Source: a virus
IMG/VR virus record: IMGVR_UViG_3300033144_006696
Coordinates: 1 to 64,000 of that record
Length of the DNA: 64,000 nt
Strand: one strand, 5' to 3'
Position 1 is the first letter of the stretch; each line of letters opens with the position of its first letter. This document shows positions 1-64,000 of this stretch, piece after piece. Under the pieces are notes generated by a model. It ran no database searches. It had not been told where the DNA came from and was given only the letters and a program-made list of their open reading frames with translations. Both the position numbers and the translations under genes were made by a program.

Positions 1-72
1 ACTACTGTTGTTTTCGATAGCAGTACTACTGTTGTTTTCGATAGCAGTACTACTGTTGTTTTCGATAGCAGT
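1..72. repeat. 24-bp tandem repeat, three exact copies
   Basis: Unit ACTACTGTTGTTTTCGATAG plus CAGT, at 1-24, 25-48 and 49-72. It is in frame with the leftward gene and encodes TAIENNSS three times. More copies may lie to the left of the window. Confidence 0.95.
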
Positions 73-423
73 ATATTCTCTGTCATATAATCTTGAATAT
101 GGAAAGAGATATTCACTTACTTCTTGTCCCTTGATTGATTGTGTGGTTTTGTGTGGTTTTGTTATTAATAATCCTAATTTTTTTGCTTTTTTAATATTTA
201 TATCTATTGCAGACACACTACAACCACATGCTTTTGCCAATGTTTTTCTACTTGGATATGCTTTTCCATTTCTACCAGAAAATAAAAACAATCTTCCCAT
301 TAAAATCTTTACAGTACTTGGTACAAATGGACATTCTACTAATCCAATTGGTATGTTTATTCCAATAAACATATTAAAAGGATTGAAAGGAACTCCTTCT
401 TCAAGAATCTTTTTGTAAGTCAT
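1..423 (-). CDS. Winged-helix/HTH protein, truncated by the window edge
   Basis: The gene reads leftward off the window, so its C-terminus is missing. The first ~100 residues resemble the N-terminal winged-helix domain of phage replication or regulatory proteins: a segment around residues 65-95 reads AYPSRKTLAKACGCSVS and continues into a second helix and a KLGLLITK wing. The visible C-terminal part is three exact copies of the octapeptide TAIENNSS, encoded by a 24-bp tandem repeat. The start is the first ATG after in-frame stops; its ribosome site is weak. Two more small winged-helix proteins follow upstream at 1129-1705, so this looks like a replication-initiation or regulatory cluster. DNA binding is inferred from fold resemblance only. 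Confidence 0.6.
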   Translation of the reverse strand, partial: MTYKKILEEGVPFNPFNMFIGINIPIGLVECPFVPSTVKILMGRLFLFSGRNGKAYPSRKTLAKACGCSVSAIDINIKKAKKLGLLITKPHKTTQSIKGQEVSEYLFPYSRLYDREYTAIENNSSTAIENNSSTAIENNSS

Positions 424-463
424 TTCATACACCATTCATATTTTGATAATTAACTCTTGTATA

Positions 464-493
464 ATTATCTAAAACATAGTATATTACATTCAA
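464..493 (-). promoter_or_regulatory. Possible sigma70 promoter for the leftward gene at 1-423
   Basis: On the minus strand TTGAAT (488-493) and GATAAT (464-469) are separated by 18 nt, about 40 nt upstream of the gene start at 423. The match is moderate. Confidence 0.35.
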
Positions 494-522
494 CTTGTTT
501 GTTTTAGATATTTATATGGTTT

Positions 523-561
523 AAGGTTTTATTTATATTATGGGAATATAAATAAAACCTT
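523..561 (+). terminator. Perfect 17-bp hairpin followed by a T run
   Basis: Arms 523-539 and 545-561 are exactly complementary around a 5-nt loop. The T run follows on the plus strand, so the intrinsic-terminator orientation is rightward. For the leftward gene that ends at 565 it would act only as a 3' stem-loop. Confidence 0.6.
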
Positions 562-564
562 TTT

Positions 565-1062
565 TTATTTTTTAATCTCTATCATTTGTTCAATTGATGG
601 TATATGCCAATATAAAACACCATTATAGTTTAGTGATATATGTTCATTCTTTGATTGCATTTTATTTAATTCCCATTTGGTGATTTTAAAATGTTTTTTT
701 GTCCATATTAGTCCTTTCCATATTTCCATATTTTTTGTTTGTATTATTGATAATATATTATGACTATTCAATATGGACATAAATAGTTTTTCTTGGTGTG
801 CTTTGTCTTTACATACACGAACTGAATAATGTGTAAATTCTACTAATTTTTTTGAATTCATCACTATTTGGTCAACTTGTTTTTCAGAGCACATTTTTAC
901 TTTGGTTATGAGTAGTTTTTTCGTTTCTTCATTTTTTTCTTCATACAAGAATACTAATACAACAGGTTTACCTCCAATAGATTCTGGCTTTTCTTTCTTG
1001 TCTTTATCAAATTGTTTAAATATCTGTGTAAGTGTTTTTGGTTTTATTAAGTTTTTGTTCAT
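565..1062 (-). CDS. Hypothetical protein, 165 aa
   Basis: No family recognised. The protein is lysine-rich at the N-terminus, with no signal peptide or membrane segment. A W/I-rich stretch lies around residues 110-140. The start has an AGAAGGGG ribosome site seven bases upstream. It is the last gene before the hairpin at 523-561, so it is probably the 3' gene of the small operon starting near 1705. Confidence 0.6.
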   Translation of the reverse strand: MNKNLIKPKTLTQIFKQFDKDKKEKPESIGGKPVVLVFLYEEKNEETKKLLITKVKMCSEKQVDQIVMNSKKLVEFTHYSVRVCKDKAHQEKLFMSILNSHNILSIIQTKNMEIWKGLIWTKKHFKITKWELNKMQSKNEHISLNYNGVLYWHIPSIEQMIEIKK

Positions 1063-1132
1063 TGATACCCCTTCTTTTTATGATTACTTCTTTTGTTAGT
1101 TCCCATAAAGCATTTTTCATTAATTTCATCAT
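1016..1132 (-). CDS. Possible 38-aa peptide coupled to the winged-helix gene
   Basis: An ATG overlaps the TGA stop of the preceding gene (ATGA), followed by 38 codons rich in K, N and T. It has no ribosome site of its own and overlaps the next gene by 47 bp, so it would depend on translational coupling. No family recognised. Confidence 0.25.
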   Translation of the reverse strand: MMKLMKNALWELTKEVIIKRRGINEQKLNKTKNTYTDI

Positions 1133-1386
1133 TTTTTTGTTATTAATTTTAATTTTCTTAATTTTCTATAAACTCGTTCACCTTTTGATTTTTTCCATCC
1201 AATAGATTCACAAATATGTTCTATATCTTTGCAGTAATTAAATTTTTGGTTAAATCTACAAGCATCTTTTATTTCAATCATTAAAAGTTTTTCTGAATCT
1301 GTGATTGATAATGCTAAAATATAAGTAGGTACTATTAATGGATTATCAAATCTTAAGTCATATTCTTCATCTGTTGTTAATTTCAT
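1129..1386 (-). CDS. Small winged-helix protein, 85 aa
   Basis: Residues ~25-85 have the spacing of a winged helix: a helix with LSITDSEKLLMIEIKDAC, a second helix with CKDIEHICESIGW, then a recognition-like helix with KGERVYRKLRKLKLI. It overlaps the upstream gene by 20 bp. The ribosome site CTGGAG is rather distant, so coupling to the upstream gene is likely. The role could be replication initiation or repression; neither is proven. Confidence 0.55.
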   Translation of the reverse strand: MKLTTDEEYDLRFDNPLIVPTYILALSITDSEKLLMIEIKDACRFNQKFNYCKDIEHICESIGWKKSKGERVYRKLRKLKLITKK

Positions 1387-1705
1387 TTATAATTTTACTC
1401 CAGTCTATATAATACCATGTTGCTGGTGGATGACCTTCTCTTTTTGTCACAACAAAATCAAGTTTTTTAATCTTCTTTTTTGCAAAAATAACTTCACCTT
1501 TTGAAAAAAGAAGATCATCCTCAATTTGCTCATTTGTTATTCTGATTGGATTAATTTTTCTATTATTTGATTTTTTCAAAAGGTATGATAAAAGTAATCC
1601 ACTCTTTGTAGTTTTTGTTATTTTTGCAAATTGTGGAATATACCAAACATCATTTGATTTATCGTCATTTGCCAATTTGTCTAATTGCTTTTCATTAATT
1701 TTCAT
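1367..1705 (-). CDS. Winged-helix DNA-binding protein, 112 aa
   Basis: The pattern is that of phage winged-helix proteins found near replication genes. A helix reads LLLSYLLKKSNNRKIN. A short segment ITNEQIEDDLLFSKGEVIFA ends in the recognition helix. The wing is followed by the aromatic tail PPATWYYIDW. The start has AAGGA spaced seven bases from ATG. It is first of the 565-1705 gene group, and the 1129-1386 protein may be a diverged partner. Confidence 0.6.
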   Translation of the reverse strand: MKINEKQLDKLANDDKSNDVWYIPQFAKITKTTKSGLLLSYLLKKSNNRKINPIRITNEQIEDDLLFSKGEVIFAKKKIKKLDFVVTKREGHPPATWYYIDWSKIINEINNR

Positions 1706-1774
1706 AGTAATTCCTTATTGTTTGTTTTCATACTATTATAGTTTGCTATAAAAAGTCAATATTTATTTTTATAA

Positions 1775-2299
1775 TTATACTCCCCAAATTTCTTCAGTTA
1801 TTTCAGGATATCCCGCATTATTCATTTGTACTTGTACTGCTATTGGGGCAATAAATTCTTTGCTAAATTTAATCGCTGTTTCTGTATCTTGTATTTTTTC
1901 ATATATTTCTTGAGATGTTCTTTCAGATAACCATTCAAATGCTTTTTCTTTTGGGTATCCTTCTTTATTAAAACAGAGATATTTTGATGCCCAAACCCAT
2001 CCTTTTTCTGTTTTGAAATTGTATGATGCTTTTAATATTTTTTCTTTATTCTTTTTGTGTATTGAATAAGTTACTCGTTTTAATTTATATTCACCATTAA
2101 TTTCATTTTTTGGTTTTTCAGTATCAGCTTCAAATAATTCATTATCAATAACTTTGAATTTTGAACATGAATCTAAATTGTTGAAATAAAAAATAGAACA
2201 TTTTTCTCCCATTTTTTTCATTATTTTGGAAATTTCTGAGTAATTTTGTGCTTCTATGATTAACAATTCTTCATCTATTAATACAATAAACTTTTCCAT
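1775..2299 (-). CDS. Hypothetical protein, 174 aa, with a helicase-tail-like segment
   Basis: Residues ~75-125 (VTYSIHKK then WASKYLCFNKEGYPKEKAFE) resemble a segment found at the C-terminal end of many phage SF2 helicases, where a WVCFEHxGYAxxKA pattern occurs. In this phage the helicase at 8739 lacks that tail, so this may be a detached accessory domain. That is a resemblance read by eye, not an established homology. AAGGATAAAAA precedes the ATG. Confidence 0.5.
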   Translation of the reverse strand: MEKFIVLIDEELLIIEAQNYSEISKIMKKMGEKCSIFYFNNLDSCSKFKVIDNELFEADTEKPKNEINGEYKLKRVTYSIHKKNKEKILKASYNFKTEKGWVWASKYLCFNKEGYPKEKAFEWLSERTSQEIYEKIQDTETAIKFSKEFIAPIAVQVQMNNAGYPEITEEIWGV

Positions 2300-2578
2300 T
2301 TTTTATCCTTTTTGATTTTTCTTTTGATCCTCTGTAATTGTTTCTTTGATGGTATTCAAAAGTATTTTTGTCATGCTTTAGCTATGTGTTTAGTAGTGCA
2401 GAACATACCATCCTTATCTGATGCCCCAAAAAACTTACAAACATCTTTATTTCTTTCTGAAAATAATATATTTTGATTTTGGGGCAGTTAATGTCATGTC
2501 GTTAGTTATAAAAGTTCAAGGTTTGTTAATTCAACCTTGAACTTTTATAATTCAATCAGTATGTTTTGTTATGTTTTG
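2300..2578. other. Non-coding spacer with two inverted repeats
   Basis: No gene is supported. It holds a distant inverted repeat (TGCCCCAAAA at 2422-2431 against TTTTGGGGCA at 2477-2486, AT-rich loop) and the symmetric hairpin at 2508-2548. It is likely the 3' end of the gene stopping at 2579 to the left and the leader of the gene starting at 2299. Confidence 0.5.
2508..2548. terminator. 16-bp symmetric hairpin
   Basis: ATAAAAGTTCAAGGTT (2508-2523) pairs perfectly with 2533-2548 around a 9-nt loop. The ends are A/T, so it could terminate in either direction. There is no long T run. Confidence 0.45.
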
Positions 2579-2902
2579 TTATACCTCCAAATCTTTAATT
2601 TCGTCAGCTATCAGTTTTAAAAGATCTTCAGGAATATCTGAATCATCGTACTCATTTTTCATAAACCATTCTGCGGCTTCTTGATTACTGATTTCTATAT
2701 ATGTTTCTTGTGATCCCTCCCATCTTGACCATCCATTTAATATCCACTTTCCAGAAGTTGTTCTGTAAAGGATATGATTGCAGTGTTGTCCGGCAGATTT
2801 GGAAATATTATTATTACCATCCCAATCATTCGCATCTTTAAATTCTTGTGCTTTTTCTGGATTAAACCATTTACCATCACCATCTGTAATTGCAATTCTC
2901 AT
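2579..2902 (-). CDS. Hypothetical protein, 107 aa; intact paralogue of the pseudogene at 12291
   Basis: The acidic C-terminus and the motif DGDGKWFNPEKAQEF mark a small phage protein of unknown role. A decayed second copy sits at 12291-12616, showing that this gene was duplicated within the genome. Residues 60-100 (SQETYIEISNQEAAEWF, then NEYDDSDIPEDLL) are the part best conserved between the copies. It has a good AGGAG ribosome site eight to nine bases before the ATG. Confidence 0.75.
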   Translation of the reverse strand: MRIAITDGDGKWFNPEKAQEFKDANDWDGNNNISKSAGQHCNHILYRTTSGKWILNGWSRWEGSQETYIEISNQEAAEWFMKNEYDDSDIPEDLLKLIADEIKDLEV

Positions 2903-2923
2903 AGCTAAATCTCCTATTGTAAT

Positions 2924-3121
2924 TTAAATTCTTCTTTCTTTTCCAACACGCATTAATTCCAATTTGTTATGTATTTGATTACGTATATGTTCTATATTAC
3001 ATAATTGGTCTATTCTCTTCAGGAGAATTTCTGCCTCTTCCTTCTTAACAAATATCCGAATAGTTGAAGAAATTATAACTGTTCTGATATTTATCATGTC
3101 AATTACTTCTTTCATGTTCAT
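2924..3121 (-). CDS. Small hypothetical protein, 65 aa
   Basis: The ATG at 3121 is chosen because GGGAGC lies just upstream; it also overlaps the stop of the zinc-ribbon gene upstream (ATGA), a typical coupled pair. A longer frame exists but has no ribosome site. The protein is mainly helical by composition. No family recognised. Confidence 0.6.
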   Translation of the reverse strand: MNMKEVIDMINIRTVIISSTIRIFVKKEEAEILLKRIDQLCNIEHIRNQIHNKLELMRVGKERRI

Positions 3122-3270
3122 TTTTTCAGCTCCCTTCTTGAAATTGATTGTTTGTAATGGCAATGGTCACACTCGTAGGTATTGATCCACAATGCTTGTG
3201 AGATTTTGGGAGTGATATTAAACATTACCCCAGTTTTGCATTTAGGACAAACGATCTCTTTGAGATTCAT
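3118..3270 (-). CDS. Zinc-ribbon protein, 50 aa
   Basis: Two knuckles, CPKC near residue 8 and CDHC near residue 35, are separated by ~22 residues as in a four-cysteine zinc ribbon. The ATG gives 50 residues. An in-frame TTG five codons earlier has a better-spaced GGAAG site and may be the real start. The stop overlaps the start of the next gene. It is likely a nucleic-acid-binding or structural zinc module in the replication block. Confidence 0.65.
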   Translation of the reverse strand: MNLKEIVCPKCKTGVMFNITPKISQALWINTYECDHCHYKQSISRRELKK

Positions 3271-3359
3271 CTTTGTTTTAGTCAATTTTTAATCTTCCTT
3301 TTTTATATTCAATCTATAATTAGAACTTTATTCTGAGAACTTCTTTTAGGCTCAGTTTT

Positions 3360-3797
3360 TTATTTTTTAATTTTTTGAATTCTTCTTTGTTTTTTCTTGA
3401 CAAGTGATGCAGCAAGATTTGTATTTTTTTCTTTGATCTCTTTATCAACATTAGAATCTGTTTCAAGATCATCGTTTGTAGTCGTTTTTTGTACTCTGCT
3501 TTTTGTTTTTACATCTTGTTTGTCTTCTTCATTGCAAATAAATTTTACATGCTCCTGAAGCAACTGAATTGCTTCTTTATAAACTGATATCAATTCTTCA
3601 AGAGATCCATCCATATCACCAATTCTATCAATTATCGCCAGAGCTACTTTTTCTGTATTAGGGTGATATGTTTCTTTGACAACTTGTCTTTTCTCACCAG
3701 CATATTTTCCTTTGTTTAGTGTTGTTAATTTTTTCTCTTTTAATGTCCAGCCATGACTATCTTTAGAAATTGTGAAGTTTGAATTGATTTTTATCAT
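3360..3797 (-). CDS. Hypothetical phage protein, DUF5405-like, 145 aa
   Basis: The N-terminal ~75 residues (SHGWTLKEKK ... GKYAGEKRQVVKETYHPN) match the pattern I associate with DUF5405 phage proteins of unknown role. The C-terminal half is charged and probably disordered (K/T/D-rich). A GGGGAG ribosome site precedes the ATG. It sits directly downstream of the primase gene in the same transcription direction. Confidence 0.6.
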   Translation of the reverse strand: MIKINSNFTISKDSHGWTLKEKKLTTLNKGKYAGEKRQVVKETYHPNTEKVALAIIDRIGDMDGSLEELISVYKEAIQLLQEHVKFICNEEDKQDVKTKSRVQKTTTNDDLETDSNVDKEIKEKNTNLAASLVKKKQRRIQKIKK

Positions 3798-3901
3798 GAT
3801 CAGTATCTCCCCTTTTGTTTTTCTTCATATTGTCATATATAGCAGTAATAATCCATGTAGATTGCTTCAACGGTTAATCTTGTTTTTTGTGTTGGCTGTT
3901 T

Positions 3902-4843
3902 TTAATATTTTCCGTCAATCTTTCCACGAATAAATCTTAAATCTTCTTTTGATAAGGTATCGGGATCAGTTCCTTCTGGGAGATCCAGAATTTCTACATT
4001 GACAAATGGAGCAAGTTCATTTGCCAATTTATTTGCTCCTTCTATTCCTGCTTGATCACTGTCGAATATTATTATCACCTTGCTATATTTTGATAATATC
4101 AGTTTTTGTTTTGACGTAAGAGTAACACCAAATCCAGTTACTGCACCATTTCCAATTCTGTATTTGTCAAAAATCCCTTCAACCAAGCAGCAAATGACAC
4201 CGTTTGTGAATTCAGTCCCGTAGATTAATTCTTTTACATGAACAACTGAAAGCTCCTTTGATAAATGTTTATAGCGTAATTTTGAATCTTTAGAAATATC
4301 AATGCTTGTATATGTTAAAATTTTATTCCTGTTGTAAATTGGAACTATTATACGATTTGCCCATTTTCCTGATGACTTACAAAAATGGAGATTATATTTT
4401 TTTGTGAGATATATTGGATCAAACCTGCGTCCTTTCAAATAATTGGCATGTCTATTCCCTATTATTGATTTAGCTTCATCAGGAATATTGACCTTAATAC
4501 TTCTTGTTTGTTCACTTCTTTGATATGGTATTTTCAGTTCCCTGGACTCATGTTTGTGTAATATATCCAGAGCTTTTTCAAAAGATTGAAGTTCTTCTAT
4601 CAGGTAAGTTAAATAATTGCCAGTTTTTCCACATTTAAAACAACTTATAACAGGACTTTTAAGACATAAACCTAAGTGATTTGATTCATCATCCATACAA
4701 AATGGGCAGCTAACACCTATCCATCCCAACGAGACATTCTTTCCTGATTCAAAATATTCTATTTCAAGATCATCAAGAATTTCTCTAATATCAATGTTAT
4801 CTAATTGGATATTTTTGTATTTTCTTCTTTTTATTTGTCTCAT
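3902..4843 (-). CDS. DNA primase, zinc finger plus TOPRIM
   Basis: The N-terminal zinc finger is CPFC (Cys46, Cys49) with CFKC (Cys68, Cys71), as in CHC2-type primases. A linker with basic and aromatic residues follows, then a TOPRIM core: the glutamate in LVEGIFDKYRI and the acidic pair in IIIFDSDQAG, the two metal-binding sites of the catalytic domain. At 313 residues it is a compact primase with no fused helicase; the helicase is encoded separately at 8739. It would make RNA primers for phage DNA replication in the cytoplasm. The start has only a weak AGAAG site, but the zinc finger fixes the N-terminus closely. Confidence 0.88.
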   Translation of the reverse strand: MRQIKRRKYKNIQLDNIDIREILDDLEIEYFESGKNVSLGWIGVSCPFCMDDESNHLGLCLKSPVISCFKCGKTGNYLTYLIEELQSFEKALDILHKHESRELKIPYQRSEQTRSIKVNIPDEAKSIIGNRHANYLKGRRFDPIYLTKKYNLHFCKSSGKWANRIIVPIYNRNKILTYTSIDISKDSKLRYKHLSKELSVVHVKELIYGTEFTNGVICCLVEGIFDKYRIGNGAVTGFGVTLTSKQKLILSKYSKVIIIFDSDQAGIEGANKLANELAPFVNVEILDLPEGTDPDTLSKEDLRFIRGKIDGKY

Positions 4844-4880
4844 AGGCTTCTAAGCTTGTTAAAATTTCTGCTTTTATTCT

Positions 4881-5240
4881 TCAAGATATTTTAGTTGTAG
4901 TTTTGTCGCATAATTCACTAAGTTTATTGAAATTTCTACATATAAGAACAACTTTTTCAGCTATTTCTTTTGTCATTAGCTTCATATGACATTCTTTTGG
5001 AGGGATTCCAAGACTTTTTGTTAACCAAGCATAGGCTACAGACCTTTTCATGAGTTTACTTTTCCAAATGATATCAAATGCTTGGTGAGCTTTTATTCTG
5101 GCAGCGTGTGTATTAGAATCTACAAGTGGGGATTCACCCCAACTCCACAAATTGCATGCTTGACAATAATTTTTACATCCATACTTAGTATTTGTTGTTT
5201 TTGCTTTTTTCCCGCAAGTAGGACAGTATATTGTCACCAT
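4881..5240 (-). CDS. DUF3268-type zinc-finger protein, 119 aa
   Basis: The N-terminal CPTC and CQAC knuckles are followed by a segment with RIKAHQAFDIIWKSK and RSVAYAWLTKSLGI, the layout of the zinc-finger-containing DUF3268 family seen in phages beside primase genes. Function is not established. The start is preceded by GAGGAG. Three bases separate it from the upstream gene and 37 bp from the primase, so the three genes form one operon. Confidence 0.72.
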   Translation of the reverse strand: MVTIYCPTCGKKAKTTNTKYGCKNYCQACNLWSWGESPLVDSNTHAARIKAHQAFDIIWKSKLMKRSVAYAWLTKSLGIPPKECHMKLMTKEIAEKVVLICRNFNKLSELCDKTTTKIS

Positions 5241-5242
5241 AT

Positions 5243-5590
5243 TTACTCCTCCCGGCCAGGAGCTGGATGGTTTGATAAATCTTCTCCATCAGCAATTGCC
5301 TGTATGATAAGATCCCAATCACCTTTTTTCCAGGAATAGAAAGTAGGATTCCTTTTACAACAAACACAGTTTGGGTAGTTTCTTGTAATTCGCGGTTTTC
5401 CATCCTTAAAAATAGTGCTAACCGGGTTACTTTTATTATTGGCACACTCCACTGGATAAGGCAGTCTATTTTCGTAATAGGAACACCAACGACCAATCTT
5501 TTTAGGTTTTATAATTTTTGTGATTTTTCTGGCTTTTTTGATTATTGGTTTCTGTATTTTTCTATATTTTTCTTTTAATACTCTTGTCAT
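5243..5590 (-). CDS. Basic cysteine-containing protein, 115 aa
   Basis: The first 35 residues are strongly basic (K/R/I-rich). The middle carries cysteines at CSYYENR, VECANN and CVCCKRN, consistent with a metal site. No known family recognised. AAGGAT precedes the ATG. The stop is three bases from the next gene, so co-translation is likely. Confidence 0.6.
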   Translation of the reverse strand: MTRVLKEKYRKIQKPIIKKARKITKIIKPKKIGRWCSYYENRLPYPVECANNKSNPVSTIFKDGKPRITRNYPNCVCCKRNPTFYSWKKGDWDLIIQAIADGEDLSNHPAPGREE

Positions 5591-5634
5591 ATTAGATCCT
5601 TAATTGTAATTTTATCATTTTTTCATTCAATTTT

Positions 5635-5835
5635 TTATCTGGCATTTCTATACTCTGCTTCCTTGCCAAGTTCACAATCACAGTATGACCATTCAGAACC
5701 TGATCCTCTACATACCTTGCATGATGATCCATCATACATGCCTTCTCCAGATCCATTACAAGCTCTACATAAACCTTCTATGATGCCATTTTCACAAAGT
5801 TCACAAATTTCAACTTCTTTAGTTTTCTCAGCCAT
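5635..5835 (-). CDS. DnaJ-type zinc-finger protein, 66 aa
   Basis: Almost the whole protein is CxxC knuckles of the DnaJ cysteine-rich type: CELC, CRACNGSG, CKVCRGSG, CDC. No J domain is present. Such stand-alone modules are common in phages; a role in protein binding or metal storage is only inferred. AAGGAG lies nine bases before the ATG, and a good promoter is immediately upstream (5856-5884), so this gene starts the primase operon. Confidence 0.78.
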   Translation of the reverse strand: MAEKTKEVEICELCENGIIEGLCRACNGSGEGMYDGSSCKVCRGSGSEWSYCDCELGKEAEYRNAR

Positions 5836-5855
5836 GTTGTTTCTCCTTGATTGGT

Positions 5856-5884
5856 GTTATATAAAAATTTTTAATTCTTGACAA
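5856..5884 (-). promoter_or_regulatory. Sigma70 promoter for the primase operon
   Basis: On the minus strand TTGTCA (5879-5884), a 17-nt spacer, then TATAAC (5856-5861). It lies ~20 nt upstream of the AUG at 5835. Confidence 0.6.
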
Positions 5885-6427
5885 TATATAAATTATATTG
5901 TACTCTTTATTAATTAATGGGGTTCTTTGGCTGGCTTTCTTACACCTCAATAAAATTAGTTCCTGACTAATCAAAAAGCAGAAGCCGTAAAATTTATTTT
6001 CAGGAAAGTGAAGTATTAGTGGGTGTGACCCGCACCACTTCGGTATATATAAGTCAGGGAGATTTATTCTCCCTAACGACACACACAAAGCGACTACGGC
6101 ATATGGAATTTTCCATAATCGGTAGGGTGAGCGCAGATGGACCCTGCGAAATCAAATTGTTGACTTAGTAAACCTAATACTTCCACTTAATTTATTTTCA
6201 TAAAATAGAAAACAAGAAATAAATTAAGTTCTGGCCTGTTCCCGCTCAGTCAGCTCACACAATTTCCTGTGTGTGTGGAATACGGGTTAGCAGTTCTATG
6301 TCTTGTGCATGGTTTTTCTTCCTTTTTTTTTCTTTTATGTGTTGTTTTTTGCTGCTTTAATTGAGTTTTAAATCAATCTCATACTCTGATACTCAAAAGA
6401 TTTAAAACTCTGTTAAATCAACTAAAA
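5885..6427. other. 543-bp non-coding region with several stem-loops
   Basis: No supported gene. Structure is dense: AGGGAG/CTCCCT hairpin (6056-6074), AGGGT/ACCCT hairpin (around 6124-6145), a 13-bp stem ACTTAATTTATTT (6185-6197) against 6217-6229, and a GTGGG/CCAC element (6020-6039). Local GC is higher than in the surrounding sequence. It lies just upstream of the primase operon promoter, so a structured RNA or a replication origin is plausible. No tRNA, tmRNA or RNase P signature was recognised. Confidence 0.45.
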
Positions 6428-6700
6428 TTAACTTTGAATCAGTGAATTTTTATCATAACTTAAATAATTTCTAATTTTTGATGTGCGATTTGTATGGTTT
6501 TTTCTAAATTCAACAGTCTTACCAATTTCTTTCATTGATTTTATGAATTTTGTAAGATCACTATCCTCTTCCAGGTAAATATTATCATCCCGCATGTAAG
6601 AATAAGTTGATATTTTATTTTGAATCCCTAATTTTTTAATTAAAGATTTTTGAACTTTCAACCAACCATGACCAGGATCGCTAAAAAATTGGAATTTCAT
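6428..6700 (-). CDS. Conserved phage hypothetical protein, 90 aa
   Basis: The N-terminus (FFSDPGHGWLKV) and the later YSYMRDDNIYLEEDSD and HTNRTSKIRNY segments form a pattern I recognise in many phage and plasmid small proteins without assigned function. A strong AAGGAGG site precedes the ATG and overlaps the end of the upstream gene (4-bp overlap), so the two are coupled. Confidence 0.7.
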   Translation of the reverse strand: MKFQFFSDPGHGWLKVQKSLIKKLGIQNKISTYSYMRDDNIYLEEDSDLTKFIKSMKEIGKTVEFRKNHTNRTSKIRNYLSYDKNSLIQS

Positions 6701-6921
6701 AAATTTTCCTCCTTCAATTTATCAATCAGATCTTGTAATTTGCCATCAAAAGGATTGTTATTTCCCATTGCTTGATTAAGCCCATACTCATTGTAGATAT
6801 AATAATTAGAAGCTATCTGAAAGTTTTTCAAAACACCAGTATATACCACAGAATCAATTAATCTTCTTGCTTCTGTGATAAGTTCCATTGCCTTTTCAAT
6901 TTTTTGAATATTTTTACTCAT
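6697..6921 (-). CDS. Small helical hypothetical protein, 74 aa
   Basis: Mostly helical by composition, with a C-terminal LDL-type helix. GGTGG precedes the ATG. It overlaps the downstream gene by four bases. No family recognised. Confidence 0.55.
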   Translation of the reverse strand: MSKNIQKIEKAMELITEARRLIDSVVYTGVLKNFQIASNYYIYNEYGLNQAMGNNNPFDGKLQDLIDKLKEENL

Positions 6922-6984
6922 TTATCCACCATTGTATATGTTTATGAACGTATTTAAATGTCGGACTTGAGCTATTGTAATTTT

Positions 6985-7455
6985 TCAATTAAGACATTGT
7001 TCCGCTGCAAGATGATGACAAATAGCTTCATTAAAATCTTTGTATTGTCCGAAATTTGTCTTTTTATTATTTACTGTGATATAAGATTTATATTTTGATC
7101 TTTTATTTTTACATACACCTTTAACTCCACTTTTATTGTTTTTTAAATTTCTTATATTTCGTGTATTATATTGTTGTGATATTTCTCTGAGATTAGAAAT
7201 CCAATTATGGTGTTTTATTCTATCTTTATGATTAATATCATTTTCAGGCCAATACCCATAAATATATAACCAAGCCAAACGATGTGCAGTATAATTGTTT
7301 TTATTAATTGTTATCTAAATATATCCATCTGAATTTTTACATCCTGCAATATTTCCAATTTTAATTTTTCTTTTTGATACTTTCCATTTAAATATTCTGT
7401 TTAATGGATTGTAATTTAATTGTTTTTTCAATTCCTTGTATGTTAATTTTGCCAT
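6985..7455 (-). pseudogene. HNH-AP2 homing endonuclease broken by one TAG
   Basis: From the ATG at 7455 the frame reads as the N-terminal part of an HNH endonuclease (…NPLNRIFKWK… IAGCKNSDGYI) to a TAG at 7315-7317. It then continues in the same frame as ITINKNNYTAHRLAWLY, GYWPENDINHKD (HNH core) and a C-terminal AP2-like domain (NNKSGVKGVCKN). The only lesion is one codon, most simply CAG or AAG changed to TAG. The gene starts inside the upstream zinc-protein gene. TAG is a normal stop in other genes here, so readthrough is unlikely. Its C-terminal sequence is echoed by the fragment at 15202. Confidence 0.8.
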
Positions 7456-7567
7456 TTTTTCTTTCTTTGTTCCAATATTTGCTTTTGCAATTTGGACACA
7501 ATACAGGTTTATTTTTTGTTCTTGGGTACCATTTGTGCAGGCATCTTAAACATTGTAATTTTTTCAT
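7388..7567 (-). CDS. Small zinc protein, 59 aa, with CxxC pairs
   Basis: Starts MKKLQCLRCLHKWYPR; CLRC (residues 6-9) and CPNC (24-27) followed by KSKYWNKER give the signature of a small phage zinc protein often annotated as hypothetical. The ribosome site AGGAGG is ideal. The 3' third overlaps the start of the broken endonuclease gene, so the original C-terminus may have been shorter (such proteins usually end near the YWNKxR motif). A promoter lies just upstream at 7587-7615. Confidence 0.7.
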   Translation of the reverse strand: MKKLQCLRCLHKWYPRTKNKPVLCPNCKSKYWNKERKNGKINIQGIEKTIKLQSIKQNI

Positions 7568-7586
7568 ATGCTCCTCCTTTATTTAT

Positions 7587-7615
7587 TACTTAACATAAGT
7601 AAGTTTTGTTGTCAA
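7587..7615 (-). promoter_or_regulatory. Possible promoter for the 59-aa zinc protein
   Basis: Perfect minus-strand TTGACA (7610-7615), a 17-nt spacer, then a weak -10 TAAGTA (7587-7592). Confidence 0.45.
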
Positions 7616-7618
7616 GAA

Positions 7619-7810
7619 TTATTCATCAATCCAAAAACGACCATCTTCATCAATACTTAAGAGTGCATCCGGTGATATTGAAGGTTTTCCTATATAAATT
7701 AAACCCTCTTTGATGTATTCTTTGACGGAATTTTCATCAATTTCTTGTTTGGCATAATACTTTACTGCTGAAATTTCATTAATAAAATAAGCAGTTCCTA
7801 AAAAAACCAT
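7619..7810 (-). CDS. Small hypothetical protein, 63 aa
   Basis: Preceded by AAAAGGAG at a good distance. It ends in an acidic segment (LSIDEDGRFWIDE). No family recognised. It is the last gene of the helicase transcription unit before the internal promoter at 7587-7615. Confidence 0.6.
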   Translation of the reverse strand: MVFLGTAYFINEISAVKYYAKQEIDENSVKEYIKEGLIYIGKPSISPDALLSIDEDGRFWIDE

Positions 7811-7811
7811 T

Positions 7812-8034
7812 TTATTCTCCTTTTATAGGTTGTATGATTTTTACATCCTTTCTGGCTTGTCTTGTATCAGGCATTTCATTTATGCTAATTCGTTCTATTG
7901 TGATATTGTGAAGACTTACACCATATGCTTTTGCTTCTTTGTGGTGCCCATCGTTTTACATCACAATGATCTCCCCGCACCACTTCTCTATGAAACATCA
8001 TTGTTTTGGTTAATGTAACTTTGAATAAATTCAT
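7812..8034 (-). pseudogene. Small gene with a one-base frameshift
   Basis: From the ATG at 8034 (AGAAGA site) the frame gives MNLFKVTLTKTMMFHREVV and runs on in the wrong frame. Shifting by one base near the GTAAAACGATGGGC segment continues as DGHHKEAKAYGVSLHNI and IERISINEMPD to a TAA at 7812-7814, which abuts the next start. Both halves look coding, so a single gene with a one-nt indel is the simplest reading. It may be a real lesion or an assembly error. No slippery site is evident. Confidence 0.55.
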
Positions 8035-8037
8035 TTT

Positions 8038-8736
8038 TTATTCTTCTTTTATTTTTCTGCGCTTCTTTGGTCTTGTATATGTTATATGTTTCCAAGTTTT
8101 TTTATTCCATATATTTCCCACTGTACCACCACTAACATTAAATAATCTACCAACTTCAGACTGTGTTAGTTTTTCTTTTAAACTTAATATTTTTTTAACT
8201 TCATATTCTGTAAGTTTTGCCTTTGTATTTTTTATCCCTCTTGCTGATCTTCCTTTATTTTTCATATCTTGAAAATTATCTATGTGAGTTCCAAGAAATA
8301 AATGATCTGGATTTATGCATTTAGGATTATCACATGTATGACATACCTGTTTATCTTTTGGATCAATTCCTTTTAGATACTTGAATACGTATCTTGAAGC
8401 TAATGGTGATTCTTTGCTACGTGTACCACTTATTCTTGCATATCCTTTTATAAGTGATTTTGTCCAATTCCAGCAATTTGTTTTTGGGTCAATTTCAATT
8501 CTTGAAATTACAAAATCTTTATGTGATTGTTTATTTTTATTTTTTTTACCATTTTTTGATCTTGCTTCCAGAGCAAGACAGCCACAAGATTGTGTTTTTC
8601 CTACCCCACGAACTATTGCTGTTTTTCCACAATCACATTTACATTCCCAAAAAGTACATTGATTTTTTATATATGCTAATTTTATAAATGTTAATCTTCC
8701 ACGTTTTATTCCTGTTAGTTCTAACCTTTTACTCAT
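8038..8736 (-). CDS. HNH homing endonuclease, 232 aa
   Basis: Layout: N-terminal zinc-binding segment (FWECKCDCG … SCGCLALEA, residues ~30-60); an HNH core around residues 120-155 with ASRYVFKYLKG, CHTCDNPKCINPDHLFLG and HIDNFQDM; then a C-terminal helix-turn-helix (TQSEVGRLFNVSGGTVGNIW). Such free-standing nucleases cut homing sites in related phages and copy themselves in. The start used is the ATG at 8736, with GGGGA upstream inside the end of the helicase gene; it overlaps the helicase stop region and is probably translated with it. Intact, no missing core residue. Confidence 0.85.
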   Translation of the reverse strand: MSKRLELTGIKRGRLTFIKLAYIKNQCTFWECKCDCGKTAIVRGVGKTQSCGCLALEARSKNGKKNKNKQSHKDFVISRIEIDPKTNCWNWTKSLIKGYARISGTRSKESPLASRYVFKYLKGIDPKDKQVCHTCDNPKCINPDHLFLGTHIDNFQDMKNKGRSARGIKNTKAKLTEYEVKKILSLKEKLTQSEVGRLFNVSGGTVGNIWNKKTWKHITYTRPKKRRKIKEE

Positions 8737-8738
8737 GA

Positions 8739-11096
8739 TCATCCCCACTCATCTTTATAAATTTTATTACGTGAATAACCAGAGTATTTTAGAATACGCA
8801 CATTTTCATCTCGAAAATCAATGACTCTCGGTGTTTTATTTTTGTCTGGACGTAAAATTCTGCCAATGCTCTGTATTACCCTACCCTTCCACTTTACAGG
8901 AGTAGTTAAACACAAACAAGACAAACTGTCAAGTGAGAACCCTTCCCCGATTAATGAGAGTGTTGACAATAGAACCCTACATTTATTATTTTTCATATCT
9001 TTAATAATTTGTTTTCTTTTTTTGGATGCTGTTTTTCCAGAAACAACTAAATGATTAATTTTTATACTGTTTAACAATTTTGATAATGTATTTAAATGGT
9101 TCACCCTATCAGAAACAACTAAAATATTTCCATTATTATTTTTTATATCTGCATGGATTGTACGAACTATTAATTCATTCCTTTTTGGATCTTCCGTCAA
9201 TTTCTTAATGATAGTTGCGTATGGCATTTGATCCTCATCAATGAAACTTCTTGCTGCCCTAAAATTTGTTTTCACAAGAATAATTTGAGGTTTTAACACT
9301 TGTCCTTTTTCAAACAATAACTTCTTATCTACAGTATGGAGTTTGGGTCCCATATGCACATAGATTGCCCCTCCAAGACCATCTTTTCTGTAAGGTGTTG
9401 CAGATAATCCCATATAATGTTTTGCAGGGAATTGAATCAACGTATCGGACCATGTGTCGCTGGTTACACGATGACAGTTATGAACCAAAATGCCATTTGC
9501 AAAGTAGTTATTGTTGTCCTCAACTTCTATATTATAGACATAACCATCTGGACACACTTTTCCAAATTCTGATCCACTTCTGCGTTTGTGAACCGTAACA
9601 CTTTCCACCCTTTCCATTTTAAGAGAGATTCTTTCTTTCTGTCTAATTTCTTTCTTTGAATTGAATTGTGACTCTTTCCATCTATTTCTATTGCAATCTT
9701 CAATTTTCGATTTCCTAAATCCACTTTGTATACTTGTGGTACTTTCTTTTTCCGACACCACGCATGTTTGTTTCCATTGACATGATCTGCTGTTTTTACA
9801 GGTATTTCCATTTCCCATCCAAGTGCAATTGCCATTTTTTCTTGTTGGGGAGTCGGTCCAGTTCCGTTCCCACCTCTTGCTCCAAGCCATACATTGAATG
9901 TTCCATTTATTCTCCTCTTGGATTTCATTTTTTCTATGTTTAATGATGAGTGCATTGGGTTCGTTTCTGTCATCCGTTTGCTGTTGGCTCTCCTGGCCTG
10001 TTTTGATTTTGAATATAGGATTGTAGCTTTCATTCCACACTCCGGTGTGCAATATACATTTTTGTTTTGATTTGCTCTTTTTCTCTGATAAGGTGTTTTG
10101 CACTCTATAATTTTTTTGCAACTTGGACAAACGGTCATGATCTTTTTCATTTTGTTCTCCTTTTAAAATAGTATACTCTGTGGCTAACACAGAGTTATCA
10201 TTTAATTCGGAGGCTGTCAAGTACTCATTTCCATCAAAGAATGTGTGATTTGTTGTGCATACATTCTTTTTGCCATTTTTTAATTTCACAGTACATAGTG
10301 TATCAGGTTTATGTTTAAATACATTGAGAACTTTTTTCAATTCTATTAGATTTGTTTCATGGTTAAAACTATTTACATAATCACCAATCTTTATTGTTTC
10401 AATTGGCTTATCTCCAATTAATGTGCCTGCAATAAAACATTCGTCGCAAATTATATGGCCAAATTTACGTTCAAGTTCAGGCATTTTATTTTTTACCGTA
10501 TTGATTATTCCCACAGAGACATCTTTGATATTAAATTTCCCATCACCGATTATTCCACAGTCATAATCAAGAAACTTCTTGATTGATTCTTGCCATTGAT
10601 ACAGTAATTCTTTTGTATGAATTATTATTAATGTTGGTTGTTTTCTTTTTGCAATTACAGCGATAGCTATTATTGTTTTGCCTGAACCTGTATTTGCTTT
10701 AAGAACACCTATTGGATATCTCCGAATAATATCATTTACTGCAATTTCTTGGTAATCCCTTAACTTACCTTGAAACTTCAGATTTATTCCAGGTAGAGTC
10801 AAGGTTCTATCATCAATCTTAACTGGATAACCATTGTTTTTGAGCCATTTTTTCATGACCCAAATATAACCTCTTGGTGACCATATAATTTTACCATCGC
10901 GTGATACGGCAAAATATCTTATTTTTTCTGGTATGTCTGATGACACATAAGACCCAAATCTTATTGCATCATCGTAAGCTTTATTTTTGTATGTTAAATC
11001 TGAAAATAATTTCCTCATCGCCTCTTCATCTAAACCATAGTAGCGGCAGCCTTTGCCGATTTGTATGGTAACTGTATTTTTACCATTCTCCATCAT
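8739..11096 (-). CDS. DEAD-like SF2 DNA helicase with an intein in motif II
   Basis: Motifs in order: Walker A with TGSGKT near residue 140; motif II split as DE | intein | CH; motif III LSATP; motif V region LIGEGFSLDSL; motif VI QSIGRILRP. Without the 321-residue intein the host protein is ~464 residues, normal for phage UvsW/RecG-like or replicative SF2 helicases. It would unwind DNA in phage replication together with the primase at 3902. The start is uncertain: the ATG at 11096 (MMENGK) lies inside the end of the upstream small gene and has no clear ribosome site, suggesting coupling. Activity requires protein splicing, since the intein separates the catalytic acid pair from the following Cys-His. 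Confidence 0.88.
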   Translation of the reverse strand: MMENGKNTVTIQIGKGCRYYGLDEEAMRKLFSDLTYKNKAYDDAIRFGSYVSSDIPEKIRYFAVSRDGKIIWSPRGYIWVMKKWLKNNGYPVKIDDRTLTLPGINLKFQGKLRDYQEIAVNDIIRRYPIGVLKANTGSGKTIIAIAVIAKRKQPTLIIIHTKELLYQWQESIKKFLDYDCGIIGDGKFNIKDVSVGIINTVKNKMPELERKFGHIICDECFIAGTLIGDKPIETIKIGDYVNSFNHETNLIELKKVLNVFKHKPDTLCTVKLKNGKKNVCTTNHTFFDGNEYLTASELNDNSVLATEYTILKGEQNEKDHDRLSKLQKNYRVQNTLSEKKSKSKQKCILHTGVWNESYNPIFKIKTGQESQQQTDDRNEPNALIIKHRKNEIQEENKWNIQCMAWSKRWERNWTDSPTRKNGNCTWMGNGNTCKNSRSCQWKQTCVVSEKESTTSIQSGFRKSKIEDCNRNRWKESQFNSKKEIRQKERISLKMERVESVTVHKRRSGSEFGKVCPDGYVYNIEVEDNNNYFANGILVHNCHRVTSDTWSDTLIQFPAKHYMGLSATPYRKDGLGGAIYVHMGPKLHTVDKKLLFEKGQVLKPQIILVKTNFRAARSFIDEDQMPYATIIKKLTEDPKRNELIVRTIHADIKNNNGNILVVSDRVNHLNTLSKLLNSIKINHLVVSGKTASKKRKQIIKDMKNNKCRVLLSTLSLIGEGFSLDSLSCLCLTTPVKWKGRVIQSIGRILRPDKNKTPRVIDFRDENVRILKYSGYSRNKIYKDEWG
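9477..10439 (-). mobile_element. Intein in the helicase (DE|intein|CH), with no in-frame endonuclease
   Basis: The N-terminal Hint block begins at the catalytic Cys (CFIAGTLIGDKPIETIKIGD). Block B has TTNHTFF with its conserved His. The C-terminal blocks read YVYNIEVEDNNNYFANG and end in VHN before the extein Cys, so all splicing residues are present. The 321 residues comprise ~95 N-terminal and ~26 C-terminal splicing residues. The ~200 in between show no endonuclease motif in this frame; they are the frame-shadow of the overlapping nuclease gene at 9527-10150. Insertion in motif II of a helicase is a common intein site. Confidence 0.9.
9527..10150 (-). CDS. Vsr-like (DUF559-type) homing endonuclease nested out of frame in the helicase intein
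   Basis: A 207-residue frame on the same strand as the helicase but shifted by one base. An AAAAGGAG site lies a few bases before its ATG. The N-terminus has a zinc-finger-like CPSC…C…CTPEC; the C-terminal ~80 residues carry the nuclease core YKVDLGNRKLKIAIEIDG, then KSHNSIQRKKLDRKKE and GWKVLRFTNAEV, the EDxHD/PD-(D/E)xK pattern of Vsr-related homing nucleases such as the I-Bth0305I family. It ends inside the C-terminal splicing block of the intein (TAG at 9527-9529). It is expected to act as a separate protein that cuts intein-free helicase alleles. Confidence 0.85.
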   Translation of the reverse strand: MKKIMTVCPSCKKIIECKTPYQRKRANQNKNVYCTPECGMKATILYSKSKQARRANSKRMTETNPMHSSLNIEKMKSKRRINGTFNVWLGARGGNGTGPTPQQEKMAIALGWEMEIPVKTADHVNGNKHAWCRKKKVPQVYKVDLGNRKLKIAIEIDGKSHNSIQRKKLDRKKESLLKWKGWKVLRFTNAEVDQNLEKCVQMVMSII

Positions 11097-11289
11097 AATA
11101 ATTACCACTATCTTCATTTGATTCATTATCAATATCTTTTAAATTACCATGTGTGCTTATATCAAGAATAATAAAATTTTCTTGATCAATCCCTGTTTGT
11201 CTTTTTTCAGATTCTATAGCATTTTTATCAATTAATCTCAGTATTAATTCCGCAAATGCCCACATAAGTAAATCAACAATTAATCCCAT
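11080..11289 (-). CDS. Small protein, 69 aa, with a hydrophobic N-terminus
   Basis: Residues 2-20 (GLIVDLLMWAFAELILRL) are hydrophobic and could be a membrane anchor or amphipathic helix. The acidic C-terminus (NESNEDSGNYYDGEW) is soluble. AAAGGAA precedes the ATG. It overlaps the start of the helicase gene by ~17 bp, likely giving translational coupling to the helicase. No family recognised. Confidence 0.55.
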   Translation of the reverse strand: MGLIVDLLMWAFAELILRLIDKNAIESEKRQTGIDQENFIILDISTHGNLKDIDNESNEDSGNYYDGEW

Positions 11290-11302
11290 ATTTATTCCTT
11301 TC

Positions 11303-11324
11303 GTGGGGATGTTTTCATCCCCAC
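11303..11324. terminator. 9-bp GC-rich hairpin between genes
   Basis: GTGGGGATG (11303-11311), loop TTTT, CATCCCCAC (11316-11324), perfect. There is no T run on the transcribed strand, so RNA processing or stability is as likely as termination. Confidence 0.45.
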
Positions 11325-11338
11325 CAGTTAATTATGAT

Positions 11339-11695
11339 TTACCGAAAATTCCAGCGCATAATCGAATCTAATGGCTTTCTCCATTTAGAGTAGACTGTTT
11401 CAGGAACTACTTTCTTTAATGGTGTTAATTGAACTTTAACCAATGAAGGGAAGTGTGTCATCAATTTATTTCTTTTGAGGTAGTCGAAGAGGGTACGTGA
11501 ACTGATTTCTGTAAATTTTAATGTTTCAGAAATGGTCAATTCATCTCCAGCATTGTTTTTATATTTACCCTTTGCAAGAGGACCAAAATCCTTTTTGATC
11601 TCTTTTAGACGATCTTCAATTTCTTTTTTTGTTTTGTTAAGTTTTGATGCTTCTGCCAAAAGAAGTGATTGTCTGTCATCAAATGTGGTTGTCAT
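11339..11695 (-). CDS. Coiled-coil phage protein, 118 aa
   Basis: Residues ~10-40 are a heptad-rich helix (LAEASKLNKTKKEIEDRLKE). The C-terminal half contains KVQLTPLKKVVPETVY, a pattern seen in phage proteins of unknown function near replication genes. AAGGGAA precedes the ATG, which almost abuts the ribbon-helix-helix gene, so the two are co-transcribed. Confidence 0.6.
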   Translation of the reverse strand: MTTTFDDRQSLLLAEASKLNKTKKEIEDRLKEIKKDFGPLAKGKYKNNAGDELTISETLKFTEISSRTLFDYLKRNKLMTHFPSLVKVQLTPLKKVVPETVYSKWRKPLDSIMRWNFR

Positions 11696-11697
11696 GT

Positions 11698-11922
11698 TTA
11701 TTTTCCCTTGTTTTTACGGTTTTTCCTTCTGATTATCTTTTTTGCTCTTGCTGTTGCCCTTGCTGCAATATCATCATTAACCATTGATTTTACATGATTT
11801 TCTAATGTTAATCTGATGTATGATGATAAAGTTCTACTTTCGTCTTTAGCAAGAATTAATAATTGGTTTTTAAGTTCTTTTGGATAACTAAATGATAATC
11901 TACTGATTGTTTCATCTGCCAT
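11698..11922 (-). CDS. Ribbon-helix-helix DNA-binding protein, 74 aa
   Basis: The N-terminal strand ISRLSFSYP is followed by two helices (ELKNQLLILAKDESRTL and SSYIRLTLENHVK), the RHH/Arc-MetJ-CopG fold, then a very basic tail (KIIRRKNRKNKGK). It should bind DNA as a dimer of dimers. The 19-bp inverted repeat just upstream (11936-11998) is a natural operator candidate, suggesting autoregulation of this operon. The ribosome site is CAGGGA. Confidence 0.75.
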   Translation of the reverse strand: MADETISRLSFSYPKELKNQLLILAKDESRTLSSYIRLTLENHVKSMVNDDIAARATARAKKIIRRKNRKNKGK

Positions 11923-11935
11923 AATAATTTCCCTG

Positions 11936-11998
11936 TTTTAAATTAAAAATGTTTCACAAAAACTTATAAAATTAATATAAAACATTTTTAATTTAAAA
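11936..11998. promoter_or_regulatory. 19-bp inverted repeat upstream of the RHH gene
   Basis: TTTTAAATTAAAAATGTTT (11936-11954) is the exact reverse complement of 11980-11998, with 25 bp between. It sits directly before the ribosome site of the RHH gene. An operator for that protein is inferred; a transcript hairpin is the alternative. Confidence 0.55.
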
Positions 11999-12074
11999 TC
12001 AATCTTTTTAATGATAAAATGTTTTATTTAGATTCCCTTATACAACCTATCTGTATGTTTTAAAATGGCACAAA

Positions 12075-12281
12075 TCAGATTAAAACCAGAGTAACAGAGC
12101 CAGATTTTTTAATACTGGCAGTCCCAATGAATTCTACTTCATTTCTGGTACGTTCTGATGTTGAATAAGTGATATAACGTCTGGAACTATCAATGGTGAT
12201 GACTTCCCCAATCATTGTAATTAATCCACTTGTAAAACAGCCTTGGCCTTGTTTAATTTCCTGCATAGTGTATTTTTTCAT
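12075..12281 (-). CDS. Small hypothetical protein, 68 aa
   Basis: Preceded by AAGGAGATATA. It is beta-rich by composition (GEVITIDSSRRYITYST, then SGSVTLVLI). No family recognised. Its start lies ten bases past the stop of the decayed paralogue upstream, so it probably uses that transcript. Confidence 0.55.
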   Translation of the reverse strand: MKKYTMQEIKQGQGCFTSGLITMIGEVITIDSSRRYITYSTSERTRNEVEFIGTASIKKSGSVTLVLI

Positions 12282-12290
12282 TATATCTCC

Positions 12291-12616
12291 TTATATTTCT
12301 AGTTCTTTAATTTCACCAACCAATAATGCCAGAAGGTCCTTGGGGATGTCTGAATTATCATATTCATTTATCATGAACCACTTGGCTGCTTCTGCGTCGC
12401 TGATTTGGATGTATGTTTCTGAGGTTTCTTGCCATTGAGACCAACTATTAAGCACCTAACGACTAGAAGCAGTTCTGTAAAGACTGTGGTGATTGTGTTG
12501 TCCTGCTGACTTAGATACATTGTTGTTGCCGTCCCATTCTGGTGATCTGCAAATTTTTGTGCCTTGTCTGCATTAAACCATTGGCCATCACCAGTTGTTA
12601 ATGCAATTCTTTCCAT
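12291..12616 (-). pseudogene. Decayed paralogue of the 107-aa protein at 2579
   Basis: It starts with ATG and a proper AGGAG site and reads MERIALTTGDGQWFNADKAQKFA, then loses frame by one base near the GATCACCAGAATGG segment. The other frame continues EWDGNNNVSKSAGQHNHHS to a TAG where the intact copy has Trp, then VLNSWSQWQETSETYIQIS and NEYDNSDIPKDLL to the normal TAA. So there are two lesions, one frameshift and one nonsense. Alignment to the intact gene at 2579-2902 is evident over its full length. Confidence 0.85.
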
Positions 12617-12658
12617 GATCGGATCTCCTTTTGTTACTCGTTTCTTTGTTGATTTAAT

Positions 12659-12709
12659 GAGCATTTAAAAAGAATACATATATTGACATACAAATCTTTT
12701 TAAATGCTC
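12659..12709. repeat. 14-bp inverted repeat upstream of the decayed paralogue
   Basis: GAGCATTTAAAAAG (12659-12672) against CTTTTTAAATGCTC (12696-12709). It may be an operator or a 3' hairpin; the intervening 23 bp are AT-rich. Confidence 0.45.
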
Positions 12710-12740
12710 TAAAATCAGCTTTTAACAGTTCTTAACAGTA

Positions 12741-12989
12741 TTATTTCAATCTATTCTTAATATGTTTTTGAATTTCAGTTGGAAGATCTTTCAATTCAAT
12801 CTTTTTTCCCAGGTGATCACCTTCAACACAATCACCAAACATACTCACTCCTTGTGGACTGTTTGGGTTCATACTGATTGATAATGATAAAAGATGTGAT
12901 GTGGAAGAATCCCTATGTGTTGTTACCACAGTAATGCGGTCAATTGTCTCTCCCTCGTTGTCCCAAATTGATCTTATTTTTAAACTCAT
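12741..12989 (-). CDS. Conserved phage hypothetical protein, 82 aa
   Basis: The pattern IRSIWDNEGETIDRITVVT … SPQGVSMFGDCVEGDHLGKK … IQKHIKNRL occurs in small phage and plasmid proteins of unknown role. The start overlaps the upstream stop (ATGA) and has AAAGGAG upstream. Predicted alpha/beta, soluble. Confidence 0.7.
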   Translation of the reverse strand: MSLKIRSIWDNEGETIDRITVVTTHRDSSTSHLLSLSISMNPNSPQGVSMFGDCVEGDHLGKKIELKDLPTEIQKHIKNRLK

Positions 12990-13294
12990 GATGAATACTC
13001 CTTTTTAGATTTTTTGGTTAAATTTTCAATCAATTCATTAAGGCCAAGGAACAATTCTTTTGGGTCAATTCCCATACTACACGGGCAGTTTTTTTCATTA
13101 CCATAAATAGCCATTACGCCGAATTTTTTATGGCAAAGATTGCAAAATATTTCATCGCGTTTATTGCTGCTCCCTCTATTACATTGTTCAGTATTTGAAT
13201 TATTATCATTATTTGGGCATGTTTTTCCACAGACACCATTTAAAGTATCTCTTAGTAGTTTATAATGAGCTGCCAAATACGTGTTGCTTATCAT
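12986..13294 (-). CDS. Cysteine-rich protein, 102 aa; intact paralogue of the pseudogene at 20918
   Basis: Eight cysteines, including CGKTCPN, FCNLC and NCPCSMGIDP, suggest one or two zinc sites. The C-terminal helix (LFLGLNELIENLTKKSKK) is conserved in the broken copy at 20918-21295. Function unknown. It is translationally coupled to the next gene through an ATGA overlap. Confidence 0.65.
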   Translation of the reverse strand: MISNTYLAAHYKLLRDTLNGVCGKTCPNNDNNSNTEQCNRGSSNKRDEIFCNLCHKKFGVMAIYGNEKNCPCSMGIDPKELFLGLNELIENLTKKSKKEYSS

Positions 13295-13348
13295 TATTGA
13301 ATCTCCTTGGTTATTTCATGTTTTTTTGTGTCTATTTAATTATTGCTT

Positions 13349-13534
13349 TTATATGATTTCTATTGTGACTTTGATGTTTTTTGGTGTATGCAGGAATTCT
13401 TGTAACCATTCACTTTCAAGATCAATTGTTATATGATTATTATCTTCACTAATAACCGCATCATCATTTTCCAAAATTAATGGAATACTTGTTATTGATA
13501 ATTTCATTTTATTATCATTAATTTTTACTTTCAC
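13349..13534 (-). CDS. Small hypothetical protein, 61 aa, GTG start
   Basis: The GTG at 13534 has an excellent AAAGGAGG site five bases upstream, better than the internal ATG. It is beta-rich with an acidic centre. No family recognised. Confidence 0.6.
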   Translation of the reverse strand: MKVKINDNKMKLSITSIPLILENDDAVISEDNNHITIDLESEWLQEFLHTPKNIKVTIEII

Positions 13535-13545
13535 AATTACCTCCT

Positions 13546-13791
13546 TTATTCATCTTCGCATTGTCTACAAATATAATCTGGTCCATAACAATTTCCTACG
13601 TAATTGCCATGCTTACAGATGTCTCCTGGAACATTACGCCAACCTTGTGGAAATTCTTTTTCTGCTTTTTCAATACATGAATCACATAATAATAATTCAC
13701 CATTAATTCCAGTACAACCGCATGAACTCTTTACCATTTTGTATCCATATCTATTCGGAACGCATTGCATTACCTTATTTTTACACACCAT
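13546..13791 (-). CDS. Cysteine-rich zinc protein, 81 aa
   Basis: The ATG at 13791 is preferred for its AAAGGAG site; a longer frame upstream lacks one. Cysteines at SSCGCTG, LLCDSC, DICKHG, GNCYG and YICRQC give two probable zinc knuckles. The C-terminal CxxC resembles small phage zinc proteins. No function assigned. Confidence 0.65.
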   Translation of the reverse strand: MVCKNKVMQCVPNRYGYKMVKSSCGCTGINGELLLCDSCIEKAEKEFPQGWRNVPGDICKHGNYVGNCYGPDYICRQCEDE

Positions 13792-13828
13792 ATTTAAATC
13801 TCCTTTTGTTATAATTAATTTATTATCA

Positions 13829-13858
13829 GATGGTTTATCTGAACATTGATAAACCATC
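13829..13858. terminator. 11-bp perfect hairpin between genes
   Basis: GATGGTTTATC (13829-13839) pairs with 13848-13858; the loop is 8 nt. It lies between the stop at 13885 and the ribosome site of the next leftward gene. No clear T tract. Confidence 0.45.
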
Positions 13859-13884
13859 AAATAGAGAATTAATTAATGTCCACT

Positions 13885-14223
13885 TCAGAAACATTCATCT
13901 TTATAATTAATTTTGTAGAAATTAATCTCACATTTCCAATCACCAAGGTTTTCATTTAATGACCATCCATAGATTAACCATGACATCCTGATATTTTTAT
14001 TATTATCATTGTTGATCAACTTCATTCTGTTAATAATTGCTTCTGTCGTGGTTTTGTTGATTGTTATGGAGTTGTAACTTATAGATTTTACCTCATTCCA
14101 GTGTGGTATTGCCCATTTGTTTATCAAGATAATACAATCACTTGGTTTTTCATACTTTGCAAATGGTAGAATTTCTTCAATTTTCTTTTCATCTAATTTT
14201 ACTTTTAATTTTCCTTTTATCAT
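13885..14223 (-). CDS. Hypothetical protein, 112 aa
   Basis: Preceded by an A-run and AAGGA. Composition is ordinary, with W-rich segments (MSWLIYGWSLNENLGDW). No family recognised. The 110-bp region upstream (14224-14336) holds a TTGCTA…TATAAA candidate promoter and one copy of the dispersed TTAAAATAGCG motif, so this may begin a transcription unit. Confidence 0.55.
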   Translation of the reverse strand: MIKGKLKVKLDEKKIEEILPFAKYEKPSDCIILINKWAIPHWNEVKSISYNSITINKTTTEAIINRMKLINNDNNKNIRMSWLIYGWSLNENLGDWKCEINFYKINYKDECF

Positions 14224-14336
14224 TTTGATCCTTTTTTTTTGCTAAAATAAAGTATTTAAATGCTTGTTTTATAACATTTTGTTTATTTTACATAGCAATG
14301 TATACGTGAGATTTTAACAGTCTTAAAATAGCGTTT

Positions 14337-14591
14337 TTACTGTACCCAGATCAATTCATATTTTTCTGGAAGTGAATTACAAGGGTATTCTATGTCATCA
14401 CTATAATCCATGTTATGATCACAAGGATATTCTACATCTTCAATAGTTACCATCACACATTTACCAGTTGATTGTGAGAAATAAATAATTGGTAATTTAA
14501 ACCAAGAATTTATTGAAATCCATATTATATTTATAAACATAACAACAATTATCATATATCCAATAAAGTACAGAATATGTTTTATTTTCAT
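14337..14591 (-). CDS. Single-span membrane protein, 84 aa
   Basis: The start at 14591 is set by TTGGAG nine bases upstream, inside the end of the previous gene. Residues ~5-25 (ILYFIGYMIIVVMFINIIWI) are a transmembrane segment. The rest is a small periplasmic or cytoplasmic domain with YPC repeats and a C-terminal PEKYELIWV, a layout seen in phage proteins annotated as hypothetical. Inner-membrane location is inferred. Confidence 0.65.
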   Translation of the reverse strand: MKIKHILYFIGYMIIVVMFINIIWISINSWFKLPIIYFSQSTGKCVMVTIEDVEYPCDHNMDYSDDIEYPCNSLPEKYELIWVQ

Positions 14592-14592
14592 T

Positions 14593-15036
14593 TTATGTAT
14601 CTCCAAATTTTGCATTGTCTTCAAACATGCCAATAAATCGTTCTGGGATTTTTCCGTACCAGTTCAATTTGTTGGTAAAAATAACATTACCATTAAAAAA
14701 TTTGATTTCATTCCTTCCATCAAGAACATCCCCATATTCGGGGATGGTGTAAAAATACCCATCAATGATTATTATATTAGTTCTTTTTTCAATGGGAATT
14801 GAAATTTTTGAAAACCAGAAATTACAAGTATCACAGAAGCTATGGTTTGCATTAATGTTAATTTCTTTGCTGGCACATAGACGACATCCACCGTTTTCTT
14901 CATTTATGTTCTGACATTCTTGTTGAACAACTGGATGCCATGTGGGATTAATAATATCTCCCGGTTTGAAATTCTCTCTGGGCCATACTTTAAACTTTGC
15001 TTCTTCTTCATCTGAAAGTACTCGCCATATATTCAT
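14593..15036 (-). CDS. Hypothetical protein, 147 aa, with a CxxC pair region
   Basis: The N-terminus MNIWRVLSDEEEAKFKVWPRE is acidic. Cysteines at QECQ, CRLC and FCDTC suggest a metal site in the middle. The C-terminal half is beta-rich. AAAGGAAA precedes the ATG. No family recognised. Confidence 0.55.
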   Translation of the reverse strand: MNIWRVLSDEEEAKFKVWPRENFKPGDIINPTWHPVVQQECQNINEENGGCRLCASKEININANHSFCDTCNFWFSKISIPIEKRTNIIIIDGYFYTIPEYGDVLDGRNEIKFFNGNVIFTNKLNWYGKIPERFIGMFEDNAKFGDT

Positions 15037-15201
15037 ATTATTTTCCTTTAATTTTAAGCTTTCTATTTGCTAAGAGGGCTTATTTTTGTTAACTTAATTT
15101 TATGATTGCTGTTAATGAATTGTCTTTATCAGGTTCAATAACAGCAATCTGGTGAGGTTATTAATATAATTTTGTGTAAGGCTATTTAAATTATATTTTT
15201 C

Positions 15202-15258
15202 CTATCCGAGACATTGCTCTGCCGTAAGTTTATGGTAAATAGCTTTATCAAAATCATT
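15202..15258 (-). pseudogene. Relic of an HNH-AP2 endonuclease C-terminus
   Basis: Reads NDFDKAIYHKLTAEQCLG then TAG, closely matching the end of the endonuclease at 6985 (YKDFNEAICHHLAAEQCLN). The DNA is also similar. The rest of the gene is absent; the fragment begins at the very stop of the gene at 15254. It is a scar of a lost homing element. Confidence 0.7.
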
Positions 15259-15514
15259 CCTTATTTAATTTAATTTGTTTAAGTGTTTTCAGTGAATTTT
15301 TTAATCTTTTTATTTCTTTTTCATGGGAATTAACCATACATTGTTTAAGTTCATCAAACCCCTGTTGAAGAGTTTTTGTTATAGGACAATGAAACCATCC
15401 TTGGGGATGTGGAAAGGACTGTTTATCAACTCTTTCCACATTGTCTGTTTTACAACATAAAATAACCCACTCATTATGAATGTTTTGTGAAATTTTTATA
15501 TGAAAATATTTCAT
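15254..15514 (-). CDS. Hypothetical protein, 86 aa
   Basis: The central FPHPQGWFHCPITKTLQQG and the C-terminal coiled-coil-like helix (EKEIKRLKNSLKTLKQIK) recall small phage proteins of unknown role. The ribosome site is weak (AAGAAAT). Its stop abuts the endonuclease relic at 15202, so its end may have been altered by that insertion. Confidence 0.55.
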   Translation of the reverse strand: MKYFHIKISQNIHNEWVILCCKTDNVERVDKQSFPHPQGWFHCPITKTLQQGFDELKQCMVNSHEKEIKRLKNSLKTLKQIKLNKE

Positions 15515-15523
15515 AATTATTTC

Positions 15524-15787
15524 TTATACTTTATAAATATTTTGGCAATCGTTATCAAGTTCATCCCCGTTGTAATAAGCACATAAACAAGAATGGCAGA
15601 TTTTAACCTCATAGTAATCTGATTTTCTATTTATTTCATCTGTCCAGAACCATGCTTTGCAATCATAAATATCACAACCTAATCCATTATTACAATTGCT
15701 GCAACCAGTATATGAGAAATATTTCTTAGCGTCTTTTTCTTCTTCACCAACATCTAAACCGAATATTTCATTATTGTTAATTTTCAT
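15524..15787 (-). CDS. Cysteine-rich protein, 87 aa
   Basis: Six to eight cysteines (GCSNCNN, GCDIYDC, KICHSCLC, NDC) point to zinc binding. Overall charge is negative. GAGG lies close to the ATG. No family recognised; it is one of several tiny zinc proteins in the leftward arm. Confidence 0.6.
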   Translation of the reverse strand: MKINNNEIFGLDVGEEEKDAKKYFSYTGCSNCNNGLGCDIYDCKAWFWTDEINRKSDYYEVKICHSCLCAYYNGDELDNDCQNIYKV

Positions 15788-15907
15788 TTAAACCTCTTCT
15801 ACTATTTTAATTTTAGTGTACCTGGAACCAATAGCATTAAACATACCTTTTGTAAAAAGAACTTCTCTGATACTACCTTTATGATTAAAACTATGATCAG
15901 GTTGCAA
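15788..15907 (-). CDS. Possible 39-aa fragment with a TTG start
   Basis: An open frame ending in KGMFNAIGSRYTKIKIVEEV and stopping directly before the next ATG looks coding. It has only a TTG start with a distant AAGAGA. It may be the 3' end of a gene whose 5' part was lost. Confidence 0.3.
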   Translation of the reverse strand: MQPDHSFNHKGSIREVLFTKGMFNAIGSRYTKIKIVEEV

Positions 15908-15918
15908 TATAATATCTC

Positions 15919-16125
15919 TTATGAAATAATCATCTGATTGATTTCAGTTGAGTTATCAAAAATGATGCAACAAGAACACCGAAAGATATGTTCTTGACCA
16001 TTTTTGAGTTTAATAATAAAATCTGCATCAGGGTTATTCATGGTTTCAATGCTTTTCACACTATCTGTGGAAAATCTACCGTTATGATAATTCTTTACAT
16101 AATCTCTATGGTCAAATATTTTCAT
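15919..16125 (-). CDS. Small hypothetical protein, 68 aa
   Basis: The ATG at 16125 is selected for its GGGAGAA site, which lies within the end of the upstream gene. It contains a C-terminal CSCC cluster. No family recognised. It is coupled to the putative ADP-ribosyltransferase gene by overlap. Confidence 0.55.
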   Translation of the reverse strand: MKIFDHRDYVKNYHNGRFSTDSVKSIETMNNPDADFIIKLKNGQEHIFRCSCCIIFDNSTEINQMIIS

Positions 16126-16663
16126 TACATTTCTCCCAATCTTGTTTATAAACAACAAACTGTATATCAATTTGTTGTTTGGTTAGTATTACGTAAATAC
16201 CCCTCTTTGTATTAGTAATACAATTTATTCCGGTGAGTTTTGTAAATTCACTTAATAAAATATGAGTTTCTTCTGGCATAAAAAAATCATTACCAAGCAT
16301 ATTTAAAATATTTATATAAAAACCATTTTTTGTATAAATATCAATGATTCTTTGTAAAACAACATCAAATTTTTCATAATTAATATCACCATAATTACAT
16401 AATCTGTCTTCTAAACTTGGTGATTTTAATATCAATGATTCAATATCATCTGTTGTTGGGTTCCATCTATCCGTGTGTTCAATGGATTTATTTATTTTTA
16501 CTTTGGTTACTACACGAAGATCTCCATGCAATATTGTTTGACTTGGTTCTTCATAGAAATAGAATCCACTACCATATTGCATCAAAGAATTTTCTGTGTG
16601 TAGGTACTTATTTTCAAATTTCTCAAAAATTGCATTGGTACCATGATAGAGTGTTTTTATCAT
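16112..16663 (-). CDS. Possible ADP-ribosyltransferase, 183 aa
   Basis: The N-terminus KTLYHGTNAIFEKF followed by YGSGFYFYEEPSQT has the H…GxGFYF spacing of small PARP-type/DUF3990-like ADP-ribosyltransferases: a His in the first strand and a Tyr in the second. The C-terminal GIYVILTKQQIDIQFVVY resembles the last strand of such folds. The third catalytic residue could not be placed with confidence. Phage ADP-ribosyltransferases modify host polymerase or defence proteins; that role is only inferred here. A strong AAAGGAG site supports expression. Confidence 0.45.
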   Translation of the reverse strand: MIKTLYHGTNAIFEKFENKYLHTENSLMQYGSGFYFYEEPSQTILHGDLRVVTKVKINKSIEHTDRWNPTTDDIESLILKSPSLEDRLCNYGDINYEKFDVVLQRIIDIYTKNGFYINILNMLGNDFFMPEETHILLSEFTKLTGINCITNTKRGIYVILTKQQIDIQFVVYKQDWEKCNENI

Positions 16664-16695
16664 ATTTTCTCCTTTGTATAATTAATCTTCTATTC

Positions 16696-16722
16696 GATGG
16701 CTCATCCATTGTTTGAGCCACC
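16696..16722. terminator. 9-bp stem-loop between genes
   Basis: GATGGCTCA (16696-16704) pairs with TGAGCCACC (16714-16722) with one G-U pair. It lies between the gene ending at 16768 and the ribosome site of the ADP-ribosyltransferase-like gene. Confidence 0.4.
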
Positions 16723-16767
16723 TGATAGAATGTTAATTATTTTTTTCTCATTTTATTATACTCTTCC

Positions 16768-17073
16768 TTATGACATATAACTCCCAAGAATTGCAGCATC
16801 ACCACAATCTGAGATCTTTATCAGGACGCCAGAAAAGAATGAATCGGAGTGATATCCTTGCCACTTATCTCCAAATGGTGAGTTTTTGTCAAGATTCATA
16901 AAATCAGACAGGTGGTACCATGTTTTGTGGTATTTCAACCATCCGATTGCTTTATCCTCCTCTTCCAACCAATCATAATCATCAAGTACTTTTTTTGGTA
17001 CTTGATGATTATATTTGATTTCTTGGTAATTATTTGACCATGTGATTGTTGTTCCGCCAATTATTTCTTTCAT
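16768..17073 (-). CDS. Conserved phage hypothetical protein, 101 aa
   Basis: The ATG at 17073 follows CAGGAGGG, a better start than an upstream alternative. The WLKYHKTWYHLSDFM and GYHSDSFFSGVLIKISDCG segments form a recognisable pattern of small phage proteins without assigned function. It abuts the upstream gene (2 bp). Confidence 0.65.
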   Translation of the reverse strand: MKEIIGGTTITWSNNYQEIKYNHQVPKKVLDDYDWLEEEDKAIGWLKYHKTWYHLSDFMNLDKNSPFGDKWQGYHSDSFFSGVLIKISDCGDAAILGSYMS

Positions 17074-17074
17074 T

Positions 17075-17713
17075 TTATCCCTCCTGTTGGTCCATTTTTG
17101 CAAGTCTTAATCCATTTGCCAGGATTTCATTTTTATCAATGTCTTTATAAGTATACCCTAGTGTTTCAAGAGCATCCATATCATTCCAGGTATAACAGAA
17201 TTCTCTATTGGCTAATTCGTATGAAAACATATCCTTTATGAATCCTTCACCAGTTTTGTCAGACTCAATGGCATCAGTCATTTCTTTTTCCTGCCGTTTG
17301 TAAAACTCCTTAAACAATTTGGAATCTTCCCTTTTATAAAACCCACCATAATTCATTTTATAAATCTTGTCTGTATCAGTTACTTTCAGACCGAATTTTT
17401 CCATACCCTCTGTAAACTGTTCCTTGCTAAAAGCAAAGAACATCGGCAGTGCCTCAAATTCTTTTTGGTGTCTATTTTTTATGTCAATATATTTTTCCAC
17501 CAGAATCGGCACATACAGATAATGCCAGTCATTATGGAATATTTTGTCATTACTACTGGATTTCAGATTATGACGTTGGTTGTTTTCCATAAAATGAGGG
17601 CCATATACCTTTGTTGGAATCCCTTTTACAAGATTGCCAGCAATATATACTTTCTGACCTTTTTCAGCATCTTCCCAGTTTATAGGTTTAAAATTTTCAA
17701 TTGGTAATGACAT
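17075..17713 (-). CDS. DUF7659-like protein, 212 aa
   Basis: The start at 17713 has an AAGGAG site. From about residue 90 the segment MFFAFSKEQFTEGMEKFGL … YKMNYGGFYKREDS … FCYTWNDMDALETLG matches the pattern of a domain of unknown function (DUF7659 as I recall it) found in phages and bacteria. The N-terminal ~80 residues are beta-rich with no recognised family. Cytoplasmic, function unknown. Confidence 0.6.
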   Translation of the reverse strand: MSLPIENFKPINWEDAEKGQKVYIAGNLVKGIPTKVYGPHFMENNQRHNLKSSSNDKIFHNDWHYLYVPILVEKYIDIKNRHQKEFEALPMFFAFSKEQFTEGMEKFGLKVTDTDKIYKMNYGGFYKREDSKLFKEFYKRQEKEMTDAIESDKTGEGFIKDMFSYELANREFCYTWNDMDALETLGYTYKDIDKNEILANGLRLAKMDQQEG

Positions 17714-17739
17714 TTTATTCTCCTTAAAAAAGTTCAAGT

Positions 17740-17967
17740 TCACCAAGGGAATGTCCCTGGAACAATATCACCATTGTTTTCACAGAAATCTTGAATGGTA
17801 TCAAGATTCAATTTATAATTATTGATTTCTAAGTTAAGAATTATATCAGACATGCTAAGGGTAATTCTGATATTGGTATCCTTATGGATAGTATCAACAA
17901 AATTATCCACAAGATTGTCATCTTTTGCCGCATCACATAAAATCTTCATTGTCTCTTTTTTATTCAC
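17740..17967 (-). CDS. Small hypothetical protein, 75 aa, GTG start
   Basis: The GTG at 17967 lies five bases after GGAGGT; no other start is as good. It is helical N-terminally with an acidic C-terminus. The start overlaps the end of the frameshifted gene at 17960. Confidence 0.55.
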   Translation of the reverse strand: MNKKETMKILCDAAKDDNLVDNFVDTIHKDTNIRITLSMSDIILNLEINNYKLNLDTIQDFCENNGDIVPGTFPW

Positions 17968-18122
17968 TTTCTACCTCCGTCAATACTAATACTACCAATA
18001 CATTTAAATTTTCTGCCAGAATTTTGGCTCCTTTGTCAGTTGCTTTTTGCCATGTCATCAAACCATGACTTGCTTGAATTTTAATACCATTTATTTTTTT
18101 CGTAGTGTATAATTCATACATA
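17960..18122 (-). pseudogene. Small gene with a +1 frameshift in a T run
   Basis: From the ATG at 18122 (AAAGGTAATT site) the frame reads MYELYTTKKINGIKIQASHG, then stops early. Removing one T from GGTTTTGATG continues as LMTWQKATDKGAKIL and AENLNVLVVLVLTEV to a TAA overlapping the next start. The homopolymer position makes an assembly indel a real alternative to true decay. Confidence 0.5.
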
Positions 18123-18174
18123 ATTACCTTTCCTTTTTCATCTTTTTACATCTGTTTTAATTTTTTTTCATCTC

Positions 18175-18212
18175 TTTGACAACAATATAATTGTTATTTT
18201 ATTGTTGTCAAA
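18175..18212 (-). promoter_or_regulatory. Sigma70 promoter overlapped by a 13-bp palindrome
   Basis: TTGACA (18206-18211), a 16-nt spacer, then TATATT (18184-18189) on the minus strand. The inverted repeat TTTGACAACAATA (18175-18187) / 18200-18212 covers both promoter elements, the classic layout of a repressor operator. It is expected to drive the leftward genes starting at 18122 and beyond. Confidence 0.6.
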
Positions 18213-18315
18213 TAATAAAAATAAAGCGTTTAAATTGTTGTTTAATAGCGTTTTAAAAATTTTGAGTAATAGACTATCAATAAAATTTAAAGCTGTTAAA
18301 CAGCGATTTTCAGTT

Positions 18316-18579
18316 TTACAATACTTCCCTTTTAATTGATTTTAACCGTTGTAAATCGGATACCATTTTTTGTTCCCATTTACATATATCAAAATTAATG
18401 GTTTCCTGAAGACTGCAACGACCTTCCATTATGTTGGTTTCATGACCATAACCAAAATCAATTAAATTCCAGACAAATCTTTCATCATCTTTTGAAAGGT
18501 TGATTTTGTTTAAACAAGAATAGCCAATTTTTGCTGACAGTCTGTAAACTTCCGATTCTAAATGAACCATTGATCTCAT
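18316..18579 (-). CDS. Hypothetical protein, 87 aa
   Basis: AAGGAG lies seven bases before the ATG. Helical, with WNLIDFGYGHETN in the middle. No family recognised. It is followed (leftward) by the operator-promoter region at 18175-18315, so it ends a transcription unit. Confidence 0.55.
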   Translation of the reverse strand: MRSMVHLESEVYRLSAKIGYSCLNKINLSKDDERFVWNLIDFGYGHETNIMEGRCSLQETINFDICKWEQKMVSDLQRLKSIKREVL

Positions 18580-18598
18580 AATTTTCTCCTTGTTAAGT

Positions 18599-18712
18599 TT
18601 AAATATCTGCCCATTTGCTCGGGGCTGTCAGAAATGCGCCTGTATTATTTGCGGCAGTTTTCACATATGATAAAATATCTTCTAGAATGAGCACCCAGAA
18701 TTCTTTGACCAT
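18599..18712 (-). CDS. Possible 37-aa peptide in a decayed region
   Basis: ATG to TAA with 37 codons (begins MVKEFWVLILEDIL) overlapping the end of the decayed frame at 18682. The ribosome site is poor. It may be another out-of-frame remnant rather than a gene. Confidence 0.22.
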   Translation of the reverse strand: MVKEFWVLILEDILSYVKTAANNTGAFLTAPSKWADI

Positions 18713-18981
18713 TTTCTGATGTCTTCAGGAGTGGCCACTATAGAATGACCAACAAATTTATCCTGGTTTAATTCTATCAGGGTTTCTGCTACAATTTCAA
18801 TCCAGGTTATTTCGTGGATTGGTTTGCATTTATATTCTGACTATGATCCAGTATAATGTAAGTAATTGTCTTTAACCCAAACAACTGCTGATGATGCGGC
18901 AGCTTCTTGTGGTGAAAGGCATGAATGTTCTGTTTCTGCGGCTTCCATGGCGATTTTTAATTTTTTAGCGGTAAATTTTAT
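18682..18981 (-). pseudogene. Decayed gene: lost start codon and an internal TAG
   Basis: A good AGGAG site, inside the end of the upstream gene, is followed at the right distance by ATA instead of ATG. The frame then reads KFTAKKLKIAMEAAETEHS and DNYLHYTGS to a TAG (18841-18843), and continues coding-like as SEYKCKPIHEITWIEIVAE and TPEDIRKW to the next TAG. Loss of the start plus one nonsense codon fits a dead gene. An internal ATG 12 codons in could still give a short peptide. Confidence 0.55.
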
Positions 18982-19220
18982 ATTTTTGTTCTCCTTTTCA
19001 TGCTGGTTTTGTTGGAACTTTTGATTCCAATTTTTGGTGGAAATTCAGGAAATTCAATTCTTGTTTTGAGAACCCATAATTTAGAACTTGCAAGAACCAT
19101 TCGATATTCAATTTCTTGCAATTTCTTGACTTGTTCAACCCTGTATCTGTATTGTTCTGTAATAACACTACCAATTGACATACTTACAATTATAATTCCG
19201 ATCACTAATAATTTTTTCAT
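18978..19220 (-). CDS. Signal-anchor or lipoprotein-like small protein, 80 aa
   Basis: Starts MKKLLVIGIIIVSMSIGSVI, a typical uncleaved signal anchor without a lipobox Cys; the rest is basic and soluble, probably periplasmic. AAAGAGT precedes the ATG at 19220, chosen over an upstream start. It could be a spanin-like or superinfection protein, but nothing specific supports that. Confidence 0.5.
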   Translation of the reverse strand: MKKLLVIGIIIVSMSIGSVITEQYRYRVEQVKKLQEIEYRMVLASSKLWVLKTRIEFPEFPPKIGIKSSNKTSMKRRTKI

Positions 19221-19300
19221 TTTACTCTTTATGGTTATTAATATTATTATCATTAACTAATACGCCATATTTTATGTTTGATTTTGGTTTCATAATTCTC

Positions 19301-19666
19301 TTAAATAAATTCTATGGTAAAGATAGCCACTGGCAGATCATTGAAATCATCTTCATTAATTTTATTAAAGGCAAAATCCAAATCTGGATTAAATGCCTTA
19401 TTCATTTTGTCATTTGCCATGACATATATTTTCATTTCAGATAATTGGTTCTCAATCTCTTTTTTCAGTTTATCTAATGGGTATTTGTGATATTCAGCGG
19501 TATACATCATCGCATGTTCCCATATTAAATCAATTTCATCTTTAAGCATACTAAGGACTTCTTGGCATGTGGTATGTTTATCAATACTTATAGGTAACAT
19601 CACGCCAGATGTTCCGCTAAAATAGTCAGATAACATTGTGCCATGTTCTTGAATTTTTAATTCCAT
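19301..19666 (-). CDS. Hypothetical protein, 121 aa
   Basis: The ATG at 19666 has AAGGAG seven bases upstream; a longer frame has no site. Acidic, alpha/beta composition. No family recognised. It follows the DUF932 gene after a short hairpin. Confidence 0.55.
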   Translation of the reverse strand: MELKIQEHGTMLSDYFSGTSGVMLPISIDKHTTCQEVLSMLKDEIDLIWEHAMMYTAEYHKYPLDKLKKEIENQLSEMKIYVMANDKMNKAFNPDLDFAFNKINEDDFNDLPVAIFTIEFI

Positions 19667-19682
19667 AATTTCTCCTTTTTGG

Positions 19683-19706
19683 TGAGGGTCAATATTCAGA
19701 CCCTCA
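19683..19706. terminator. Intergenic hairpin of the GGGTC/GACCC family
   Basis: TGAGGGTC (19683-19690) pairs with GACCCTCA (19699-19706). One of several similar intercistronic stem-loops between 19.6 and 22.9 kb. No T run on the transcribed strand. Confidence 0.45.
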
Positions 19707-19720
19707 TATTTTCCCATTGA

Positions 19721-20629
19721 TTATGCCACTGCCATTATTTTGTCGAATACTCTTGACAAATGTGTTCCGTTTTCAATTTTCACCGATTCTAGGGATTCAG
19801 AATCAGTAATACGTTGAGTAAATGCATTATACAAATCCCATGCGGTCAATTTGTTTTCTGCTAGCAGAATTCTGGGTGTTGTTTCTTGACCCCTCATTTC
19901 CAGACTAAGAATTTCTTCCTGTACCCTGGGTCCAGCAGAAAGTTTTTTAAACACATCCTCCATGGCAGGTTGGGTTAATCCCATGGCAGCATATTTCTTC
20001 CATTCACTTACTGATGCAAAAGATTTATCTACATTCTCAAAGAACCCCTGACAGTCCTTTTTAAAGTCTAACCCGGATTTGTGGAGTTTATTTACTGATA
20101 AAGATTCAAACCTGTTATCAGGAGATACCATTCCGTTTGAACATACTAAACGATATGCCCCGGCAACAAATCTCAATACTTTTGAAGTATCGGCACTGTT
20201 CTGCATTGTTGCCTGGAACTTGATCTTATCACCAGGGATAATTTCTTCGGAGAGGGCACTTTCCATGGTTGCCCACATTCGTCCTCCAGTTGGTGATGTT
20301 TTAATATCAATTTTTTCTAATTGAAATTCAGGTGGAATGAAATCCATACTAAGATTGATTGCATTCAGGTGTTGCAAAAGATTGTATTGGCTGGATACTG
20401 TTTTAAGTCCTTCCACCCTGCCATCAGAGAATATTGCTACATTCATTAAGCCAGAGGCTGCAAACAAATCCTCTGTGTTCTGGTTTAATTGTTTCAAGGT
20501 CATAAAGTCAACCCCTTCAAAATCAAACAATGGGCGACCTTGCACAATCCAAGGCACTTCTTCTAACCCAATTACTTTAATATTCATTTTTGCTGCTTTT
20601 GCCTTAATTTCTGCCCTGATTTTTTCCAT
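19721..20629 (-). CDS. DUF932 phage/plasmid protein, 302 aa
   Basis: The start is placed at 20629 for its AAAGGAG site, removing a 18-residue upstream extension. The central region (SPTGGRMWATME, PGDKIKFQATMQNSADTSK, GAYRLVCSNGMV) is the DUF932/TIGR03299-like core carried by many phages and plasmids, whose biochemical role is unsettled. The length is normal. It belongs to the accessory block with the DUF2786 gene and is probably middle-expressed. Confidence 0.75.
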   Translation of the reverse strand: MEKIRAEIKAKAAKMNIKVIGLEEVPWIVQGRPLFDFEGVDFMTLKQLNQNTEDLFAASGLMNVAIFSDGRVEGLKTVSSQYNLLQHLNAINLSMDFIPPEFQLEKIDIKTSPTGGRMWATMESALSEEIIPGDKIKFQATMQNSADTSKVLRFVAGAYRLVCSNGMVSPDNRFESLSVNKLHKSGLDFKKDCQGFFENVDKSFASVSEWKKYAAMGLTQPAMEDVFKKLSAGPRVQEEILSLEMRGQETTPRILLAENKLTAWDLYNAFTQRITDSESLESVKIENGTHLSRVFDKIMAVA

Positions 20630-20685
20630 AATAATTCTCCTTTGGTTATTCCTGGTAAATATCAGGAATATTATTTTTACCAATT

Positions 20686-20904
20686 TTAAGATCGCATAAA
20701 TTGTTCAAGTTCGCGGTCCCAATCATCAAATTCTCGGTCAGGAGGGGAACTAATTTGAGCAAGTTTAACCCACTTATTTTCTCTTCTTAATCGTTTTAAA
20801 AGTTTCCAAGGGGTTTCCCCAGGAAATACTTCATTTTCTTTTGCCCATTCGGACCATTTCTGATCCCATTCTTCTTGATTAATTTCACTTGTGCAATTTT
20901 TCAT
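20686..20904 (-). CDS. Small hypothetical protein, 72 aa
   Basis: A strong AAGGAGG site precedes the ATG. It is rich in Trp and Glu (EEWDQKWSEWAKENE). No family recognised. Confidence 0.6.
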   Translation of the reverse strand: MKNCTSEINQEEWDQKWSEWAKENEVFPGETPWKLLKRLRRENKWVKLAQISSPPDREFDDWDRELEQFMRS

Positions 20905-20917
20905 AATTACCTCCTTT

Positions 20918-21295
20918 TTAAATTTTCCCTGGTGACTTGGGCTTCTTCCAAGGAGTCGATATTTTGACCCTCTTTTTTCTTATTAGGCAGAATATTCTTT
21001 TTTTTGCTTTTTCGGTTAATTCGGAAATCAATATATCAAGACCCAGAAACAAGTTTTTTGGGTCAATTCCCATAAAACAGGGACAATTTTCTTTGTGACC
21101 TGCTTTAGCCATTTTTGCGAATGCATTGTGGCATGTATCACAAAAACCTTATTTCTATGGGTTTTTTCTGTACCAGTATTTATCTGCATCAACTTTAGAT
21201 CCGGTTAAGTTAGGACAAATAGTCTTATCACAATTGCCATTTAAGGATTCTCTCAATTCATTATAATGGGTTAGTAGAAATGTTTTATTAACCAT
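20918..21295 (-). pseudogene. Decayed paralogue of the cysteine-rich protein at 12986
   Basis: From the ATG at 21295 it reads MVNKTFLLTHYNELRESLNG and NCDKTICPN like the intact copy, then hits TAG and TAA two codons apart. It continues in the same frame as GFCDTCHNAFAKMA, NCPCFMGIDPKNLFLGL and a helix to a TAA. Two close nonsense codons interrupt what is otherwise a full-length frame. The C-terminus is extended relative to the 12986 copy. Confidence 0.8.
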
Positions 21296-21390
21296 AGTAA
21301 ATTTCTTTTTTGGTTTGTATCCATCCCCATTTTTCCCGGACTTTGGACACGGCATTATGTGATCATTCACATAATGGTTGGGTTAATATA

Positions 21391-21416
21391 GGGGTCGATT
21401 TTTTGACCCCTTTTTT
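21391..21416 (+). terminator. Hairpin with T run, GGGGTC/GACCCC
   Basis: GGGGTC (21391-21396), loop, GACCCC (21405-21410), then six T on the plus strand. It reads as an intrinsic terminator only for rightward transcripts; for the leftward genes it is a 3' stem-loop. Confidence 0.45.
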
Positions 21417-21417
21417 A

Positions 21418-21942
21418 CTATAGTTCGTGAGAATCAGTTACCCAGCATGGGTAGAATCCTTCTTCTTGGAAGGTTTTGGCAGAGGTGGAAGCCTCTTCCA
21501 AAGAGTCAAATTTTCCCCCAGTACAAAGACTTCCCCCTACATCATTTGACTGCCCCAGTACTTCATATTGGGGCAGTGCTGGATCATACACAATCACTTT
21601 GAAGCAGGAAAATCCTGCTTTGGTCACTTCCTTCAGGGTATATTCCCGAGACTCAGTGGCCCGGAAATTTGGGACTATAACCCAGGCAGTACTGCCATGC
21701 CCGAGTTCTACATTTTGCCGCTCAAAGTCAACTTTTGCATTCAGCAAGGTGGACAAGACCTTTGCTGTGTTCTCATGGGAGACTGCTGATTTATGGCAAA
21801 GCCACATTGGGAATCCGGAGTTATTCTTAAGCCATGGCCAAGGTCGAGTGACTGCCTTTTTGACTGTTTTTAAGCTGACTTCTTTTCCAGTGAATACACA
21901 ATCGGCTTTTACCATTTTGGGACTAAACGTATTTAACAACAT
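21418..21942 (-). CDS. Hypothetical protein, 174 aa
   Basis: The ATG at 21942 follows AAGGAG. The protein is beta-rich with Trp-rich motifs (RPWPWLKNNSGFPMWLCHKS). GC is higher than in its neighbours, suggesting different origin or selection. No family recognised. Confidence 0.6.
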   Translation of the reverse strand: MLLNTFSPKMVKADCVFTGKEVSLKTVKKAVTRPWPWLKNNSGFPMWLCHKSAVSHENTAKVLSTLLNAKVDFERQNVELGHGSTAWVIVPNFRATESREYTLKEVTKAGFSCFKVIVYDPALPQYEVLGQSNDVGGSLCTGGKFDSLEEASTSAKTFQEEGFYPCWVTDSHEL

Positions 21943-22035
21943 AATAATCTCCTTTTTTGGTTTGTTATTTTCAGAATGCCAATGCACCCTTTAAAACCCA
22001 TAAATTTTTATTTTTACTTATAGGCTTTAAAGGAT

Positions 22036-22059
22036 GGGGAGTCGAATTTTTGACCCCCC
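22036..22059. terminator. Hairpin of the GGGGAGTC/GACCCCCC type
   Basis: GGGGAGTC (22036-22043) against GACCCCCC (22052-22059), just past the stop of the DUF2786 gene. One mismatch. Confidence 0.4.
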
Positions 22060-22072
22060 TTTTCTGATTTGA

Positions 22073-22777
22073 TTAGGCTGCCTCAATTCCAAAATTCATT
22101 GGAGCTGATTCCCCGGCTGCTTTGCCGGCTTCAATTGTTTTTGAGTCTAAAGGCAAGTCCATTTTTTTTGATCTACCAAATTTCAGATTTGGATACTCTT
22201 TGTCCACCGCTTCATTGATCATGTCCATTTTACAGACAACTAAATCTCTGCATGCCTTATCAGCATGCATGGTGACATTCATGTCTTTTTTCAAATCATA
22301 TGCTCGAGAAATAATTATCCTAGCAGCGACATTGCCAAGTTGATTCCTTTTCTGCCAGTTTTTGGTTGCTGGAAATTCTTTCCATCCAGCTTTGTCAATA
22401 TGGTTGACACAAACACTGGCGAAATACATCGCCGTTTCTACATCGGAAAAAGTTCCAATGTAATCCCATTCTCGGCGAATTGGATTTTCCCAGGTGTAAT
22501 TCCTGTAAATGGTCTTTACATCAAAAGTGTTGCCAAACACTGACATGATATTTTCAACCCACTGAGGAATATTTCCTTCGTCTGCCAAGAAAGAAAACTG
22601 ATCTCGGATCAGGTTACCCTGCTCCATGTCAATTTCACTTTCTTCAATTCTGTATTTGGCCATAAGTTTGGCTGCGGCCAATTTGAAAGCTTTCCCTTCA
22701 GGAGTTCCTTCTTGGTCTTTGGCCTGGATCAAAATCTTCTCAACTTTGCTTATGATGGCTTGTTTTTTTTCGTCCAT
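22073..22777 (-). CDS. DUF2786-domain protein, 234 aa
   Basis: Residues 5-45 (ISKVEKILIQAKDQEGTPEG, then KLAAAKLMAKYRIEE) are the DUF2786 helical domain. The rest, with the IGTFSDVETAMYFASVCVNHI segment, is the metal-peptidase-like region often fused to it; its function is unknown. AAGGAG lies nine bases before the ATG. Cytoplasmic; it is encoded with DUF932 as in many phages, hinting at a shared but undefined role in takeover or defence. Confidence 0.78.
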   Translation of the reverse strand: MDEKKQAIISKVEKILIQAKDQEGTPEGKAFKLAAAKLMAKYRIEESEIDMEQGNLIRDQFSFLADEGNIPQWVENIMSVFGNTFDVKTIYRNYTWENPIRREWDYIGTFSDVETAMYFASVCVNHIDKAGWKEFPATKNWQKRNQLGNVAARIIISRAYDLKKDMNVTMHADKACRDLVVCKMDMINEAVDKEYPNLKFGRSKKMDLPLDSKTIEAGKAAGESAPMNFGIEAA

Positions 22778-22877
22778 GGTAAATCTCCTTGTGGTTTTCT
22801 GTTATGACTCTCCATTTTATCAAGACTTGTTTCTTGGCGTATGCAATATGGATTGTATATGGCTGGGTTACTAACAA

Positions 22878-22900
22878 GGAGGGTTCAAAGGGAACCCTCC
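22878..22900. terminator. 9-bp perfect hairpin
   Basis: GGAGGGTTC (22878-22886) pairs with GAACCCTCC (22892-22900). It lies between the stop at 22911 and the DUF2786 start. Confidence 0.45.
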
Positions 22901-22910
22901 AGATTTTTGG

Positions 22911-23135
22911 TTAGCAATTTTTCCAGGATCTTTCCGAAAACAGTCCCATTTTTATTTTGTTGACTAAAATTCGGTCAACGTCCATGTCGTCATAGAGCTT
23001 AGTGATATGTTTCTCATATGCTGATATGGCTTTTTTTTCTGCCATGTCCTCATTTTTTGCTTTATATAAATATGTAGTGATAACCCCATTACCATTTACA
23101 TTAATATGCCTAATTTCTATTGAAAATAATTCCAT
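22911..23135 (-). CDS. Small hypothetical protein, 74 aa
   Basis: The ATG at 23135 is preceded by AAGGAAAA. The frame is open further upstream, but that part matches a duplicated intergenic segment also found near 20920, so it is not taken as coding. Beta strands then a helical, charged C-terminus. No family recognised. Confidence 0.55.
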   Translation of the reverse strand: MELFSIEIRHINVNGNGVITTYLYKAKNEDMAEKKAISAYEKHITKLYDDMDVDRILVNKIKMGLFSERSWKNC

Positions 23136-23198
23136 GGTAATTTTCCTTTTTAAATTTTTCCTGGTGACTCTGCCTTCTTCCAGGAGAATTTTAGCCAT

Positions 23199-23462
23199 TT
23201 ATCTATATTCTTTTCTCAGAGCCAGACATCTTGACCCTGTTTTCCCAGTTAACAGAATAAATCCCAGTCGGGCTCTACTGGGATCATTACAGCCTACTGG
23301 GGTTACTTCCAGTATGGCTTGTTTGAATTCTTTGTTCAAAAGTTTTGGAGTAATTCCCAGATCTTTTAAGGTTTGAACTTTAATCTTTGGCCAGATTCTT
23401 TTTGAAAACTTTATTCTATTTTTTAATGTCTGGATTATTTCAGATTCCAGTTTTGATTCCAT
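23199..23462 (-). CDS. Hypothetical protein, 87 aa
   Basis: A strong AAAAGGAG site precedes the ATG. Basic, helical N-terminus. No family recognised. It is the first gene after the large terminator at 23606-23662, so its promoter may lie in 23463-23600, where two ATATCC-GATAC repeats and a GATACAGGGAC inverted repeat (23532-23569) are found. Confidence 0.55.
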   Translation of the reverse strand: MESKLESEIIQTLKNRIKFSKRIWPKIKVQTLKDLGITPKLLNKEFKQAILEVTPVGCNDPSRARLGFILLTGKTGSRCLALRKEYR

Positions 23463-23531
23463 TCTTTCTCCTTTTAAAAATCTTTATTTATCCCTGATAA
23501 TATCCAGATACGGACGTTTTTAAAATATCCG

Positions 23532-23569
23532 GATACAGGGACACATAAAACTCAAAACGTCCCTGTATC
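23532..23569. repeat. 11-bp inverted repeat upstream of the 87-aa gene
   Basis: GATACAGGGAC (23532-23542) is the reverse complement of 23559-23569, loop 16 nt. It is next to two near-copies of ATATCCxGATAC. Operator or hairpin. Confidence 0.45.
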
Positions 23570-23605
23570 TCAAAAATTTTAAGCCTTAGTTTATTTATCC
23601 TAAAA

Positions 23606-23662
23606 ATTATAAAAGCGAAAAAAAAGACTAAAATAAAAAGTCTTTTTTTTCGCTTTTATAAT
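23606..23662 (-). terminator. 24-bp perfect inverted repeat, strong terminator
   Basis: Arms 23606-23629 and 23639-23662 are exactly complementary with a 9-nt loop. The stem includes an A8/T8 tract next to GCG/CGC. It follows the leftward gene at 23703 and should stop most transcripts from the divergent region. Confidence 0.7.
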
Positions 23663-23702
23663 CAGGGGATTATTTTCTAATCCCCTTAAAGAAGATTAAT
23701 GA

Positions 23703-24842
23703 TTAAATTTGTCCGTCTACGTTTACATTTTCTAGTTCTGCTATTGTCCCCAGGGAAACAAGTTCCTTCCATGCAGTATGGAACTTACTACACAAGTCAC
23801 GAGTCCCCTTGTCCCCTTCTGGGGGAACTGTAGTCCATCCATTAAGATACTGAAACATTTTAGTTTGTACAGTTCCTTCTTTTCCCAGTTCCTGTTTATG
23901 TTTATATGATCCATTGCACTCACGGACAAACTTAAGAGCGCTTGCTATTGTACAATTAAACTCTGCTACAAACAATGGGATAATAAAATCTGCATCTTTT
24001 CCATTTGTTAAATAAGGGATAGTGAAAAGATATTTTTTATGCACTATCCCTTTTTTTGGAGTGGATGTAGATCCGGATTTTATTTTTTTGTTTTTTTTGC
24101 TTACTTTGGATGATAACAGATCTGCTATCATTTTTTCTAGGCTTAAGATCTGATTTTGAAGATCTACAACATTAATAGGGATATCAATAATCAATTGATT
24201 AATTTTTTCATGTTTTGATTTTTTAATCACTTCTAATGCAAGAAACATCTCCGTTTGTACTTTTATAGTCCCGGATAATGTCTCTGATATCATAGACTCC
24301 ATATCAGCGTTATTGAGTATTTTTGCACTATTCAACATAGTCTGGATTTCATTGACGTTGCTGTCAATCAAGTCAAGTTCACTTTGTTTTTCACTTTCCA
24401 GATCTGTTATTTCATGTAATTGCATGTAAAGTGCATTATTAATTAATTTTTGTGTTTCTTGTTCTTTTTTCTCCGTCTCTGTTAACTCTTTTGCTATTCT
24501 AAAAGAGTTAACAAGACTTTTAGCAGATTCGATTTTTTTCGCTTGAATTTTATCAAATTCAAATTTATCTCGCTTATCCTGTTCTTTTTGCTCTTGTTCC
24601 AGTTTCTCTTTTTTTTGTAATGCTAACAACTCTGCTTGTTCTTTTGCTTTAAGATCAATCGTAAGTTGACTGCATACAGTGTAAATTTTATTTGATTTCT
24701 TCAAACACTCTTTGCATGCAGGAGTGTTGTCGTTACATGTCATTATACACGTCTTTTTAGTACTACATTTTATAGTCTTTCCGTCAATTACAACTGAATA
24801 CTCGTTTGACTTTGCTGTGGATGCTGTTTTGATTTTTGACAT
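23703..24842 (-). CDS. Coiled-coil protein, 379 aa, first gene of the leftward arm
   Basis: Residues ~15-55 contain a cysteine cluster (KTCIMTCNDNTPACKECLKK). Residues ~65-125 are a charged E/K/Q-rich coiled coil, and ~135-240 more helix. The C-terminal ~110 residues form a soluble domain with no family I recognise. A strong promoter (24968-24996) and an AAAGGAG site mean it is probably an abundant early protein. Its position next to the control region and its own terminator suggest an early takeover or regulatory role, which is inference. Confidence 0.65.
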   Translation of the reverse strand: MSKIKTASTAKSNEYSVVIDGKTIKCSTKKTCIMTCNDNTPACKECLKKSNKIYTVCSQLTIDLKAKEQAELLALQKKEKLEQEQKEQDKRDKFEFDKIQAKKIESAKSLVNSFRIAKELTETEKKEQETQKLINNALYMQLHEITDLESEKQSELDLIDSNVNEIQTMLNSAKILNNADMESMISETLSGTIKVQTEMFLALEVIKKSKHEKINQLIIDIPINVVDLQNQILSLEKMIADLLSSKVSKKNKKIKSGSTSTPKKGIVHKKYLFTIPYLTNGKDADFIIPLFVAEFNCTIASALKFVRECNGSYKHKQELGKEGTVQTKMFQYLNGWTTVPPEGDKGTRDLCSKFHTAWKELVSLGTIAELENVNVDGQI

Positions 24843-24967
24843 GTTTAGTTCTCCTTTAATAAAGATAAATCGTTTTTATTGCTTACTACTTAGATCGTTT
24901 TTAATCCCCATTGGATTAAAAATAATTGTATTGTAGAATTATGATATTTTCATAATCGTACATGCTC

Positions 24968-24996
24968 CCTATAATATAAATAAAAACACTTGTCAA
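24968..24996 (-). promoter_or_regulatory. Strong leftward sigma70 promoter
   Basis: Perfect TTGACA (24991-24996), a 17-nt spacer and TATAGG (24968-24973) on the minus strand, ~120 bp upstream of the first leftward gene. Confidence 0.7.
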
Positions 24997-25694
24997 CATT
25001 TTATTTTACTTATTTTATAACTATCTGAAATCATTGATAGTCAATAGTGAAAATAATCGGCGATATTAACAATTTAATGATTATTGTCGATACATCATGA
25101 AAATATCGCAAATAACAATTATTTAGAGTAATATTAAGTATTTAGCTTATAATCATCTTATATAACATTATTAATGTTTATTAGTGTTTATTATTATCCT
25201 TATAAGATAAATATGAGCTAAGTATCTATAATCATTGCATATATGATAAATTGCGTTTTACATCAAAATAATGCTTATTAATTGCGCTTTACATCATATA
25301 AGATATTTGTACTATAAGTATCTATAATCATTGAATATATGAAACAATAATACGAAACATGTAATTTACATATTTTATACATCAAATGAAACACGATACA
25401 ATACGATTGAATATAATGAAACATGTAACTTACATCTTTATGATCATTAATGAAACATTTTGAATAAATCTTGTATAACTTACTGATATCATTAAATAAA
25501 ATGTAAATTTTAACATTTAGGAATTATGAATAGCAGAATAACATTAATTTTAATAGTTCTTAAATAGCACTTAAAACGATTTTGACAATGTTTACCTGGA
25601 TAAACATATCATATCGCATAATAACAGTGTTCACAATAAGTCAGGGAATGAGTAAAGGTGCCTTCCGGGATAAACGTATAGTTGATACATGAGA

Positions 25695-25765
25695 CGCATG
25701 TTTTGTGCGGTGAACAGTGTTTCGGGAGGAAGTCCTGGGGAAGGGAGGGGGACCTTTCGCGTCAC
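25695..25765. other. GC-rich island upstream of the terminase genes
   Basis: A ~70-bp stretch (with GGGAGGAAG, GGGGAAGGGAGGGGG and CGCGTCACG) is far richer in GC than the surrounding AT-rich DNA. Its place ~520 bp before the small terminase gene is typical of cos or pac sites. A structured leader RNA is an alternative. Confidence 0.35.
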
Positions 25766-26232
25766 GTTCGTTTTTATAAAAATTGGTATATTATTTGATA
25801 TAGTATTTAATATATTATTCTTTCTTATTATATTACCTTTCTTCTTTATTCATTTTATGAAAATTTTATAGAATTTTATTCAGAATTTTAAAGTATTTTT
25901 AAACAAAACAATATTTTCTCCTTTTTTAATTTGCTACCATGCACAAATACTTTTTATTTCAATTTTCCCCCTTATTCTATATAGCTTCTTGTTTTTTAAC
26001 CATTTTTTTTATTTTTAACCATTATTTTTTTTAAAATCATATAATTTATGAATTTTTAAATTCTTGGTAAATTAATGGTTGATTTCTAGTTAATTTTAGA
26101 TTTCTCCATAGAAGAGATTTCCTAAAATTTCAATAAATCCCTTATTTTATATAGTTTTAAATAATTTTACCATAATTTTACAGAAATTTTTATTCAAATT
26201 TTAAAATATTATTAACCATTGTATTATTCTAC

Positions 26233-26261
26233 TTGACAAAAGGTAATTTTGATGGTAATTT
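26233..26261 (+). promoter_or_regulatory. Possible rightward promoter for the packaging genes
   Basis: TTGACA (26233-26238), a 17-nt spacer, TAATTT (26256-26261). The predicted transcript start would lie almost at the ribosome site of the next gene, so another start is possible. Confidence 0.4.
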
Positions 26262-26280
26262 ATAAATCAAGGAGATAAAA

Positions 26281-26625
26281 ATGAATTCAAATAAAAAGAT
26301 ACTTAAAAAAACATTAATAATTCCTATAAGAATACAAGGAAGAACAACTTCAATTACACTCAAAAAGAGCATTGTAATACTGTATATGCTCTTTACAGTC
26401 ATTCCCGAAGGGGAGAGTATCAATTACAGTCTAAACAGAGCAAAGAGGACACAACAATTAAAAGGAGCAGTATTAGATTTTGTTTACAAATGTCTTGATC
26501 AATGGAATGGTAAAACAGCCAAAGGATTGTCTGATTTTGTTACTGATAAAATGATTCTTGAATTACTTGATGAAGATGATTTAGAAAAATATAATAAAAT
26601 TGTTGAAATTATAGCTGATTTATAG
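26281..26625 (+). CDS. Conserved protein upstream of terminase, 114 aa
   Basis: The pattern LIIPIRIQGRTTSITLKKSIVILY … LDFVYKCLDQWNGKTAKGLSDFV recurs in small proteins just before terminase genes in other phages. It may be ribbon-helix-helix-like at the N-terminus. AAGGAG precedes the ATG; the stop is TAG followed directly by the ribosome site of the small terminase. Confidence 0.65.
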   Translation: MNSNKKILKKTLIIPIRIQGRTTSITLKKSIVILYMLFTVIPEGESINYSLNRAKRTQQLKGAVLDFVYKCLDQWNGKTAKGLSDFVTDKMILELLDEDDLEKYNKIVEIIADL

Positions 26626-26634
26626 GAGAAAATT

Positions 26635-27294
26635 ATGTTTAAAAGAAAACTTAAAAGAAAAAAATTAATTAAATCAGATAAAAAATTATCAAAAAAAGTT
26701 GCTAAAATAAGAAAAATTAAAAAACCAGATAAACCATTGAAAAAAAAACTTAAAACATATTATAAAAGACAGCAATGCGCTTTTATTCGTAAAAATGGAC
26801 AACAATGCAAAAAAATTGCAGTAGGTAAAAGTACATTATGTGAAATACATGGTGGAGATGTAGTGATAAAAGAAAATCTTTATAAAGGAACTGAAGAAAT
26901 TACTCATCCTAATCACATGGTAAAATTTAATCCTGCTATTCATCCAATTGCATATATTGAAATGGCTAAAGAAGGTTTTTCAGAAGTAGAGATTGCTGCT
27001 GAATTTAATGTTTCTTGTGAAGCATTAAATGGATGGGCAGAAAGATTTGAAAGTTTTTATACTGCTAAAGAAGTTGGTAAAGCAATGCATGAGGCATGGT
27101 GGTTACGTGAAGGTAAAAATAATTTAAATGAAAGATCTTTCAATACACCATTATTTAAATATATGACTATGAATAAATTAGGATATTCTGATAAAATTGA
27201 GCAGAAATCTTTAAATATGAATTTACATGGAGTTTTAATGGTTCCTGATACTGTTTCTGAAGAAGATTGGGAAAAGGATTTAATTGATGTCTAA
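26635..27294 (+). CDS. terS: Terminase small subunit
   Basis: The very basic N-terminus (residues 1-45) is followed by a Cys/His cluster (CAFIRKNGQQCKKI, CEIHGG), then a helix-turn-helix typical of TerS DNA-recognition domains (GFSEVEIAAEFNVSCEALNGW). A segment with KAMHEAWWLREGKNNL and a C-terminal KLGYSDKIEQKS segment follow. It recognises viral DNA and recruits the large subunit for packaging. Location immediately before TerL supports this. GGAG spacing is good. Confidence 0.8.
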   Translation: MFKRKLKRKKLIKSDKKLSKKVAKIRKIKKPDKPLKKKLKTYYKRQQCAFIRKNGQQCKKIAVGKSTLCEIHGGDVVIKENLYKGTEEITHPNHMVKFNPAIHPIAYIEMAKEGFSEVEIAAEFNVSCEALNGWAERFESFYTAKEVGKAMHEAWWLREGKNNLNERSFNTPLFKYMTMNKLGYSDKIEQKSLNMNLHGVLMVPDTVSEEDWEKDLIDV

Positions 27295-27970
27295 ATTAAA
27301 GAAAATAAAAAAAGAAAAAAGAAAAAAGAAAATACCTTCTCCTTTTACAAAGGAATTTTATGCCTCTATGTCACCTGAAGTAAAAAAGGCATATTTTGAT
27401 AAAAGAACAAAAAATAGAAAAAAAAATGGAGCTAAAACTCCTTCAAAGGGATTAAAGAAATTTTATGCCTCTATGTCTCCAGCAAAAAAGAAAAAGTTTT
27501 TTGATAAAATAATGAAAAATAGAAAAAAAAATGGAGCTAAAACTTCTTCAAAGGGATTGAAGGAATTTTATGCCTCTATGTCACCTGAAGTAAAAAAGGC
27601 ATATTTTGATAAAAGAACAAAAGCATCAGCAGAAACTAAAAAAAGGATTGGATATAAACCAGATCTAAAAGGATTAATTGCATATAGAAATAATATGACT
27701 TTAGCAGAAAAGAAGAAATTTTATAGCAAAAGAGCAAAAACTTTAAGAAAAACTAATGCAAAAAGAACACCGGAATCGAAAAAAGCACAAACTTCTAATG
27801 CAGTTAAAGCCAGAAAAGCAATTATTGCTACACCAGAAGGTAGAGCAAGATTAGCAGCAATAACCACTAAGAGTATATTGAAATCACAAAACTCTATAGT
27901 AATAAGAGATCTTCCAAGAATTAATGATTATGCAGGAAATATTACTTTTTCGGAGTATGAATCCTTATGA
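27287..27970 (+). CDS. Lysine-rich three-repeat protein between TerS and TerL, 227 aa
   Basis: After a poly-basic start there are three 35-residue repeats (KEFYASMSPEVKKAYFDKRT, then KNRKKNGAKTPSKGL) encoded at 27350-27454, 27455-27559 and 27560-27664. A diverged fourth unit and a basic tail follow. No catalytic motif. The repeats loosely recall the NUMOD-type DNA-binding modules of homing endonucleases, so it could be a nuclease-less remnant or a DNA-binding packaging accessory; neither is proven. It overlaps TerS at its start and TerL at its end by 4-8 bp, so it is translated with them. Confidence 0.65.
   Translation: MSKLKKIKKEKRKKKIPSPFTKEFYASMSPEVKKAYFDKRTKNRKKNGAKTPSKGLKKFYASMSPAKKKKFFDKIMKNRKKNGAKTSSKGLKEFYASMSPEVKKAYFDKRTKASAETKKRIGYKPDLKGLIAYRNNMTLAEKKKFYSKRAKTLRKTNAKRTPESKKAQTSNAVKARKAIIATPEGRARLAAITTKSILKSQNSIVIRDLPRINDYAGNITFSEYESL
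27350..27664 (+). repeat. 105-bp tandem coding repeat, three copies
   Basis: Units at 27350, 27455 and 27560. The first and third are nearly identical; the second has diverged. Confidence 0.85.
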
Positions 27971-30645
27971 GAAAAAAACCACCAGTAATTTGGAAACCAT
28001 GGCCTGGAGCACAGCAGAGATTTTTGACTTGTCCTGTATGGGAATGCTTACTCCATGGCAACCGGGGCGGCGGGAAGACGGATGTGCTGATAATGGATTA
28101 TTTGCAAAATGTAGGAAAGGGGTTTGGAGCTGACTATAAAGGACTATTGCTTAGAGAGGCTACTACAGAACTCGGGGATGTGATTTCTAAAACAAAGAAA
28201 TGGATTCCAAGAATTTTTCCAATGGCAAAATTCAATAATTCTAAAAAAGTATGGACTTTTCCAGAAGGAGAAACACTATGGTTGAATTATGCAAGAGTAG
28301 ATGTGGATTATGAACAATACCACGGACATGAGTTTTGTTACGATAGTGACACAGAAATTCTTTTACCTGATAAGCAGCAGAAAAAAGCTAAAAATATAAA
28401 AATTGGTGATTTAGTTCAGACTTTACAGGGACCGAAAAAAATCACCAAAATTTTTAAATCAAAAAAGATAGGTGTTAAAGTTTCTGCTTTAGATGAGGAT
28501 TTGAATTTAATAAGTCAGCAACAGCAAGCTTTAACACATTCTGTTTTGACCAACGACGGATGGCAACGGATAGGGTTGTCCTGCTTGTTTCAAGTTTCTG
28601 AGCAATCTGAAGTTGGGAAACATTATTTAAAAGAAGTTTCTCAATTTCTTTTTGGTGTGCATCAAGAAATCCTGGCGGCTTCGCAGTTGAACCTTTGCTT
28701 GGTAGAGTTCCATTCCATTTCTGCAAATATCTCCAAATGGTATTCTTGTTTGTGTCAAATTTTTTCCCAATTTCTACATTTGATAATTTCATACTCTTCA
28801 TTTTCAAAATCTCAGATTTGTGAACTTCAAGAAAGCCTATTGGCTTGCCGCTTTGAAAAAGTTTTGGGAATCTTCGATAAAGAGTGGAAACATGAACACC
28901 AAATATTTCTGCAACTTCTTCAGCACTGTTCTTTTTTAATAGATCTTGCACATCAATTTCAAGCATCTTATTTTCATCAAAGGCTGTCCATTGTATGTCA
29001 TATTTTTGAATTATCTTCTTTACTAAAGATTCAGAAATGTCCAATAAATCAGCAGCAATATTCCTTGAAATACTATTATTCTTTGCAAATCCTTTTACTT
29101 TCTGAATTAATTCGGGATTATGATGCATTGAATGGTACTTACCAAGATGTTCAGCATGATCTTTACAGAGTATTAGATTATCAGGATGATTGTTTGAAGG
29201 ATTCTTATCATCATGGTGCGGAATTTCACCAGGAAGTAGAAAACGATTTAATTTCTGCTCCATCACAAATCTGTGTTCAAAAATACAACCTCCTTTCTGT
29301 GCATAAGGATGATTTGGGCACTTTAACAGAATGTAGCCCTTCTTATCTGGAGAAAGTCTCTTATAGACAACCTTACTCTTATGAATTTTTTCAAACAACT
29401 GCTGCATTGAATCCTGTTTCTTTTTCCGTTTCCTCATTAGAGACTCCTATTGATATGGTTGATTTTGAAGTAGAAGATGCTCACCACTATTTAACATCAA
29501 TGAACAGTATCATAGATAATGAAAAGAGTCAAGATATATTTACTGTAAGTTCCAATTGCTATATTGGTTGGGAAGAAATAAGTAACCATGCTTTACCAAA
29601 CGTCTATTTAAAATTGATGTCTTGTAATCGTTCTTCAAATCCCAAAATACCATTGAAATATAGAGCAACATGTAATCCTAGCGGCCCAGGACATCAATGG
29701 TTAAAACGAAGGTTCATTGATGCAGGACCTCCAGGGAAAATTCAAAGAGAAAAATTAGAATTTGAATATCCTGATAAAAATGGAGAAATGACAAAAACTG
29801 AATTGACAGTAGCAAGAACTCATGTTCAAAGTTATCAATCAGAGAATAAATCATTAGCTGAAGCAGATCCTTTATACATGGCCAAAATCTTTTCACTTAC
29901 CCAAGATAATGAGATGTTAAGAAAGGCATGGATTGATGGAAGTTGGGATTTATTGATTGGTGGATTTTTCACTGATGTATGGGACCCTAAAATACACGTT
30001 CTTCCAAATTTTAAACCACCAAAATCTTGGAAACTTTTTAGGAGTTTTGATTGGGGTTCTTCTAAGCCATGGGCAGTCACTTACGGAGCAGAATGTAATG
30101 GTGAACAACCAATTCCAATTGATGTTGATTTGCCATATTTTCCAAAAGGATCAGTTGTTATTTTAAATGAAATTTATGGGTGGACAGGAATTCCAAATGA
30201 GGGTGATCAAGCAATATCTTCTGAGATTGCTGAAAGGGTTTTAGCTGTTGACAATGTTTTATTTGGTGAGTATGCTATGAAAGTTATACCTGGACCTGCT
30301 GATTCTGCAATTTGGGCTGTTATTGATGGGACTTCAATTGGTGCTGCATTGACAAATTCTGGATGTAATTGGACAAGAGCGCATAAAGGACCAGGATCAA
30401 GAGTAGCTGGATGGTCAATTATTAGACAAATGTTAGGAGCAGCAAAAAGGAAAGATCTTGAACGACCACATTTATATTTCTTTCAGCAAGCAGAACACCA
30501 TATTAGAACTTTGCCATTACAACAAAGAGACAAGAAAAAACCTGAAGATCTTCAAACCGATGGGGAAGATCACATTTGTGACAGTTTACGGTATCTTTTG
30601 TCACGTAAAATGACAACAATGAAAAGACGAAAGGTAGGTATTTGA
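27967..30645 (+). CDS. terL: Terminase large subunit with an intein in the Walker B motif
   Basis: ATPase: Walker A-like GNRGGGKT at residues 31-38; Walker B split as GHEF | intein | CYIGWEE; the coupling motif region is ATCNPSG. Nuclease: RSFDWGSSKP, GPADSAIW and the acidic DGEDHICDSLRYLL toward the C-terminus. Without the 407-residue intein the protein is 485 residues, normal for TerL. It packages DNA into the procapsid and cuts it. The ATG overlaps the stop of the upstream gene. Splicing must occur for ATPase function, because the intein separates the hydrophobic strand from the catalytic carboxylates. Confidence 0.93.
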   Translation: MRKKPPVIWKPWPGAQQRFLTCPVWECLLHGNRGGGKTDVLIMDYLQNVGKGFGADYKGLLLREATTELGDVISKTKKWIPRIFPMAKFNNSKKVWTFPEGETLWLNYARVDVDYEQYHGHEFCYDSDTEILLPDKQQKKAKNIKIGDLVQTLQGPKKITKIFKSKKIGVKVSALDEDLNLISQQQQALTHSVLTNDGWQRIGLSCLFQVSEQSEVGKHYLKEVSQFLFGVHQEILAASQLNLCLVEFHSISANISKWYSCLCQIFSQFLHLIISYSSFSKSQICELQESLLACRFEKVLGIFDKEWKHEHQIFLQLLQHCSFLIDLAHQFQASYFHQRLSIVCHIFELSSLLKIQKCPINQQQYSLKYYYSLQILLLSELIRDYDALNGTYQDVQHDLYRVLDYQDDCLKDSYHHGAEFHQEVENDLISAPSQICVQKYNLLSVHKDDLGTLTECSPSYLEKVSYRQPYSYEFFQTTAALNPVSFSVSSLETPIDMVDFEVEDAHHYLTSMNSIIDNEKSQDIFTVSSNCYIGWEEISNHALPNVYLKLMSCNRSSNPKIPLKYRATCNPSGPGHQWLKRRFIDAGPPGKIQREKLEFEYPDKNGEMTKTELTVARTHVQSYQSENKSLAEADPLYMAKIFSLTQDNEMLRKAWIDGSWDLLIGGFFTDVWDPKIHVLPNFKPPKSWKLFRSFDWGSSKPWAVTYGAECNGEQPIPIDVDLPYFPKGSVVILNEIYGWTGIPNEGDQAISSEIAERVLAVDNVLFGEYAMKVIPGPADSAIWAVIDGTSIGAALTNSGCNWTRAHKGPGSRVAGWSIIRQMLGAAKRKDLERPHLYFFQQAEHHIRTLPLQQRDKKKPEDLQTDGEDHICDSLRYLLSRKMTTMKRRKVGI
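28336..29556 (+). mobile_element. Intein in TerL with no in-frame endonuclease
   Basis: It begins at Cys1 (CYDSDTEILLPDKQQKKAKN, then IKIGD). Block B is seen in ALTHSVLTNDGW. The C-terminal blocks run MVDFEVEDAHHYLTS and end TVSSN before the extein Cys; the usual penultimate His is Ser here. In this frame the ~300 central residues are S/L/Q/F-rich with no nuclease motif. They are the reverse shadow of an antisense HNH gene (28475-29437). Its boundaries match the conserved gap in TerL Walker B exactly. Confidence 0.88.
28475..29437 (-). CDS. HNH homing endonuclease encoded antisense inside the TerL intein
   Basis: Minus-strand frame of 320 residues with its own AGGAG site six bases before the ATG. 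HNH domain at residues ~40-105: GYILLKCPNHPYAQKGG, EHRFVMEQKL, PHHDDKNPSNNHPDNLILC, then DHAEHLGKYHSMHH. The C-terminal 200 residues hold repeated helix-turn-helix units, for example LSNVEIGKKFDTNKNTIWRY and LQIAQKLETSRTTLSVAIRR, for target recognition. The sense frame (TerL) remains open throughout. Expected role: cut intein-less terL alleles and spread the intein. Transcription would need a leftward promoter; none is obvious. Confidence 0.85.
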   Translation of the reverse strand: MRKRKKKQDSMQQLFEKIHKSKVVYKRLSPDKKGYILLKCPNHPYAQKGGCIFEHRFVMEQKLNRFLLPGEIPHHDDKNPSNNHPDNLILCKDHAEHLGKYHSMHHNPELIQKVKGFAKNNSISRNIAADLLDISESLVKKIIQKYDIQWTAFDENKMLEIDVQDLLKKNSAEEVAEIFGVHVSTLYRRFPKLFQSGKPIGFLEVHKSEILKMKSMKLSNVEIGKKFDTNKNTIWRYLQKWNGTLPSKGSTAKPPGFLDAHQKEIEKLLLNNVSQLQIAQKLETSRTTLSVAIRRWSKQNVLKLAVADLLNSNPHLKQKL

Positions 30646-30665
30646 TTCTTTCTGTTATTTAATAC

Positions 30666-30692
30666 TTGATTCGTTTCATTATTAAATATAAT
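30666..30692 (+). promoter_or_regulatory. Promoter for the HNH gene at 30723
   Basis: TTGATT (30666-30671) and perfect TATAAT (30687-30692) with a short 15-nt spacer. Confidence 0.45.
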
Positions 30693-30722
30693 ATGCTTTA
30701 TAATCCTAAAGGAGGATAAGGC

Positions 30723-31298
30723 ATGAAAAGAGTTAAAATTATTTCAGATACAATTCAAGAGTTTTGGGAGAGATATTATTTTTGTGGTAATTATTTTCAA
30801 AAGAATGGTAAAAGATTGCATAGAGAAGTTTGGAAATTCTATAAAGGAGAAATTCCCAAAGGTTTTATAGTACATCACATAAAAGAGGATAAATCTAAAA
30901 ATCAAATTGAAGATTTTGAGCTTATGATAAGAGCAAAACATGTATTACATCACATTAAAAAAAGAAAACCCATTCCAATTACTAAACAATGTAGGGAAGC
31001 AGCAAACAAATGGCATGGTAGTGAAGATGGTAGAAAATGGCATAATAAACATTATGAAAATACTAAAAAAAATTTACAAAAAAAGATAGAAAGGGAATGT
31101 TCTTGGTGTGGTGAAATTTTTGAAAGCAAAAGAAAAAATGTAGATGTATTTTGTTCTGGAAAATGTAGAACAGCCAGCAGGAAGGCTTCTGGAATTGATG
31201 ATATTGAAAAAATATGTGAAGTATGTTCTAAATTTTATATGGCAAATAAATATTCAAAGGTGAAAACTTGTTCAAAGATTTGTAAACGTAAACTTTAA
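30723..31298 (+). CDS. Free-standing HNH endonuclease with C-terminal zinc fingers, 191 aa
   Basis: HNH core: RLHREVWKFYKGEIPKGFIV, then HHIKEDKSKNQIEDFEL and the final H of LHHIKKR. Two C-terminal Cys4-type fingers (CSWCGEIFES … CSGKC; CEVCSKFY … CSKIC) probably read DNA. A very strong AAAGGAGG site and a near-perfect TATAAT suggest independent expression. It is inserted between terL and the portal genes without harming either. Intact. Confidence 0.85.
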   Translation: MKRVKIISDTIQEFWERYYFCGNYFQKNGKRLHREVWKFYKGEIPKGFIVHHIKEDKSKNQIEDFELMIRAKHVLHHIKKRKPIPITKQCREAANKWHGSEDGRKWHNKHYENTKKNLQKKIERECSWCGEIFESKRKNVDVFCSGKCRTASRKASGIDDIEKICEVCSKFYMANKYSKVKTCSKICKRKL

Positions 31299-31312
31299 AA
31301 AGGAAATAAACA

Positions 31313-31609
31313 ATGGCGAAAGTAAGTTTAATGAATGCACAAGAAAAACAATGGCAGAGAGAATGGGATGCACGTACATTAGCAGATGCTGAAGAGATAA
31401 GGGCAAAACCTGCTCGATTAAAAGGTGCACAACAGGCAGCAAAAACAATGGCAAAAGATGCTCAAGTAAAAGCTGCATCATTGAGTAAGGTTGCCAAAAC
31501 AACTGCACCCAAAGCAAAACCAAGAGCTAAAGTTGCTCCTAGAACTGCTCCAAAGAAGAGCACAGCGACTGTGAATAGTAATACAAAAACTCCTTATAAA
31601 AGGAAATAA
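31313..31609 (+). CDS. Small Ala/Lys-rich protein before the portal, 98 aa
   Basis: An N-terminal helix (AQEKQWQREWDARTLADAEE) is followed by a low-complexity K/A/P tail. Preceded by AAAGGAAA and four bases from the portal gene. Similar small proteins of unknown function occur next to portal genes. Probably a virion or assembly accessory. Confidence 0.6.
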   Translation: MAKVSLMNAQEKQWQREWDARTLADAEEIRAKPARLKGAQQAAKTMAKDAQVKAASLSKVAKTTAPKAKPRAKVAPRTAPKKSTATVNSNTKTPYKRK

Positions 31610-31612
31610 ACA

Positions 31613-33139
31613 ATGATAACCCCTAAAACAGTTCAATCAAGTTCTGTAAGTACAGAACATGTTGATTATGTGAAGTTTAAAAAGCCTTGGGTACGTGTTC
31701 GTGATTGCATGGAAGGTGAAGATGCAATCAAAGATAAGGAAGAAACTTATCTTCCTCGTCCTTCTGGTATGACTGGTGATTATGCTGCTGCATATGATCC
31801 TTATAAAGAAAGAGCACATTTTCCTTTGGTTACTTCTTATGCGCTTCAAGGAGCTTTGGGTATTGTTATTACTAAACTTCCTGAATTTAATGTGCCAAAA
31901 GAATTAGAATACATCATCAAGACAGCAACTAAAGATGGTAGGTCATTGCAGCAACTTTTTCTTGATATGATTATTGAGATATTTCAGACAGGAAGATCTC
32001 CAATTTTAGTGGATATTGTTTCTGCTAAGAATGAGTTTAGGTTTGTGCAATATAAAGCAGAAGATTTTATTAATTGGAAAACTGCTTTGGTTGAAGATGA
32101 AAGGAATCTTATTCTTGGAGTTTTGAAAGAAGTACGTCCATCCAGTTTAGATATATTTTCTCATGACACTGATGATGTATATAGAGTTCTCAATATGAAT
32201 GAAAATGGTGAATATTACACCACCCTTTATACAGATGATGGAGTAAATTTAACATCTGAAATTATTCCTCATTTTAGAGGAAAATCAATAAAAGAGATTC
32301 CTCTTTTTCTTGCAGGATCAATTAACAATTCATTTGATCTGCAACCAATACCTTTGATATCTGTAGCCAATTGTTCTATCCAAATTTATCGGAAAGAAGC
32401 TGATCTTGCAAATTCAGAATATTTATCATGTAATCCGACTCTTTGTATTGTTGGCGCATCTAATGATGGAGATCTTCCAAATGTTGTGGGTTCTTCAGTC
32501 ATGATTGTGTTGCCTAACGAGCAAGCAAGAGTTTTCTATACAGTGACAGACACAGCAGCACTAACACACGTTAAACAGCATATAACCGATCTTTATGACG
32601 AAGCTATTCGTCATGGTGTTGCTATTCTTGACGCACGAAAGGGTGTTGAAGCAGCAGAGTCATTGAGAATCAGGCAATCAACACAATCAGCTTCTATTTA
32701 TTCTGTGTATCTTGCAGCTATGAATGCCATTAAGGAAGGCTTAATAGCAATGTGTAAATGGGGTGAATATAATGAAGAAGATATTATTCTTGATGCTCCA
32801 TCTTCATTGACACAAGGTATTCCTGATTCATCTGTACTGAAAGAAATTATTGAAGGATTTTCAACAGAGGTTATTCCACTTCCAGTTATTCATAGATATC
32901 TTGTTTATTCTGGCCTTTTAGACCAAACTGTGGGATTTGAAGATTATATAGAACAATTAAATGCTTATAAACCAACTGTTAAGACTGATAATAATGGTGC
33001 AGTTGCTGATGTATCTGATACAGTTGAAGAAGATTCTTTGGATAAAGATGGTAATATTATAAAAACTAAATCAATAAAAAAACAAACAACATCCGCAGAA
33101 ATAAAAAAAGAAAGTGAAGGACCGGAAGATACTAATTGA
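31613..33139 (+). CDS. Portal protein, DUF4055-type
   Basis: 508 residues. The N-terminal segment YLPRPSGM … DPYKERAHFPLVTSYALQGA and the later LEYIIKTATKDGRSLQQLFL are characteristic of DUF4055 portals. The central IPLFLAGSINNSFDLQPIPL and the helix-rich region from HVKQHITDLYDEAIRHGVAI are also typical. It forms the dodecameric DNA channel at the head vertex. Position after TerL and before the scaffold and coat genes agrees. The C-terminal 50 residues are acidic and disordered. Confidence 0.85.
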   Translation: MITPKTVQSSSVSTEHVDYVKFKKPWVRVRDCMEGEDAIKDKEETYLPRPSGMTGDYAAAYDPYKERAHFPLVTSYALQGALGIVITKLPEFNVPKELEYIIKTATKDGRSLQQLFLDMIIEIFQTGRSPILVDIVSAKNEFRFVQYKAEDFINWKTALVEDERNLILGVLKEVRPSSLDIFSHDTDDVYRVLNMNENGEYYTTLYTDDGVNLTSEIIPHFRGKSIKEIPLFLAGSINNSFDLQPIPLISVANCSIQIYRKEADLANSEYLSCNPTLCIVGASNDGDLPNVVGSSVMIVLPNEQARVFYTVTDTAALTHVKQHITDLYDEAIRHGVAILDARKGVEAAESLRIRQSTQSASIYSVYLAAMNAIKEGLIAMCKWGEYNEEDIILDAPSSLTQGIPDSSVLKEIIEGFSTEVIPLPVIHRYLVYSGLLDQTVGFEDYIEQLNAYKPTVKTDNNGAVADVSDTVEEDSLDKDGNIIKTKSIKKQTTSAEIKKESEGPEDTN

Positions 33140-33186
33140 TATTATCTTAATAATACAATATGTTTTGATTGATTAAATAACCGGAG

Positions 33187-33222
33187 TTTTGAGAACTCTA
33201 AACTGGAATTCTGAGAATTCCC
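33187..33222 (+). other. Two small stem-loops before the scaffold gene
   Basis: GAGTT…AACTC and GGAATTC…GAATTCC hairpins lie in tandem in the 100-bp portal-scaffold spacer. They may tune transcript stability or reduce readthrough into the scaffold gene. Confidence 0.4.
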
Positions 33223-33241
33223 AAATTAGGAGATTTATAAC

Positions 33242-34021
33242 ATGACAGATTTCAATTTTATTGAAGATGAGGAACTGAGAACTAAAGCAGAAGATGTTCA
33301 CAAGATTGATGTGGATGAACTGACTGTCAATTTGACAAACAGTGCTAAGACTCAGATTGAGGAAGCCGTTGAAGGCTTGAAAACTAAAAATGCTGAAATT
33401 TTAGACGAAAAGAAAGCACTCGCACAGAATCTCAAGAAATTTGATGGTTTTGATGTTGAAGTTGCCAAAACTGCCACTGAATTTTATGAAGCACATAAGG
33501 ATGCTGAATTTTTGAAAGATGGAACTGTTGAAGAATTAATTGAAAAGAAAACATCCCAGTTGAATTCTGATCATGAAGTCCAGGTAAATGAACTTACTGA
33601 AAAACTGTCCGCAGCAGTTGAACACGGAGCAACATACCAATTACTCTTTGAATCTAAAGTCATTGATGATGGTTTAAGAGCTGAAGCAGTGAAACAGGGT
33701 GTTCGTGTTGAAGCTGTTGATGATATCATTCTACGGGGTCGTGGTGTGTTCTCACTTGATGAGAAAAAGCAGATTGAAGCTCGTGATTCTGAAGGTAAAC
33801 TTGCTATCACTGAAGATAAAAAAGTTCTGAATGTTAAAAATTGGATTACTGGATTAAAAGATACTTCTCCACATTATTGGCCAGATTCCAGAGGTGCTGG
33901 TGCTCATGGTGGAGCTGGTGGTAATGATTCTGATTACACAGTTAAATTGGCGGAACTTGCTGCAAAGGGTGATATGACAGGTTATCGTGCTTTACGTGAT
34001 AAACATCAAAAAGCTAAATAA
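33242..34021 (+). CDS. Scaffold or head-assembly protein, 259 aa
   Basis: An acidic, helix-rich protein with a coiled-coil middle (ALAQNLKKFDGFDVEV … EELIEKKTSQLNSD) and a short basic C-terminus (GYRALRDKHQKAK), the profile of internal scaffolds. It lies between the portal and coat genes. Homology was not recognised; the call rests on composition and position. AGGAG lies eight bases before the ATG. Confidence 0.7.
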   Translation: MTDFNFIEDEELRTKAEDVHKIDVDELTVNLTNSAKTQIEEAVEGLKTKNAEILDEKKALAQNLKKFDGFDVEVAKTATEFYEAHKDAEFLKDGTVEELIEKKTSQLNSDHEVQVNELTEKLSAAVEHGATYQLLFESKVIDDGLRAEAVKQGVRVEAVDDIILRGRGVFSLDEKKQIEARDSEGKLAITEDKKVLNVKNWITGLKDTSPHYWPDSRGAGAHGGAGGNDSDYTVKLAELAAKGDMTGYRALRDKHQKAK

Positions 34022-34048
34022 AGATAATTTGTAAATATTGATTGATTA

Positions 34049-34077
34049 TTGACTGTTTATTGAATTTGTAGTATAGT
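34049..34077 (+). promoter_or_regulatory. Sigma70 promoter before the DUF723-type endonuclease gene
   Basis: TTGACT (34049-34054), a 17-nt spacer, TATAGT (34072-34077). The transcript would start just before the structured element at 34098-34152. Confidence 0.6.
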
Positions 34078-34097
34078 TAATTTAAATAAATGTACAA

Positions 34098-34152
34098 AAT
34101 AAGGGATAGGGTCGCTCCTGAAAGATGGTTTACTCAGCCATTTTCCCTTATT
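34098..34152 (+). ncRNA. 55-nt three-way-junction RNA, copy A
   Basis: A 9-bp closing stem AATAAGGGA (34098-34106)/TCCCTTATT (34144-34152) encloses 37 nt. These hold a hairpin on UAGGGUCGCUCCU, a GAAA joint, and an AUGG…CCAU hairpin whose loop includes CUCA. Copy B at 39582 has the same 9+37+9 layout with different stem sequences and the same joints. It lies 30 nt before a homing-endonuclease start. No known RNA class was recognised; hammerhead is excluded by the lack of CUGAUGA. Confidence 0.7.
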
Positions 34153-34181
34153 AAATTTTGAGTATTAAATGGAGATTTAAA

Positions 34182-36035
34182 ATGGCGCCTAAATTGACAC
34201 TCTCTCAATTTATTCAAAAAGCAAATCAGGTACATAATTCAAATTATTCTTACGAAAAAACAACATACCAAAAATCTAATATTAAAACTACAGTAACCTG
34301 CAATGTTCATGGCAATTTTTCATTAACACCAAATAATCATTTGTCAGGAAAAGGATGTCCTGAATGTGCTTTAATTAAACGAGCAAATTCTTGTAAACTT
34401 ACTATTCAAGAATTTATTAAAAAAGCAAATAAAGTTCATTTAAACAAATATGATTATTCTAATTCAGTTTATTTGGGGATGGATAAAAAAATATCAATCA
34501 TTTGTCCCGTTTCTAATCATGGTGAATTTAGCCAATTAGCATGTAATCATGTTTTTGGAAAAGGATGTCCTAAATGCAAATCTGATAAAACATCTCTTCG
34601 TTGTAGACATTCAACAAAAGATTTTATCCGTAAAGCTAAAGAAATCCACGGAAATACTTATGATTATTCTATGGTTGATTATATAAGTGGTAAATTAAAA
34701 ATTAAAATTATCTGTAAAGAGCATGGTATTTTTGAACAAGTTCCACAAAGCCATTTGAGTGATAGTGGATGTCCAAAATGTGTTGGTTTTAATTCAACAT
34801 TTGAAGATTTTATTAGAGAAGCAAAATTAATTCACGGTGATAAATATGATTATTCATTAGTTAATGAGACATATAAAAATACTCGTGTAAAAATTCCAAT
34901 TATTTGTCCTGTCCATGGACAATTTTTCCAAACACCTTTTGTACATTTAAGAGGTAATGGTTGCAATTTATGTGGTTATGATACTACAGCGAAAAAGAGA
35001 ACATTAACTACTTCTGATTTTATAGAACGCTCAAAATTAATCCATAATAATTTCTATGATTATTCAAAATCAATATACATAAAGAATAAAACAGAAATTT
35101 CTATTTGCTGCCCTCTTCATGGATTATTTACTCAGTCTCCAAATAACCATCTTGCAGGAAAAGGATGTCCAAAATGTGTAGGTAGGATTTCAAAAGAAGA
35201 AATAGAAGTAGCTGATTTTTTGAAATCTTTAAATGTACAAGTACAAACATCAAACAAATCTATTCTTAATACAAAAGAATTGGATATTGTTCTTCCTGAT
35301 TTTAAAATTGCAGTAGAATATAATGGATTATATTGGCATTCTTCAGCAAGTCTAAGTTTTGGAAAATATAATCATTATAATAAAACTCAAGAATGTTTAG
35401 AAAAAGGGTATAGATTAGTTCATATTTTTAGTGATGATTGGAAGTTTAAAAAAGAAATAATTCAATCAATTTTATCTAATTTTGTGAATAAAACTCAAAT
35501 AAAATATTTTGCAAGAAAATGTATTTGTAAAAAAATACAAAAAGATTTAGCAGTAGAATTTCTTAATAAGAATCATCTTCAAGGATATGTTATAAGTTCT
35601 TTTCATTATGGTTTATTTTATAATGATAAACTTTTGCAAGTGATGTCTTTTAAAAAAGACAAACAAAATTTTAATTTAGTACGTCTTGCTGCTAAATTAA
35701 ATATTCAGGTAGTTGGTGGTGCAAATAAATTATTTAAACATTTTTGTAGAAATGAGGAATTTAAATCTGTTTTTACATTTGCTGATTTATATTTATTTAA
35801 TGGCCGTGTTTATGAACATCTTGGATTTAAGAAAATTAAAGAAATTCCAATTGATTACTCTTATGTGTATAAGGGAAAAAGAAAACATAAATTTGGTTTC
35901 AGAAGAAAACGTCTTAAAACATTATTGAATAATTTTGATGAAACTAAATCAGAATTATGGAATACTAGAAATAATGGAATTTACAGAATTTATGATTGTG
36001 GTAAAAATAAATATGAATTTGTAAAAAATACTTGA
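34182..36035 (+). CDS. Homing endonuclease with five DUF723-type zinc repeats and a Vsr-like nuclease, 617 aa
   Basis: The ATG at 34182 is chosen for its GGAG site. Residues ~5-345 contain five repeats of ~65-70 residues, each with F..KA..vH..kYdYS … kI.I.C..HG.F.Q.p..H … GkGCPkC, i.e. four-ligand zinc modules for DNA reading. A nuclease core follows: ELDIVLPDFKIAVEYNGLYW, HYNKTQECLEKGYRLVHIFS. A C-terminal domain of ~180 residues follows that. It sits between the scaffold and coat genes with its own promoter and RNA leader. Intact; it likely homes into the capsid region of related phages. Confidence 0.82.
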   Translation: MAPKLTLSQFIQKANQVHNSNYSYEKTTYQKSNIKTTVTCNVHGNFSLTPNNHLSGKGCPECALIKRANSCKLTIQEFIKKANKVHLNKYDYSNSVYLGMDKKISIICPVSNHGEFSQLACNHVFGKGCPKCKSDKTSLRCRHSTKDFIRKAKEIHGNTYDYSMVDYISGKLKIKIICKEHGIFEQVPQSHLSDSGCPKCVGFNSTFEDFIREAKLIHGDKYDYSLVNETYKNTRVKIPIICPVHGQFFQTPFVHLRGNGCNLCGYDTTAKKRTLTTSDFIERSKLIHNNFYDYSKSIYIKNKTEISICCPLHGLFTQSPNNHLAGKGCPKCVGRISKEEIEVADFLKSLNVQVQTSNKSILNTKELDIVLPDFKIAVEYNGLYWHSSASLSFGKYNHYNKTQECLEKGYRLVHIFSDDWKFKKEIIQSILSNFVNKTQIKYFARKCICKKIQKDLAVEFLNKNHLQGYVISSFHYGLFYNDKLLQVMSFKKDKQNFNLVRLAAKLNIQVVGGANKLFKHFCRNEEFKSVFTFADLYLFNGRVYEHLGFKKIKEIPIDYSYVYKGKRKHKFGFRRKRLKTLLNNFDETKSELWNTRNNGIYRIYDCGKNKYEFVKNT

Positions 36036-36060
36036 CAAATGAATATTCTTTGTTTAGTGT
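36032..36060 (+). promoter_or_regulatory. Promoter for the major capsid gene
   Basis: Perfect TTGACA (36032-36037), a 17-nt spacer, weak TAGTGT (36055-36060), overlapping the end of the endonuclease gene. The leader of the transcript contains a hairpin and a terminator-like structure before the capsid gene. Confidence 0.5.
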
Positions 36061-36071
36061 AATGTTATATA

Positions 36072-36094
36072 GTGGTGTTTCTGGGAAACACCAC
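36072..36094 (+). other. Stable leader hairpin
   Basis: GTGGTGTTT (36072-36080), loop CTGGG, AAACACCAC (36086-36094), perfect 9 bp. If the promoter at 36032 is real, this is at the 5' end of the capsid mRNA and may protect it from decay. Confidence 0.55.
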
Positions 36095-36115
36095 ATCAAT
36101 TTAGAAAAAGTCTTG

Positions 36116-36164
36116 GGGGCTACGATTACTTATTTTGTGAATAAGTAACTTAGTCCCTTTTTTT
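36116..36164 (+). terminator. Intrinsic terminator or attenuator before the capsid gene
   Basis: Outer stem GGGGCTA (36116-36122)/TAGTCCC (36151-36157), inner 9-bp stem TTACTTATT (36126-36134)/AATAAGTAA (36140-36148), then seven T. It may end the endonuclease transcript or attenuate capsid expression. Confidence 0.6.
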
Positions 36165-36206
36165 ATGTAAAATATTTAATAAACAATTAAAGTAAGGAGA
36201 TTTATC

Positions 36207-37379
36207 ATGGCAGCAGGCGACAACATCTGGAGCCACCCTTCTATCATCGCGGCAGAGGCGTTAACACATCTCGAGGACGCACTTGTCATTGCACCACTTT
36301 GTGCTACAGACAAGACATCTGATTTTTCAAATAAAGCCAACGGTTGGAAAGTTGGTGATTCTGTTTCTTTTCGGACTCATGGTGAATATGAAGTTGATGA
36401 ATTTGCAACTACCATTAGCACACAGTCTATCGGAACCTCTACACGTCCCATGGAGATTGAAAAACATTTCGATATCTCTGTTGAAGTCGGTGCAAGAGAA
36501 TACTCTTTGGATCTGGATTCTTTTGTTGAACAGGTTATTCAGCCTGCAACATATAAACTGGCAGAAAGTGTTGACACTTATATAGGAACGAAAATCCTTG
36601 AAGCTGCTGGAGCTTATTACAGCACTGGTCTTTTTACAACTGCCGCTGACATTGCACTTGCCCGTAAAACTGCAACCATCCAGCAATTGGCAATGAATCG
36701 TTTTTGTCTTGTTGATTTGGATATTGAAGCAATTCTTCTTGGACAGACTTGGTTTAATCAGTCTAACTCTCGTGGCTCAGATGGTGAAATGACTCTTCGT
36801 AATGCAGATATGGGTCGTGTAATGGGTATGGATTTCTTTTCCAGTATCGCTTTTCCTACTGAAACTGCTGATTATACTGTGGGTACATTTATTGGTGTAA
36901 CTAATAATACCACTGCAACCAAAAACTTGATTGGTGATTCTCTTTTGATTGTTGATGGTGTTGCAGCTTCCCAGTTTACCCTTGTTGCTGGTGATCGTCT
37001 GTATATTCCTGGTGTCCGTCGTCCTCTAAAAGTTAAAACTGCTGTTGGGGATACTGACGCAACTACTTCAATTGTCCTGGTTGATCCTATTACTGAAATT
37101 ATTCCTGATGATACTGCTGTAACTGTTATTGCTTCTGGAAAAGATGTTCAACATCATGGTGTAATTATGGATGATCGTTCTCTTGCTGTTGCATTTCCTA
37201 TGCTTGATCTTCCTGAAGATCGTGTTGCTGCTACTGCGTCCAATAATGGCATTAGTATTCGTATCGTTAAAGGGTATGATTTGAGTTCCAAGAAAACTAC
37301 GATGTCCCTGGATCTTCTATGTGGTGCTTTTGCTCTTGATCCTCGTCGAATGACTCTTGTTGGTGATAAATCTTCTTAA
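36207..37379 (+). CDS. Major capsid protein, P22 coat (gp5) type
   Basis: 390 residues of the P22-coat HK97-fold pattern. The N-terminal segment reads NIWSHPSIIAAEALTHLEDA … NGWKVGDSVSFRT. The central FVEQVIQPATYKLAESVDTY helix is the spine-like element. A telokin/I-domain-like insertion is suggested by the T/V-rich central region (NLIGDSLLIVDGVAASQFTL …). The C-terminus ends in a LDLLCGAFALDPRRM-type segment. Codon use is richer in C/G than neighbours, consistent with high expression. The ribosome site AAGGAG is strong. Confidence 0.88.
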   Translation: MAAGDNIWSHPSIIAAEALTHLEDALVIAPLCATDKTSDFSNKANGWKVGDSVSFRTHGEYEVDEFATTISTQSIGTSTRPMEIEKHFDISVEVGAREYSLDLDSFVEQVIQPATYKLAESVDTYIGTKILEAAGAYYSTGLFTTAADIALARKTATIQQLAMNRFCLVDLDIEAILLGQTWFNQSNSRGSDGEMTLRNADMGRVMGMDFFSSIAFPTETADYTVGTFIGVTNNTTATKNLIGDSLLIVDGVAASQFTLVAGDRLYIPGVRRPLKVKTAVGDTDATTSIVLVDPITEIIPDDTAVTVIASGKDVQHHGVIMDDRSLAVAFPMLDLPEDRVAATASNNGISIRIVKGYDLSSKKTTMSLDLLCGAFALDPRRMTLVGDKSS

Positions 37380-37426
37380 TTTTTTGAATAGAGTAAAATT
37401 TTAATTCTAAATAAAAGGAAATAATT

Positions 37427-37615
37427 ATGAAGGTTTATGATAAAGAAGGAAAAGTTGTGAATGCAGATAAGAATCAAATTGAGATTCTTATGAATGCAGG
37501 ATGGACTAAAACTAAACCAGAACTTATTATTAAGGAAGAGCTTAAAAAGGATACTGTAGTCAAAGCAATTCCTAAAGTAAAGAAATCCATAAGAAAAATT
37601 TCCTCTAAAGTATAA
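37427..37615 (+). CDS. Small protein after the capsid gene, 62 aa
   Basis: Basic C-terminus (KAIPKVKKSIRKISSKV). An AAAGGAAA site precedes the ATG. The N-terminal YDKEGKVVNADKNQIEILMN followed by AGW recalls short proteins next to coat genes in other phages. Possible head accessory. Confidence 0.55.
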   Translation: MKVYDKEGKVVNADKNQIEILMNAGWTKTKPELIIKEELKKDTVVKAIPKVKKSIRKISSKV

Positions 37616-37624
37616 GGGGGAATT

Positions 37625-38134
37625 ATGGCTTTAATTGCTACATTAGGTGCTACTGATGCAAATTCATACGTTAACAGAGCTGAGGCTGATCTCTACTTTG
37701 CAGATCGAATGCATTCCTCTACTTGGACAGCATTAACAGATGCGGTGAAAGATCAATTATTGATAACTTCTTCTCGTATGTTAGATTGGCATGTTAAATG
37801 GAAGGGCACAAAGACTGAAGACACTCAAGCAATGCAGCACCCAAGGGAGGATATGCTTCGTCCAGATGGAACTGAAATTGATGATGGTGTTCTTGCTCCT
37901 GAAGTTAAAATTGCTGTGTATGAATTAGCTCTTGTGAATATTACATCAGATAGAATGATTGATGATCCTTTAGCTGGAATAGGTCAATTAAAAGCTGGTT
38001 CTTTAATGATTAAAGCTGGCCCTGAAAAGCCAAACCAAACCAACGCTAAACCAGTGCCCTCACATATATATTCAATATTATCAGATTTGTATGTGCAGGG
38101 CAGAGGAAGTATAGTTAGATTATTAAGGGCATAA
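37625..38134 (+). CDS. DnaT-like head-tail connector protein, 169 aa
   Basis: The N-terminal TDANSYVNRAEADLYFADRM … LITSSRMLDWHVKWKG and a PR…LRPDG segment match the phage connector family named DnaT-like in Pfam, which closes the portal after packaging. Position directly after the coat gene fits. GGGGG precedes the ATG. Confidence 0.78.
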   Translation: MALIATLGATDANSYVNRAEADLYFADRMHSSTWTALTDAVKDQLLITSSRMLDWHVKWKGTKTEDTQAMQHPREDMLRPDGTEIDDGVLAPEVKIAVYELALVNITSDRMIDDPLAGIGQLKAGSLMIKAGPEKPNQTNAKPVPSHIYSILSDLYVQGRGSIVRLLRA

Positions 38135-38135
38135 A

Positions 38136-38498
38136 ATGGCAAATCTTAGAAATACATTCTTATCTGGTCTTGAAACTATCTTCAATGTAATGAATGAAGC
38201 AGTTAAAACTGGAATATATACTGTTGAAGAAGATGATGGGTTTAATAATTCTGTCATCACTTCTGATGTTGTTAGATGTATTTTTGAGAATTTTTCTGAA
38301 AAAGATATTCATGATCTTTCTTTTTATGAATTAATTCAACCCAAAGATATTAAAGGATTAATACCATTTGTTGATTTAGTTAATTGTGAAATTACAACTC
38401 AAGCTTCTATCATGTTTGGAACTGAAAAATATATGGTAGAAGCTTATGATGTTGATCCAATGAGTGTTGTTTTTACAACCCTTTTGAGGAAAGTTTAA
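38136..38498 (+). CDS. Head-closure or stopper protein, 120 aa
   Basis: The C-terminal half (IQPKDIKGLIPFVDLVN, then a beta segment and YDVDPMSVVFTTLLR) resembles head-closure proteins that cap the connector. No exact family recognised; order between the connector and the gp10-like gene supports it. Confidence 0.65.
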   Translation: MANLRNTFLSGLETIFNVMNEAVKTGIYTVEEDDGFNNSVITSDVVRCIFENFSEKDIHDLSFYELIQPKDIKGLIPFVDLVNCEITTQASIMFGTEKYMVEAYDVDPMSVVFTTLLRKV

Positions 38499-38499
38499 T

Positions 38500-39003
38500 A
38501 TGAATTTAAACGAAATTATCAAAGGATTGGCTAAAATTACAGAGGGATCAGCTATCAAAGCTAATGTTTCTCGTCTTTTATACAAAAAAGATAATGAATT
38601 AATTGATTTGTTAAAAGAGCATTCACCATACGACCCGGAACACAAAGATCCTCATTTTCGGGATCAATGGAAAGCATCAAGAAAAAAGTACGGCAATTCA
38701 AAAGTTCTGGCTCAGATTATTGTTTCCAATAGTACACCAATATATGGACAATTTTTAGTAGCTGGTGCAGAACTTAATCAAGCTCCTTGGTATTATCCTA
38801 ATAGGATTCGTAAAGGTAAGAAAAAGGGTCAGTTTAAGAAAGGTACTGGAAAACTTACAAAAGTTCAAGGTAAAGTTTGGGCTGGTGGATTAGATCCAGG
38901 TCATATTAAAACAGTTGGAGGTCCAATTGCGCAAGTTTTAACAAAATTTATTGATAAATTTACACAAGAAGTATCTGATGAATTTGTGAAGGGGTTCTTC
39001 TAA
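38500..39003 (+). CDS. Tail-completion (HK97 gp10-like) protein, 167 aa
   Basis: The segment LLKEHSPYDPEHKDPHFRDQ, then WKASRKK, and the following IIVSNSTPIYGQFLVAGAEL is the gp10-like pattern. The protein is basic in the middle. It acts at the head-tail interface. One-base overlap with the next gene. Confidence 0.7.
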   Translation: MNLNEIIKGLAKITEGSAIKANVSRLLYKKDNELIDLLKEHSPYDPEHKDPHFRDQWKASRKKYGNSKVLAQIIVSNSTPIYGQFLVAGAELNQAPWYYPNRIRKGKKKGQFKKGTGKLTKVQGKVWAGGLDPGHIKTVGGPIAQVLTKFIDKFTQEVSDEFVKGFF

Positions 39004-39503
39004 TGGGTATTCAAGGTATTCAAGCATTTTTGAATGTTATCTGTGCAGGAGATAACAATAGAGAAGATGCTTTACAAGAAATATATGAACGCATTAAAGT
39101 AAAAAGGATTTCTTTGGGTCTTACTTCTTTTAAAAGGACTCCAACTGAACCAATAGTTGAAAAAGATATGCCTTGTGTGTTTATGCTTGAAGGTCCTGAT
39201 AATATTATTGAATATTCCAGCAGGGGTAATATGGGATATCCTGTTAGAAGAACTTTAGAAGTTACTTTAGAATTAGTAACCAATTCCAATATAGATATTA
39301 AATCTAAATTGAGAGATTTAAGAAAAGCTGTTTTTGCTGAAAGGGATATTGATCCTCCTGTTTATAATCCAAGATTAGTAGATGTTGGACAAACTGGGTT
39401 TATTAGTGAAAATAGAACTGAGGGTCCTTCAGGATATGGTTTACAAGATATTTTAGGAATGTCTCTTGTGCTTGATTTGGTATATACAGATGATATTATC
39501 TGA
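39003..39503 (+). CDS. Tail terminator protein, 166 aa
   Basis: An alpha/beta protein of the right size with GPDNIIEYSSRGNMGYPVRR and a long beta region, located directly between gp10-like and tail-tube genes where the tail terminator gene sits. Homology was not recognised by motif; the call is by position. Confidence 0.6.
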   Translation: MGIQGIQAFLNVICAGDNNREDALQEIYERIKVKRISLGLTSFKRTPTEPIVEKDMPCVFMLEGPDNIIEYSSRGNMGYPVRRTLEVTLELVTNSNIDIKSKLRDLRKAVFAERDIDPPVYNPRLVDVGQTGFISENRTEGPSGYGLQDILGMSLVLDLVYTDDII

Positions 39504-39520
39504 TTTTAGGAAGGTTTAAA

Positions 39521-39574
39521 ATGGTAAATACTTCAAACAATTATAGTCTTCTCCTAATTTTTGTGATATACTAA
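39521..39574 (+). pseudogene. Duplicated 5' end of the tail-tube gene
   Basis: An AGGAAGG ribosome site, ATG and MVNTSNNYSL, then unrelated LLIFVIY and TAA. The intact tail-tube gene at 40215 starts MAVSPNTDNYSLGKG, sharing NYSL and the DNA segment ACAATTATAG. The simplest reading is that the endonuclease element inserted after codon ~10 of the tube gene and the downstream part acquired a new start. Confidence 0.6.
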
Positions 39575-39581
39575 TGCAAAC

Positions 39582-39636
39582 TACAGTGGATAGGATCGCA
39601 TCCGAAAAGTGGCATCTCAACCACCCCTCCACTGTA
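39582..39636 (+). ncRNA. 55-nt three-way-junction RNA, copy B
   Basis: A closing stem TACAGTGGA (39582-39590)/TCCACTGTA (39628-39636) encloses a GGAU/AUCC hairpin with a CGC loop, GAAA, and a GUGG…CCAC hairpin with CUCA in its loop. It shares UAGG, UCGC, GAAA, UGG and CUCA-CCA with copy A while all three stems differ in sequence but remain paired. It lies 40 nt before the HNH gene start. Confidence 0.7.
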
Positions 39637-39675
39637 CTTCTTTTTGAGAATATTGCTATGAGAGGTAATATTAAT

Positions 39676-40191
39676 ATGATTTACAAAGATTTGCCAAGAG
39701 CTGATTATCTTAGATCCATTTTTAATTACAACAAAAAGACTGGAAAATTAATCTGGAAAAAGAAAACTGCTAATTGTGTTAAGATTGGAACTGAGGCAGG
39801 GTTTGTATCAGGCAGAACTGGAAGATTGCAAGTTTCTATAAAAGGTGAAGTTTTTTATGTTCCAAGAATTATTTGGAAAATGGTAAAAGGCAGAATTCCA
39901 AATTATAAACAAATTGATCATGATGATAGAAATCCTCTTAATAATGCTTGGGATAATTTGTCTTTGAAAACCCAGTCAGAAAATATGAAAAATTCTTCAC
40001 TTCAACGTAATAACACATCAGGTATTGTTGGTGTAAATTTTCATAAATTTTCTGGGTTATGGAAAGGTAGTATTTCTAATAATAAGAAAATAGAAACAGT
40101 ATATTTTAAAACCATGGATGAAGCCATAGATTGGAGGAGAAGCAAAGAAAGAGAGTATGGATTTCATAAGAACCATGGAAAGACTTTCTAA
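39676..40191 (+). CDS. HNH-AP2 homing endonuclease, 171 aa
   Basis: The start at 39676 follows GAGAGGT. N-terminal LRSIFNYNKKTGKLIWKKKT; HNH core with QVSIKGEVFYVPRIIWKMVK, IDHDDRNPLNNAWDNLSL; then the C-terminal AP2 DNA-binding segment (NTSGIVGVNFHKFSGLWKGS). It is intact, unlike the related gene at 6985. It sits inside a duplicated tail-tube start, so it probably targets that gene in other phages. Confidence 0.85.
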   Translation: MIYKDLPRADYLRSIFNYNKKTGKLIWKKKTANCVKIGTEAGFVSGRTGRLQVSIKGEVFYVPRIIWKMVKGRIPNYKQIDHDDRNPLNNAWDNLSLKTQSENMKNSSLQRNNTSGIVGVNFHKFSGLWKGSISNNKKIETVYFKTMDEAIDWRRSKEREYGFHKNHGKTF

Positions 40192-40214
40192 CAATAATTA
40201 TAGGAGATTTAATC

Positions 40215-41231
40215 ATGGCAGTAAGTCCAAATACTGACAATTATAGCCTCGGGAAAGGAGTGGTGTATTTTGATCAGCTTGTTTCTAGTGTCTATCAAGG
40301 AGAAAGGGATCTTGGTAATGCGCCCTCTTTCACATTTAATATTGCACTTGAAACACTTGAGCATTTCAGCTCACGAGGTGGTTTGAAAGCGAAAGATAAG
40401 AGTATTATTTCTCAGATCACTCCAGGTCTGGCATTCACTCTTGATGAAGTTAACAAAGAAAATATGGCATTGCTCACATTGGGCGATACCACTACTGTTA
40501 CACAAACTGCTGGATCTATAGTGGCTGAAGTTGTTACAGCACACATGGACAAACGAGTAGATCTTGATTATCGTGGAATTGAGAATTGGAATCTTACTTA
40601 TGATTCAGGTACAGTTATCTTTGTTGTTGGTGAGGTTGTTACTGGTGCTGGTGGTGCAACTGGTGTTGTTCTTTCTGTTACAGGAACTTCTGTCGCAGGT
40701 ACTTTGGTAATTGCAAAAACAAATGCAACTTTGTTTGTTACTGCTGAAGCTATTACTGGTTCCGGTACTGGTGCAGCATCTGTGACTACTGCAATTCCCA
40801 CTTTATCAACAACTCCTGTTATGCTTGTTCAAGATTCTGCCGATACAGTTACTTACGTTGCTGGGACTGATTATGAAATCTCAACAACTTTGAGTGATGA
40901 TGATATTGGACGAATTAAGTTTATTGGGAGTACCATTACTGAAAGTGATGAAATTCATATTACTTATGGCCATGCAGCACTCACGTATACAAACATTGCA
41001 GCCTTTGCAAACACACAGATCATTGGAAAACTCAGGTTTGTTTCTGATAATCCCGCTGGTAATCAGCAGGAACTGGAAGCATGGAGTGTTTCTCTTGTAC
41101 CTGCTGGGGATACTGCCATGATTGGTGACGATTGGTCTACTCTCCAATTTAATGGTGAAATTTTGAAAGACGAAACAAATCACCCACTTACTCCGTATAT
41201 GAATATCATTATGGATCAATCTCTCACATAA
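40215..41231 (+). CDS. Major tail tube protein
   Basis: 338 residues beginning NTDNYSLGKGVVYFDQL, with the LETLEHFSSRGGLKAKDKSI segment common to siphovirus tube proteins. A G/T/V-rich central insertion (~residues 125-190) may be an extra surface domain. It polymerises around the tape measure to form the tube. It is bounded by a strong two-way terminator. AGGAG is near its start, which is the re-made start after the endonuclease insertion. Confidence 0.82.
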   Translation: MAVSPNTDNYSLGKGVVYFDQLVSSVYQGERDLGNAPSFTFNIALETLEHFSSRGGLKAKDKSIISQITPGLAFTLDEVNKENMALLTLGDTTTVTQTAGSIVAEVVTAHMDKRVDLDYRGIENWNLTYDSGTVIFVVGEVVTGAGGATGVVLSVTGTSVAGTLVIAKTNATLFVTAEAITGSGTGAASVTTAIPTLSTTPVMLVQDSADTVTYVAGTDYEISTTLSDDDIGRIKFIGSTITESDEIHITYGHAALTYTNIAAFANTQIIGKLRFVSDNPAGNQQELEAWSVSLVPAGDTAMIGDDWSTLQFNGEILKDETNHPLTPYMNIIMDQSLT

Positions 41232-41237
41232 TTTATA

Positions 41238-41278
41238 ATAGGTATAGAGCAGTACGTAACGTACTGCTCTATACCTAT
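41238..41278. terminator. 20-bp perfect two-way terminator
   Basis: Arms 41238-41257 and 41259-41278 are exactly complementary with a single base between. It lies between the converging tail-tube gene (plus) and the nuclease gene (minus), so it ends both. Confidence 0.8.
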
Positions 41279-41281
41279 ATA

Positions 41282-41953
41282 TTAAGTAGGATATCCTCCA
41301 TACATAATATCATTTTTTAACTCATTTACTTCTTCAAAAATCACAATTTCTTCTGGGATTCTTTTTAATATGTTTGTTTGAAACCACCAAGAATGATCAA
41401 GTAAATAACCCCCACTTATATTTCCTAATTTGCAGTATTTTAAATTAATTTTATTCTCCGAACAATATCTCATAGAAATAATCTTTCTCCATTCATTAAA
41501 CCTAATTATGCCAAATGAACAAAAATAAGCTGGAGTTATTACTTTTGGATTTATAAATCCATGTGGGTGTATTATGGTATCAGAAGAAATCCAATTATCT
41601 ATATTGAAAAAATATTTAACAGTTTCTGTATCCAATTGCATAAAGTAAGGTATTCTGATAACTTTAATTCCCATCATTGAGTATACTTTATCTTTTTTAA
41701 TATCAGCTAATATTGTTTTTGGATTAGTAAAATGTCCGTATCCATCAAATTCTATAATTAATTGTAATTTTTTACAGTAATAGTCAGGCCTATTTAGTAT
41801 GTTAGATTCTGGAACTTTTCTATCATGCACAAAATCATACCCAGGAAAAATTGTTTTTAAATGCACCCCTAATGATTTTTCATTTAAAAATGGTATGTTT
41901 TTTACATCTGCCAATGAAGTATCTGAATTTATCCCTTTTGCATATTTAGTCAT
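41282..41953 (-). CDS. Vsr-like nuclease on the opposite strand in the tail region, 223 aa
   Basis: Core at residues ~50-105: RPDYYCKKLQLIIEFDGYGH, then KKDKVYSMMGIKVIRIPYFM, the D…ExDG/H spacing of EDxHD nucleases related to Vsr and DUF559 homing enzymes. The C-terminal half is likely the DNA-reading domain. It is overlapped at the start by a ribbon-helix-helix gene. As the only leftward cassette in the late region it is probably a homing or selfish unit; a toxin-like role paired with the RHH protein is an alternative. Confidence 0.75.
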   Translation of the reverse strand: MTKYAKGINSDTSLADVKNIPFLNEKSLGVHLKTIFPGYDFVHDRKVPESNILNRPDYYCKKLQLIIEFDGYGHFTNPKTILADIKKDKVYSMMGIKVIRIPYFMQLDTETVKYFFNIDNWISSDTIIHPHGFINPKVITPAYFCSFGIIRFNEWRKIISMRYCSENKINLKYCKLGNISGGYLLDHSWWFQTNILKRIPEEIVIFEEVNELKNDIMYGGYPT

Positions 41954-42092
41954 TTTTTTCTCCCTTTTCTTTAAATTCTGTTAATACCTTCCTCATTAAT
42001 TCTGATTTATTCATTTTCCTTTTCTCAGCTTCTTTTTTAAACCAATCATCAATTATTGGATTTATTCTTATTGTTGCTATTACTTTTCTCAT
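41946..42092 (-). CDS. Ribbon-helix-helix protein, 48 aa, partner of the nuclease
   Basis: Begins MRKVIATIRINPIIDDWFKK, then EAEKRKMNKSELMRKVL: a strand and two helices of the RHH type. Its stop overlaps the nuclease start by eight bases. It is preceded by AAAGGAG and a promoter containing a near-perfect palindrome centred on TTAATTAA (42123-42140). Autorepression, keeping nuclease expression low, is inferred. Confidence 0.68.
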   Translation of the reverse strand: MRKVIATIRINPIIDDWFKKEAEKRKMNKSELMRKVLTEFKEKGEKND

Positions 42093-42122
42093 GTTTTCTC
42101 CTTTTATAAATGTAATTGATAT

Positions 42123-42140
42123 GTGTGTTAATTAACATAC
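42123..42140. promoter_or_regulatory. Candidate RHH operator palindrome
   Basis: GTGTGTTAATTAACATAC, palindromic except for one base pair, located between the -10 region and the start of the RHH gene. Confidence 0.5.
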
Positions 42141-42144
42141 GACT

Positions 42145-42173
42145 AACGTACACTAAATTATATCGTTTGTCAA
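42145..42173 (-). promoter_or_regulatory. Leftward promoter for the RHH-nuclease pair
   Basis: Perfect TTGACA (42168-42173), a 17-nt spacer, TACGTT (42145-42150). It opposes the rightward late promoter at 42208-42236. Confidence 0.5.
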
Positions 42174-42207
42174 TAGAAAAATTGATTGTTTTTTTATATT
42201 TTCTGTG

Positions 42208-42236
42208 TTATTGTTTTATGGGTAATTTAATATAGT
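42208..42236 (+). promoter_or_regulatory. Rightward promoter for the tail genes
   Basis: TTATTG (42208-42213), a 17-nt spacer, TATAGT (42231-42236), ~65 nt before the first tail chaperone gene. Needed because the terminator at 41238 blocks readthrough. Confidence 0.45.
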
Positions 42237-42299
42237 CTGGTAAGAAAAAGAAACAAGAAATAACTTACTGGATCAACTCACATAAAAGAAGGAAATACA

Positions 42300-42722
42300 A
42301 TGAAAAAGCAAAAACTCAACTTAGATCTTGAAGCATTATTCCCCGGTTCAGCCCTCCCCATCGGAAATGAATCAATCATTATCCGTCCCTTGAATATTGA
42401 ACAACTTGCCATTCTTTCAAAAAAAGCTTCTTGCATTGGCTCCATTCTTGTTGAGAAAGGAATCACTTTTGAAAACTTCAATACTCCTATAAATCTTTTT
42501 CAACTTGCTGTTATTTCTTTAGAAAATATTCCTGATGTACTTGCAGAAGCTGCCAATGTAGAAATGGACACTCTTAAAAAACTTCCTATTGAAATCATTG
42601 TACAAATCATTGAAAAGATCATCTCTGAAAATATGAAATCCAAAGAGGTACTGGAAAAAAACTTCAAGAGCTTGATCGAGAAATTTCAAACTCAACCTCT
42701 TCCGACTCAAAAGAAGAAATAG
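42300..42722 (+). CDS. Tail assembly chaperone G, 140 aa
   Basis: An acidic, helix-rich protein of the size of lambda-type gpG, directly before the tape measure gene. A -1 slippery heptamer near its end joins it to the T frame. Translation without slippage stops at TAG 42720-42722. It is expected to coat the tape measure during tail assembly and is not part of the mature tail. Confidence 0.75.
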   Translation: MKKQKLNLDLEALFPGSALPIGNESIIIRPLNIEQLAILSKKASCIGSILVEKGITFENFNTPINLFQLAVISLENIPDVLAEAANVEMDTLKKLPIEIIVQIIEKIISENMKSKEVLEKNFKSLIEKFQTQPLPTQKKK

Positions 42723-43033
42723 AGACTGATATCTCATTTGCTGTTCAGACATTGGTTTCAAATGGACATCATTGGTCAAGCATAAAATCATATACATTGT
42801 CAGAAATAGGTTCTTTTTTTAAAGTTGTGGTAATTCAAGAAAGAAATAAGAAAGCTCAGAATATTTCAGATTCATGGCAAGCAAATAATTTAACTTTAGA
42901 AGGATTACAGCAGGTTTTAGGTTCTTTGGGATCTCATTCAAACCTTGGTAAGAAGGAAACAGGACCACCTCCAAAAGAAGTCCAAAAAGATTGGAGTAGA
43001 TTGGCTTCATTTATGTCTAAACATCAAGGATAA
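42300..43033 (+). CDS. Tail assembly chaperone GT (frameshift product, ~244 aa)
   Basis: Residues 1-121 are those of G. After the -1 shift at 42656-42662 translation continues KLQELDREISN … TDISFAVQTLVSNGHHWSS … FFKVVVIQERNKKAQNISDS to 43033. The T part resembles gpT-like domains that contact the tube protein. Low-rate frameshifting is conserved in siphoviruses at this place, which supports both this reading and the chaperone call. Confidence 0.72.
42656..42662 (+). promoter_or_regulatory. -1 ribosomal frameshift site AAAAAAC
   Basis: A canonical X XXY YYZ heptamer in the G frame (A AAA AAC), ~60 bases before the G stop. A -1 shift here enters an open frame without stops to 43033. Confidence 0.75.
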
Positions 43034-43048
43034 GTAAAGGAAATTGAT

Positions 43049-46000
43049 ATGGCTGATACTAAAAGAACAGCAGAGATTGTTTTAAAAATAACTGGTTTTG
43101 ATCCTGCATTATTGAAACCCCTTATTTCTGCTTTTGAAGGCATATCAAAAGCAGTTGATAATGTAGCCACAAAAGTTAAGTCATTCCAAGATACACTAAC
43201 AACCATTAAAACCCCCGCATCTCTGAATACAATCGTTAAGCATTTTCAATCTCTTGAAGCAATTAAACTTCATGCAATTGGCACTTTTGTTAATAATCTC
43301 AAAAAAATAAATGATGTTAATGCTACTGGTTTTAAAACCTTTGTCACTCAGATGACAAAATTAGCAGGACTCACAATTCCATCTTTGTTAGCTTTTAAAA
43401 ATAATATCACAGCATTAAATAAAATAAAAAAATTACCTGATTTAACACCTTTTGCAACTGCACTTAAAAGTTTATCTGGTATTGGTAATATTACAGTCCT
43501 TACATCTTTTGTCACTCAAATGACAAAATTAGCAAGGCTTACAATTCCTAGTTTTACAAAGTTTGTAACTGACCTTAAAAATCTTGTTAAAGTAGATTTA
43601 ACTGGAGTTGTTGCTAATTTAAAAGCTTTTAATAATGCAATAGTGAAGCTTGAAAAGGCTGGGAGTCTTGATGCATTCAAAAAACTTGCAACTGACGTAA
43701 ACAGCTTAAAAACAGCTTTAGCAGGGGTTGCTGCTGATGTTAATAAGACAGCTAAAGCTGTAAGCAATGCAGGAAAGAGATCCAGAGAGGCTTCTATTGG
43801 TCTTACAGGATTTACAGAGAAACTGAAATCTTTTGTAGAAAAATTCAGAACAGTTGCAACTTTTAGAAGTATATCTGAAGTAATATTACTAGTAAAAGCA
43901 GCATTCATTAGTGGCTTAGCTGCAATTATTGAATATGATCAAGCTTTAAAAGATCTCCAAGCGATTACTGGAGCAACATCTCTTGAAGTTTCTCAAATGG
44001 GTACTAAAATTCTTGAAGTTGCTTCCTCCACAAAATTCTCTGCTTCAGAAATTGCAGAAGGAATGAGAGTTATTGGTCAGGCTGGTTTTTCTGCAAGTGA
44101 TGCTATTCAGACAATGCAATCTATATCAGATCTTGCAACTGGAACTTTATCAACAATGGCTTCAACAGTTGATTTGGTTACAACTGCAATGAGAGTATTC
44201 CAGATAGATGCTTCACAATCTTCTCAGATAGTTGATGTTTTTGCCAATGCAGTAAATAAATCAAAACTCACTATTGATAAATTACGTACAGCAATGAATT
44301 ATGTTGGTCCAATTGCCAAAGCATCTGGAATTGATTTTAAAGAATTATCTGCTGCAATGGGCACTTTGGCTAATTCAGGATTACGTGCCTCTACAATGGG
44401 TACTGGACTTAGACGTATATTTGCTGAATTAGTAAGTCCTTCTAAATCTTTAAGGGTGGCAGCTAAAGAAGCTGGTGTGGCATTAAATGAATTAGATCCA
44501 ACTTCAAATAGTTTAGCCTCTGTATTGGGTAATTTACGATTAGTTTTAGATGATTCAAGTGCTGCATTTGATATTTTTGGGAAGCGTGGCGCTGCTGCTG
44601 TTTTAGCTTTGGTAGGAAATAAGGGTGATTTCAGGACTATGCTTGACACAGTTAGTAAGACTGGAACTGCTGCAAAAATGGCAGCAATTCAAATGGAAGG
44701 TCTTGGCGTATCTTTTAAGAATTTACGAGATAGATTGGGTGTTTTAGCAATTGCATTTGGTGAAGGTGGAATTTCAGGAGCAATGCGTGTTTTTATTACT
44801 GTGGTTAAAGGATTAATAATATCATTAACCTATCTTGCAGAAACAACTTTTGGAAAAATGGTAATAGGTCTAGGTATATTAGTTACTTCCATTACGGCAG
44901 TTTCTTTAGCTTTTGTGGGATTAAAAGCTGCTACAAATTTTATTGTAATGCATTCTGCAATTAAACTCCTTGTTGCTGAATGGGCTTCCGCTGCTTTATT
45001 TTTTGAAACTTCTATGAGTGGTTTATTTGCTATTGTGATAAAAAACCCAATTATTTTAGCAATAATTGGTACAGTTGCTGCATTGGCAGGAATAGCAGCA
45101 GTTATTAATCATACAATTGGTAATACTAAGGAATTAGCTGGCGAAGCTGCAAAATTGGCAGATAAGTATGGGACTTTAACAGACACAGTAAATAATTACA
45201 AAATAAGTTTAATTGGATTAGATAAAGGCTCAAAGGAAGTAAAAGAAGCAAATCTTGCTTTACGAAATAGTTTATTAGTTACTAAAAATGAATTTATTGA
45301 ATTAAATGCAGAAGCTCTTGCTGTAGTTGCAAGTATAAATGCTATAGATGGTTCTGTTACTGATGGTGGAAAAGCTTTAGATATTTATGCAGATAAATTA
45401 AATGTATTACAAAAAAATAAATTGGTTACAAGTACAGAACTTGCAAATAAATCATTACAAGAACAAACTGGATTGATTAGTCAGCTAGGAAATAAATTTT
45501 CTGATCTTGGCAAAATGATTTTCATGGCTAGTTCTGAATTAGAAGCTTTTAAAGCTAAACAAAAAGAAATTAATGAATATTCAGATCTTTTATCAAAAGG
45601 ATTTGATAAATCAGGTATAAGTTTTGAGGATCTTGGCAATAAAATTCTTTCATGGGATCATACAAAATTAACAAGTCAGCAAGAAGAGATAATTAGAAGT
45701 TATGAATTTATAAATGAACAATCTAGTAAATATGTTGATTGGTTAGTTAAAACTAACCAAGTTGGGTTAGATAATACAGTACAAAGTTTTCAAGATTTAG
45801 CGGAAGATGCAGGTTTAACTGGTGTTGCTTTAACATCTGTTGTTGAAAAACTCACAGCATTTAAAAAGGTTTCTGCTGAAGGATTTTCAAATAGAATAGA
45901 AAAATGGGAAAAAGATATCAAAAATGCAGATGGAAGTTTAAAAGATTACATTGCAACATATTTAAAATTAAATGGTGCCGCAACAGACGCTGAGAAAATA

Positions 46001-48313
46001 GAAGCTAATGCCATCAAAACTGAACAAGCTAATTTTATTTTAAAATTAAATCAAGCAAAAGAATTAAAGCAAGCTGAGATTGCCAATGGCGTTTCTAAAA
46101 AAGATGCTGCTGAAAAATATTATGCCACTGAACGAAAATTAATTGAAGGATCTGTTGATGTAGGAAAACATGCTGCTGAATCAAGACTCATCCAAAATGC
46201 TGCAATGCTTGCCAAATTAACTTCAGACACACAAAATGAATTAGATAAAAAAGCTGAACAATACAAAGGTAATGCAGATTTAATAGAGAAGTATCATAGT
46301 GAAATTAGAATAAAGTTTAGGGCAAAAGAAGCAGAGTTACTAGCTGGCACATTTGTAGATGAGAAAGTCCGAGAAGCTGAGTATAAAACTCATCTAAATA
46401 GATTGAAAACTGACCATTCAAAGTATATAAATGAATTGGCAATTCAGGAATCTCAAGGTCTTATTACAAACAAAGAATTTAACAGATTGAAATTAGAAGA
46501 TAATGTTAAATTAAACCAAGAATTATTAGATCTTGCAGTAGCACATACTGATGCAATTAAAGAAGAAGACACAGTAAAATGGGAAAAAAGTAATGCTGCA
46601 CAATTAAAAGCAGAACAAAATCTTTACAAATCAAAATTAGCAATGACTGTTGCTTATAACAAAGAAGTGGTTAATCTGAATAAAGATATCACTGATGCTG
46701 ATGAAGATTATAAAAAGAAAAGAATAAAGATAGAAGAAGATCTTAGGAACAAACTTAAGTCAATTGATAAAGAAATTGTAGATAATAGAAAAGCTCTTGC
46801 TGCTGAAACTGCATCTGATGAAATTGATTTAGCTGAAAAAGCAAATGTCAAATGGCGTGAAAGTAATGACATTAAATCAGGTGGTGATAGAGATAGAATT
46901 AAAGCATATGATAAAATTAAACAGGCAAGTGAATTATTACATCAAGCTGAAGCGGAAGGTGATGAAGGAAAATTAGCAAATGCTTTAAAGTTAATTAAAC
47001 AGTCAGAAACTCTTGCTGATGGATTAGATAATCAAACTCAATCTGCGGCTGCTTTGAGAGAAGTTCTAAAAGCCACATCAAAAGCAAGAGATGTTAAATA
47101 TGAAATTAAAGAACTGGAACTTCTTAAAAAGAAAAATGAGGAAATTGCAGATGCTGCCGCAGATCAAGCAAAAGAAAAAGAACTATATAAGGTTAAAATA
47201 ACTGAAGCCACTAAAGCATTAAAAATTATCACTAATCTTGAAAAAATCAGATATGATGCAGAAATTGCACACATAAATGCTGCAAATGCTTTAAAGATTA
47301 AGAATGAACGATTGAGGGCTGAGTATGCTGCTCTTGGAGAGGATTTTTACCTAACTGAAGCACAATACATTGCTGCAAGAGGTGTTGAGTTAGCAAAGCA
47401 AAGCAAAACAGAAATACAAGCTTCTACGGAACTTCTTGAAGCAGAGAAACAAAAAGCACAAATTAAAAGAGATGCTGCTGATTATGTTGCTTCTGGTGGA
47501 TCTATGAGTGAAGAAGAATACATCAAAAGTACAACAGAGGCTTTAAAAACAAAACATAACCAAGTAATGGCTGATACTAAGACTGAAGCTGATGCCATAA
47601 ATAAAATTGCAGAAGATAATAAACCAATTGAAATTATTGATCTAACTGATCTTGGCTTTACTGTACAAAAAGCTGAAGAAATTATAAAAAGAGGAATTAC
47701 AGAAGATGATCTTCAGTTAATGATAAGTGCAAAAATGAGAGTCAATCCTGAAGGCTCTGTTCCAGAAATGGTTGAATGGACAAAAAACAAAATTAATGAA
47801 ATTACAGAAAATGTGATTGATGTTTTGATTAATATTATTGGGATTGATAAAATAGATGATCTCAAAAATAAAATAGATAGTTTAAAAGATAAAACAGTCA
47901 CTATTACTACAAAATATAAATCAACAGGTGATAAACCTTCCGGATACGCTACAGGTGGTAGACTTCCTGGATTTGGCGGTGGTGATAGAATACCAATTCT
48001 TGGTGAAGCAGGTGAATGGATAATAAATAAACTTGCTGTTCAAAAATATGGTGATAGCTTTTTATCTAAATTGAATAATATGAGTCTTCCTAAATTTCAA
48101 AATGGTGGTTCAATATCACCATCTGTTTCTACAACATCTAATATTTCCAATGTGATAAATAAAACAGGATCGGATATTTTTTCAAAGATAAATGATTTTG
48201 GTAAAATTATTCTTGATACTGGTAATATGAAAGTTCCTGTTATTGCACATAAGAGTGTAATAACAGAATTAAGTAGTCATTTAAGAAAATCTTCATTAAT
48301 GGGGGTTAATTAA
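43049..48313 (+). CDS. Tail tape measure protein, 1754 aa
   Basis: N-terminal helices; the phage tape-measure core (FSASEIAEGMRVIGQAGF, SKLTIDKLRTAMNYVGPI, GMGTLANSG-like and GLRRIFAELVSP) spans residues ~330-530. Hydrophobic segments at ~605-705 probably form the membrane-inserting part. A very long coiled coil spans ~750-1560, and a C-terminal GYATGGRLPGFGGGDRIPIL … GEWIINKLAV motif is typical of the protein's distal end. It sets tail length: at ~1.5 A per residue the tail is roughly 260 nm. It may also assist DNA entry. The length fits no sheath gene, hence a siphovirus. Confidence 0.9.
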   Translation: MADTKRTAEIVLKITGFDPALLKPLISAFEGISKAVDNVATKVKSFQDTLTTIKTPASLNTIVKHFQSLEAIKLHAIGTFVNNLKKINDVNATGFKTFVTQMTKLAGLTIPSLLAFKNNITALNKIKKLPDLTPFATALKSLSGIGNITVLTSFVTQMTKLARLTIPSFTKFVTDLKNLVKVDLTGVVANLKAFNNAIVKLEKAGSLDAFKKLATDVNSLKTALAGVAADVNKTAKAVSNAGKRSREASIGLTGFTEKLKSFVEKFRTVATFRSISEVILLVKAAFISGLAAIIEYDQALKDLQAITGATSLEVSQMGTKILEVASSTKFSASEIAEGMRVIGQAGFSASDAIQTMQSISDLATGTLSTMASTVDLVTTAMRVFQIDASQSSQIVDVFANAVNKSKLTIDKLRTAMNYVGPIAKASGIDFKELSAAMGTLANSGLRASTMGTGLRRIFAELVSPSKSLRVAAKEAGVALNELDPTSNSLASVLGNLRLVLDDSSAAFDIFGKRGAAAVLALVGNKGDFRTMLDTVSKTGTAAKMAAIQMEGLGVSFKNLRDRLGVLAIAFGEGGISGAMRVFITVVKGLIISLTYLAETTFGKMVIGLGILVTSITAVSLAFVGLKAATNFIVMHSAIKLLVAEWASAALFFETSMSGLFAIVIKNPIILAIIGTVAALAGIAAVINHTIGNTKELAGEAAKLADKYGTLTDTVNNYKISLIGLDKGSKEVKEANLALRNSLLVTKNEFIELNAEALAVVASINAIDGSVTDGGKALDIYADKLNVLQKNKLVTSTELANKSLQEQTGLISQLGNKFSDLGKMIFMASSELEAFKAKQKEINEYSDLLSKGFDKSGISFEDLGNKILSWDHTKLTSQQEEIIRSYEFINEQSSKYVDWLVKTNQVGLDNTVQSFQDLAEDAGLTGVALTSVVEKLTAFKKVSAEGFSNRIEKWEKDIKNADGSLKDYIATYLKLNGAATDAEKIEANAIKTEQANFILKLNQAKELKQAEIANGVSKKDAAEKYYATERKLIEGSVDVGKHAAESRLIQNAAMLAKLTSDTQNELDKKAEQYKGNADLIEKYHSEIRIKFRAKEAELLAGTFVDEKVREAEYKTHLNRLKTDHSKYINELAIQESQGLITNKEFNRLKLEDNVKLNQELLDLAVAHTDAIKEEDTVKWEKSNAAQLKAEQNLYKSKLAMTVAYNKEVVNLNKDITDADEDYKKKRIKIEEDLRNKLKSIDKEIVDNRKALAAETASDEIDLAEKANVKWRESNDIKSGGDRDRIKAYDKIKQASELLHQAEAEGDEGKLANALKLIKQSETLADGLDNQTQSAAALREVLKATSKARDVKYEIKELELLKKKNEEIADAAADQAKEKELYKVKITEATKALKIITNLEKIRYDAEIAHINAANALKIKNERLRAEYAALGEDFYLTEAQYIAARGVELAKQSKTEIQASTELLEAEKQKAQIKRDAADYVASGGSMSEEEYIKSTTEALKTKHNQVMADTKTEADAINKIAEDNKPIEIIDLTDLGFTVQKAEEIIKRGITEDDLQLMISAKMRVNPEGSVPEMVEWTKNKINEITENVIDVLINIIGIDKIDDLKNKIDSLKDKTVTITTKYKSTGDKPSGYATGGRLPGFGGGDRIPILGEAGEWIINKLAVQKYGDSFLSKLNNMSLPKFQNGGSISPSVSTTSNISNVINKTGSDIFSKINDFGKIILDTGNMKVPVIAHKSVITELSSHLRKSSLMGVN

Positions 48314-48690
48314 TGAGTGTTTTAATAGATTCAATTGATGTTACTGGATTAATAAAGGAGGATTTATTTCCTACTGGTATTCAAACTGTTTCTGAAATTT
48401 CCAGTGCAGGTTCTCAAATTATATATGAACGACCAATATTGTTTTTCCAATCTGATTTATTAGGAGGTGCTGATTTTGGATGGTTAACATTATCTGTTAT
48501 GGAAAGTTTACAAGTTCTTGCTAAAGTGATAGGTGCTTCATATGTACTTAATTATGAAGGTACTTTAACCAATGTTAGATTTAGAACTGAAGAACCTCCA
48601 GTAGTGTATGGAGAAAAATTGATAAATCGCTCTAATCAGATTACTTCTGATTATTATAACAATATTGTTTTAAAATTAATGGAGGTTTAA
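48313..48690 (+). CDS. Small tail protein after the tape measure, 125 aa
   Basis: Beta-rich with SVLIDSIDVTGLIKEDLFP at the start. It overlaps the tape measure stop by one base. Position suggests a distal tail or minor tail protein. No family recognised. Confidence 0.55.
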   Translation: MSVLIDSIDVTGLIKEDLFPTGIQTVSEISSAGSQIIYERPILFFQSDLLGGADFGWLTLSVMESLQVLAKVIGASYVLNYEGTLTNVRFRTEEPPVVYGEKLINRSNQITSDYYNNIVLKLMEV

Positions 48691-48692
48691 AA

Positions 48693-50135
48693 ATGACTAT
48701 TTCTTTAACTGATATTACTTACAAGAAATCAAAGGTTATTACTGATACTACTGCTAATGGTGGAAGAATGGGAGATACCACTGTAGTTTCTGGTGCTAAA
48801 CATTCTCTTTTTCCAAGGGTAACTAAATCAGAAAGAATAAATGGAACTACAAGATATAGAAAAGAATTCTGGAAAAATGCCCAAGCAGACGATGATATAG
48901 CATATGGTGTTCTTCAGTGGATTGAAGTCCCAAGTAATGCTGGTGATCGTTTTTATATGAAAAAAGGAACTTCTATTGATACTCAAAATGGATTAACAAC
49001 TCCCGCTGCTGGAACTGTTCACCAATGGATTGGGGGTGGTCAATTAGAAACTGCTCTTTCTGGGTCTGAAACTTCTGTTGCTATTACAATGGAAAGTGAT
49101 GATTATGTTTTTGAAAATGGTGCATATCTTCATATTGCAGACAAAGTACAAGCTTCTCAAACTGTAGCTGCTGATGTAGTTGTTGGGGATTCTATTACTT
49201 TTGGAACTTCTTGGACAAAAATCACTTCAACAACTGATATCACATATCCGAATGGGGTTTATATTGGTGATAATGCTGTCCTTTCTTTGAAAACGACAAC
49301 AAATGAAGAATGGCTTACTATTGCTGAAAATCTTTATTCTGATGAAAGTATTAGTACTGGAGATGGGACAACTGAAGTTGTTCTTTCAACTTTAACTAAT
49401 AAGACAAATGGAATTTGTCAAGTTGTTGGGAAACTCCCTGTAATATCTTCTTTAACGGCTGCTGACGCTGCGTTGACAGTCTATTTGAATCAAGATGGCA
49501 CTGTTATCACTGCCACAAGTGATGCAAGTGCTGGAGAGCTTAATATGACAACGGGTGTTTGGACTACTGATATTACTTGGACAAGTGCTCCTGGTGCTGG
49601 AAAAGATGTCACATGTACTTATCAAGAGAAACCTTATTCTTATAGTGGTAATGTTGCTACAGTAGCTTTGGATGATCAAGTTGCAAATGTTTATACTACT
49701 GCTATGACCCGATGCTCTGCATGTCTTTATAATGCTGAAATAGTTTCCAGTGTCGATAGTCAAGTTGTCACAACTGTTGGTGATGGTGATTTTGATTATA
49801 CTACTTACCCGATTGTTGCTCATAATGAAGGTGCTGAACAAGATACTATTACAATAACTTTTAGTAGTGGTTCTGCTTTTGCTGTTGTCGGAACAAATCT
49901 TGGTGCGATTACAACTGGAACTACTTCTGTTGATGTTACTGCTGTAAATCCAGATACCAGTGAAGATTTATTTTTTCTTGATGCTACTGGATGGTCTGGA
50001 ACATGGGCTTCTGGGGATACTTTAGTTTTTGAACTTTATGAATCAGCTCAAAGTGTTTGGCTTAAAGAAGTGGTTCCTGTTTCTACTACACAAGAACCAC
50101 ATAATCTTTGTGTAATTGGTTTTTATCTTGAGTAA
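48693..50135 (+). CDS. Tail or baseplate structural protein, 480 aa
   Basis: Beta-rich and T/V/S/D-rich, like tail-tip or baseplate proteins. The N-terminal ITYKKSKVITDTTANGGRMG is followed by Ig-like repeats (QVVTTVGDGDFDYTTYPIVA). No catalytic motif. It ends CVIGFYLE, a sequence duplicated in the degenerate gene downstream. Confidence 0.6.
   Translation: MTISLTDITYKKSKVITDTTANGGRMGDTTVVSGAKHSLFPRVTKSERINGTTRYRKEFWKNAQADDDIAYGVLQWIEVPSNAGDRFYMKKGTSIDTQNGLTTPAAGTVHQWIGGGQLETALSGSETSVAITMESDDYVFENGAYLHIADKVQASQTVAADVVVGDSITFGTSWTKITSTTDITYPNGVYIGDNAVLSLKTTTNEEWLTIAENLYSDESISTGDGTTEVVLSTLTNKTNGICQVVGKLPVISSLTAADAALTVYLNQDGTVITATSDASAGELNMTTGVWTTDITWTSAPGAGKDVTCTYQEKPYSYSGNVATVALDDQVANVYTTAMTRCSACLYNAEIVSSVDSQVVTTVGDGDFDYTTYPIVAHNEGAEQDTITITFSSGSAFAVVGTNLGAITTGTTSVDVTAVNPDTSEDLFFLDATGWSGTWASGDTLVFELYESAQSVWLKEVVPVSTTQEPHNLCVIGFYLE
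50120..50135. repeat. 16-bp direct repeat, left copy
   Basis: TTTTTATCTTGAGTAA at 50120-50135, containing the stop codon of the upstream gene; exact second copy at 50460-50475. Confidence 0.9.
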
Positions 50136-50181
50136 TTATATTAGAGAGATGGGCAGTTTAATTACTGCCCATAAATAAATT

Positions 50182-50475
50182 ATGGCTTTGGGTAAAATAA
50201 AATTTACTATTGATAATACAAAAGTAAACTCAATATTAACTGATTTTCCAGTCATGGTTCAATTATTCAGTTTTATTGGAACGGGTACTTATAATGGTAC
50301 GCAAATTTTTATTGATCTAACATCAAATTGGTAAAAAATAAAGTTTACAAATCTTAGTGGCACTGAACTTTATGTAGAGAAAGAAAAGTGGGATGATATT
50401 GGAAAAGAAGTTGCTTTTCATGTAAAAATAGATTTCATATTGAGTTCTATAAATACCATTTTTTATCTTGAGTAA
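50182..50475 (+). pseudogene. DUF2341-like tail fragment broken by a TAA
   Basis: From ATG the frame reads FPVMVQLFS and QIFIDLTSN to a TAA (50332-50334). It then continues KIKFTNLSGTELYVEKEKWD, a DUF2341/concanavalin-like segment, and ends FYLE, copied from the upstream gene. One nonsense codon where homologues usually have Lys. A truncated 50-aa product is possible. Confidence 0.6.
50460..50475. repeat. 16-bp direct repeat, right copy
   Basis: Exact copy of 50120-50135 forming the end of the degenerate gene. The pair brackets a ~325-bp insert. Confidence 0.9.
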
Positions 50476-50525
50476 CAATAAATGAGGGTAAAACCCTCCT
50501 TATTTTTTATAATATTGGAGATAAA

Positions 50526-53500
50526 ATGCCTTATTTTTCATTTAATCCATCATATGTGTCTGATATTTCTTTATGGCTTGATGCAGATGATGATAGTACT
50601 ATTACTATTGATACCGGGGTTTCTATATGGGAGGATAAATCAGGAAATGAAAATGATGCAACACAAAGTACTTCTTCATATCAACCTACTATAAATACAG
50701 GTTCTCTTAATGGAAAAAATACAGTTTTATTTTCTGGATTAAGTCAAAAAATAATATGGGATTCATTAGAACCTCATTCGTATTTATCTGTTTGTAAATG
50801 GACTGATGCTTTAGGATCATATAGACATTTTATTAATTTTTTTCATGGTCATATAGATGGGTCTTTAATTTTTTCTTCTGTATATTGCCCCGCTGGATAT
50901 GGGGGAAGTGCCTTTGTAAATGGAATAGCCGCTTTAGGGTCAGCTCTTCCCAGAAATACATCTTGGGAAATTTTAGATGTTATTCCTTTAGAAAGTGAAA
51001 CATATTCAATAGAGGGTACTGGTGCTCAAGATGGATTTCCAACAAGAGCTTTTTACGGTGAAATAGCAGAAATAATAATTTTTGATGTGGAACCGTCTAC
51101 AGAAAATAGACAAAAAATAGAAGGGTATCTTGCTCATAAATGGGCTCTTACTTCAGGACTTGCTATAGGTCACCCATATAAGACAGAAGAACCTACTATA
51201 TATATCCCTACGTTAAGTGAACCTTCGTTATTTGTAATGTATAATGCCCTTGATGAAATAAGATGTGCATTTATTTCAAAAAATTCATTGGGAACATTAA
51301 TAGAAAATAATAATATAGATAATTCATTAGGTGATGAAAAAATATTTTCAATTTTAGATTCATTATCTATTGATCAAATTTTTTCTATTATATTTGAATA
51401 TGGTACTGTAATTTATAATGCTTTTTCTATTTTTTCTTCTTTATGTTTAGATGAAAATAATAAAAAAATTGGATTTTCATTAGGGGAAGAAAAAATAGAA
51501 AAAATATTTTTTTCTTTATCTATTTTACAAGAAAATAATTTTATTATAAATGAAGTTATTTCTCTTCTTAGATATAATCTATTGAATTCTTCAATAGGTG
51601 AAAGTACTATAAATAAAATTATTTCATCTTTTGAACTTTTAACTTCTTTTCTTTCTTTTAAATTCATTTATGGAGTTGATTTTTTACTTGAAGTTTTTAA
51701 TAAAAGAAATTCATTAGGGGAAAATGTAGAATTTAAAAATCTTTTTGGAATAACTGATTCATATAATTTTTTGATTAAAAATCAATACGGTACTTATCTA
51801 GAAAATTTTCTTAGTGTTTTGAATGAAGTTAAAGGGGTTTATGAAGATAGAACTTCAGCATATACACAAGCTTTAAATAATATATTATTGATTAATGATC
51901 CATTATCTTCAAATCAATTAATAAAATCAACTTTTGAGTTATTAACTTCTAAACAAGATTTATTTAATATTATAACAAAAGGATTTGATGGTTATTTAAG
52001 TATTATTAATCAATTAAACCTTAATGATCCATTATCTTCAAATCAATTAATAAAATCAACTTTTGAGTTATTGATATCTAATGATTTAATAAAAAATATT
52101 ATTTCAGAAGGAATAAATAATAAACAATCCATAGTAAATACTCTTTCTACTTCTATTGAACGAAATCAGAAAATTATAAATGACATTTCTAATCTATCAG
52201 GTTTATTGAAAAATTTTTTGATAAAAGGTTCTATTTATGAATTACCGACAAAGTTTTATTCTTATGATGTAAAAGTTTATTTAGATGGAATAAATATTTC
52301 TTCAATGGTTTCTTCTGATATAACAATTGAAAAAGATCAAAGGAATATTCATAATTCAATTTCTTTTTCCTCTATTTCGGAAGTTTTATTTAATAAAGCA
52401 AATCCAAGTATTTTGGAAGGACAAATAAGGATTGAGGTTCAAATAGATTCTTCTGTTATGTATTTTCTTCTTGAAGAAAGAAGTTTTACTTCTGATGGAA
52501 CAGTAAGTTATTGGGGAAGAGATGCAACTGCAAGAGATAATTCTCCATGGTCTAACTCAATGAATGTTATTTTATATGAATGGCAATCAGCAAAAGATTT
52601 AGTTGAATCATTAGTTGATTATTCTGCAATTGATTGGGAAATATTTGATTGGCAGCTTCCTAATACATTTGAAGCTACAGGAACTCCAGTAGAAATCATA
52701 AGTATAATTGCTTCTGAAATTGGAGCTATTGTTAGAGCACAAGATGATGGGAGTTTGTGCATAAGATATCCATACCCAATTCGTCCAGTTGATATAAAAA
52801 CTTCACAATCAGTTTATTCTTATTCAAGTGATATTGTTTATGGGGAAAGTTTCTCTGAAGAGAATGGTGATTGGTATAATCAAGTAACTGTGACTGCTGA
52901 CACTAATGATAAAACAGCACCTCAGCTTGAATTAGAAGATGTTGTTGATGGAGAAAGAATTATAGGAACTACTTCATATGTAAGGGCCTTTTATTATGAA
53001 GATCCAGAAGAAGCCCCTTCAATTACTTCTCAAGATATTACTGATGGGTTCATAACTTTTATAAAAAAAGATGTAGAAGAAATAACAGAAATAATAACCT
53101 TTTCAAATGGTTCAGGGTCTTCTTCTTATCCATTGAAAACAAGAAAAAGTGTATCTTGGTTAGGAAGAGAAAATACAATCTTAACATGGAATGAGTATTC
53201 AACTGATATTACTTTAGAGACAGAAGATTATTGCCTTGCAGAAATAACATATGACTCTGAATATCATCGTTATAAAGCGTCGGGACATAACGTAGAGGAG
53301 CTTTTGACAATCTTTGAGATAGAGAGTACATACTATTCATCTATACTCGTTAAAACAGATTCTATTGCTTCTATAGGGGATAAAGAAGGAGATGAAATAA
53401 CAACCTCTTATTTAACAGAAGAATTTGCTTTAGTAAAAAGAGGGGAAAATTGGATTGATGATAATAAATATAATATCAAAATAATCTCATTTAATTCTTC

Positions 53501-53648
53501 ATATATTTCAACTGTAAAAGATGGGGATGTTATTTGGCTTGATATAGGTAAAATCCCTTCTGGAAATTATCAAGTTATTTCAAATGGAATTATAATAAAT
53601 GGACCGAAAGTTATTAATAATATGACGGTGAAACAATGGGAAGTATAA
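50526..53648 (+). CDS. Large tail-hub protein with an N-terminal LamG-like domain, 1040 aa
   Basis: Residues ~5-225 form a LamG/concanavalin-like domain (DISLWLDADDDSTITIDTGV, WEDKSGNENDAT; ending EGYLAHKWAL). Residues ~230-570 are a helical-repeat stretch with an exact DNA duplication. Residues ~575-1040 resemble a baseplate hub (IEKDQRNIHNSISF, WGRDATARDNSPW, GAIVRAQDDGSLCIRY). It may combine receptor-proximal adhesion with the hub. No protease or glycan-hydrolase motif was seen. The next gene overlaps its 3' end. Confidence 0.65.
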   Translation: MPYFSFNPSYVSDISLWLDADDDSTITIDTGVSIWEDKSGNENDATQSTSSYQPTINTGSLNGKNTVLFSGLSQKIIWDSLEPHSYLSVCKWTDALGSYRHFINFFHGHIDGSLIFSSVYCPAGYGGSAFVNGIAALGSALPRNTSWEILDVIPLESETYSIEGTGAQDGFPTRAFYGEIAEIIIFDVEPSTENRQKIEGYLAHKWALTSGLAIGHPYKTEEPTIYIPTLSEPSLFVMYNALDEIRCAFISKNSLGTLIENNNIDNSLGDEKIFSILDSLSIDQIFSIIFEYGTVIYNAFSIFSSLCLDENNKKIGFSLGEEKIEKIFFSLSILQENNFIINEVISLLRYNLLNSSIGESTINKIISSFELLTSFLSFKFIYGVDFLLEVFNKRNSLGENVEFKNLFGITDSYNFLIKNQYGTYLENFLSVLNEVKGVYEDRTSAYTQALNNILLINDPLSSNQLIKSTFELLTSKQDLFNIITKGFDGYLSIINQLNLNDPLSSNQLIKSTFELLISNDLIKNIISEGINNKQSIVNTLSTSIERNQKIINDISNLSGLLKNFLIKGSIYELPTKFYSYDVKVYLDGINISSMVSSDITIEKDQRNIHNSISFSSISEVLFNKANPSILEGQIRIEVQIDSSVMYFLLEERSFTSDGTVSYWGRDATARDNSPWSNSMNVILYEWQSAKDLVESLVDYSAIDWEIFDWQLPNTFEATGTPVEIISIIASEIGAIVRAQDDGSLCIRYPYPIRPVDIKTSQSVYSYSSDIVYGESFSEENGDWYNQVTVTADTNDKTAPQLELEDVVDGERIIGTTSYVRAFYYEDPEEAPSITSQDITDGFITFIKKDVEEITEIITFSNGSGSSSYPLKTRKSVSWLGRENTILTWNEYSTDITLETEDYCLAEITYDSEYHRYKASGHNVEELLTIFEIESTYYSSILVKTDSIASIGDKEGDEITTSYLTEEFALVKRGENWIDDNKYNIKIISFNSSYISTVKDGDVIWLDIGKIPSGNYQVISNGIIINGPKVINNMTVKQWEV
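51893..52074 (+). repeat. Duplicated ~52-bp segment inside the hub gene
   Basis: An identical stretch encoding NDPLSSNQLIKSTFELL occurs at ~51893-51944 and again at ~52022-52073. Indicates recent in-frame duplication of a helical repeat. Confidence 0.85.
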
Positions 53649-53893
53649 ATGATTTATTTACACAAAAACAAGAAGTCACTCTTGCGAGAGTAACTGGATT
53701 TGGTTCTTCTGGAGAATTTAAAGTCTCTATTAGTGGTATTATACGAAGAGTAAATTCTGCTGCAAATGAAATTATAAAAATAGGAGATACTGTTCTTTTG
53801 AATAAAACTCCTCATGGAAAATATTATATTGTAGGAAAAACAACTGGATTAGGAAATTCAAAAAACATAAAGGAGATTACAAGAAATGGCTGA
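53636..53893 (+). CDS. Small tail protein, 85 aa
   Basis: It starts inside the end of the hub gene and is beta-rich, with IGDTVLLNKTPHGKYYIVGK, an OB-like pattern used by small baseplate proteins. No family recognised; overlap coupling supports co-translation with the hub. Confidence 0.6.
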   Translation: MGSINDLFTQKQEVTLARVTGFGSSGEFKVSISGIIRRVNSAANEIIKIGDTVLLNKTPHGKYYIVGKTTGLGNSKNIKEITRNG

Positions 53894-54446
53894 TACCTCT
53901 TTAACTATAAGTTTTTCAACACAAGTAGATGGGACGGATGATGACGGAAACGATCTTTTTATTGATATTGAATTAGATGATGAATTAAATGGTGATATTT
54001 CCACTTTTGAATTTGGAGCTACTGTTTATTTAAGGGTATTTACAAATTGTTCTATCATTGATTTTTATCCAAGTGAAGGGACTGTATTACCAACATCTAC
54101 TTCCCTTCCCCCTACAGATGGACCAGCAGAAATTTCAGAAATTATTACGTTTACACAACCTCCTGAATCTGCTGGTGGAGTAGTGGCAGATAATACAGCA
54201 TCATTATCTTATCCTGCTTCTTCTGGTTTTTCTGCTGTTAAATTAGGAAGTGGAGCAGGATGTGGTTCTATTTCACTTAGTTCTACTGACTCAAGCACGG
54301 CAGTTGCAAGTCAAGCTGGTCCTGGTGTTTATACAGCAACATATAATGCAGTATATGCAAGTAAAAATATTATAGGTCCTGCTGCTCCTATTGGATGGGA
54401 TAATGAAGAAACTTACCCTGTTGTAGTTGTTGTTGTGGGATCATAA
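53886..54446 (+). CDS. Tail-tip structural protein, 186 aa
   Basis: Ser/Thr-rich with FTQPPESAGG and GSGAGCGSISLSST stretches; Ig-like in composition. No family recognised. It overlaps the upstream stop by eight bases. Confidence 0.55.
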   Translation: MADTSLTISFSTQVDGTDDDGNDLFIDIELDDELNGDISTFEFGATVYLRVFTNCSIIDFYPSEGTVLPTSTSLPPTDGPAEISEIITFTQPPESAGGVVADNTASLSYPASSGFSAVKLGSGAGCGSISLSSTDSSTAVASQAGPGVYTATYNAVYASKNIIGPAAPIGWDNEETYPVVVVVVGS

Positions 54447-54456
54447 GGAGATATTT

Positions 54457-55254
54457 ATGGCTTTTGACTCTTCAATTATTAATTTTTCAAATGAACTTTC
54501 TTCTGGCTCTCTTTCTACTGAATTAGAACTTGACAGTGATTACCATATTTCTTTGTATGGATCTGAAAAATCATCTTTTACAAAAAATGAATTAGTCTAT
54601 TTAAAAATTAAACCAATTTATACTTTAGAACCATATACTATTCAAACATCAGAAGGAACTTGTGTAAAAAATAGTCAAGGAAATATAAAAGAATTTATTG
54701 AATTTTTATCTTTTCTAAATACAACTTATGAATATTTATCACAAGAACCAATTGGGAATGTTTCTACTGAATGGACTGTTGGTAATGGTGGTTCTGTTTT
54801 AAAAGATGGAAAAATTATGTCTATCAATTCTCCAACATTGGGAATTTTAAAATGTACTTATAATGTATATTTTGATAGATTAAAATTAACAACTCCTTCT
54901 AATTTTACTGGTACTGAAATACTTGTAATAGCTGGTTCTGAATTATACGGTTATTCTAATTTATCTATCACTTATTATGATGAAGATTCAGGAGAAGGAA
55001 CTGGAGTAATTACTGATATATCTTTAATGGTTAAAGATATTATGACAGATAATGTTATTTCTGGAGCTACTGTTATTATTTCAAAAAGTGGTATAATTCT
55101 TTATACAGGAACTTCAGATTCATCAGGACAAGTGGCTGTTATTGGTATTTGTGTAACAGGAGAAACTTATGATGTAAAAACTACCGCACCTTTATATTTT
55201 GGTTCTGATGAAGATTATCTTAATAATGATTCTTTTACAGTTCCAGCGGGGTAA
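54457..55254 (+). CDS. Tail protein with a C-terminal carboxypeptidase-regulatory-like domain, 265 aa
   Basis: The ATG at 54457 follows AAGGAG. The C-terminal ~75 residues (ISLMVKDIMTDNVISGATVI … TSDSSGQVAVIGIC) have the Ig-like CarboxypepD-reg pattern used as adhesion modules in phage tails. The N-terminal part is unknown. Confidence 0.6.
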   Translation: MAFDSSIINFSNELSSGSLSTELELDSDYHISLYGSEKSSFTKNELVYLKIKPIYTLEPYTIQTSEGTCVKNSQGNIKEFIEFLSFLNTTYEYLSQEPIGNVSTEWTVGNGGSVLKDGKIMSINSPTLGILKCTYNVYFDRLKLTTPSNFTGTEILVIAGSELYGYSNLSITYYDEDSGEGTGVITDISLMVKDIMTDNVISGATVIISKSGIILYTGTSDSSGQVAVIGICVTGETYDVKTTAPLYFGSDEDYLNNDSFTVPAG

Positions 55255-55257
55255 ATT

Positions 55258-57627
55258 ATGGCTTCTTTTACAATTTATTTAAGTTCAATAGAACCATCAG
55301 TGATAGAAATTGGAGAATTAACAAACAATACTATTTCTAATTCAGAAGAACCATATACAATAAAATTACTTCCTTCATCTTCTCTAAATTCTAAAATACA
55401 AATAAATATAAATCTTAGAAAAATTGTGGATGATTATATCTTTGCTGTTTTTGATCCTGGAGATCCTTATATAAGTTGGGAAAGATCTTCTCATCAAGTT
55501 ATTATTGGTTATGATAATGATGGGAATCCTGAATACCGTAGTTCTCCAGATTCAAGTATATCAATTTCTTTTAAACAACCAGGAAATGATAAAGTAGCAT
55601 TTCCTTATTGGACTGATACTTATGTTGCGGCAAAAAATCCTGATAATATATCAGAACATTATCCTTTTATTCTTAGAAATTCGTGGACTGAAGAAATTAC
55701 TTTAGGAGAGATTCCAGAAAGTAAAGATAATATTTGGAATAAATCATATGAAATTGAAAAAGAACATACTGAAGATCAACCAATAGTAAGACCAGGAGAA
55801 TATATAACTGTTAGATGGTATATGAAAGTAAATGGAACATATTTTAATACTCCTTCTATTGTTATTTCTTATGAAACTCCTTTGTTTACTGGTGGATGGA
55901 TTACTGGAAAAACAGGAGAAGGTGTTGATGTAAAATATACTGTTGAAATTTTTGGTAAAACTGTTACAGATATAGTACCTACTGATTTTTATGATTATTC
56001 TGTTGGTAAATGGGTTTATTTAATGAAAAACGTAAATTTAATTTTAGATCCAGAATTAGACAATAAACAAATGTTTGGTTCTTCTAATATTTCTGATCCA
56101 AATTCTGATTACAGAATAGTCCCTTTTAATTTTAAAGGCCCAATGAATGTTGACTGTGCTGTCCCTTTTGAAGATTCAATTGATTTAGATTCTGCTACCA
56201 ATTTTGAAGAAGTTTTTGATATGATTAAATATGAAGCAACCATAATTTCTATAGATACAAGTAATGATACAGCGGAAGTTGATATTCCTAACGGTAGTCT
56301 ACATACATTACCTATATTTTATTATTGTGATGGAACTGAACCTGTTATTGAAGGCGGCTCCTCTGCATTTTCTGTTGGTGATCAAGTAATTGTAGAATCC
56401 CCAAATATTAATGACTTAGATGATGCAAGAATAATTGGATTTGCTGAAGGTTTAAAAGAATGTGAAGTAGTTTACTATATAAAAATAGTAAGAGAATACG
56501 ATCAACAATTAATGAGCGAGGAAATGCCAAATTATTGTTGTCCTGTTTTAATGTGGAAAAATCCAGAAGATCCTTGGTGGTGGTGGGAAAATGTAGAAAT
56601 TAAATCTAATGAATTTATTTCAGACACAGAAAATTCTTTATATGGGTATTACAAAATTGTTGTTTCTGAAATAGACCCTAATTATGAAAATATAATGTCT
56701 GATGGCTGTTTTATTTATATGGATGGAGAAGTCAGTATAGAATGTTTTTATGATGAAACACAAGTTAAAAAATATGAGTATTTATCTGATGAAATAAATA
56801 ATAATGTCATTCCTACTAAACCTGGAAAATATGATGCTAAAATACCTTATTATTTAATAGAATCAGAATATGGGCCTGAATTAGAATGGGTAAATGTGTG
56901 CACATCAGATTGCGATACAAGTGAAATACAAGGATCTATTATAATTAATGATGATCCCTTTATAGCTAACCCAATTAATTATAAAATATCATTTGATGGT
57001 TTAAATGTTAAATATTGGAAAATTAATTCTTATAGTGGTTTAACTTATAATTACTCTTCTTTTACTAAACAAAATTATGGATATAAGAAAACTACTGTGA
57101 CGTCTACAATCCCTTATTTACTTCGCACACAATTAGGATTATCTGGAGCTGTTTCAGATTACTATGGATTAGTTGATTCATTAGCATATGTGGGAAACAG
57201 TTCTTGTGATACGGAAATTCCAGGTATTACATGGGATAAGCAGTTAGTAAGATTTCTTTATCCTGCATTACAAGCTTTTTATGATCCAGAAGGTTTTAAT
57301 GAAAGCCATACTTATGAATATGGATATGAAATAGTTAATGGATCATACGATATAACTAATTCAGATGTTCATGATTATGAGACAACAGAACCATCTGTAT
57401 TTGATGATGGATCGGGAACCCCAAGAGAGCATCTTTTTGAAATAACTATTAATTCTACTTATGATTCTTGGGAAAAACAAGATGTTTATGTTTATTCGGC
57501 ACAATTAGGTGGTCCTTTTTCTCCCTATGAATTTGTTTATTGCACTAACGTGACAAACATTAAACCATTTATATGCAGGTCGTCTGAACCTAAAAATGCT
57601 GGTTATATCAATATTGATTATGAATAA
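55258..57627 (+). CDS. Large tail-tip protein, 789 aa
   Basis: Beta-rich throughout with aromatic residues. The central region around 325-400 (ATIISIDTSNDTAEVDIPNG … DQVIVESPNINDLDDARIIG) resembles OB-fold modules of baseplate-like proteins. It is rich in DW/YY, as in adhesins. No enzymatic motif seen. Three bases after the upstream gene. Probably a distal tail or receptor-proximal component. Confidence 0.55.
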   Translation: MASFTIYLSSIEPSVIEIGELTNNTISNSEEPYTIKLLPSSSLNSKIQININLRKIVDDYIFAVFDPGDPYISWERSSHQVIIGYDNDGNPEYRSSPDSSISISFKQPGNDKVAFPYWTDTYVAAKNPDNISEHYPFILRNSWTEEITLGEIPESKDNIWNKSYEIEKEHTEDQPIVRPGEYITVRWYMKVNGTYFNTPSIVISYETPLFTGGWITGKTGEGVDVKYTVEIFGKTVTDIVPTDFYDYSVGKWVYLMKNVNLILDPELDNKQMFGSSNISDPNSDYRIVPFNFKGPMNVDCAVPFEDSIDLDSATNFEEVFDMIKYEATIISIDTSNDTAEVDIPNGSLHTLPIFYYCDGTEPVIEGGSSAFSVGDQVIVESPNINDLDDARIIGFAEGLKECEVVYYIKIVREYDQQLMSEEMPNYCCPVLMWKNPEDPWWWWENVEIKSNEFISDTENSLYGYYKIVVSEIDPNYENIMSDGCFIYMDGEVSIECFYDETQVKKYEYLSDEINNNVIPTKPGKYDAKIPYYLIESEYGPELEWVNVCTSDCDTSEIQGSIIINDDPFIANPINYKISFDGLNVKYWKINSYSGLTYNYSSFTKQNYGYKKTTVTSTIPYLLRTQLGLSGAVSDYYGLVDSLAYVGNSSCDTEIPGITWDKQLVRFLYPALQAFYDPEGFNESHTYEYGYEIVNGSYDITNSDVHDYETTEPSVFDDGSGTPREHLFEITINSTYDSWEKQDVYVYSAQLGGPFSPYEFVYCTNVTNIKPFICRSSEPKNAGYINIDYE

Positions 57628-57755
57628 TTAAGTATCTTTATATTCAAATAACCACTTAAAGGGGGTGATAATTATCAAATAATGATTTTAATTTCTTAAT
57701 TTTATTTAGGAGAGTTTTCAAATGAAAACTGACGATGAATCATGAGGAGAATGAA

Positions 57756-58110
57756 ATGAATCCGATTACAACCGAAGATTACACAGCAAATGCTATGTAC
57801 GACAATATTGGATGGGGAAGTTATTTATGATTCTTTATAAGCTCTCCAGGAAATTATGAACCAACTCCTAACACAATAATCTCTTTGTGTAAAAAATGAA
57901 CAGGAACTTTTAAATAAAATTGACACTTTAATTAATACTGAGAAGAAAGAGTCTAACTATTTTTCTTTCTTGAAAGAACTTAAATATTCTACTATAAAAG
58001 AAGGTAAGGAAATCGCCGCTATTTCTGATGGAATACAGAAAGCAGCTAATTCTCCTTATGAAATGATGGTTATGAATAAGTGGTTAATAATGGAATATGG
58101 AGGAAAATAA
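57756..58110 (+). pseudogene. Degenerate tail accessory gene
   Basis: It starts with GAGGAG and reads MNPITTEDYTANAMYDNIGW to a TGA. The continuation needs a one-base shift (YDSL) and reads past two TAA codons (ALQEIMNQLLTQ, SLCVKNEQELLNKIDTLINT) before ending YEMMVMNKWLIMEYGGK. Three lesions point to true decay. The last stop touches the next gene. Confidence 0.6.
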
Positions 58111-58341
58111 ATGGAATATAATGTTCCTATAGACCCTAAAGGAAAAGTTGCTGCTTCTGGAACTTCCGGTTTTTCTGAAACTTTTACTGCTGATGGAGAT
58201 TGGCAAGCAATTACTTTAACAAATGAATATAAAAGACTTTTAATTCAATGTGATGCTGGGGATGATGTTTATATCCACATTGATAATCCGGTTGAGTTTC
58301 ATTACTGTTTTAATTCTGATGGAACGAACATATTATTCTGA
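58111..58341 (+). CDS. Small tail accessory protein, 76 aa
   Basis: Beta-rich: SGTSGFSETFTADGDWQAIT … RLLIQCDAGDDVYIHID. Typical of fibre-associated or head-decoration beta sandwiches; no family recognised. GGAGG precedes the ATG. Confidence 0.55.
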   Translation: MEYNVPIDPKGKVAASGTSGFSETFTADGDWQAITLTNEYKRLLIQCDAGDDVYIHIDNPVEFHYCFNSDGTNILF

Positions 58342-58375
58342 ATTAGAATTATCTATTAAAATAAGGAATTACAGA

Positions 58376-58813
58376 ATGAAGATTTCAAGAAGTCAAGAAA
58401 TGCTCCATCCAATTTTAACAGAGTGTGTTAAAAAAATTCAAAAAGAGATCATTGATACTCATAATATCCCAATGCGCCTATTTGAAACAGGTAGAGACTT
58501 TGAACGTCATAAAATGTTAATCAGCAAAGGTAGAACAAAAGATTATATCTCAGGACATCTTTATAACCTTGAAAATGATCCTCCTTTATATGCAAAAGCA
58601 GTTGATTATGTTTTTTATGATGGTAGATGGTCTTGGAATTTCAGGGATTCTACTATAATATCTTGGTATAATATTTTTGGAAATCTTGTTTTAGATGTTT
58701 GTCCAGAATTGGAATGGTATGCTAATAATAGGAAATCAGTGAATTATTCACATTTTGTATTAAGAGAAAAAATAATAATTCAAAATTTAAATACCATTTC
58801 TTGTGTCATTTAA
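58376..58813 (+). CDS. M15-type endolysin peptidase, 145 aa
   Basis: The start at 58376 follows AAGGAA. Pattern of L-alanyl-D-glutamate or D-Ala-D-Ala peptidases: a helical N-terminus LHPILTECVKKIQKEI, ETGRDFERHKMLISKGRT, zinc ligands in SGHLYNLE … AKAVDYVFYDGRWSWN (His and Asp), and the C-terminal YSHFV His. It would cut peptide cross-links in host peptidoglycan to release phage. Position among fibre genes is unusual but known. No signal peptide; no holin was found nearby. A ten-bp hairpin follows at ~58856-58878. Confidence 0.8.
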   Translation: MKISRSQEMLHPILTECVKKIQKEIIDTHNIPMRLFETGRDFERHKMLISKGRTKDYISGHLYNLENDPPLYAKAVDYVFYDGRWSWNFRDSTIISWYNIFGNLVLDVCPELEWYANNRKSVNYSHFVLREKIIIQNLNTISCVI

Positions 58814-58854
58814 AAATAAAATATTTAAAATATTGCCTAACAGAAAATTTTGTG

Positions 58855-58880
58855 ATAAGCTTTGATTCAAAGCTTATTAA
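58855..58880 (+). terminator. 10-bp hairpin after the endolysin gene
   Basis: ATAAGCTTTG and CAAAGCTTAT around a 3-nt loop, before the next ribosome site. No T run. Confidence 0.4.
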
Positions 58881-58895
58881 ATAAAGGAGTTTGTT

Positions 58896-59243
58896 ATGGG
58901 TGAATTAATTAAAAATAGATTGCATGATTTATATGGTGATGGAAATACTGGAGGATATACTTATACTGTTGATATTGCTAATGGTGAATCAGATACTGTT
59001 AAATTATTTTCAGCAGGAAGAGGGATGTCTATTGGAGTTGCTATTTTAGTATGTGGAGTAAATACAGGAAGGATTGATTTTACAATTGATTCTCATGAAA
59101 TGATTGATGATGGAACTGCTGTATGGGTTGTATGGGATAAAGGTGTAGTCACAGGAACTCAAATAGATACATTCAGAATCAAAATGACTGCATTGAAAGG
59201 CGTAAGTGTTTCTGGTGCAATAACTTTTAAATTGTTCTTGTAG
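58896..59243 (+). CDS. Fibre-module beta protein, 115 aa
   Basis: G/T/D-rich beta strands (VDIANGESDTVKLFSAGRGM; WVVWDKGVVTGTQID). AAAGGAG precedes the ATG. Similar in size and composition to the next gene, probably an oligomeric tail decoration. No family recognised. Confidence 0.55.
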   Translation: MGELIKNRLHDLYGDGNTGGYTYTVDIANGESDTVKLFSAGRGMSIGVAILVCGVNTGRIDFTIDSHEMIDDGTAVWVVWDKGVVTGTQIDTFRIKMTALKGVSVSGAITFKLFL

Positions 59244-59251
59244 GAGTAAAA

Positions 59252-59623
59252 ATGTCTAATTCAGGTTTATGGTTAAGTTCAACAGGAGTAGCATTAACTT
59301 CTAAAACAACGCCAGAATCTCTGATTTTTGGAACAGGTGATACTATTAAAAGTTTTACTATCACTGGAAATTATAAAGTTACCAGAATAATTTTGGTGAT
59401 GCCAACTTTTTCTGGTGCTGTTGTGACTGGTGTTCTTTCTATTGAAAATGCAGATGGAATTGAGATTTATGCTTCTTCTGCTGCTTCAGAAACAAATACA
59501 CATGTATATTCTCCTGATCCTGGAGTTCCTTTAGTTGGAATAAATACATTCAAATTAACACTTAGTACTAATCCATTAAGTTCAGGAACTCCTACGGTTT
59601 CATTGTATTTAGAGGAGGGTTAA
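59252..59623 (+). CDS. Fibre-module beta protein, 123 aa
   Basis: Similar beta-rich composition to the previous protein. It ends VSLYLEEG. Two bases before the repeat protein gene. No family recognised. Confidence 0.5.
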   Translation: MSNSGLWLSSTGVALTSKTTPESLIFGTGDTIKSFTITGNYKVTRIILVMPTFSGAVVTGVLSIENADGIEIYASSAASETNTHVYSPDPGVPLVGINTFKLTLSTNPLSSGTPTVSLYLEEG

Positions 59624-59624
59624 T

Positions 59625-60233
59625 ATGGGTTCAGTTCATCATGGAAATTCTATAGAAGAAACAAAGGTTATTTCTAAAGGTGTTTTCAAGAATGTGACCA
59701 TCATAGAAGTTGAAAAAGAGATTGTATTTCCTGTGATGATCCCAGTAGAAATTGAAAAACCTACCTTCGTTGAAAAAGAATATGAAAAACCAATTCAAGT
59801 AGAAAAGGAATACGAAAAACCTGTAATTGTTAAAAAGGAATACGAAAAACCTGTCATTATTGAAAAAGAATATAATCTTCCTGTAATGATGGAAAAAGAA
59901 TATATGATTCCTGTTATTATTGAAAAAGAGTATGAACTTCCAATACTGATGGAAAAAGAATACGAAAAACCAATACTGATTGAAAAGGAATATGAACTTC
60001 CTGTTGTAGCTGCTAAAGAATTCAAAGAGATCATTGAAGCATCCAAAGCGATGATTTGGGAATTAAATACAATAATTATTGGATTGAAAGAAACCATTAA
60101 TCAAATAAATTCAACAATACCAAATCAGATCAAAATTCCTGAAATTGTGCATGAAAAAGTTTTAGTAAAGGATGTTAAAATCATAGAAGAAACAATTACA
60201 GTTATTGGCAAAGTTATAACCAGAGGTAAATAA
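59625..60233 (+). CDS. Decapeptide-repeat protein, 202 aa
   Basis: Residues ~30-130 are about nine repeats of ten residues of the form VEKEYEKPVI (acid-base alternating with a P), followed by a helix (AKEFKEIIEASKAMIWELNT) and a beta tail. The repeat DNA is a 30-bp tandem array (59757-60010). The charged beta-strand/helix pattern suggests an extended or fibrous structure, likely a tail fibre stalk. No family recognised; repeat number may vary between isolates. Confidence 0.65.
   Translation: MGSVHHGNSIEETKVISKGVFKNVTIIEVEKEIVFPVMIPVEIEKPTFVEKEYEKPIQVEKEYEKPVIVKKEYEKPVIIEKEYNLPVMMEKEYMIPVIIEKEYELPILMEKEYEKPILIEKEYELPVVAAKEFKEIIEASKAMIWELNTIIIGLKETINQINSTIPNQIKIPEIVHEKVLVKDVKIIEETITVIGKVITRGK
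59757..60010 (+). repeat. 30-bp tandem coding repeats
   Basis: About eight to nine variant copies encoding ExEKEYEKPV-like decapeptides; copies share GAAAAAGAATA and GAAAAACC segments. Confidence 0.8.
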
Positions 60234-60234
60234 A

Positions 60235-60546
60235 ATGGCAAGTTCACAGTATCATGAATTAAATCATCCAAGAAAAATATCTTCTGTTGAAGATGGTGAA
60301 ATTGCTATTTATGGTACAAGTGATGGTGGGACAACTTGGCATCCAATTTCAGTAGATTCTTCTGGGAATCTTAATATTGTAAATGGTTTAGTTCCTTCAG
60401 GATATGATTATATTGCACTATCATATACGGGAGATAATCTCACAGGAGTAGAATATAAAGAAGGAGGAATCTCGGGTACTGTGGTTGCTTCATTGACACT
60501 TGTGTATGATTCCAATGACAATATAACATCCATTACTAAAATTTAG
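60235..60546 (+). CDS. Small tail-fibre-region protein, 103 aa
   Basis: Contains DGGTTWHPISVDSSGNL and YIALSYTG, a pattern seen in small proteins near siphovirus tail fibres. It ends in TAG. No family assigned. Confidence 0.55.
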   Translation: MASSQYHELNHPRKISSVEDGEIAIYGTSDGGTTWHPISVDSSGNLNIVNGLVPSGYDYIALSYTGDNLTGVEYKEGGISGTVVASLTLVYDSNDNITSITKI

Positions 60547-60555
60547 GTGTAAAAT

Positions 60556-60780
60556 ATGGCTTATGTATTCAATGTTCTTACAGGAAATCTTGATTATTAT
60601 GAACCAGCTTCTTCATCTCCCCCTGTATCAGTGGATGCTTATTTTCCTAAGTATGTTTTAACAAACGAAGAATTAACAATTCAAGCATTTGGGCAATATG
60701 TTCTACACGGAAAAGTTGCATTAACTTTAAATGGAACTGCTGAAATAATCTTAGAAGAAGGTGCGGAGGTAATACTTTGA
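60556..60780 (+). CDS. Small tail-fibre-region protein, 74 aa
   Basis: Pro/Ser-rich N-terminus and a beta C-terminus (YVLHGKVALTLNGTAEIILE). Four-base overlap with the next gene. Confidence 0.5.
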   Translation: MAYVFNVLTGNLDYYEPASSSPPVSVDAYFPKYVLTNEELTIQAFGQYVLHGKVALTLNGTAEIILEEGAEVIL

Positions 60781-60965
60781 GTGAACCAGCAAAAATCATA
60801 CTAACAATGGGCACATCTATCCCTGCACAAAATCCAGCAATTGGAAAAATTGCACTATACCCAAAAACAGATGGATGGTATCAACTTGATTCTGATGGTG
60901 TTGAAACAAAAATAGAAGGTGGAGTAATACAAGAAGAAGCAATTATGTGGGCAATGGTTTTATAG
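60777..60965 (+). CDS. Small protein, 62 aa, TTG start
   Basis: The TTG at 60777 has GGAGG seven bases upstream, while no ATG is suitably placed. It contains QNPAIGKIALYPKTDGWYQL followed by DSDGVETKI, a segment common in phage tail-fibre and knob regions. Ends in TAG. Confidence 0.55.
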   Translation: MSEPAKIILTMGTSIPAQNPAIGKIALYPKTDGWYQLDSDGVETKIEGGVIQEEAIMWAMVL

Positions 60966-60974
60966 GAGTATTTT

Positions 60975-63689
60975 ATGATTGTTTTAGAAATAGGGGATAA
61001 AATTCAAGGAGTAGCTTCAGTTAATTCTGTAGTTGATTTTTCACTTTCTGGATTGGATAACAATACTTTAAGTCTTCTTAGTACAGGCCAAATAAGTTCA
61101 TCTCTTGCAGATTTATATACAGCAGATAGTGTTGATGTAGTTAAAACACTGACATTTGTCAATACTCACTCTGATGTTGTATATTTGAATTTATATGTTC
61201 TTCCATTTGAAGGTGTTGCAAGAAGAATTTTAGCGAAAGATTTGAAACTTTCAATAGGTACTGCTATTCATACTGATGGTGAAATTTTCTCACTTGTTCA
61301 TCCTGTTGAAGAATCTTTTTTGGCAAGTGTTGATGATACACCATATGATGCAACAACATGGAATGGAAATACAGATGCTGCTACTAAAAATGCAATTCGT
61401 GATAAAATAGAAACTCTTGCAAGTGGTCATGATGCAGTAACTATAGATACAGCAAATGGTTTATCTCTCTCTACTCAAGTACTTTCCCTTGCTGCTGCAA
61501 CTAATTCTATTCCTGGTGCAGCAACAGCAGCACAAATCACTGCCATTGAAGCAAATACAGGAAAAACTACTAACGCAACACATACTGGTGATGTGACTGG
61601 TGATGTTATTTTAACTCTTGATAAAACTGCAATAACAGGACAAACTACAGTAACTGCTGATAATGCTGATTATGTGGTTATATCAGATACGAGTGACACA
61701 GGGGCATTGAAAAAAGCACTTGTTTCTGATTTTGGTGGTATTGCTATATCAAGCTTTACTCAAGATTCAGGGATACTTGTAGGGACTGGTGCAGGCACAT
61801 TTCAGGAAGAAACAGGTGCAACTCTCAGGACAAGTTTGAATGTTGATGTCTCTGGAACAGATAATAGCACTGATGTCACCTTGCATGCTTCCGCCACAAC
61901 TGGAGGATTAAGCTTATCAACTCAAGAAATAAGCAGTCGAGCCGCATCAAACGCATTGACAGGCTATGCCACAGCAGCACAAATAACAGCCCTTGAACTG
62001 GCCACAAACATCGAAAATTATGCAAATTCTCCAATGGTTATCACAGGCGGTGAAATTACCACTTTGGGAGCAGCTGCCGGGACTTTTGATGTATCTGCTA
62101 TCACAGCGTTGGTAAGATCTACAGATAGCTATACAGGTGCCTTGGTTTATATAACTTTAGGGGATCAAAGTGATGTTACTATTTCATTAGCGAATACCAC
62201 ATATTTTGTGTTTTTGGATTATAACGGTGGCGCCCCTCAAATAAATTTAGATACAACAAATGTTTATGAAGCAGGTACAGATAGAACACAGCTTCCTATT
62301 GGAAAAGTGATGAAGGACGGTTCCGATGTTGTTCATTATATTTCTGGTGGATATAATTTTCAAGATGGTGTCAGAAAATTACAACGCAGAATAAGAGATT
62401 TACACAATCTTACTCTTGCTTCTGGATCTACAATAGAATATCAGGCCACGAATCAATTTACGATGACTCAGGCGGTAATATATGCAGGTGTAAATAAATT
62501 CACTATTGCCAATTACGACAGTAATGCAACGGATTTTATTCATTTTTATTCAGCAGGAGGCGGTAATTTTACTTATACCGCTGCGACTGACACAATAGAT
62601 TTTGCTAATTACGATGCGGGTGCAGGATCTCTTGATAGCGTTAGTAATGCTAAGTTTGGGTGTTTTTGGGTGTATGTACATATTGATGGTCATGCATATG
62701 TGCGGTATGGGGAATGTAATGGATCATTAGCGGAAGCAGAAGCCTCGTTAGAGCCAAGTAAACCTATACACTTGGCTGACTTTGGTATTTTGGTTGGTAA
62801 ATTTATAATGCCTGCTGCCGGGGGTAGTTTTTCACTTGTTCAAATGGTGACTGATACACAATTTACGGCAGTATCTGCGGCTGATCATGCTAATTTAACC
62901 AGTCTTGCTTACGCGAATTCTGGGCATACGGGTTTTGCAACTGATGATAACACCACTGATGTGACACTGAGCGCTTCCGCCACGACTGGGGGAATGAGTC
63001 TATCCGGACAGGAAATCAGTAATAGATCTGCCACAAACGCGTTGACAGGATATGCTACTGCTGCACATATTACGGCTATCGAAACTAATACGGACAAAGT
63101 AAGTCTTGAAGATAATTCCGTTACTCTTGCAAAAATGGCAGGCGGAACTGATGGTAATTTAATCACTTACGATGCGGCTGGTGATCCTGCCTATGTTGCT
63201 ACAGGGACGGTAGGTCAAGTTCTAACAAGTGCTGGAGCTGGCGCAGCTCCTACTATGCAGGATGCTGGCGGTATTTCTGATGTGGTTAATGATACCACCC
63301 CTACGCTTGGCGGACCGCTGGATGCCGATGATAAAATAATCTCAAAGGCAGTAATGAAAGATACCGGAGAGACAATCAATGTTCTCGGAGACCTCGGGGG
63401 TGGCACAGATGATATTGATCTTGAAGATGGGAATGTGGTAACTGCTACTGTTTCCACAGCAGAGCAGACATTCACTTTTTCAAATCCTCCGGCAAGCGGA
63501 ACGAATGGGAGCTTTACTTTGATCCTCACGAATGGTGGCTCGCAGACTGTTAATTGGCCTGCAAGCGTTGATTGGGTCGATGCCACTGCACCCACTTTAA
63601 CCGCTGCTGGTGTTGATGTTTTGGTGTTTACGACCATAGATGCTGGTACGATTTATTTAGGCTTCACCGCCGGATTGGATGTGTCATAA
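60975..63689 (+). CDS. Tail fibre protein, 904 aa
   Basis: N-terminal beta domain, then T/D/S-rich segments with an internal duplication (TDVTLHASATTGGLSLSTQE … TGYATAAQITALE and TDVTLSASATTGGMSLSGQE … TGYATAAHITAIE, ~residues 295 and ~655). A collagen-like or chaperone motif was not found. The 3' third has markedly higher GC than the upstream late genes, as expected of a swapped receptor-binding module. Likely binds the host receptor. Confidence 0.72.
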   Translation: MIVLEIGDKIQGVASVNSVVDFSLSGLDNNTLSLLSTGQISSSLADLYTADSVDVVKTLTFVNTHSDVVYLNLYVLPFEGVARRILAKDLKLSIGTAIHTDGEIFSLVHPVEESFLASVDDTPYDATTWNGNTDAATKNAIRDKIETLASGHDAVTIDTANGLSLSTQVLSLAAATNSIPGAATAAQITAIEANTGKTTNATHTGDVTGDVILTLDKTAITGQTTVTADNADYVVISDTSDTGALKKALVSDFGGIAISSFTQDSGILVGTGAGTFQEETGATLRTSLNVDVSGTDNSTDVTLHASATTGGLSLSTQEISSRAASNALTGYATAAQITALELATNIENYANSPMVITGGEITTLGAAAGTFDVSAITALVRSTDSYTGALVYITLGDQSDVTISLANTTYFVFLDYNGGAPQINLDTTNVYEAGTDRTQLPIGKVMKDGSDVVHYISGGYNFQDGVRKLQRRIRDLHNLTLASGSTIEYQATNQFTMTQAVIYAGVNKFTIANYDSNATDFIHFYSAGGGNFTYTAATDTIDFANYDAGAGSLDSVSNAKFGCFWVYVHIDGHAYVRYGECNGSLAEAEASLEPSKPIHLADFGILVGKFIMPAAGGSFSLVQMVTDTQFTAVSAADHANLTSLAYANSGHTGFATDDNTTDVTLSASATTGGMSLSGQEISNRSATNALTGYATAAHITAIETNTDKVSLEDNSVTLAKMAGGTDGNLITYDAAGDPAYVATGTVGQVLTSAGAGAAPTMQDAGGISDVVNDTTPTLGGPLDADDKIISKAVMKDTGETINVLGDLGGGTDDIDLEDGNVVTATVSTAEQTFTFSNPPASGTNGSFTLILTNGGSQTVNWPASVDWVDATAPTLTAAGVDVLVFTTIDAGTIYLGFTAGLDVS

Positions 63690-64000
63690 TGAGTTTACTT
63701 GCGAACAAATTAATAATGTGTGCAGGGAGTGGAGATGAAGAAATCCTCCCTGAAGCCATAGACTTTGACGGTACGAATGATTATTTGAGTCGGTCAAGTG
63801 ATTTGGTGGGTAATACAGATGGTAAGACTTTTACTTTTAGTTGTTGGGTTTATAATTATCATACAACGTCTCTTTCATTGTACTCAAGCAAAACGTCGGC
63901 AGGTACTATAAACATATATGTTAATAATTCAGGTACCTTGTATATACAGATGGTTAATGCTACCGGTACTGAGATTAGACTTAACTGGGAAGCACCGAGC
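63689..64000 (+). CDS. LamG-type tail-tip protein, truncated by the window edge
   Basis: ATG overlaps the fibre stop. The 104 visible residues read EAIDFDGTNDYLSRSSDLVG, then a KTFTFSCWVYNY segment and TSAGTINIYVNNSGTLYIQM, a LamG/concanavalin fold. Probably the tip or a receptor-binding protein; the rest lies outside the window. Confidence 0.65.
   Translation, partial: MSLLANKLIMCAGSGDEEILPEAIDFDGTNDYLSRSSDLVGNTDGKTFTFSCWVYNYHTTSLSLYSSKTSAGTINIYVNNSGTLYIQMVNATGTEIRLNWEAPS

Follow-up and report, generated by a model that had tools for sequence, protein, structure and literature searches.

An intein-like insert in a phage terminase gene with an HNH nuclease gene on its opposite strand

A terminase gene and a nuclease gene share one insert

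The gene for the terminase large subunit (TerL) of the phage described here is open through a 407-codon insert that bears the signature of an intein, and the opposite strand of the same insert encodes a conserved HNH nuclease. At the level of sequence this architecture is real, conserved and recurrent, with dozens of other phages harboring it, including laboratory isolates. It very likely corresponds to a mobile intein that encodes its splicing protein on one strand and, as a separate product, its homing endonuclease on the other; that the intein splices, that the antisense strand is transcribed and that the nuclease cuts the empty site are inferences. Standard inteins have a nuclease fused in frame, lack one, or are split around one.

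The phage is represented by positions 1 to 64,000 of IMG/VR virus record IMGVR_UViG_3300033144_006696, and this whole stretch of 64,000 nucleotides is called the window. An earlier reading of the bare sequence, made without database searches (the sequence-only reading), had placed an antisense nuclease inside a TerL intein, and its coordinates, lengths, TerL, intein and antisense reading frames and AGGAG site all held. The features of the locus are as follows.

27967..30645, plus strand: TerL gene, 892 aa, a single open frame across the intein; PHROG terminase large subunit, E=4e-21
27967-28335, plus strand: N-extein, flanking the TerL intein
28336..29556, plus strand: intein, 407 codons, beginning with C and ending with N, inserted between YHGHEF and CYIGWEE
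29557-30645, plus strand: C-extein, flanking the TerL intein
28336..28377, plus strand: block A, the N-terminal splicing block, from Cys1; intein alignment and Vint/Hint matches
28516..28566, plus strand: block B region (QQQALTHSVLTNDGWQ), with the invariant His68 at 28537-28539; overlaps the 3' end of the nuclease gene
29452..29493, plus strand: block F (DMVDFEVEDAHHYL); intein alignment
29548..29556, plus strand: block G, SSN, followed by Cys+1
28475..29437, minus strand: gene of the putative antisense homing endonuclease, a 320-aa protein with an HNH and helix-turn-helix repeats; model mean pLDDT 76.6
29132..29350, minus strand: HNH core, residues ~30-102; PF13392, with H55 R56, H74 H75, N87 and H97 invariant in the alignment
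28538..29080, minus strand: helix-turn-helix DNA-binding region, residues ~120-300; HTH_23, E=2e-13, and model helices
29444..29448, minus strand: AGGAG ribosome-binding site of the nuclease gene, 6 nt 5' of the ATG; equivalents in all intact relatives
29527..29532, minus strand: TTGACT, resembling a -35 element, within the long linker between blocks F and G; only weakly supported as an antisense promoter

The sense frame

The sense frame carries an intein signature because it combines the terminal motifs, an invariant block-B histidine, a predicted Hint fold and a Cys or Ser at +1 that is linked to the insert. Position 1 is Cys in the window and Ser in other lineages with an insert at the same site, thus providing the nucleophile of a class 1 intein, and all same-site members end in N|C or N|S, that is, in a terminal Asn followed by Cys or Ser. 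Cys/Ser1, the block-B His, block F, the terminal Asn and Cys/Ser+1 are conserved in every member of this family, referred to here as the GHEF-site family. The sequence-only reading had named Cys1, a THSVLT block B and a terminal Asn-Cys as splicing blocks: the first and the last held, but THSVLT does not fit the canonical TxxH of block B: in the alignment, position H-3 relative to the invariant His is Ala in the window and Gly in relatives, in place of the expected Thr. The penultimate intein residue is Ser in the window and Ser, Gln or another residue across the family, rather than His. A penultimate His in block G is common in inteins, but not universal, and its absence does not exclude an intein.

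In a structure model of the intein, residues 1-80 form confident beta structure and further strands lie near 362-381. The middle is modelled with low confidence, and the two ends are predicted to form a Hint fold. Comparison of the sense frame with known inteins, a check that the sequence-only reading had proposed, gave intein structures as the best PDB matches: the top Foldseek match is the gp41-1 intein (E=5e-4, probability 1.00), and inteins such as PI-SceI and DnaB come next. Single-protein Pfam matches of the GHEF-site inteins to Hint models remain under the curated cut-offs, and a profile search of the PDB with the intein returned a designed repeat protein through low complexity and matched gp41-1 only weakly.

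The antisense frame

The antisense frame encodes a conserved HNH nuclease with a Shine-Dalgarno sequence before every intact copy; that the protein cuts DNA is inferred. Comparison with HNH proteins, also proposed beforehand, gave matches to PF13392 and to a PHROG HNH family (E=4e-16) with invariant HNH residues, so that both the motif and the DNA-binding modules of such an enzyme are present. A Foldseek search with the nuclease model found no significant match. The sequence-only reading had further claimed that the nuclease C-terminus overlaps block B and that its start lies near the C-terminal blocks, and this held: the nuclease stop codon falls at intein codon 47, which places His68 of block B within the overlap, and 17 bp separate the ATG from the codons of block F. 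TTGACT is found at an equivalent position of the F-G linker in four lineages; promoter-like and consensus sites are no commoner on the antisense strand than in shuffled sequences, and no convincing promoter was found there.

Relatives at the same TerL site

An insert at the same TerL position is found in L003/L025, L027, L028, L031, L033, L036, L058-L061 and L067, giving a set of eight lineages in 12 contigs when the window is included. The TerL frame is open and the HNH protein antisense in all of them. These 12 contigs come from separate metagenomes and show neither a nuclease in the TerL frame nor a shifted assembly, findings that would have counted against the sequence-only reading; an assembly artefact is ruled out by them together with cultured phages of the same layout. 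A group I intron is likewise ruled out, since the frame is open and no Rfam match was obtained.

The nuclease frame is intact in 7 of the 8 lineages, so the outcome that would have refuted the sequence-only reading, an antisense frame broken in all relatives while the sense frame is kept, is not observed. The exception is L027/L028, where the nuclease start is lost and an internal stop is present while the TerL frame is still open; this is likely to be the decay stage expected in the homing cycle of mobile elements. Part of the N-terminal region is lost in L003.

Other relatives (L026, L029, L030, L034, L035, L037, and L038) have an empty site, and the junction of empty-site relatives reads GHEYPWIGWEE. 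The +1 residue is Cys or Ser where the insert is present, and Pro or Val in these empty-site relatives; conceivably, the element brings its own +1 nucleophile. The placement of L058 differs between the intein and TerL trees, a clash with strong support, and no fewer than three gains or losses are required. This clash, the sporadic presence of the insert and the insert-linked Cys/Ser+1 argue for the mobility of the element. None of 622 INPHARED TerL records matches the insert, and the bacterial genomes scanned with the GHEF-site nuclease family gave no match.

Two observations can be added on individual contigs. In L067 (2089-7167), a single TerL gene apparently harbors four inteins, one of which holds the antisense nuclease. 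Contig L024 is identical to the C-extein of the window and stops at the intein boundary, a few bases into that extein, which might reflect a mixture of intein-plus and intein-minus phages in one sample.

Is the double open frame due to chance?

A stop arises in the TerL frame wherever the nuclease strand reads TT, TC or CT followed by A over a codon boundary. The expected number of such stops was obtained from 20,000 synonymous re-encodings per nuclease with two codon tables, for the window, L003, L031, L033 and L036. For the window nuclease, re-encoding gives a mean of 14.6-16.7 TerL-frame stops and a minimum of 4, against none observed; all five nucleases have 0 stops against 11-22 expected, the lowest trial giving 2. 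L058 and L067 also have none, compared with 12.8 and 16.3 expected. In the reverse test, re-encoding of the intein peptide predicts about 13-15 stops in the nuclease frame (mean 13.4, minimum 5), and again none is observed. In the phase used, none of 16 control genes stays open for more than 77 codons, and stops occur at 0.072 per codon. Finally, none of the 81 Phe codons of seven nucleases is followed by a codon starting with A, though about one-third of codons do so, an absence that matters because the pair would force a TerL-frame stop. A chance open frame is ruled out by the simulations and the control genes.

Two alternatives are addressed by these results. One is that a single frame, nuclease or TerL, is real and the other is a by-product of codon bias. 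Long chance antisense frames do exist in some genes and phases, with 149 open codons reached in one other phase of the controls, but the phase used here does not exceed 77 codons in those genes, the nuclease has homologues, catalytic residues and a ribosome-binding site, and the TerL exteins need the sense frame. This alternative can be set aside almost entirely.

The other is a split (fractured) intein, in which the TerL halves would be made apart and joined in trans, the nuclease being free-standing between them and the sense frame incidental. Fractured phage genes, with a nuclease gene between the halves of a split intein, were reportedly described by Dassa et al. 2009 (cited in PMC10448857). 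However, stops would then be free to accumulate in the sense frame, and in every lineage none is seen where 11-22 are expected; the interrupted host frame that defines a fractured gene is absent, as the host frame is open in all copies found. A split intein is thus virtually excluded.

Constraint on the two strands

Since codon position 3 of the antisense frame opposes position 2 of the sense frame, position profiles separate the two frames. Across most of the overlap, the nuclease shows variation of about 0.5 at position 3, like ordinary genes, and less at positions 1 and 2, which indicates that the nuclease is under purifying selection and that the sense peptide is there merely kept open. 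In the last quarter of the nuclease, opposite block B, position-3 differences fall to 0.20-0.27 for most pairs among the window, L003, L028 and L031. Synonymous differences are 0.22-0.25 in this last quarter and 0.20 in the first eighth, as against 0.38-0.56 in the middle of the gene and 0.33-0.55 in TerL. L033-L036 is the sole pair without this drop.

All 960 bp avoid stops; at the amino-acid level, it is mainly near the splicing blocks that both frames are constrained. The claim that both strands are constrained over about 960 bp held in part, stop avoidance extending throughout and amino-acid constraint lying near the splicing blocks; the synonymous-rate depletion proposed as its test is seen there and is not evenly spread.

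A further possibility is that the nuclease is out of use, these being decaying inteins that are kept merely because precise loss is rare. The broken L027/L028 nuclease and the partial loss in L003 are in its favor. Against it, 7 of 8 GHEF-site lineages and nearly all copies of the second family described below are full-length with catalytic residues and ribosome-binding sites, and the codon positions indicate purifying selection. We consider this reading very improbable.

A second antisense family at the TerL Walker A site

A second family (L004, L005) came to light when HNH relatives were examined for frames on the opposite strand, and a subsequent scan gave 24 IMG/VR loci.

L004, L005, L070-L097, L099-L101: Walker A family loci, from metagenomes, cultured phages and bacterial contigs

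In 25 of the 25 loci examined, an intein interrupts the TerL Walker A motif (GPVG, then C...HHN, then SGK). It is 283-300 aa long, contains an antisense HNH protein of 232-242 aa, and has canonical ends, HHN followed by S or T. All 24 copies tested have 0 host-frame stops, compared with 4.6-9.7 expected, and Pfam Intein_splicing (PF14890) is matched by 11/11 aligned inteins. Nearly all the nucleases are full-length, with catalytic residues and ribosome-binding sites, and their synonymous differences drop from 0.45-0.69 to 0.17-0.23 in the last quarter, TerL having 0.58.

Cultured phages examined that harbor this family include Pectobacterium phages Taid and Abuela, Dickeya phage Setonix and Pseudoalteromonas phage PHS3; the nuclease is also found in five further Pectobacterium phages. 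In the GenBank record of PHS3, the antisense HNH protein (APC46236.1) is annotated beside a truncated TerL (APC46235.1), but the TerL frame is actually open across. The family also occurs in contigs filed under an uncultured actinobacterium, Enterobacter cloacae and Acinetobacter, and bacterial genomes scanned with its nuclease gave six loci.

The two antisense nuclease families have the HNH core alone in common (72 columns, 99.4%). The relative phase is identical in the two and is not the easiest available. A double-coded core common to both families is a possibility. A profile match between the two intein families was considered as Hint homology and set aside, being the sense-strand reflection of the common HNH core.

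The second family bears on the alternative that the GHEF-site insert is not an intein. According to this reading, an invading nuclease gene settled in TerL, and the strand opposite to it merely stays open, adding a tolerated extra loop, as in the ShiLan proposal discussed below. It is supported by that precedent of out-of-frame HNH insertions without splicing blocks (PMC11855218), by the weak Pfam support for the GHEF-site family, and by two loci, L008 and L012, with antisense HNH genes in a large gene lacking splicing blocks. Against it stand the splicing residues conserved in all members, the Foldseek best matches, all of which are inteins, the parallel Walker A family with its HHN|S/T ends and its 11/11 PF14890 matches, and the nature of TerL, which is essential and bears a large insert in its core. 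This explanation thus appears very unlikely.

Proposed mechanism and significance

In the preferred reading, that of a mobile intein, the TerL strand would be translated straight through the intein, and a Hint domain formed by the two intein ends would excise the 407-aa segment and ligate the TerL halves. The intein middle would be little more than a stop-free linker because its DNA serves to encode the nuclease. A separate message from the other strand would give a free HNH-HTH endonuclease, expected to cut intein-less TerL near the GHEF/CYIGWEE junction, and repair templated on the intein-bearing copy would install the intein together with its +1 Cys. The sequences establish that the frames are conserved and open beyond chance, with Hint-like and HNH signatures, conserved ribosome-binding sites, a patchy distribution and one decayed nuclease. 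Against the preferred reading can be listed the non-Thr block B, the Ser or Gln penultimate residue, the sub-cut-off Pfam matches, the poor middle of the model, the lack of a convincing promoter and the absence of expression, splicing or cleavage data. The suggestions of the sequence-only reading that the layout uncouples nuclease dose from TerL and protects TerL from an in-frame fusion are proposals only, with no supporting data.

A bolder reading, for which the arguments seem to us evenly balanced, is that inteins have repeatedly become strand-partitioned, with a free antisense nuclease under its own control, and that a double-coded HNH core moves between TerL sites. The nuclease promoter would perhaps lie in the unusually long F-G linker, and the moving HNH cassette would arrive with its antisense frame already open. 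If so, inteins with out-of-frame nucleases, antisense or same-strand, would be a common and overlooked class of phage mobile elements.

A splicing domain and a nuclease encoded on opposite strands of the same ~0.7-1 kb represent an unusually long and well-supported case of antisense double-coding. What pass for 'mini-inteins' with a long, featureless middle may be complete mobile elements with an unannotated nuclease, and the census of mobile inteins would therefore be biased. These loci, including those of cultured phages, provide natural systems for studying one sequence under two protein constraints, and for asking whether separating the nuclease from the host transcript alters homing.

Relation to known systems

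An antisense nuclease within an intein was not found in the literature searched, a search that did not cover a preprint on non-canonical actinobacteriophage inteins (Gosselin et al. 2025, cited in PMC11855218). The title and citation of that preprint suggest unusual intein-nuclease layouts, perhaps including same-strand out-of-frame cases. The claim that the layout is undescribed thus held for the antisense arrangement within this literature; the layout is not unique, belonging to a wider group of inteins with out-of-frame nucleases.

The closest published case found is the ShiLan domain, which was described together with the Pacc40 insertion in methylases of actinobacteriophages, where the HNH lies out of frame (Arsenault, Gosselin, Gogarten 2025, PMC11855218). 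In both ShiLan and the TerL element, a homing HNH is hidden in another frame of an insert across which the host frame is open. By contrast, the ShiLan nuclease is on the same strand (third frame), with neither a splicing domain nor a detectable ribosome-binding site, whereas that of TerL is antisense, inside an intein, and preceded by a Shine-Dalgarno sequence. A ShiLan-type insert has no splicing domain in the host frame, and the splicing blocks of the TerL insert do not fit this definition.

Canonical inteins of the PI-SceI type, with an in-frame LAGLIDADG or HNH nuclease, likewise combine a Hint splicing domain and a homing nuclease in one element, but in TerL the other strand encodes the nuclease, as a protein of its own. 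As in fractured genes, the nuclease gene is a separate gene physically within the intein; unlike in those, the host frame is uninterrupted and double-coded. Nuclear rDNA group I introns can carry a homing gene on their antisense strand, and thus share with the TerL element an antisense homing gene within a self-splicing element. However, an intein requires an open sense frame through the gene, and an intron does not.

Same-strand and in-frame layouts

A second intein of the window, in a helicase gene, has its nuclease out of frame on the same strand.

8739-11132, minus strand: helicase gene
9477..10439, minus strand: second intein of the window, 321 aa, in the helicase gene; PF14890, E=3e-14
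9527..10150, minus strand: DUF559-type nuclease, 207 aa, on the same strand as the helicase intein and in another frame; PF04480, E=2e-12

The ATG of this nuclease has AAAAGGAG upstream, and the intein shows 0 host-frame stops compared with 11.7 expected. Helicase inteins of Vibrio phages CP-T1, 159E43-1b and 1.088.O and of Pseudomonas phage MR14 also contain a DUF559 homologue out of frame, the same-strand layout being unannotated there, and so does a clamp-loader intein (L042). TerL inteins with an HNH gene out of frame on the same strand are found in Acinetobacter phage Highwayman, Tetrasphaera phage TJE1 and a Rhodobacteraceae phage, as well as in several IMG/VR contigs.

L032 2163-2789, L036 5227-5826, L043-L047, L053, L054, L055: TerL inteins located close to the C-terminal end, each with an out-of-frame HNH on the same strand

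Most same-strand cases have fewer host-frame stops than expected, and only TJE1 and L055 could be due to chance. Finally, the phage genome of the window (L002, ~106.3 kb) also encodes a DNA polymerase A whose intein has a conventional in-frame HNH. With its TerL, helicase and DNA polymerase A inteins, one genome thus harbors antisense, same-strand out-of-frame and in-frame nucleases, and the phage offers a ready comparison of the three designs.

Some HNH genes were noted outside inteins. Those of L008 (3818-4306) and L012 (3722-4285) are antisense in very long frames of large phage genes in which splicing blocks are not visible, and might be an antisense counterpart of ShiLan. The window itself has free-standing HNH genes at 30723-31298, 39574-40191, 8038-8748 and 6985-7278. 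The one at 30723 is directly downstream of TerL, a place where relatives of the HNH proteins hidden in TerL are free-standing in Pseudomonas phage PAE1.
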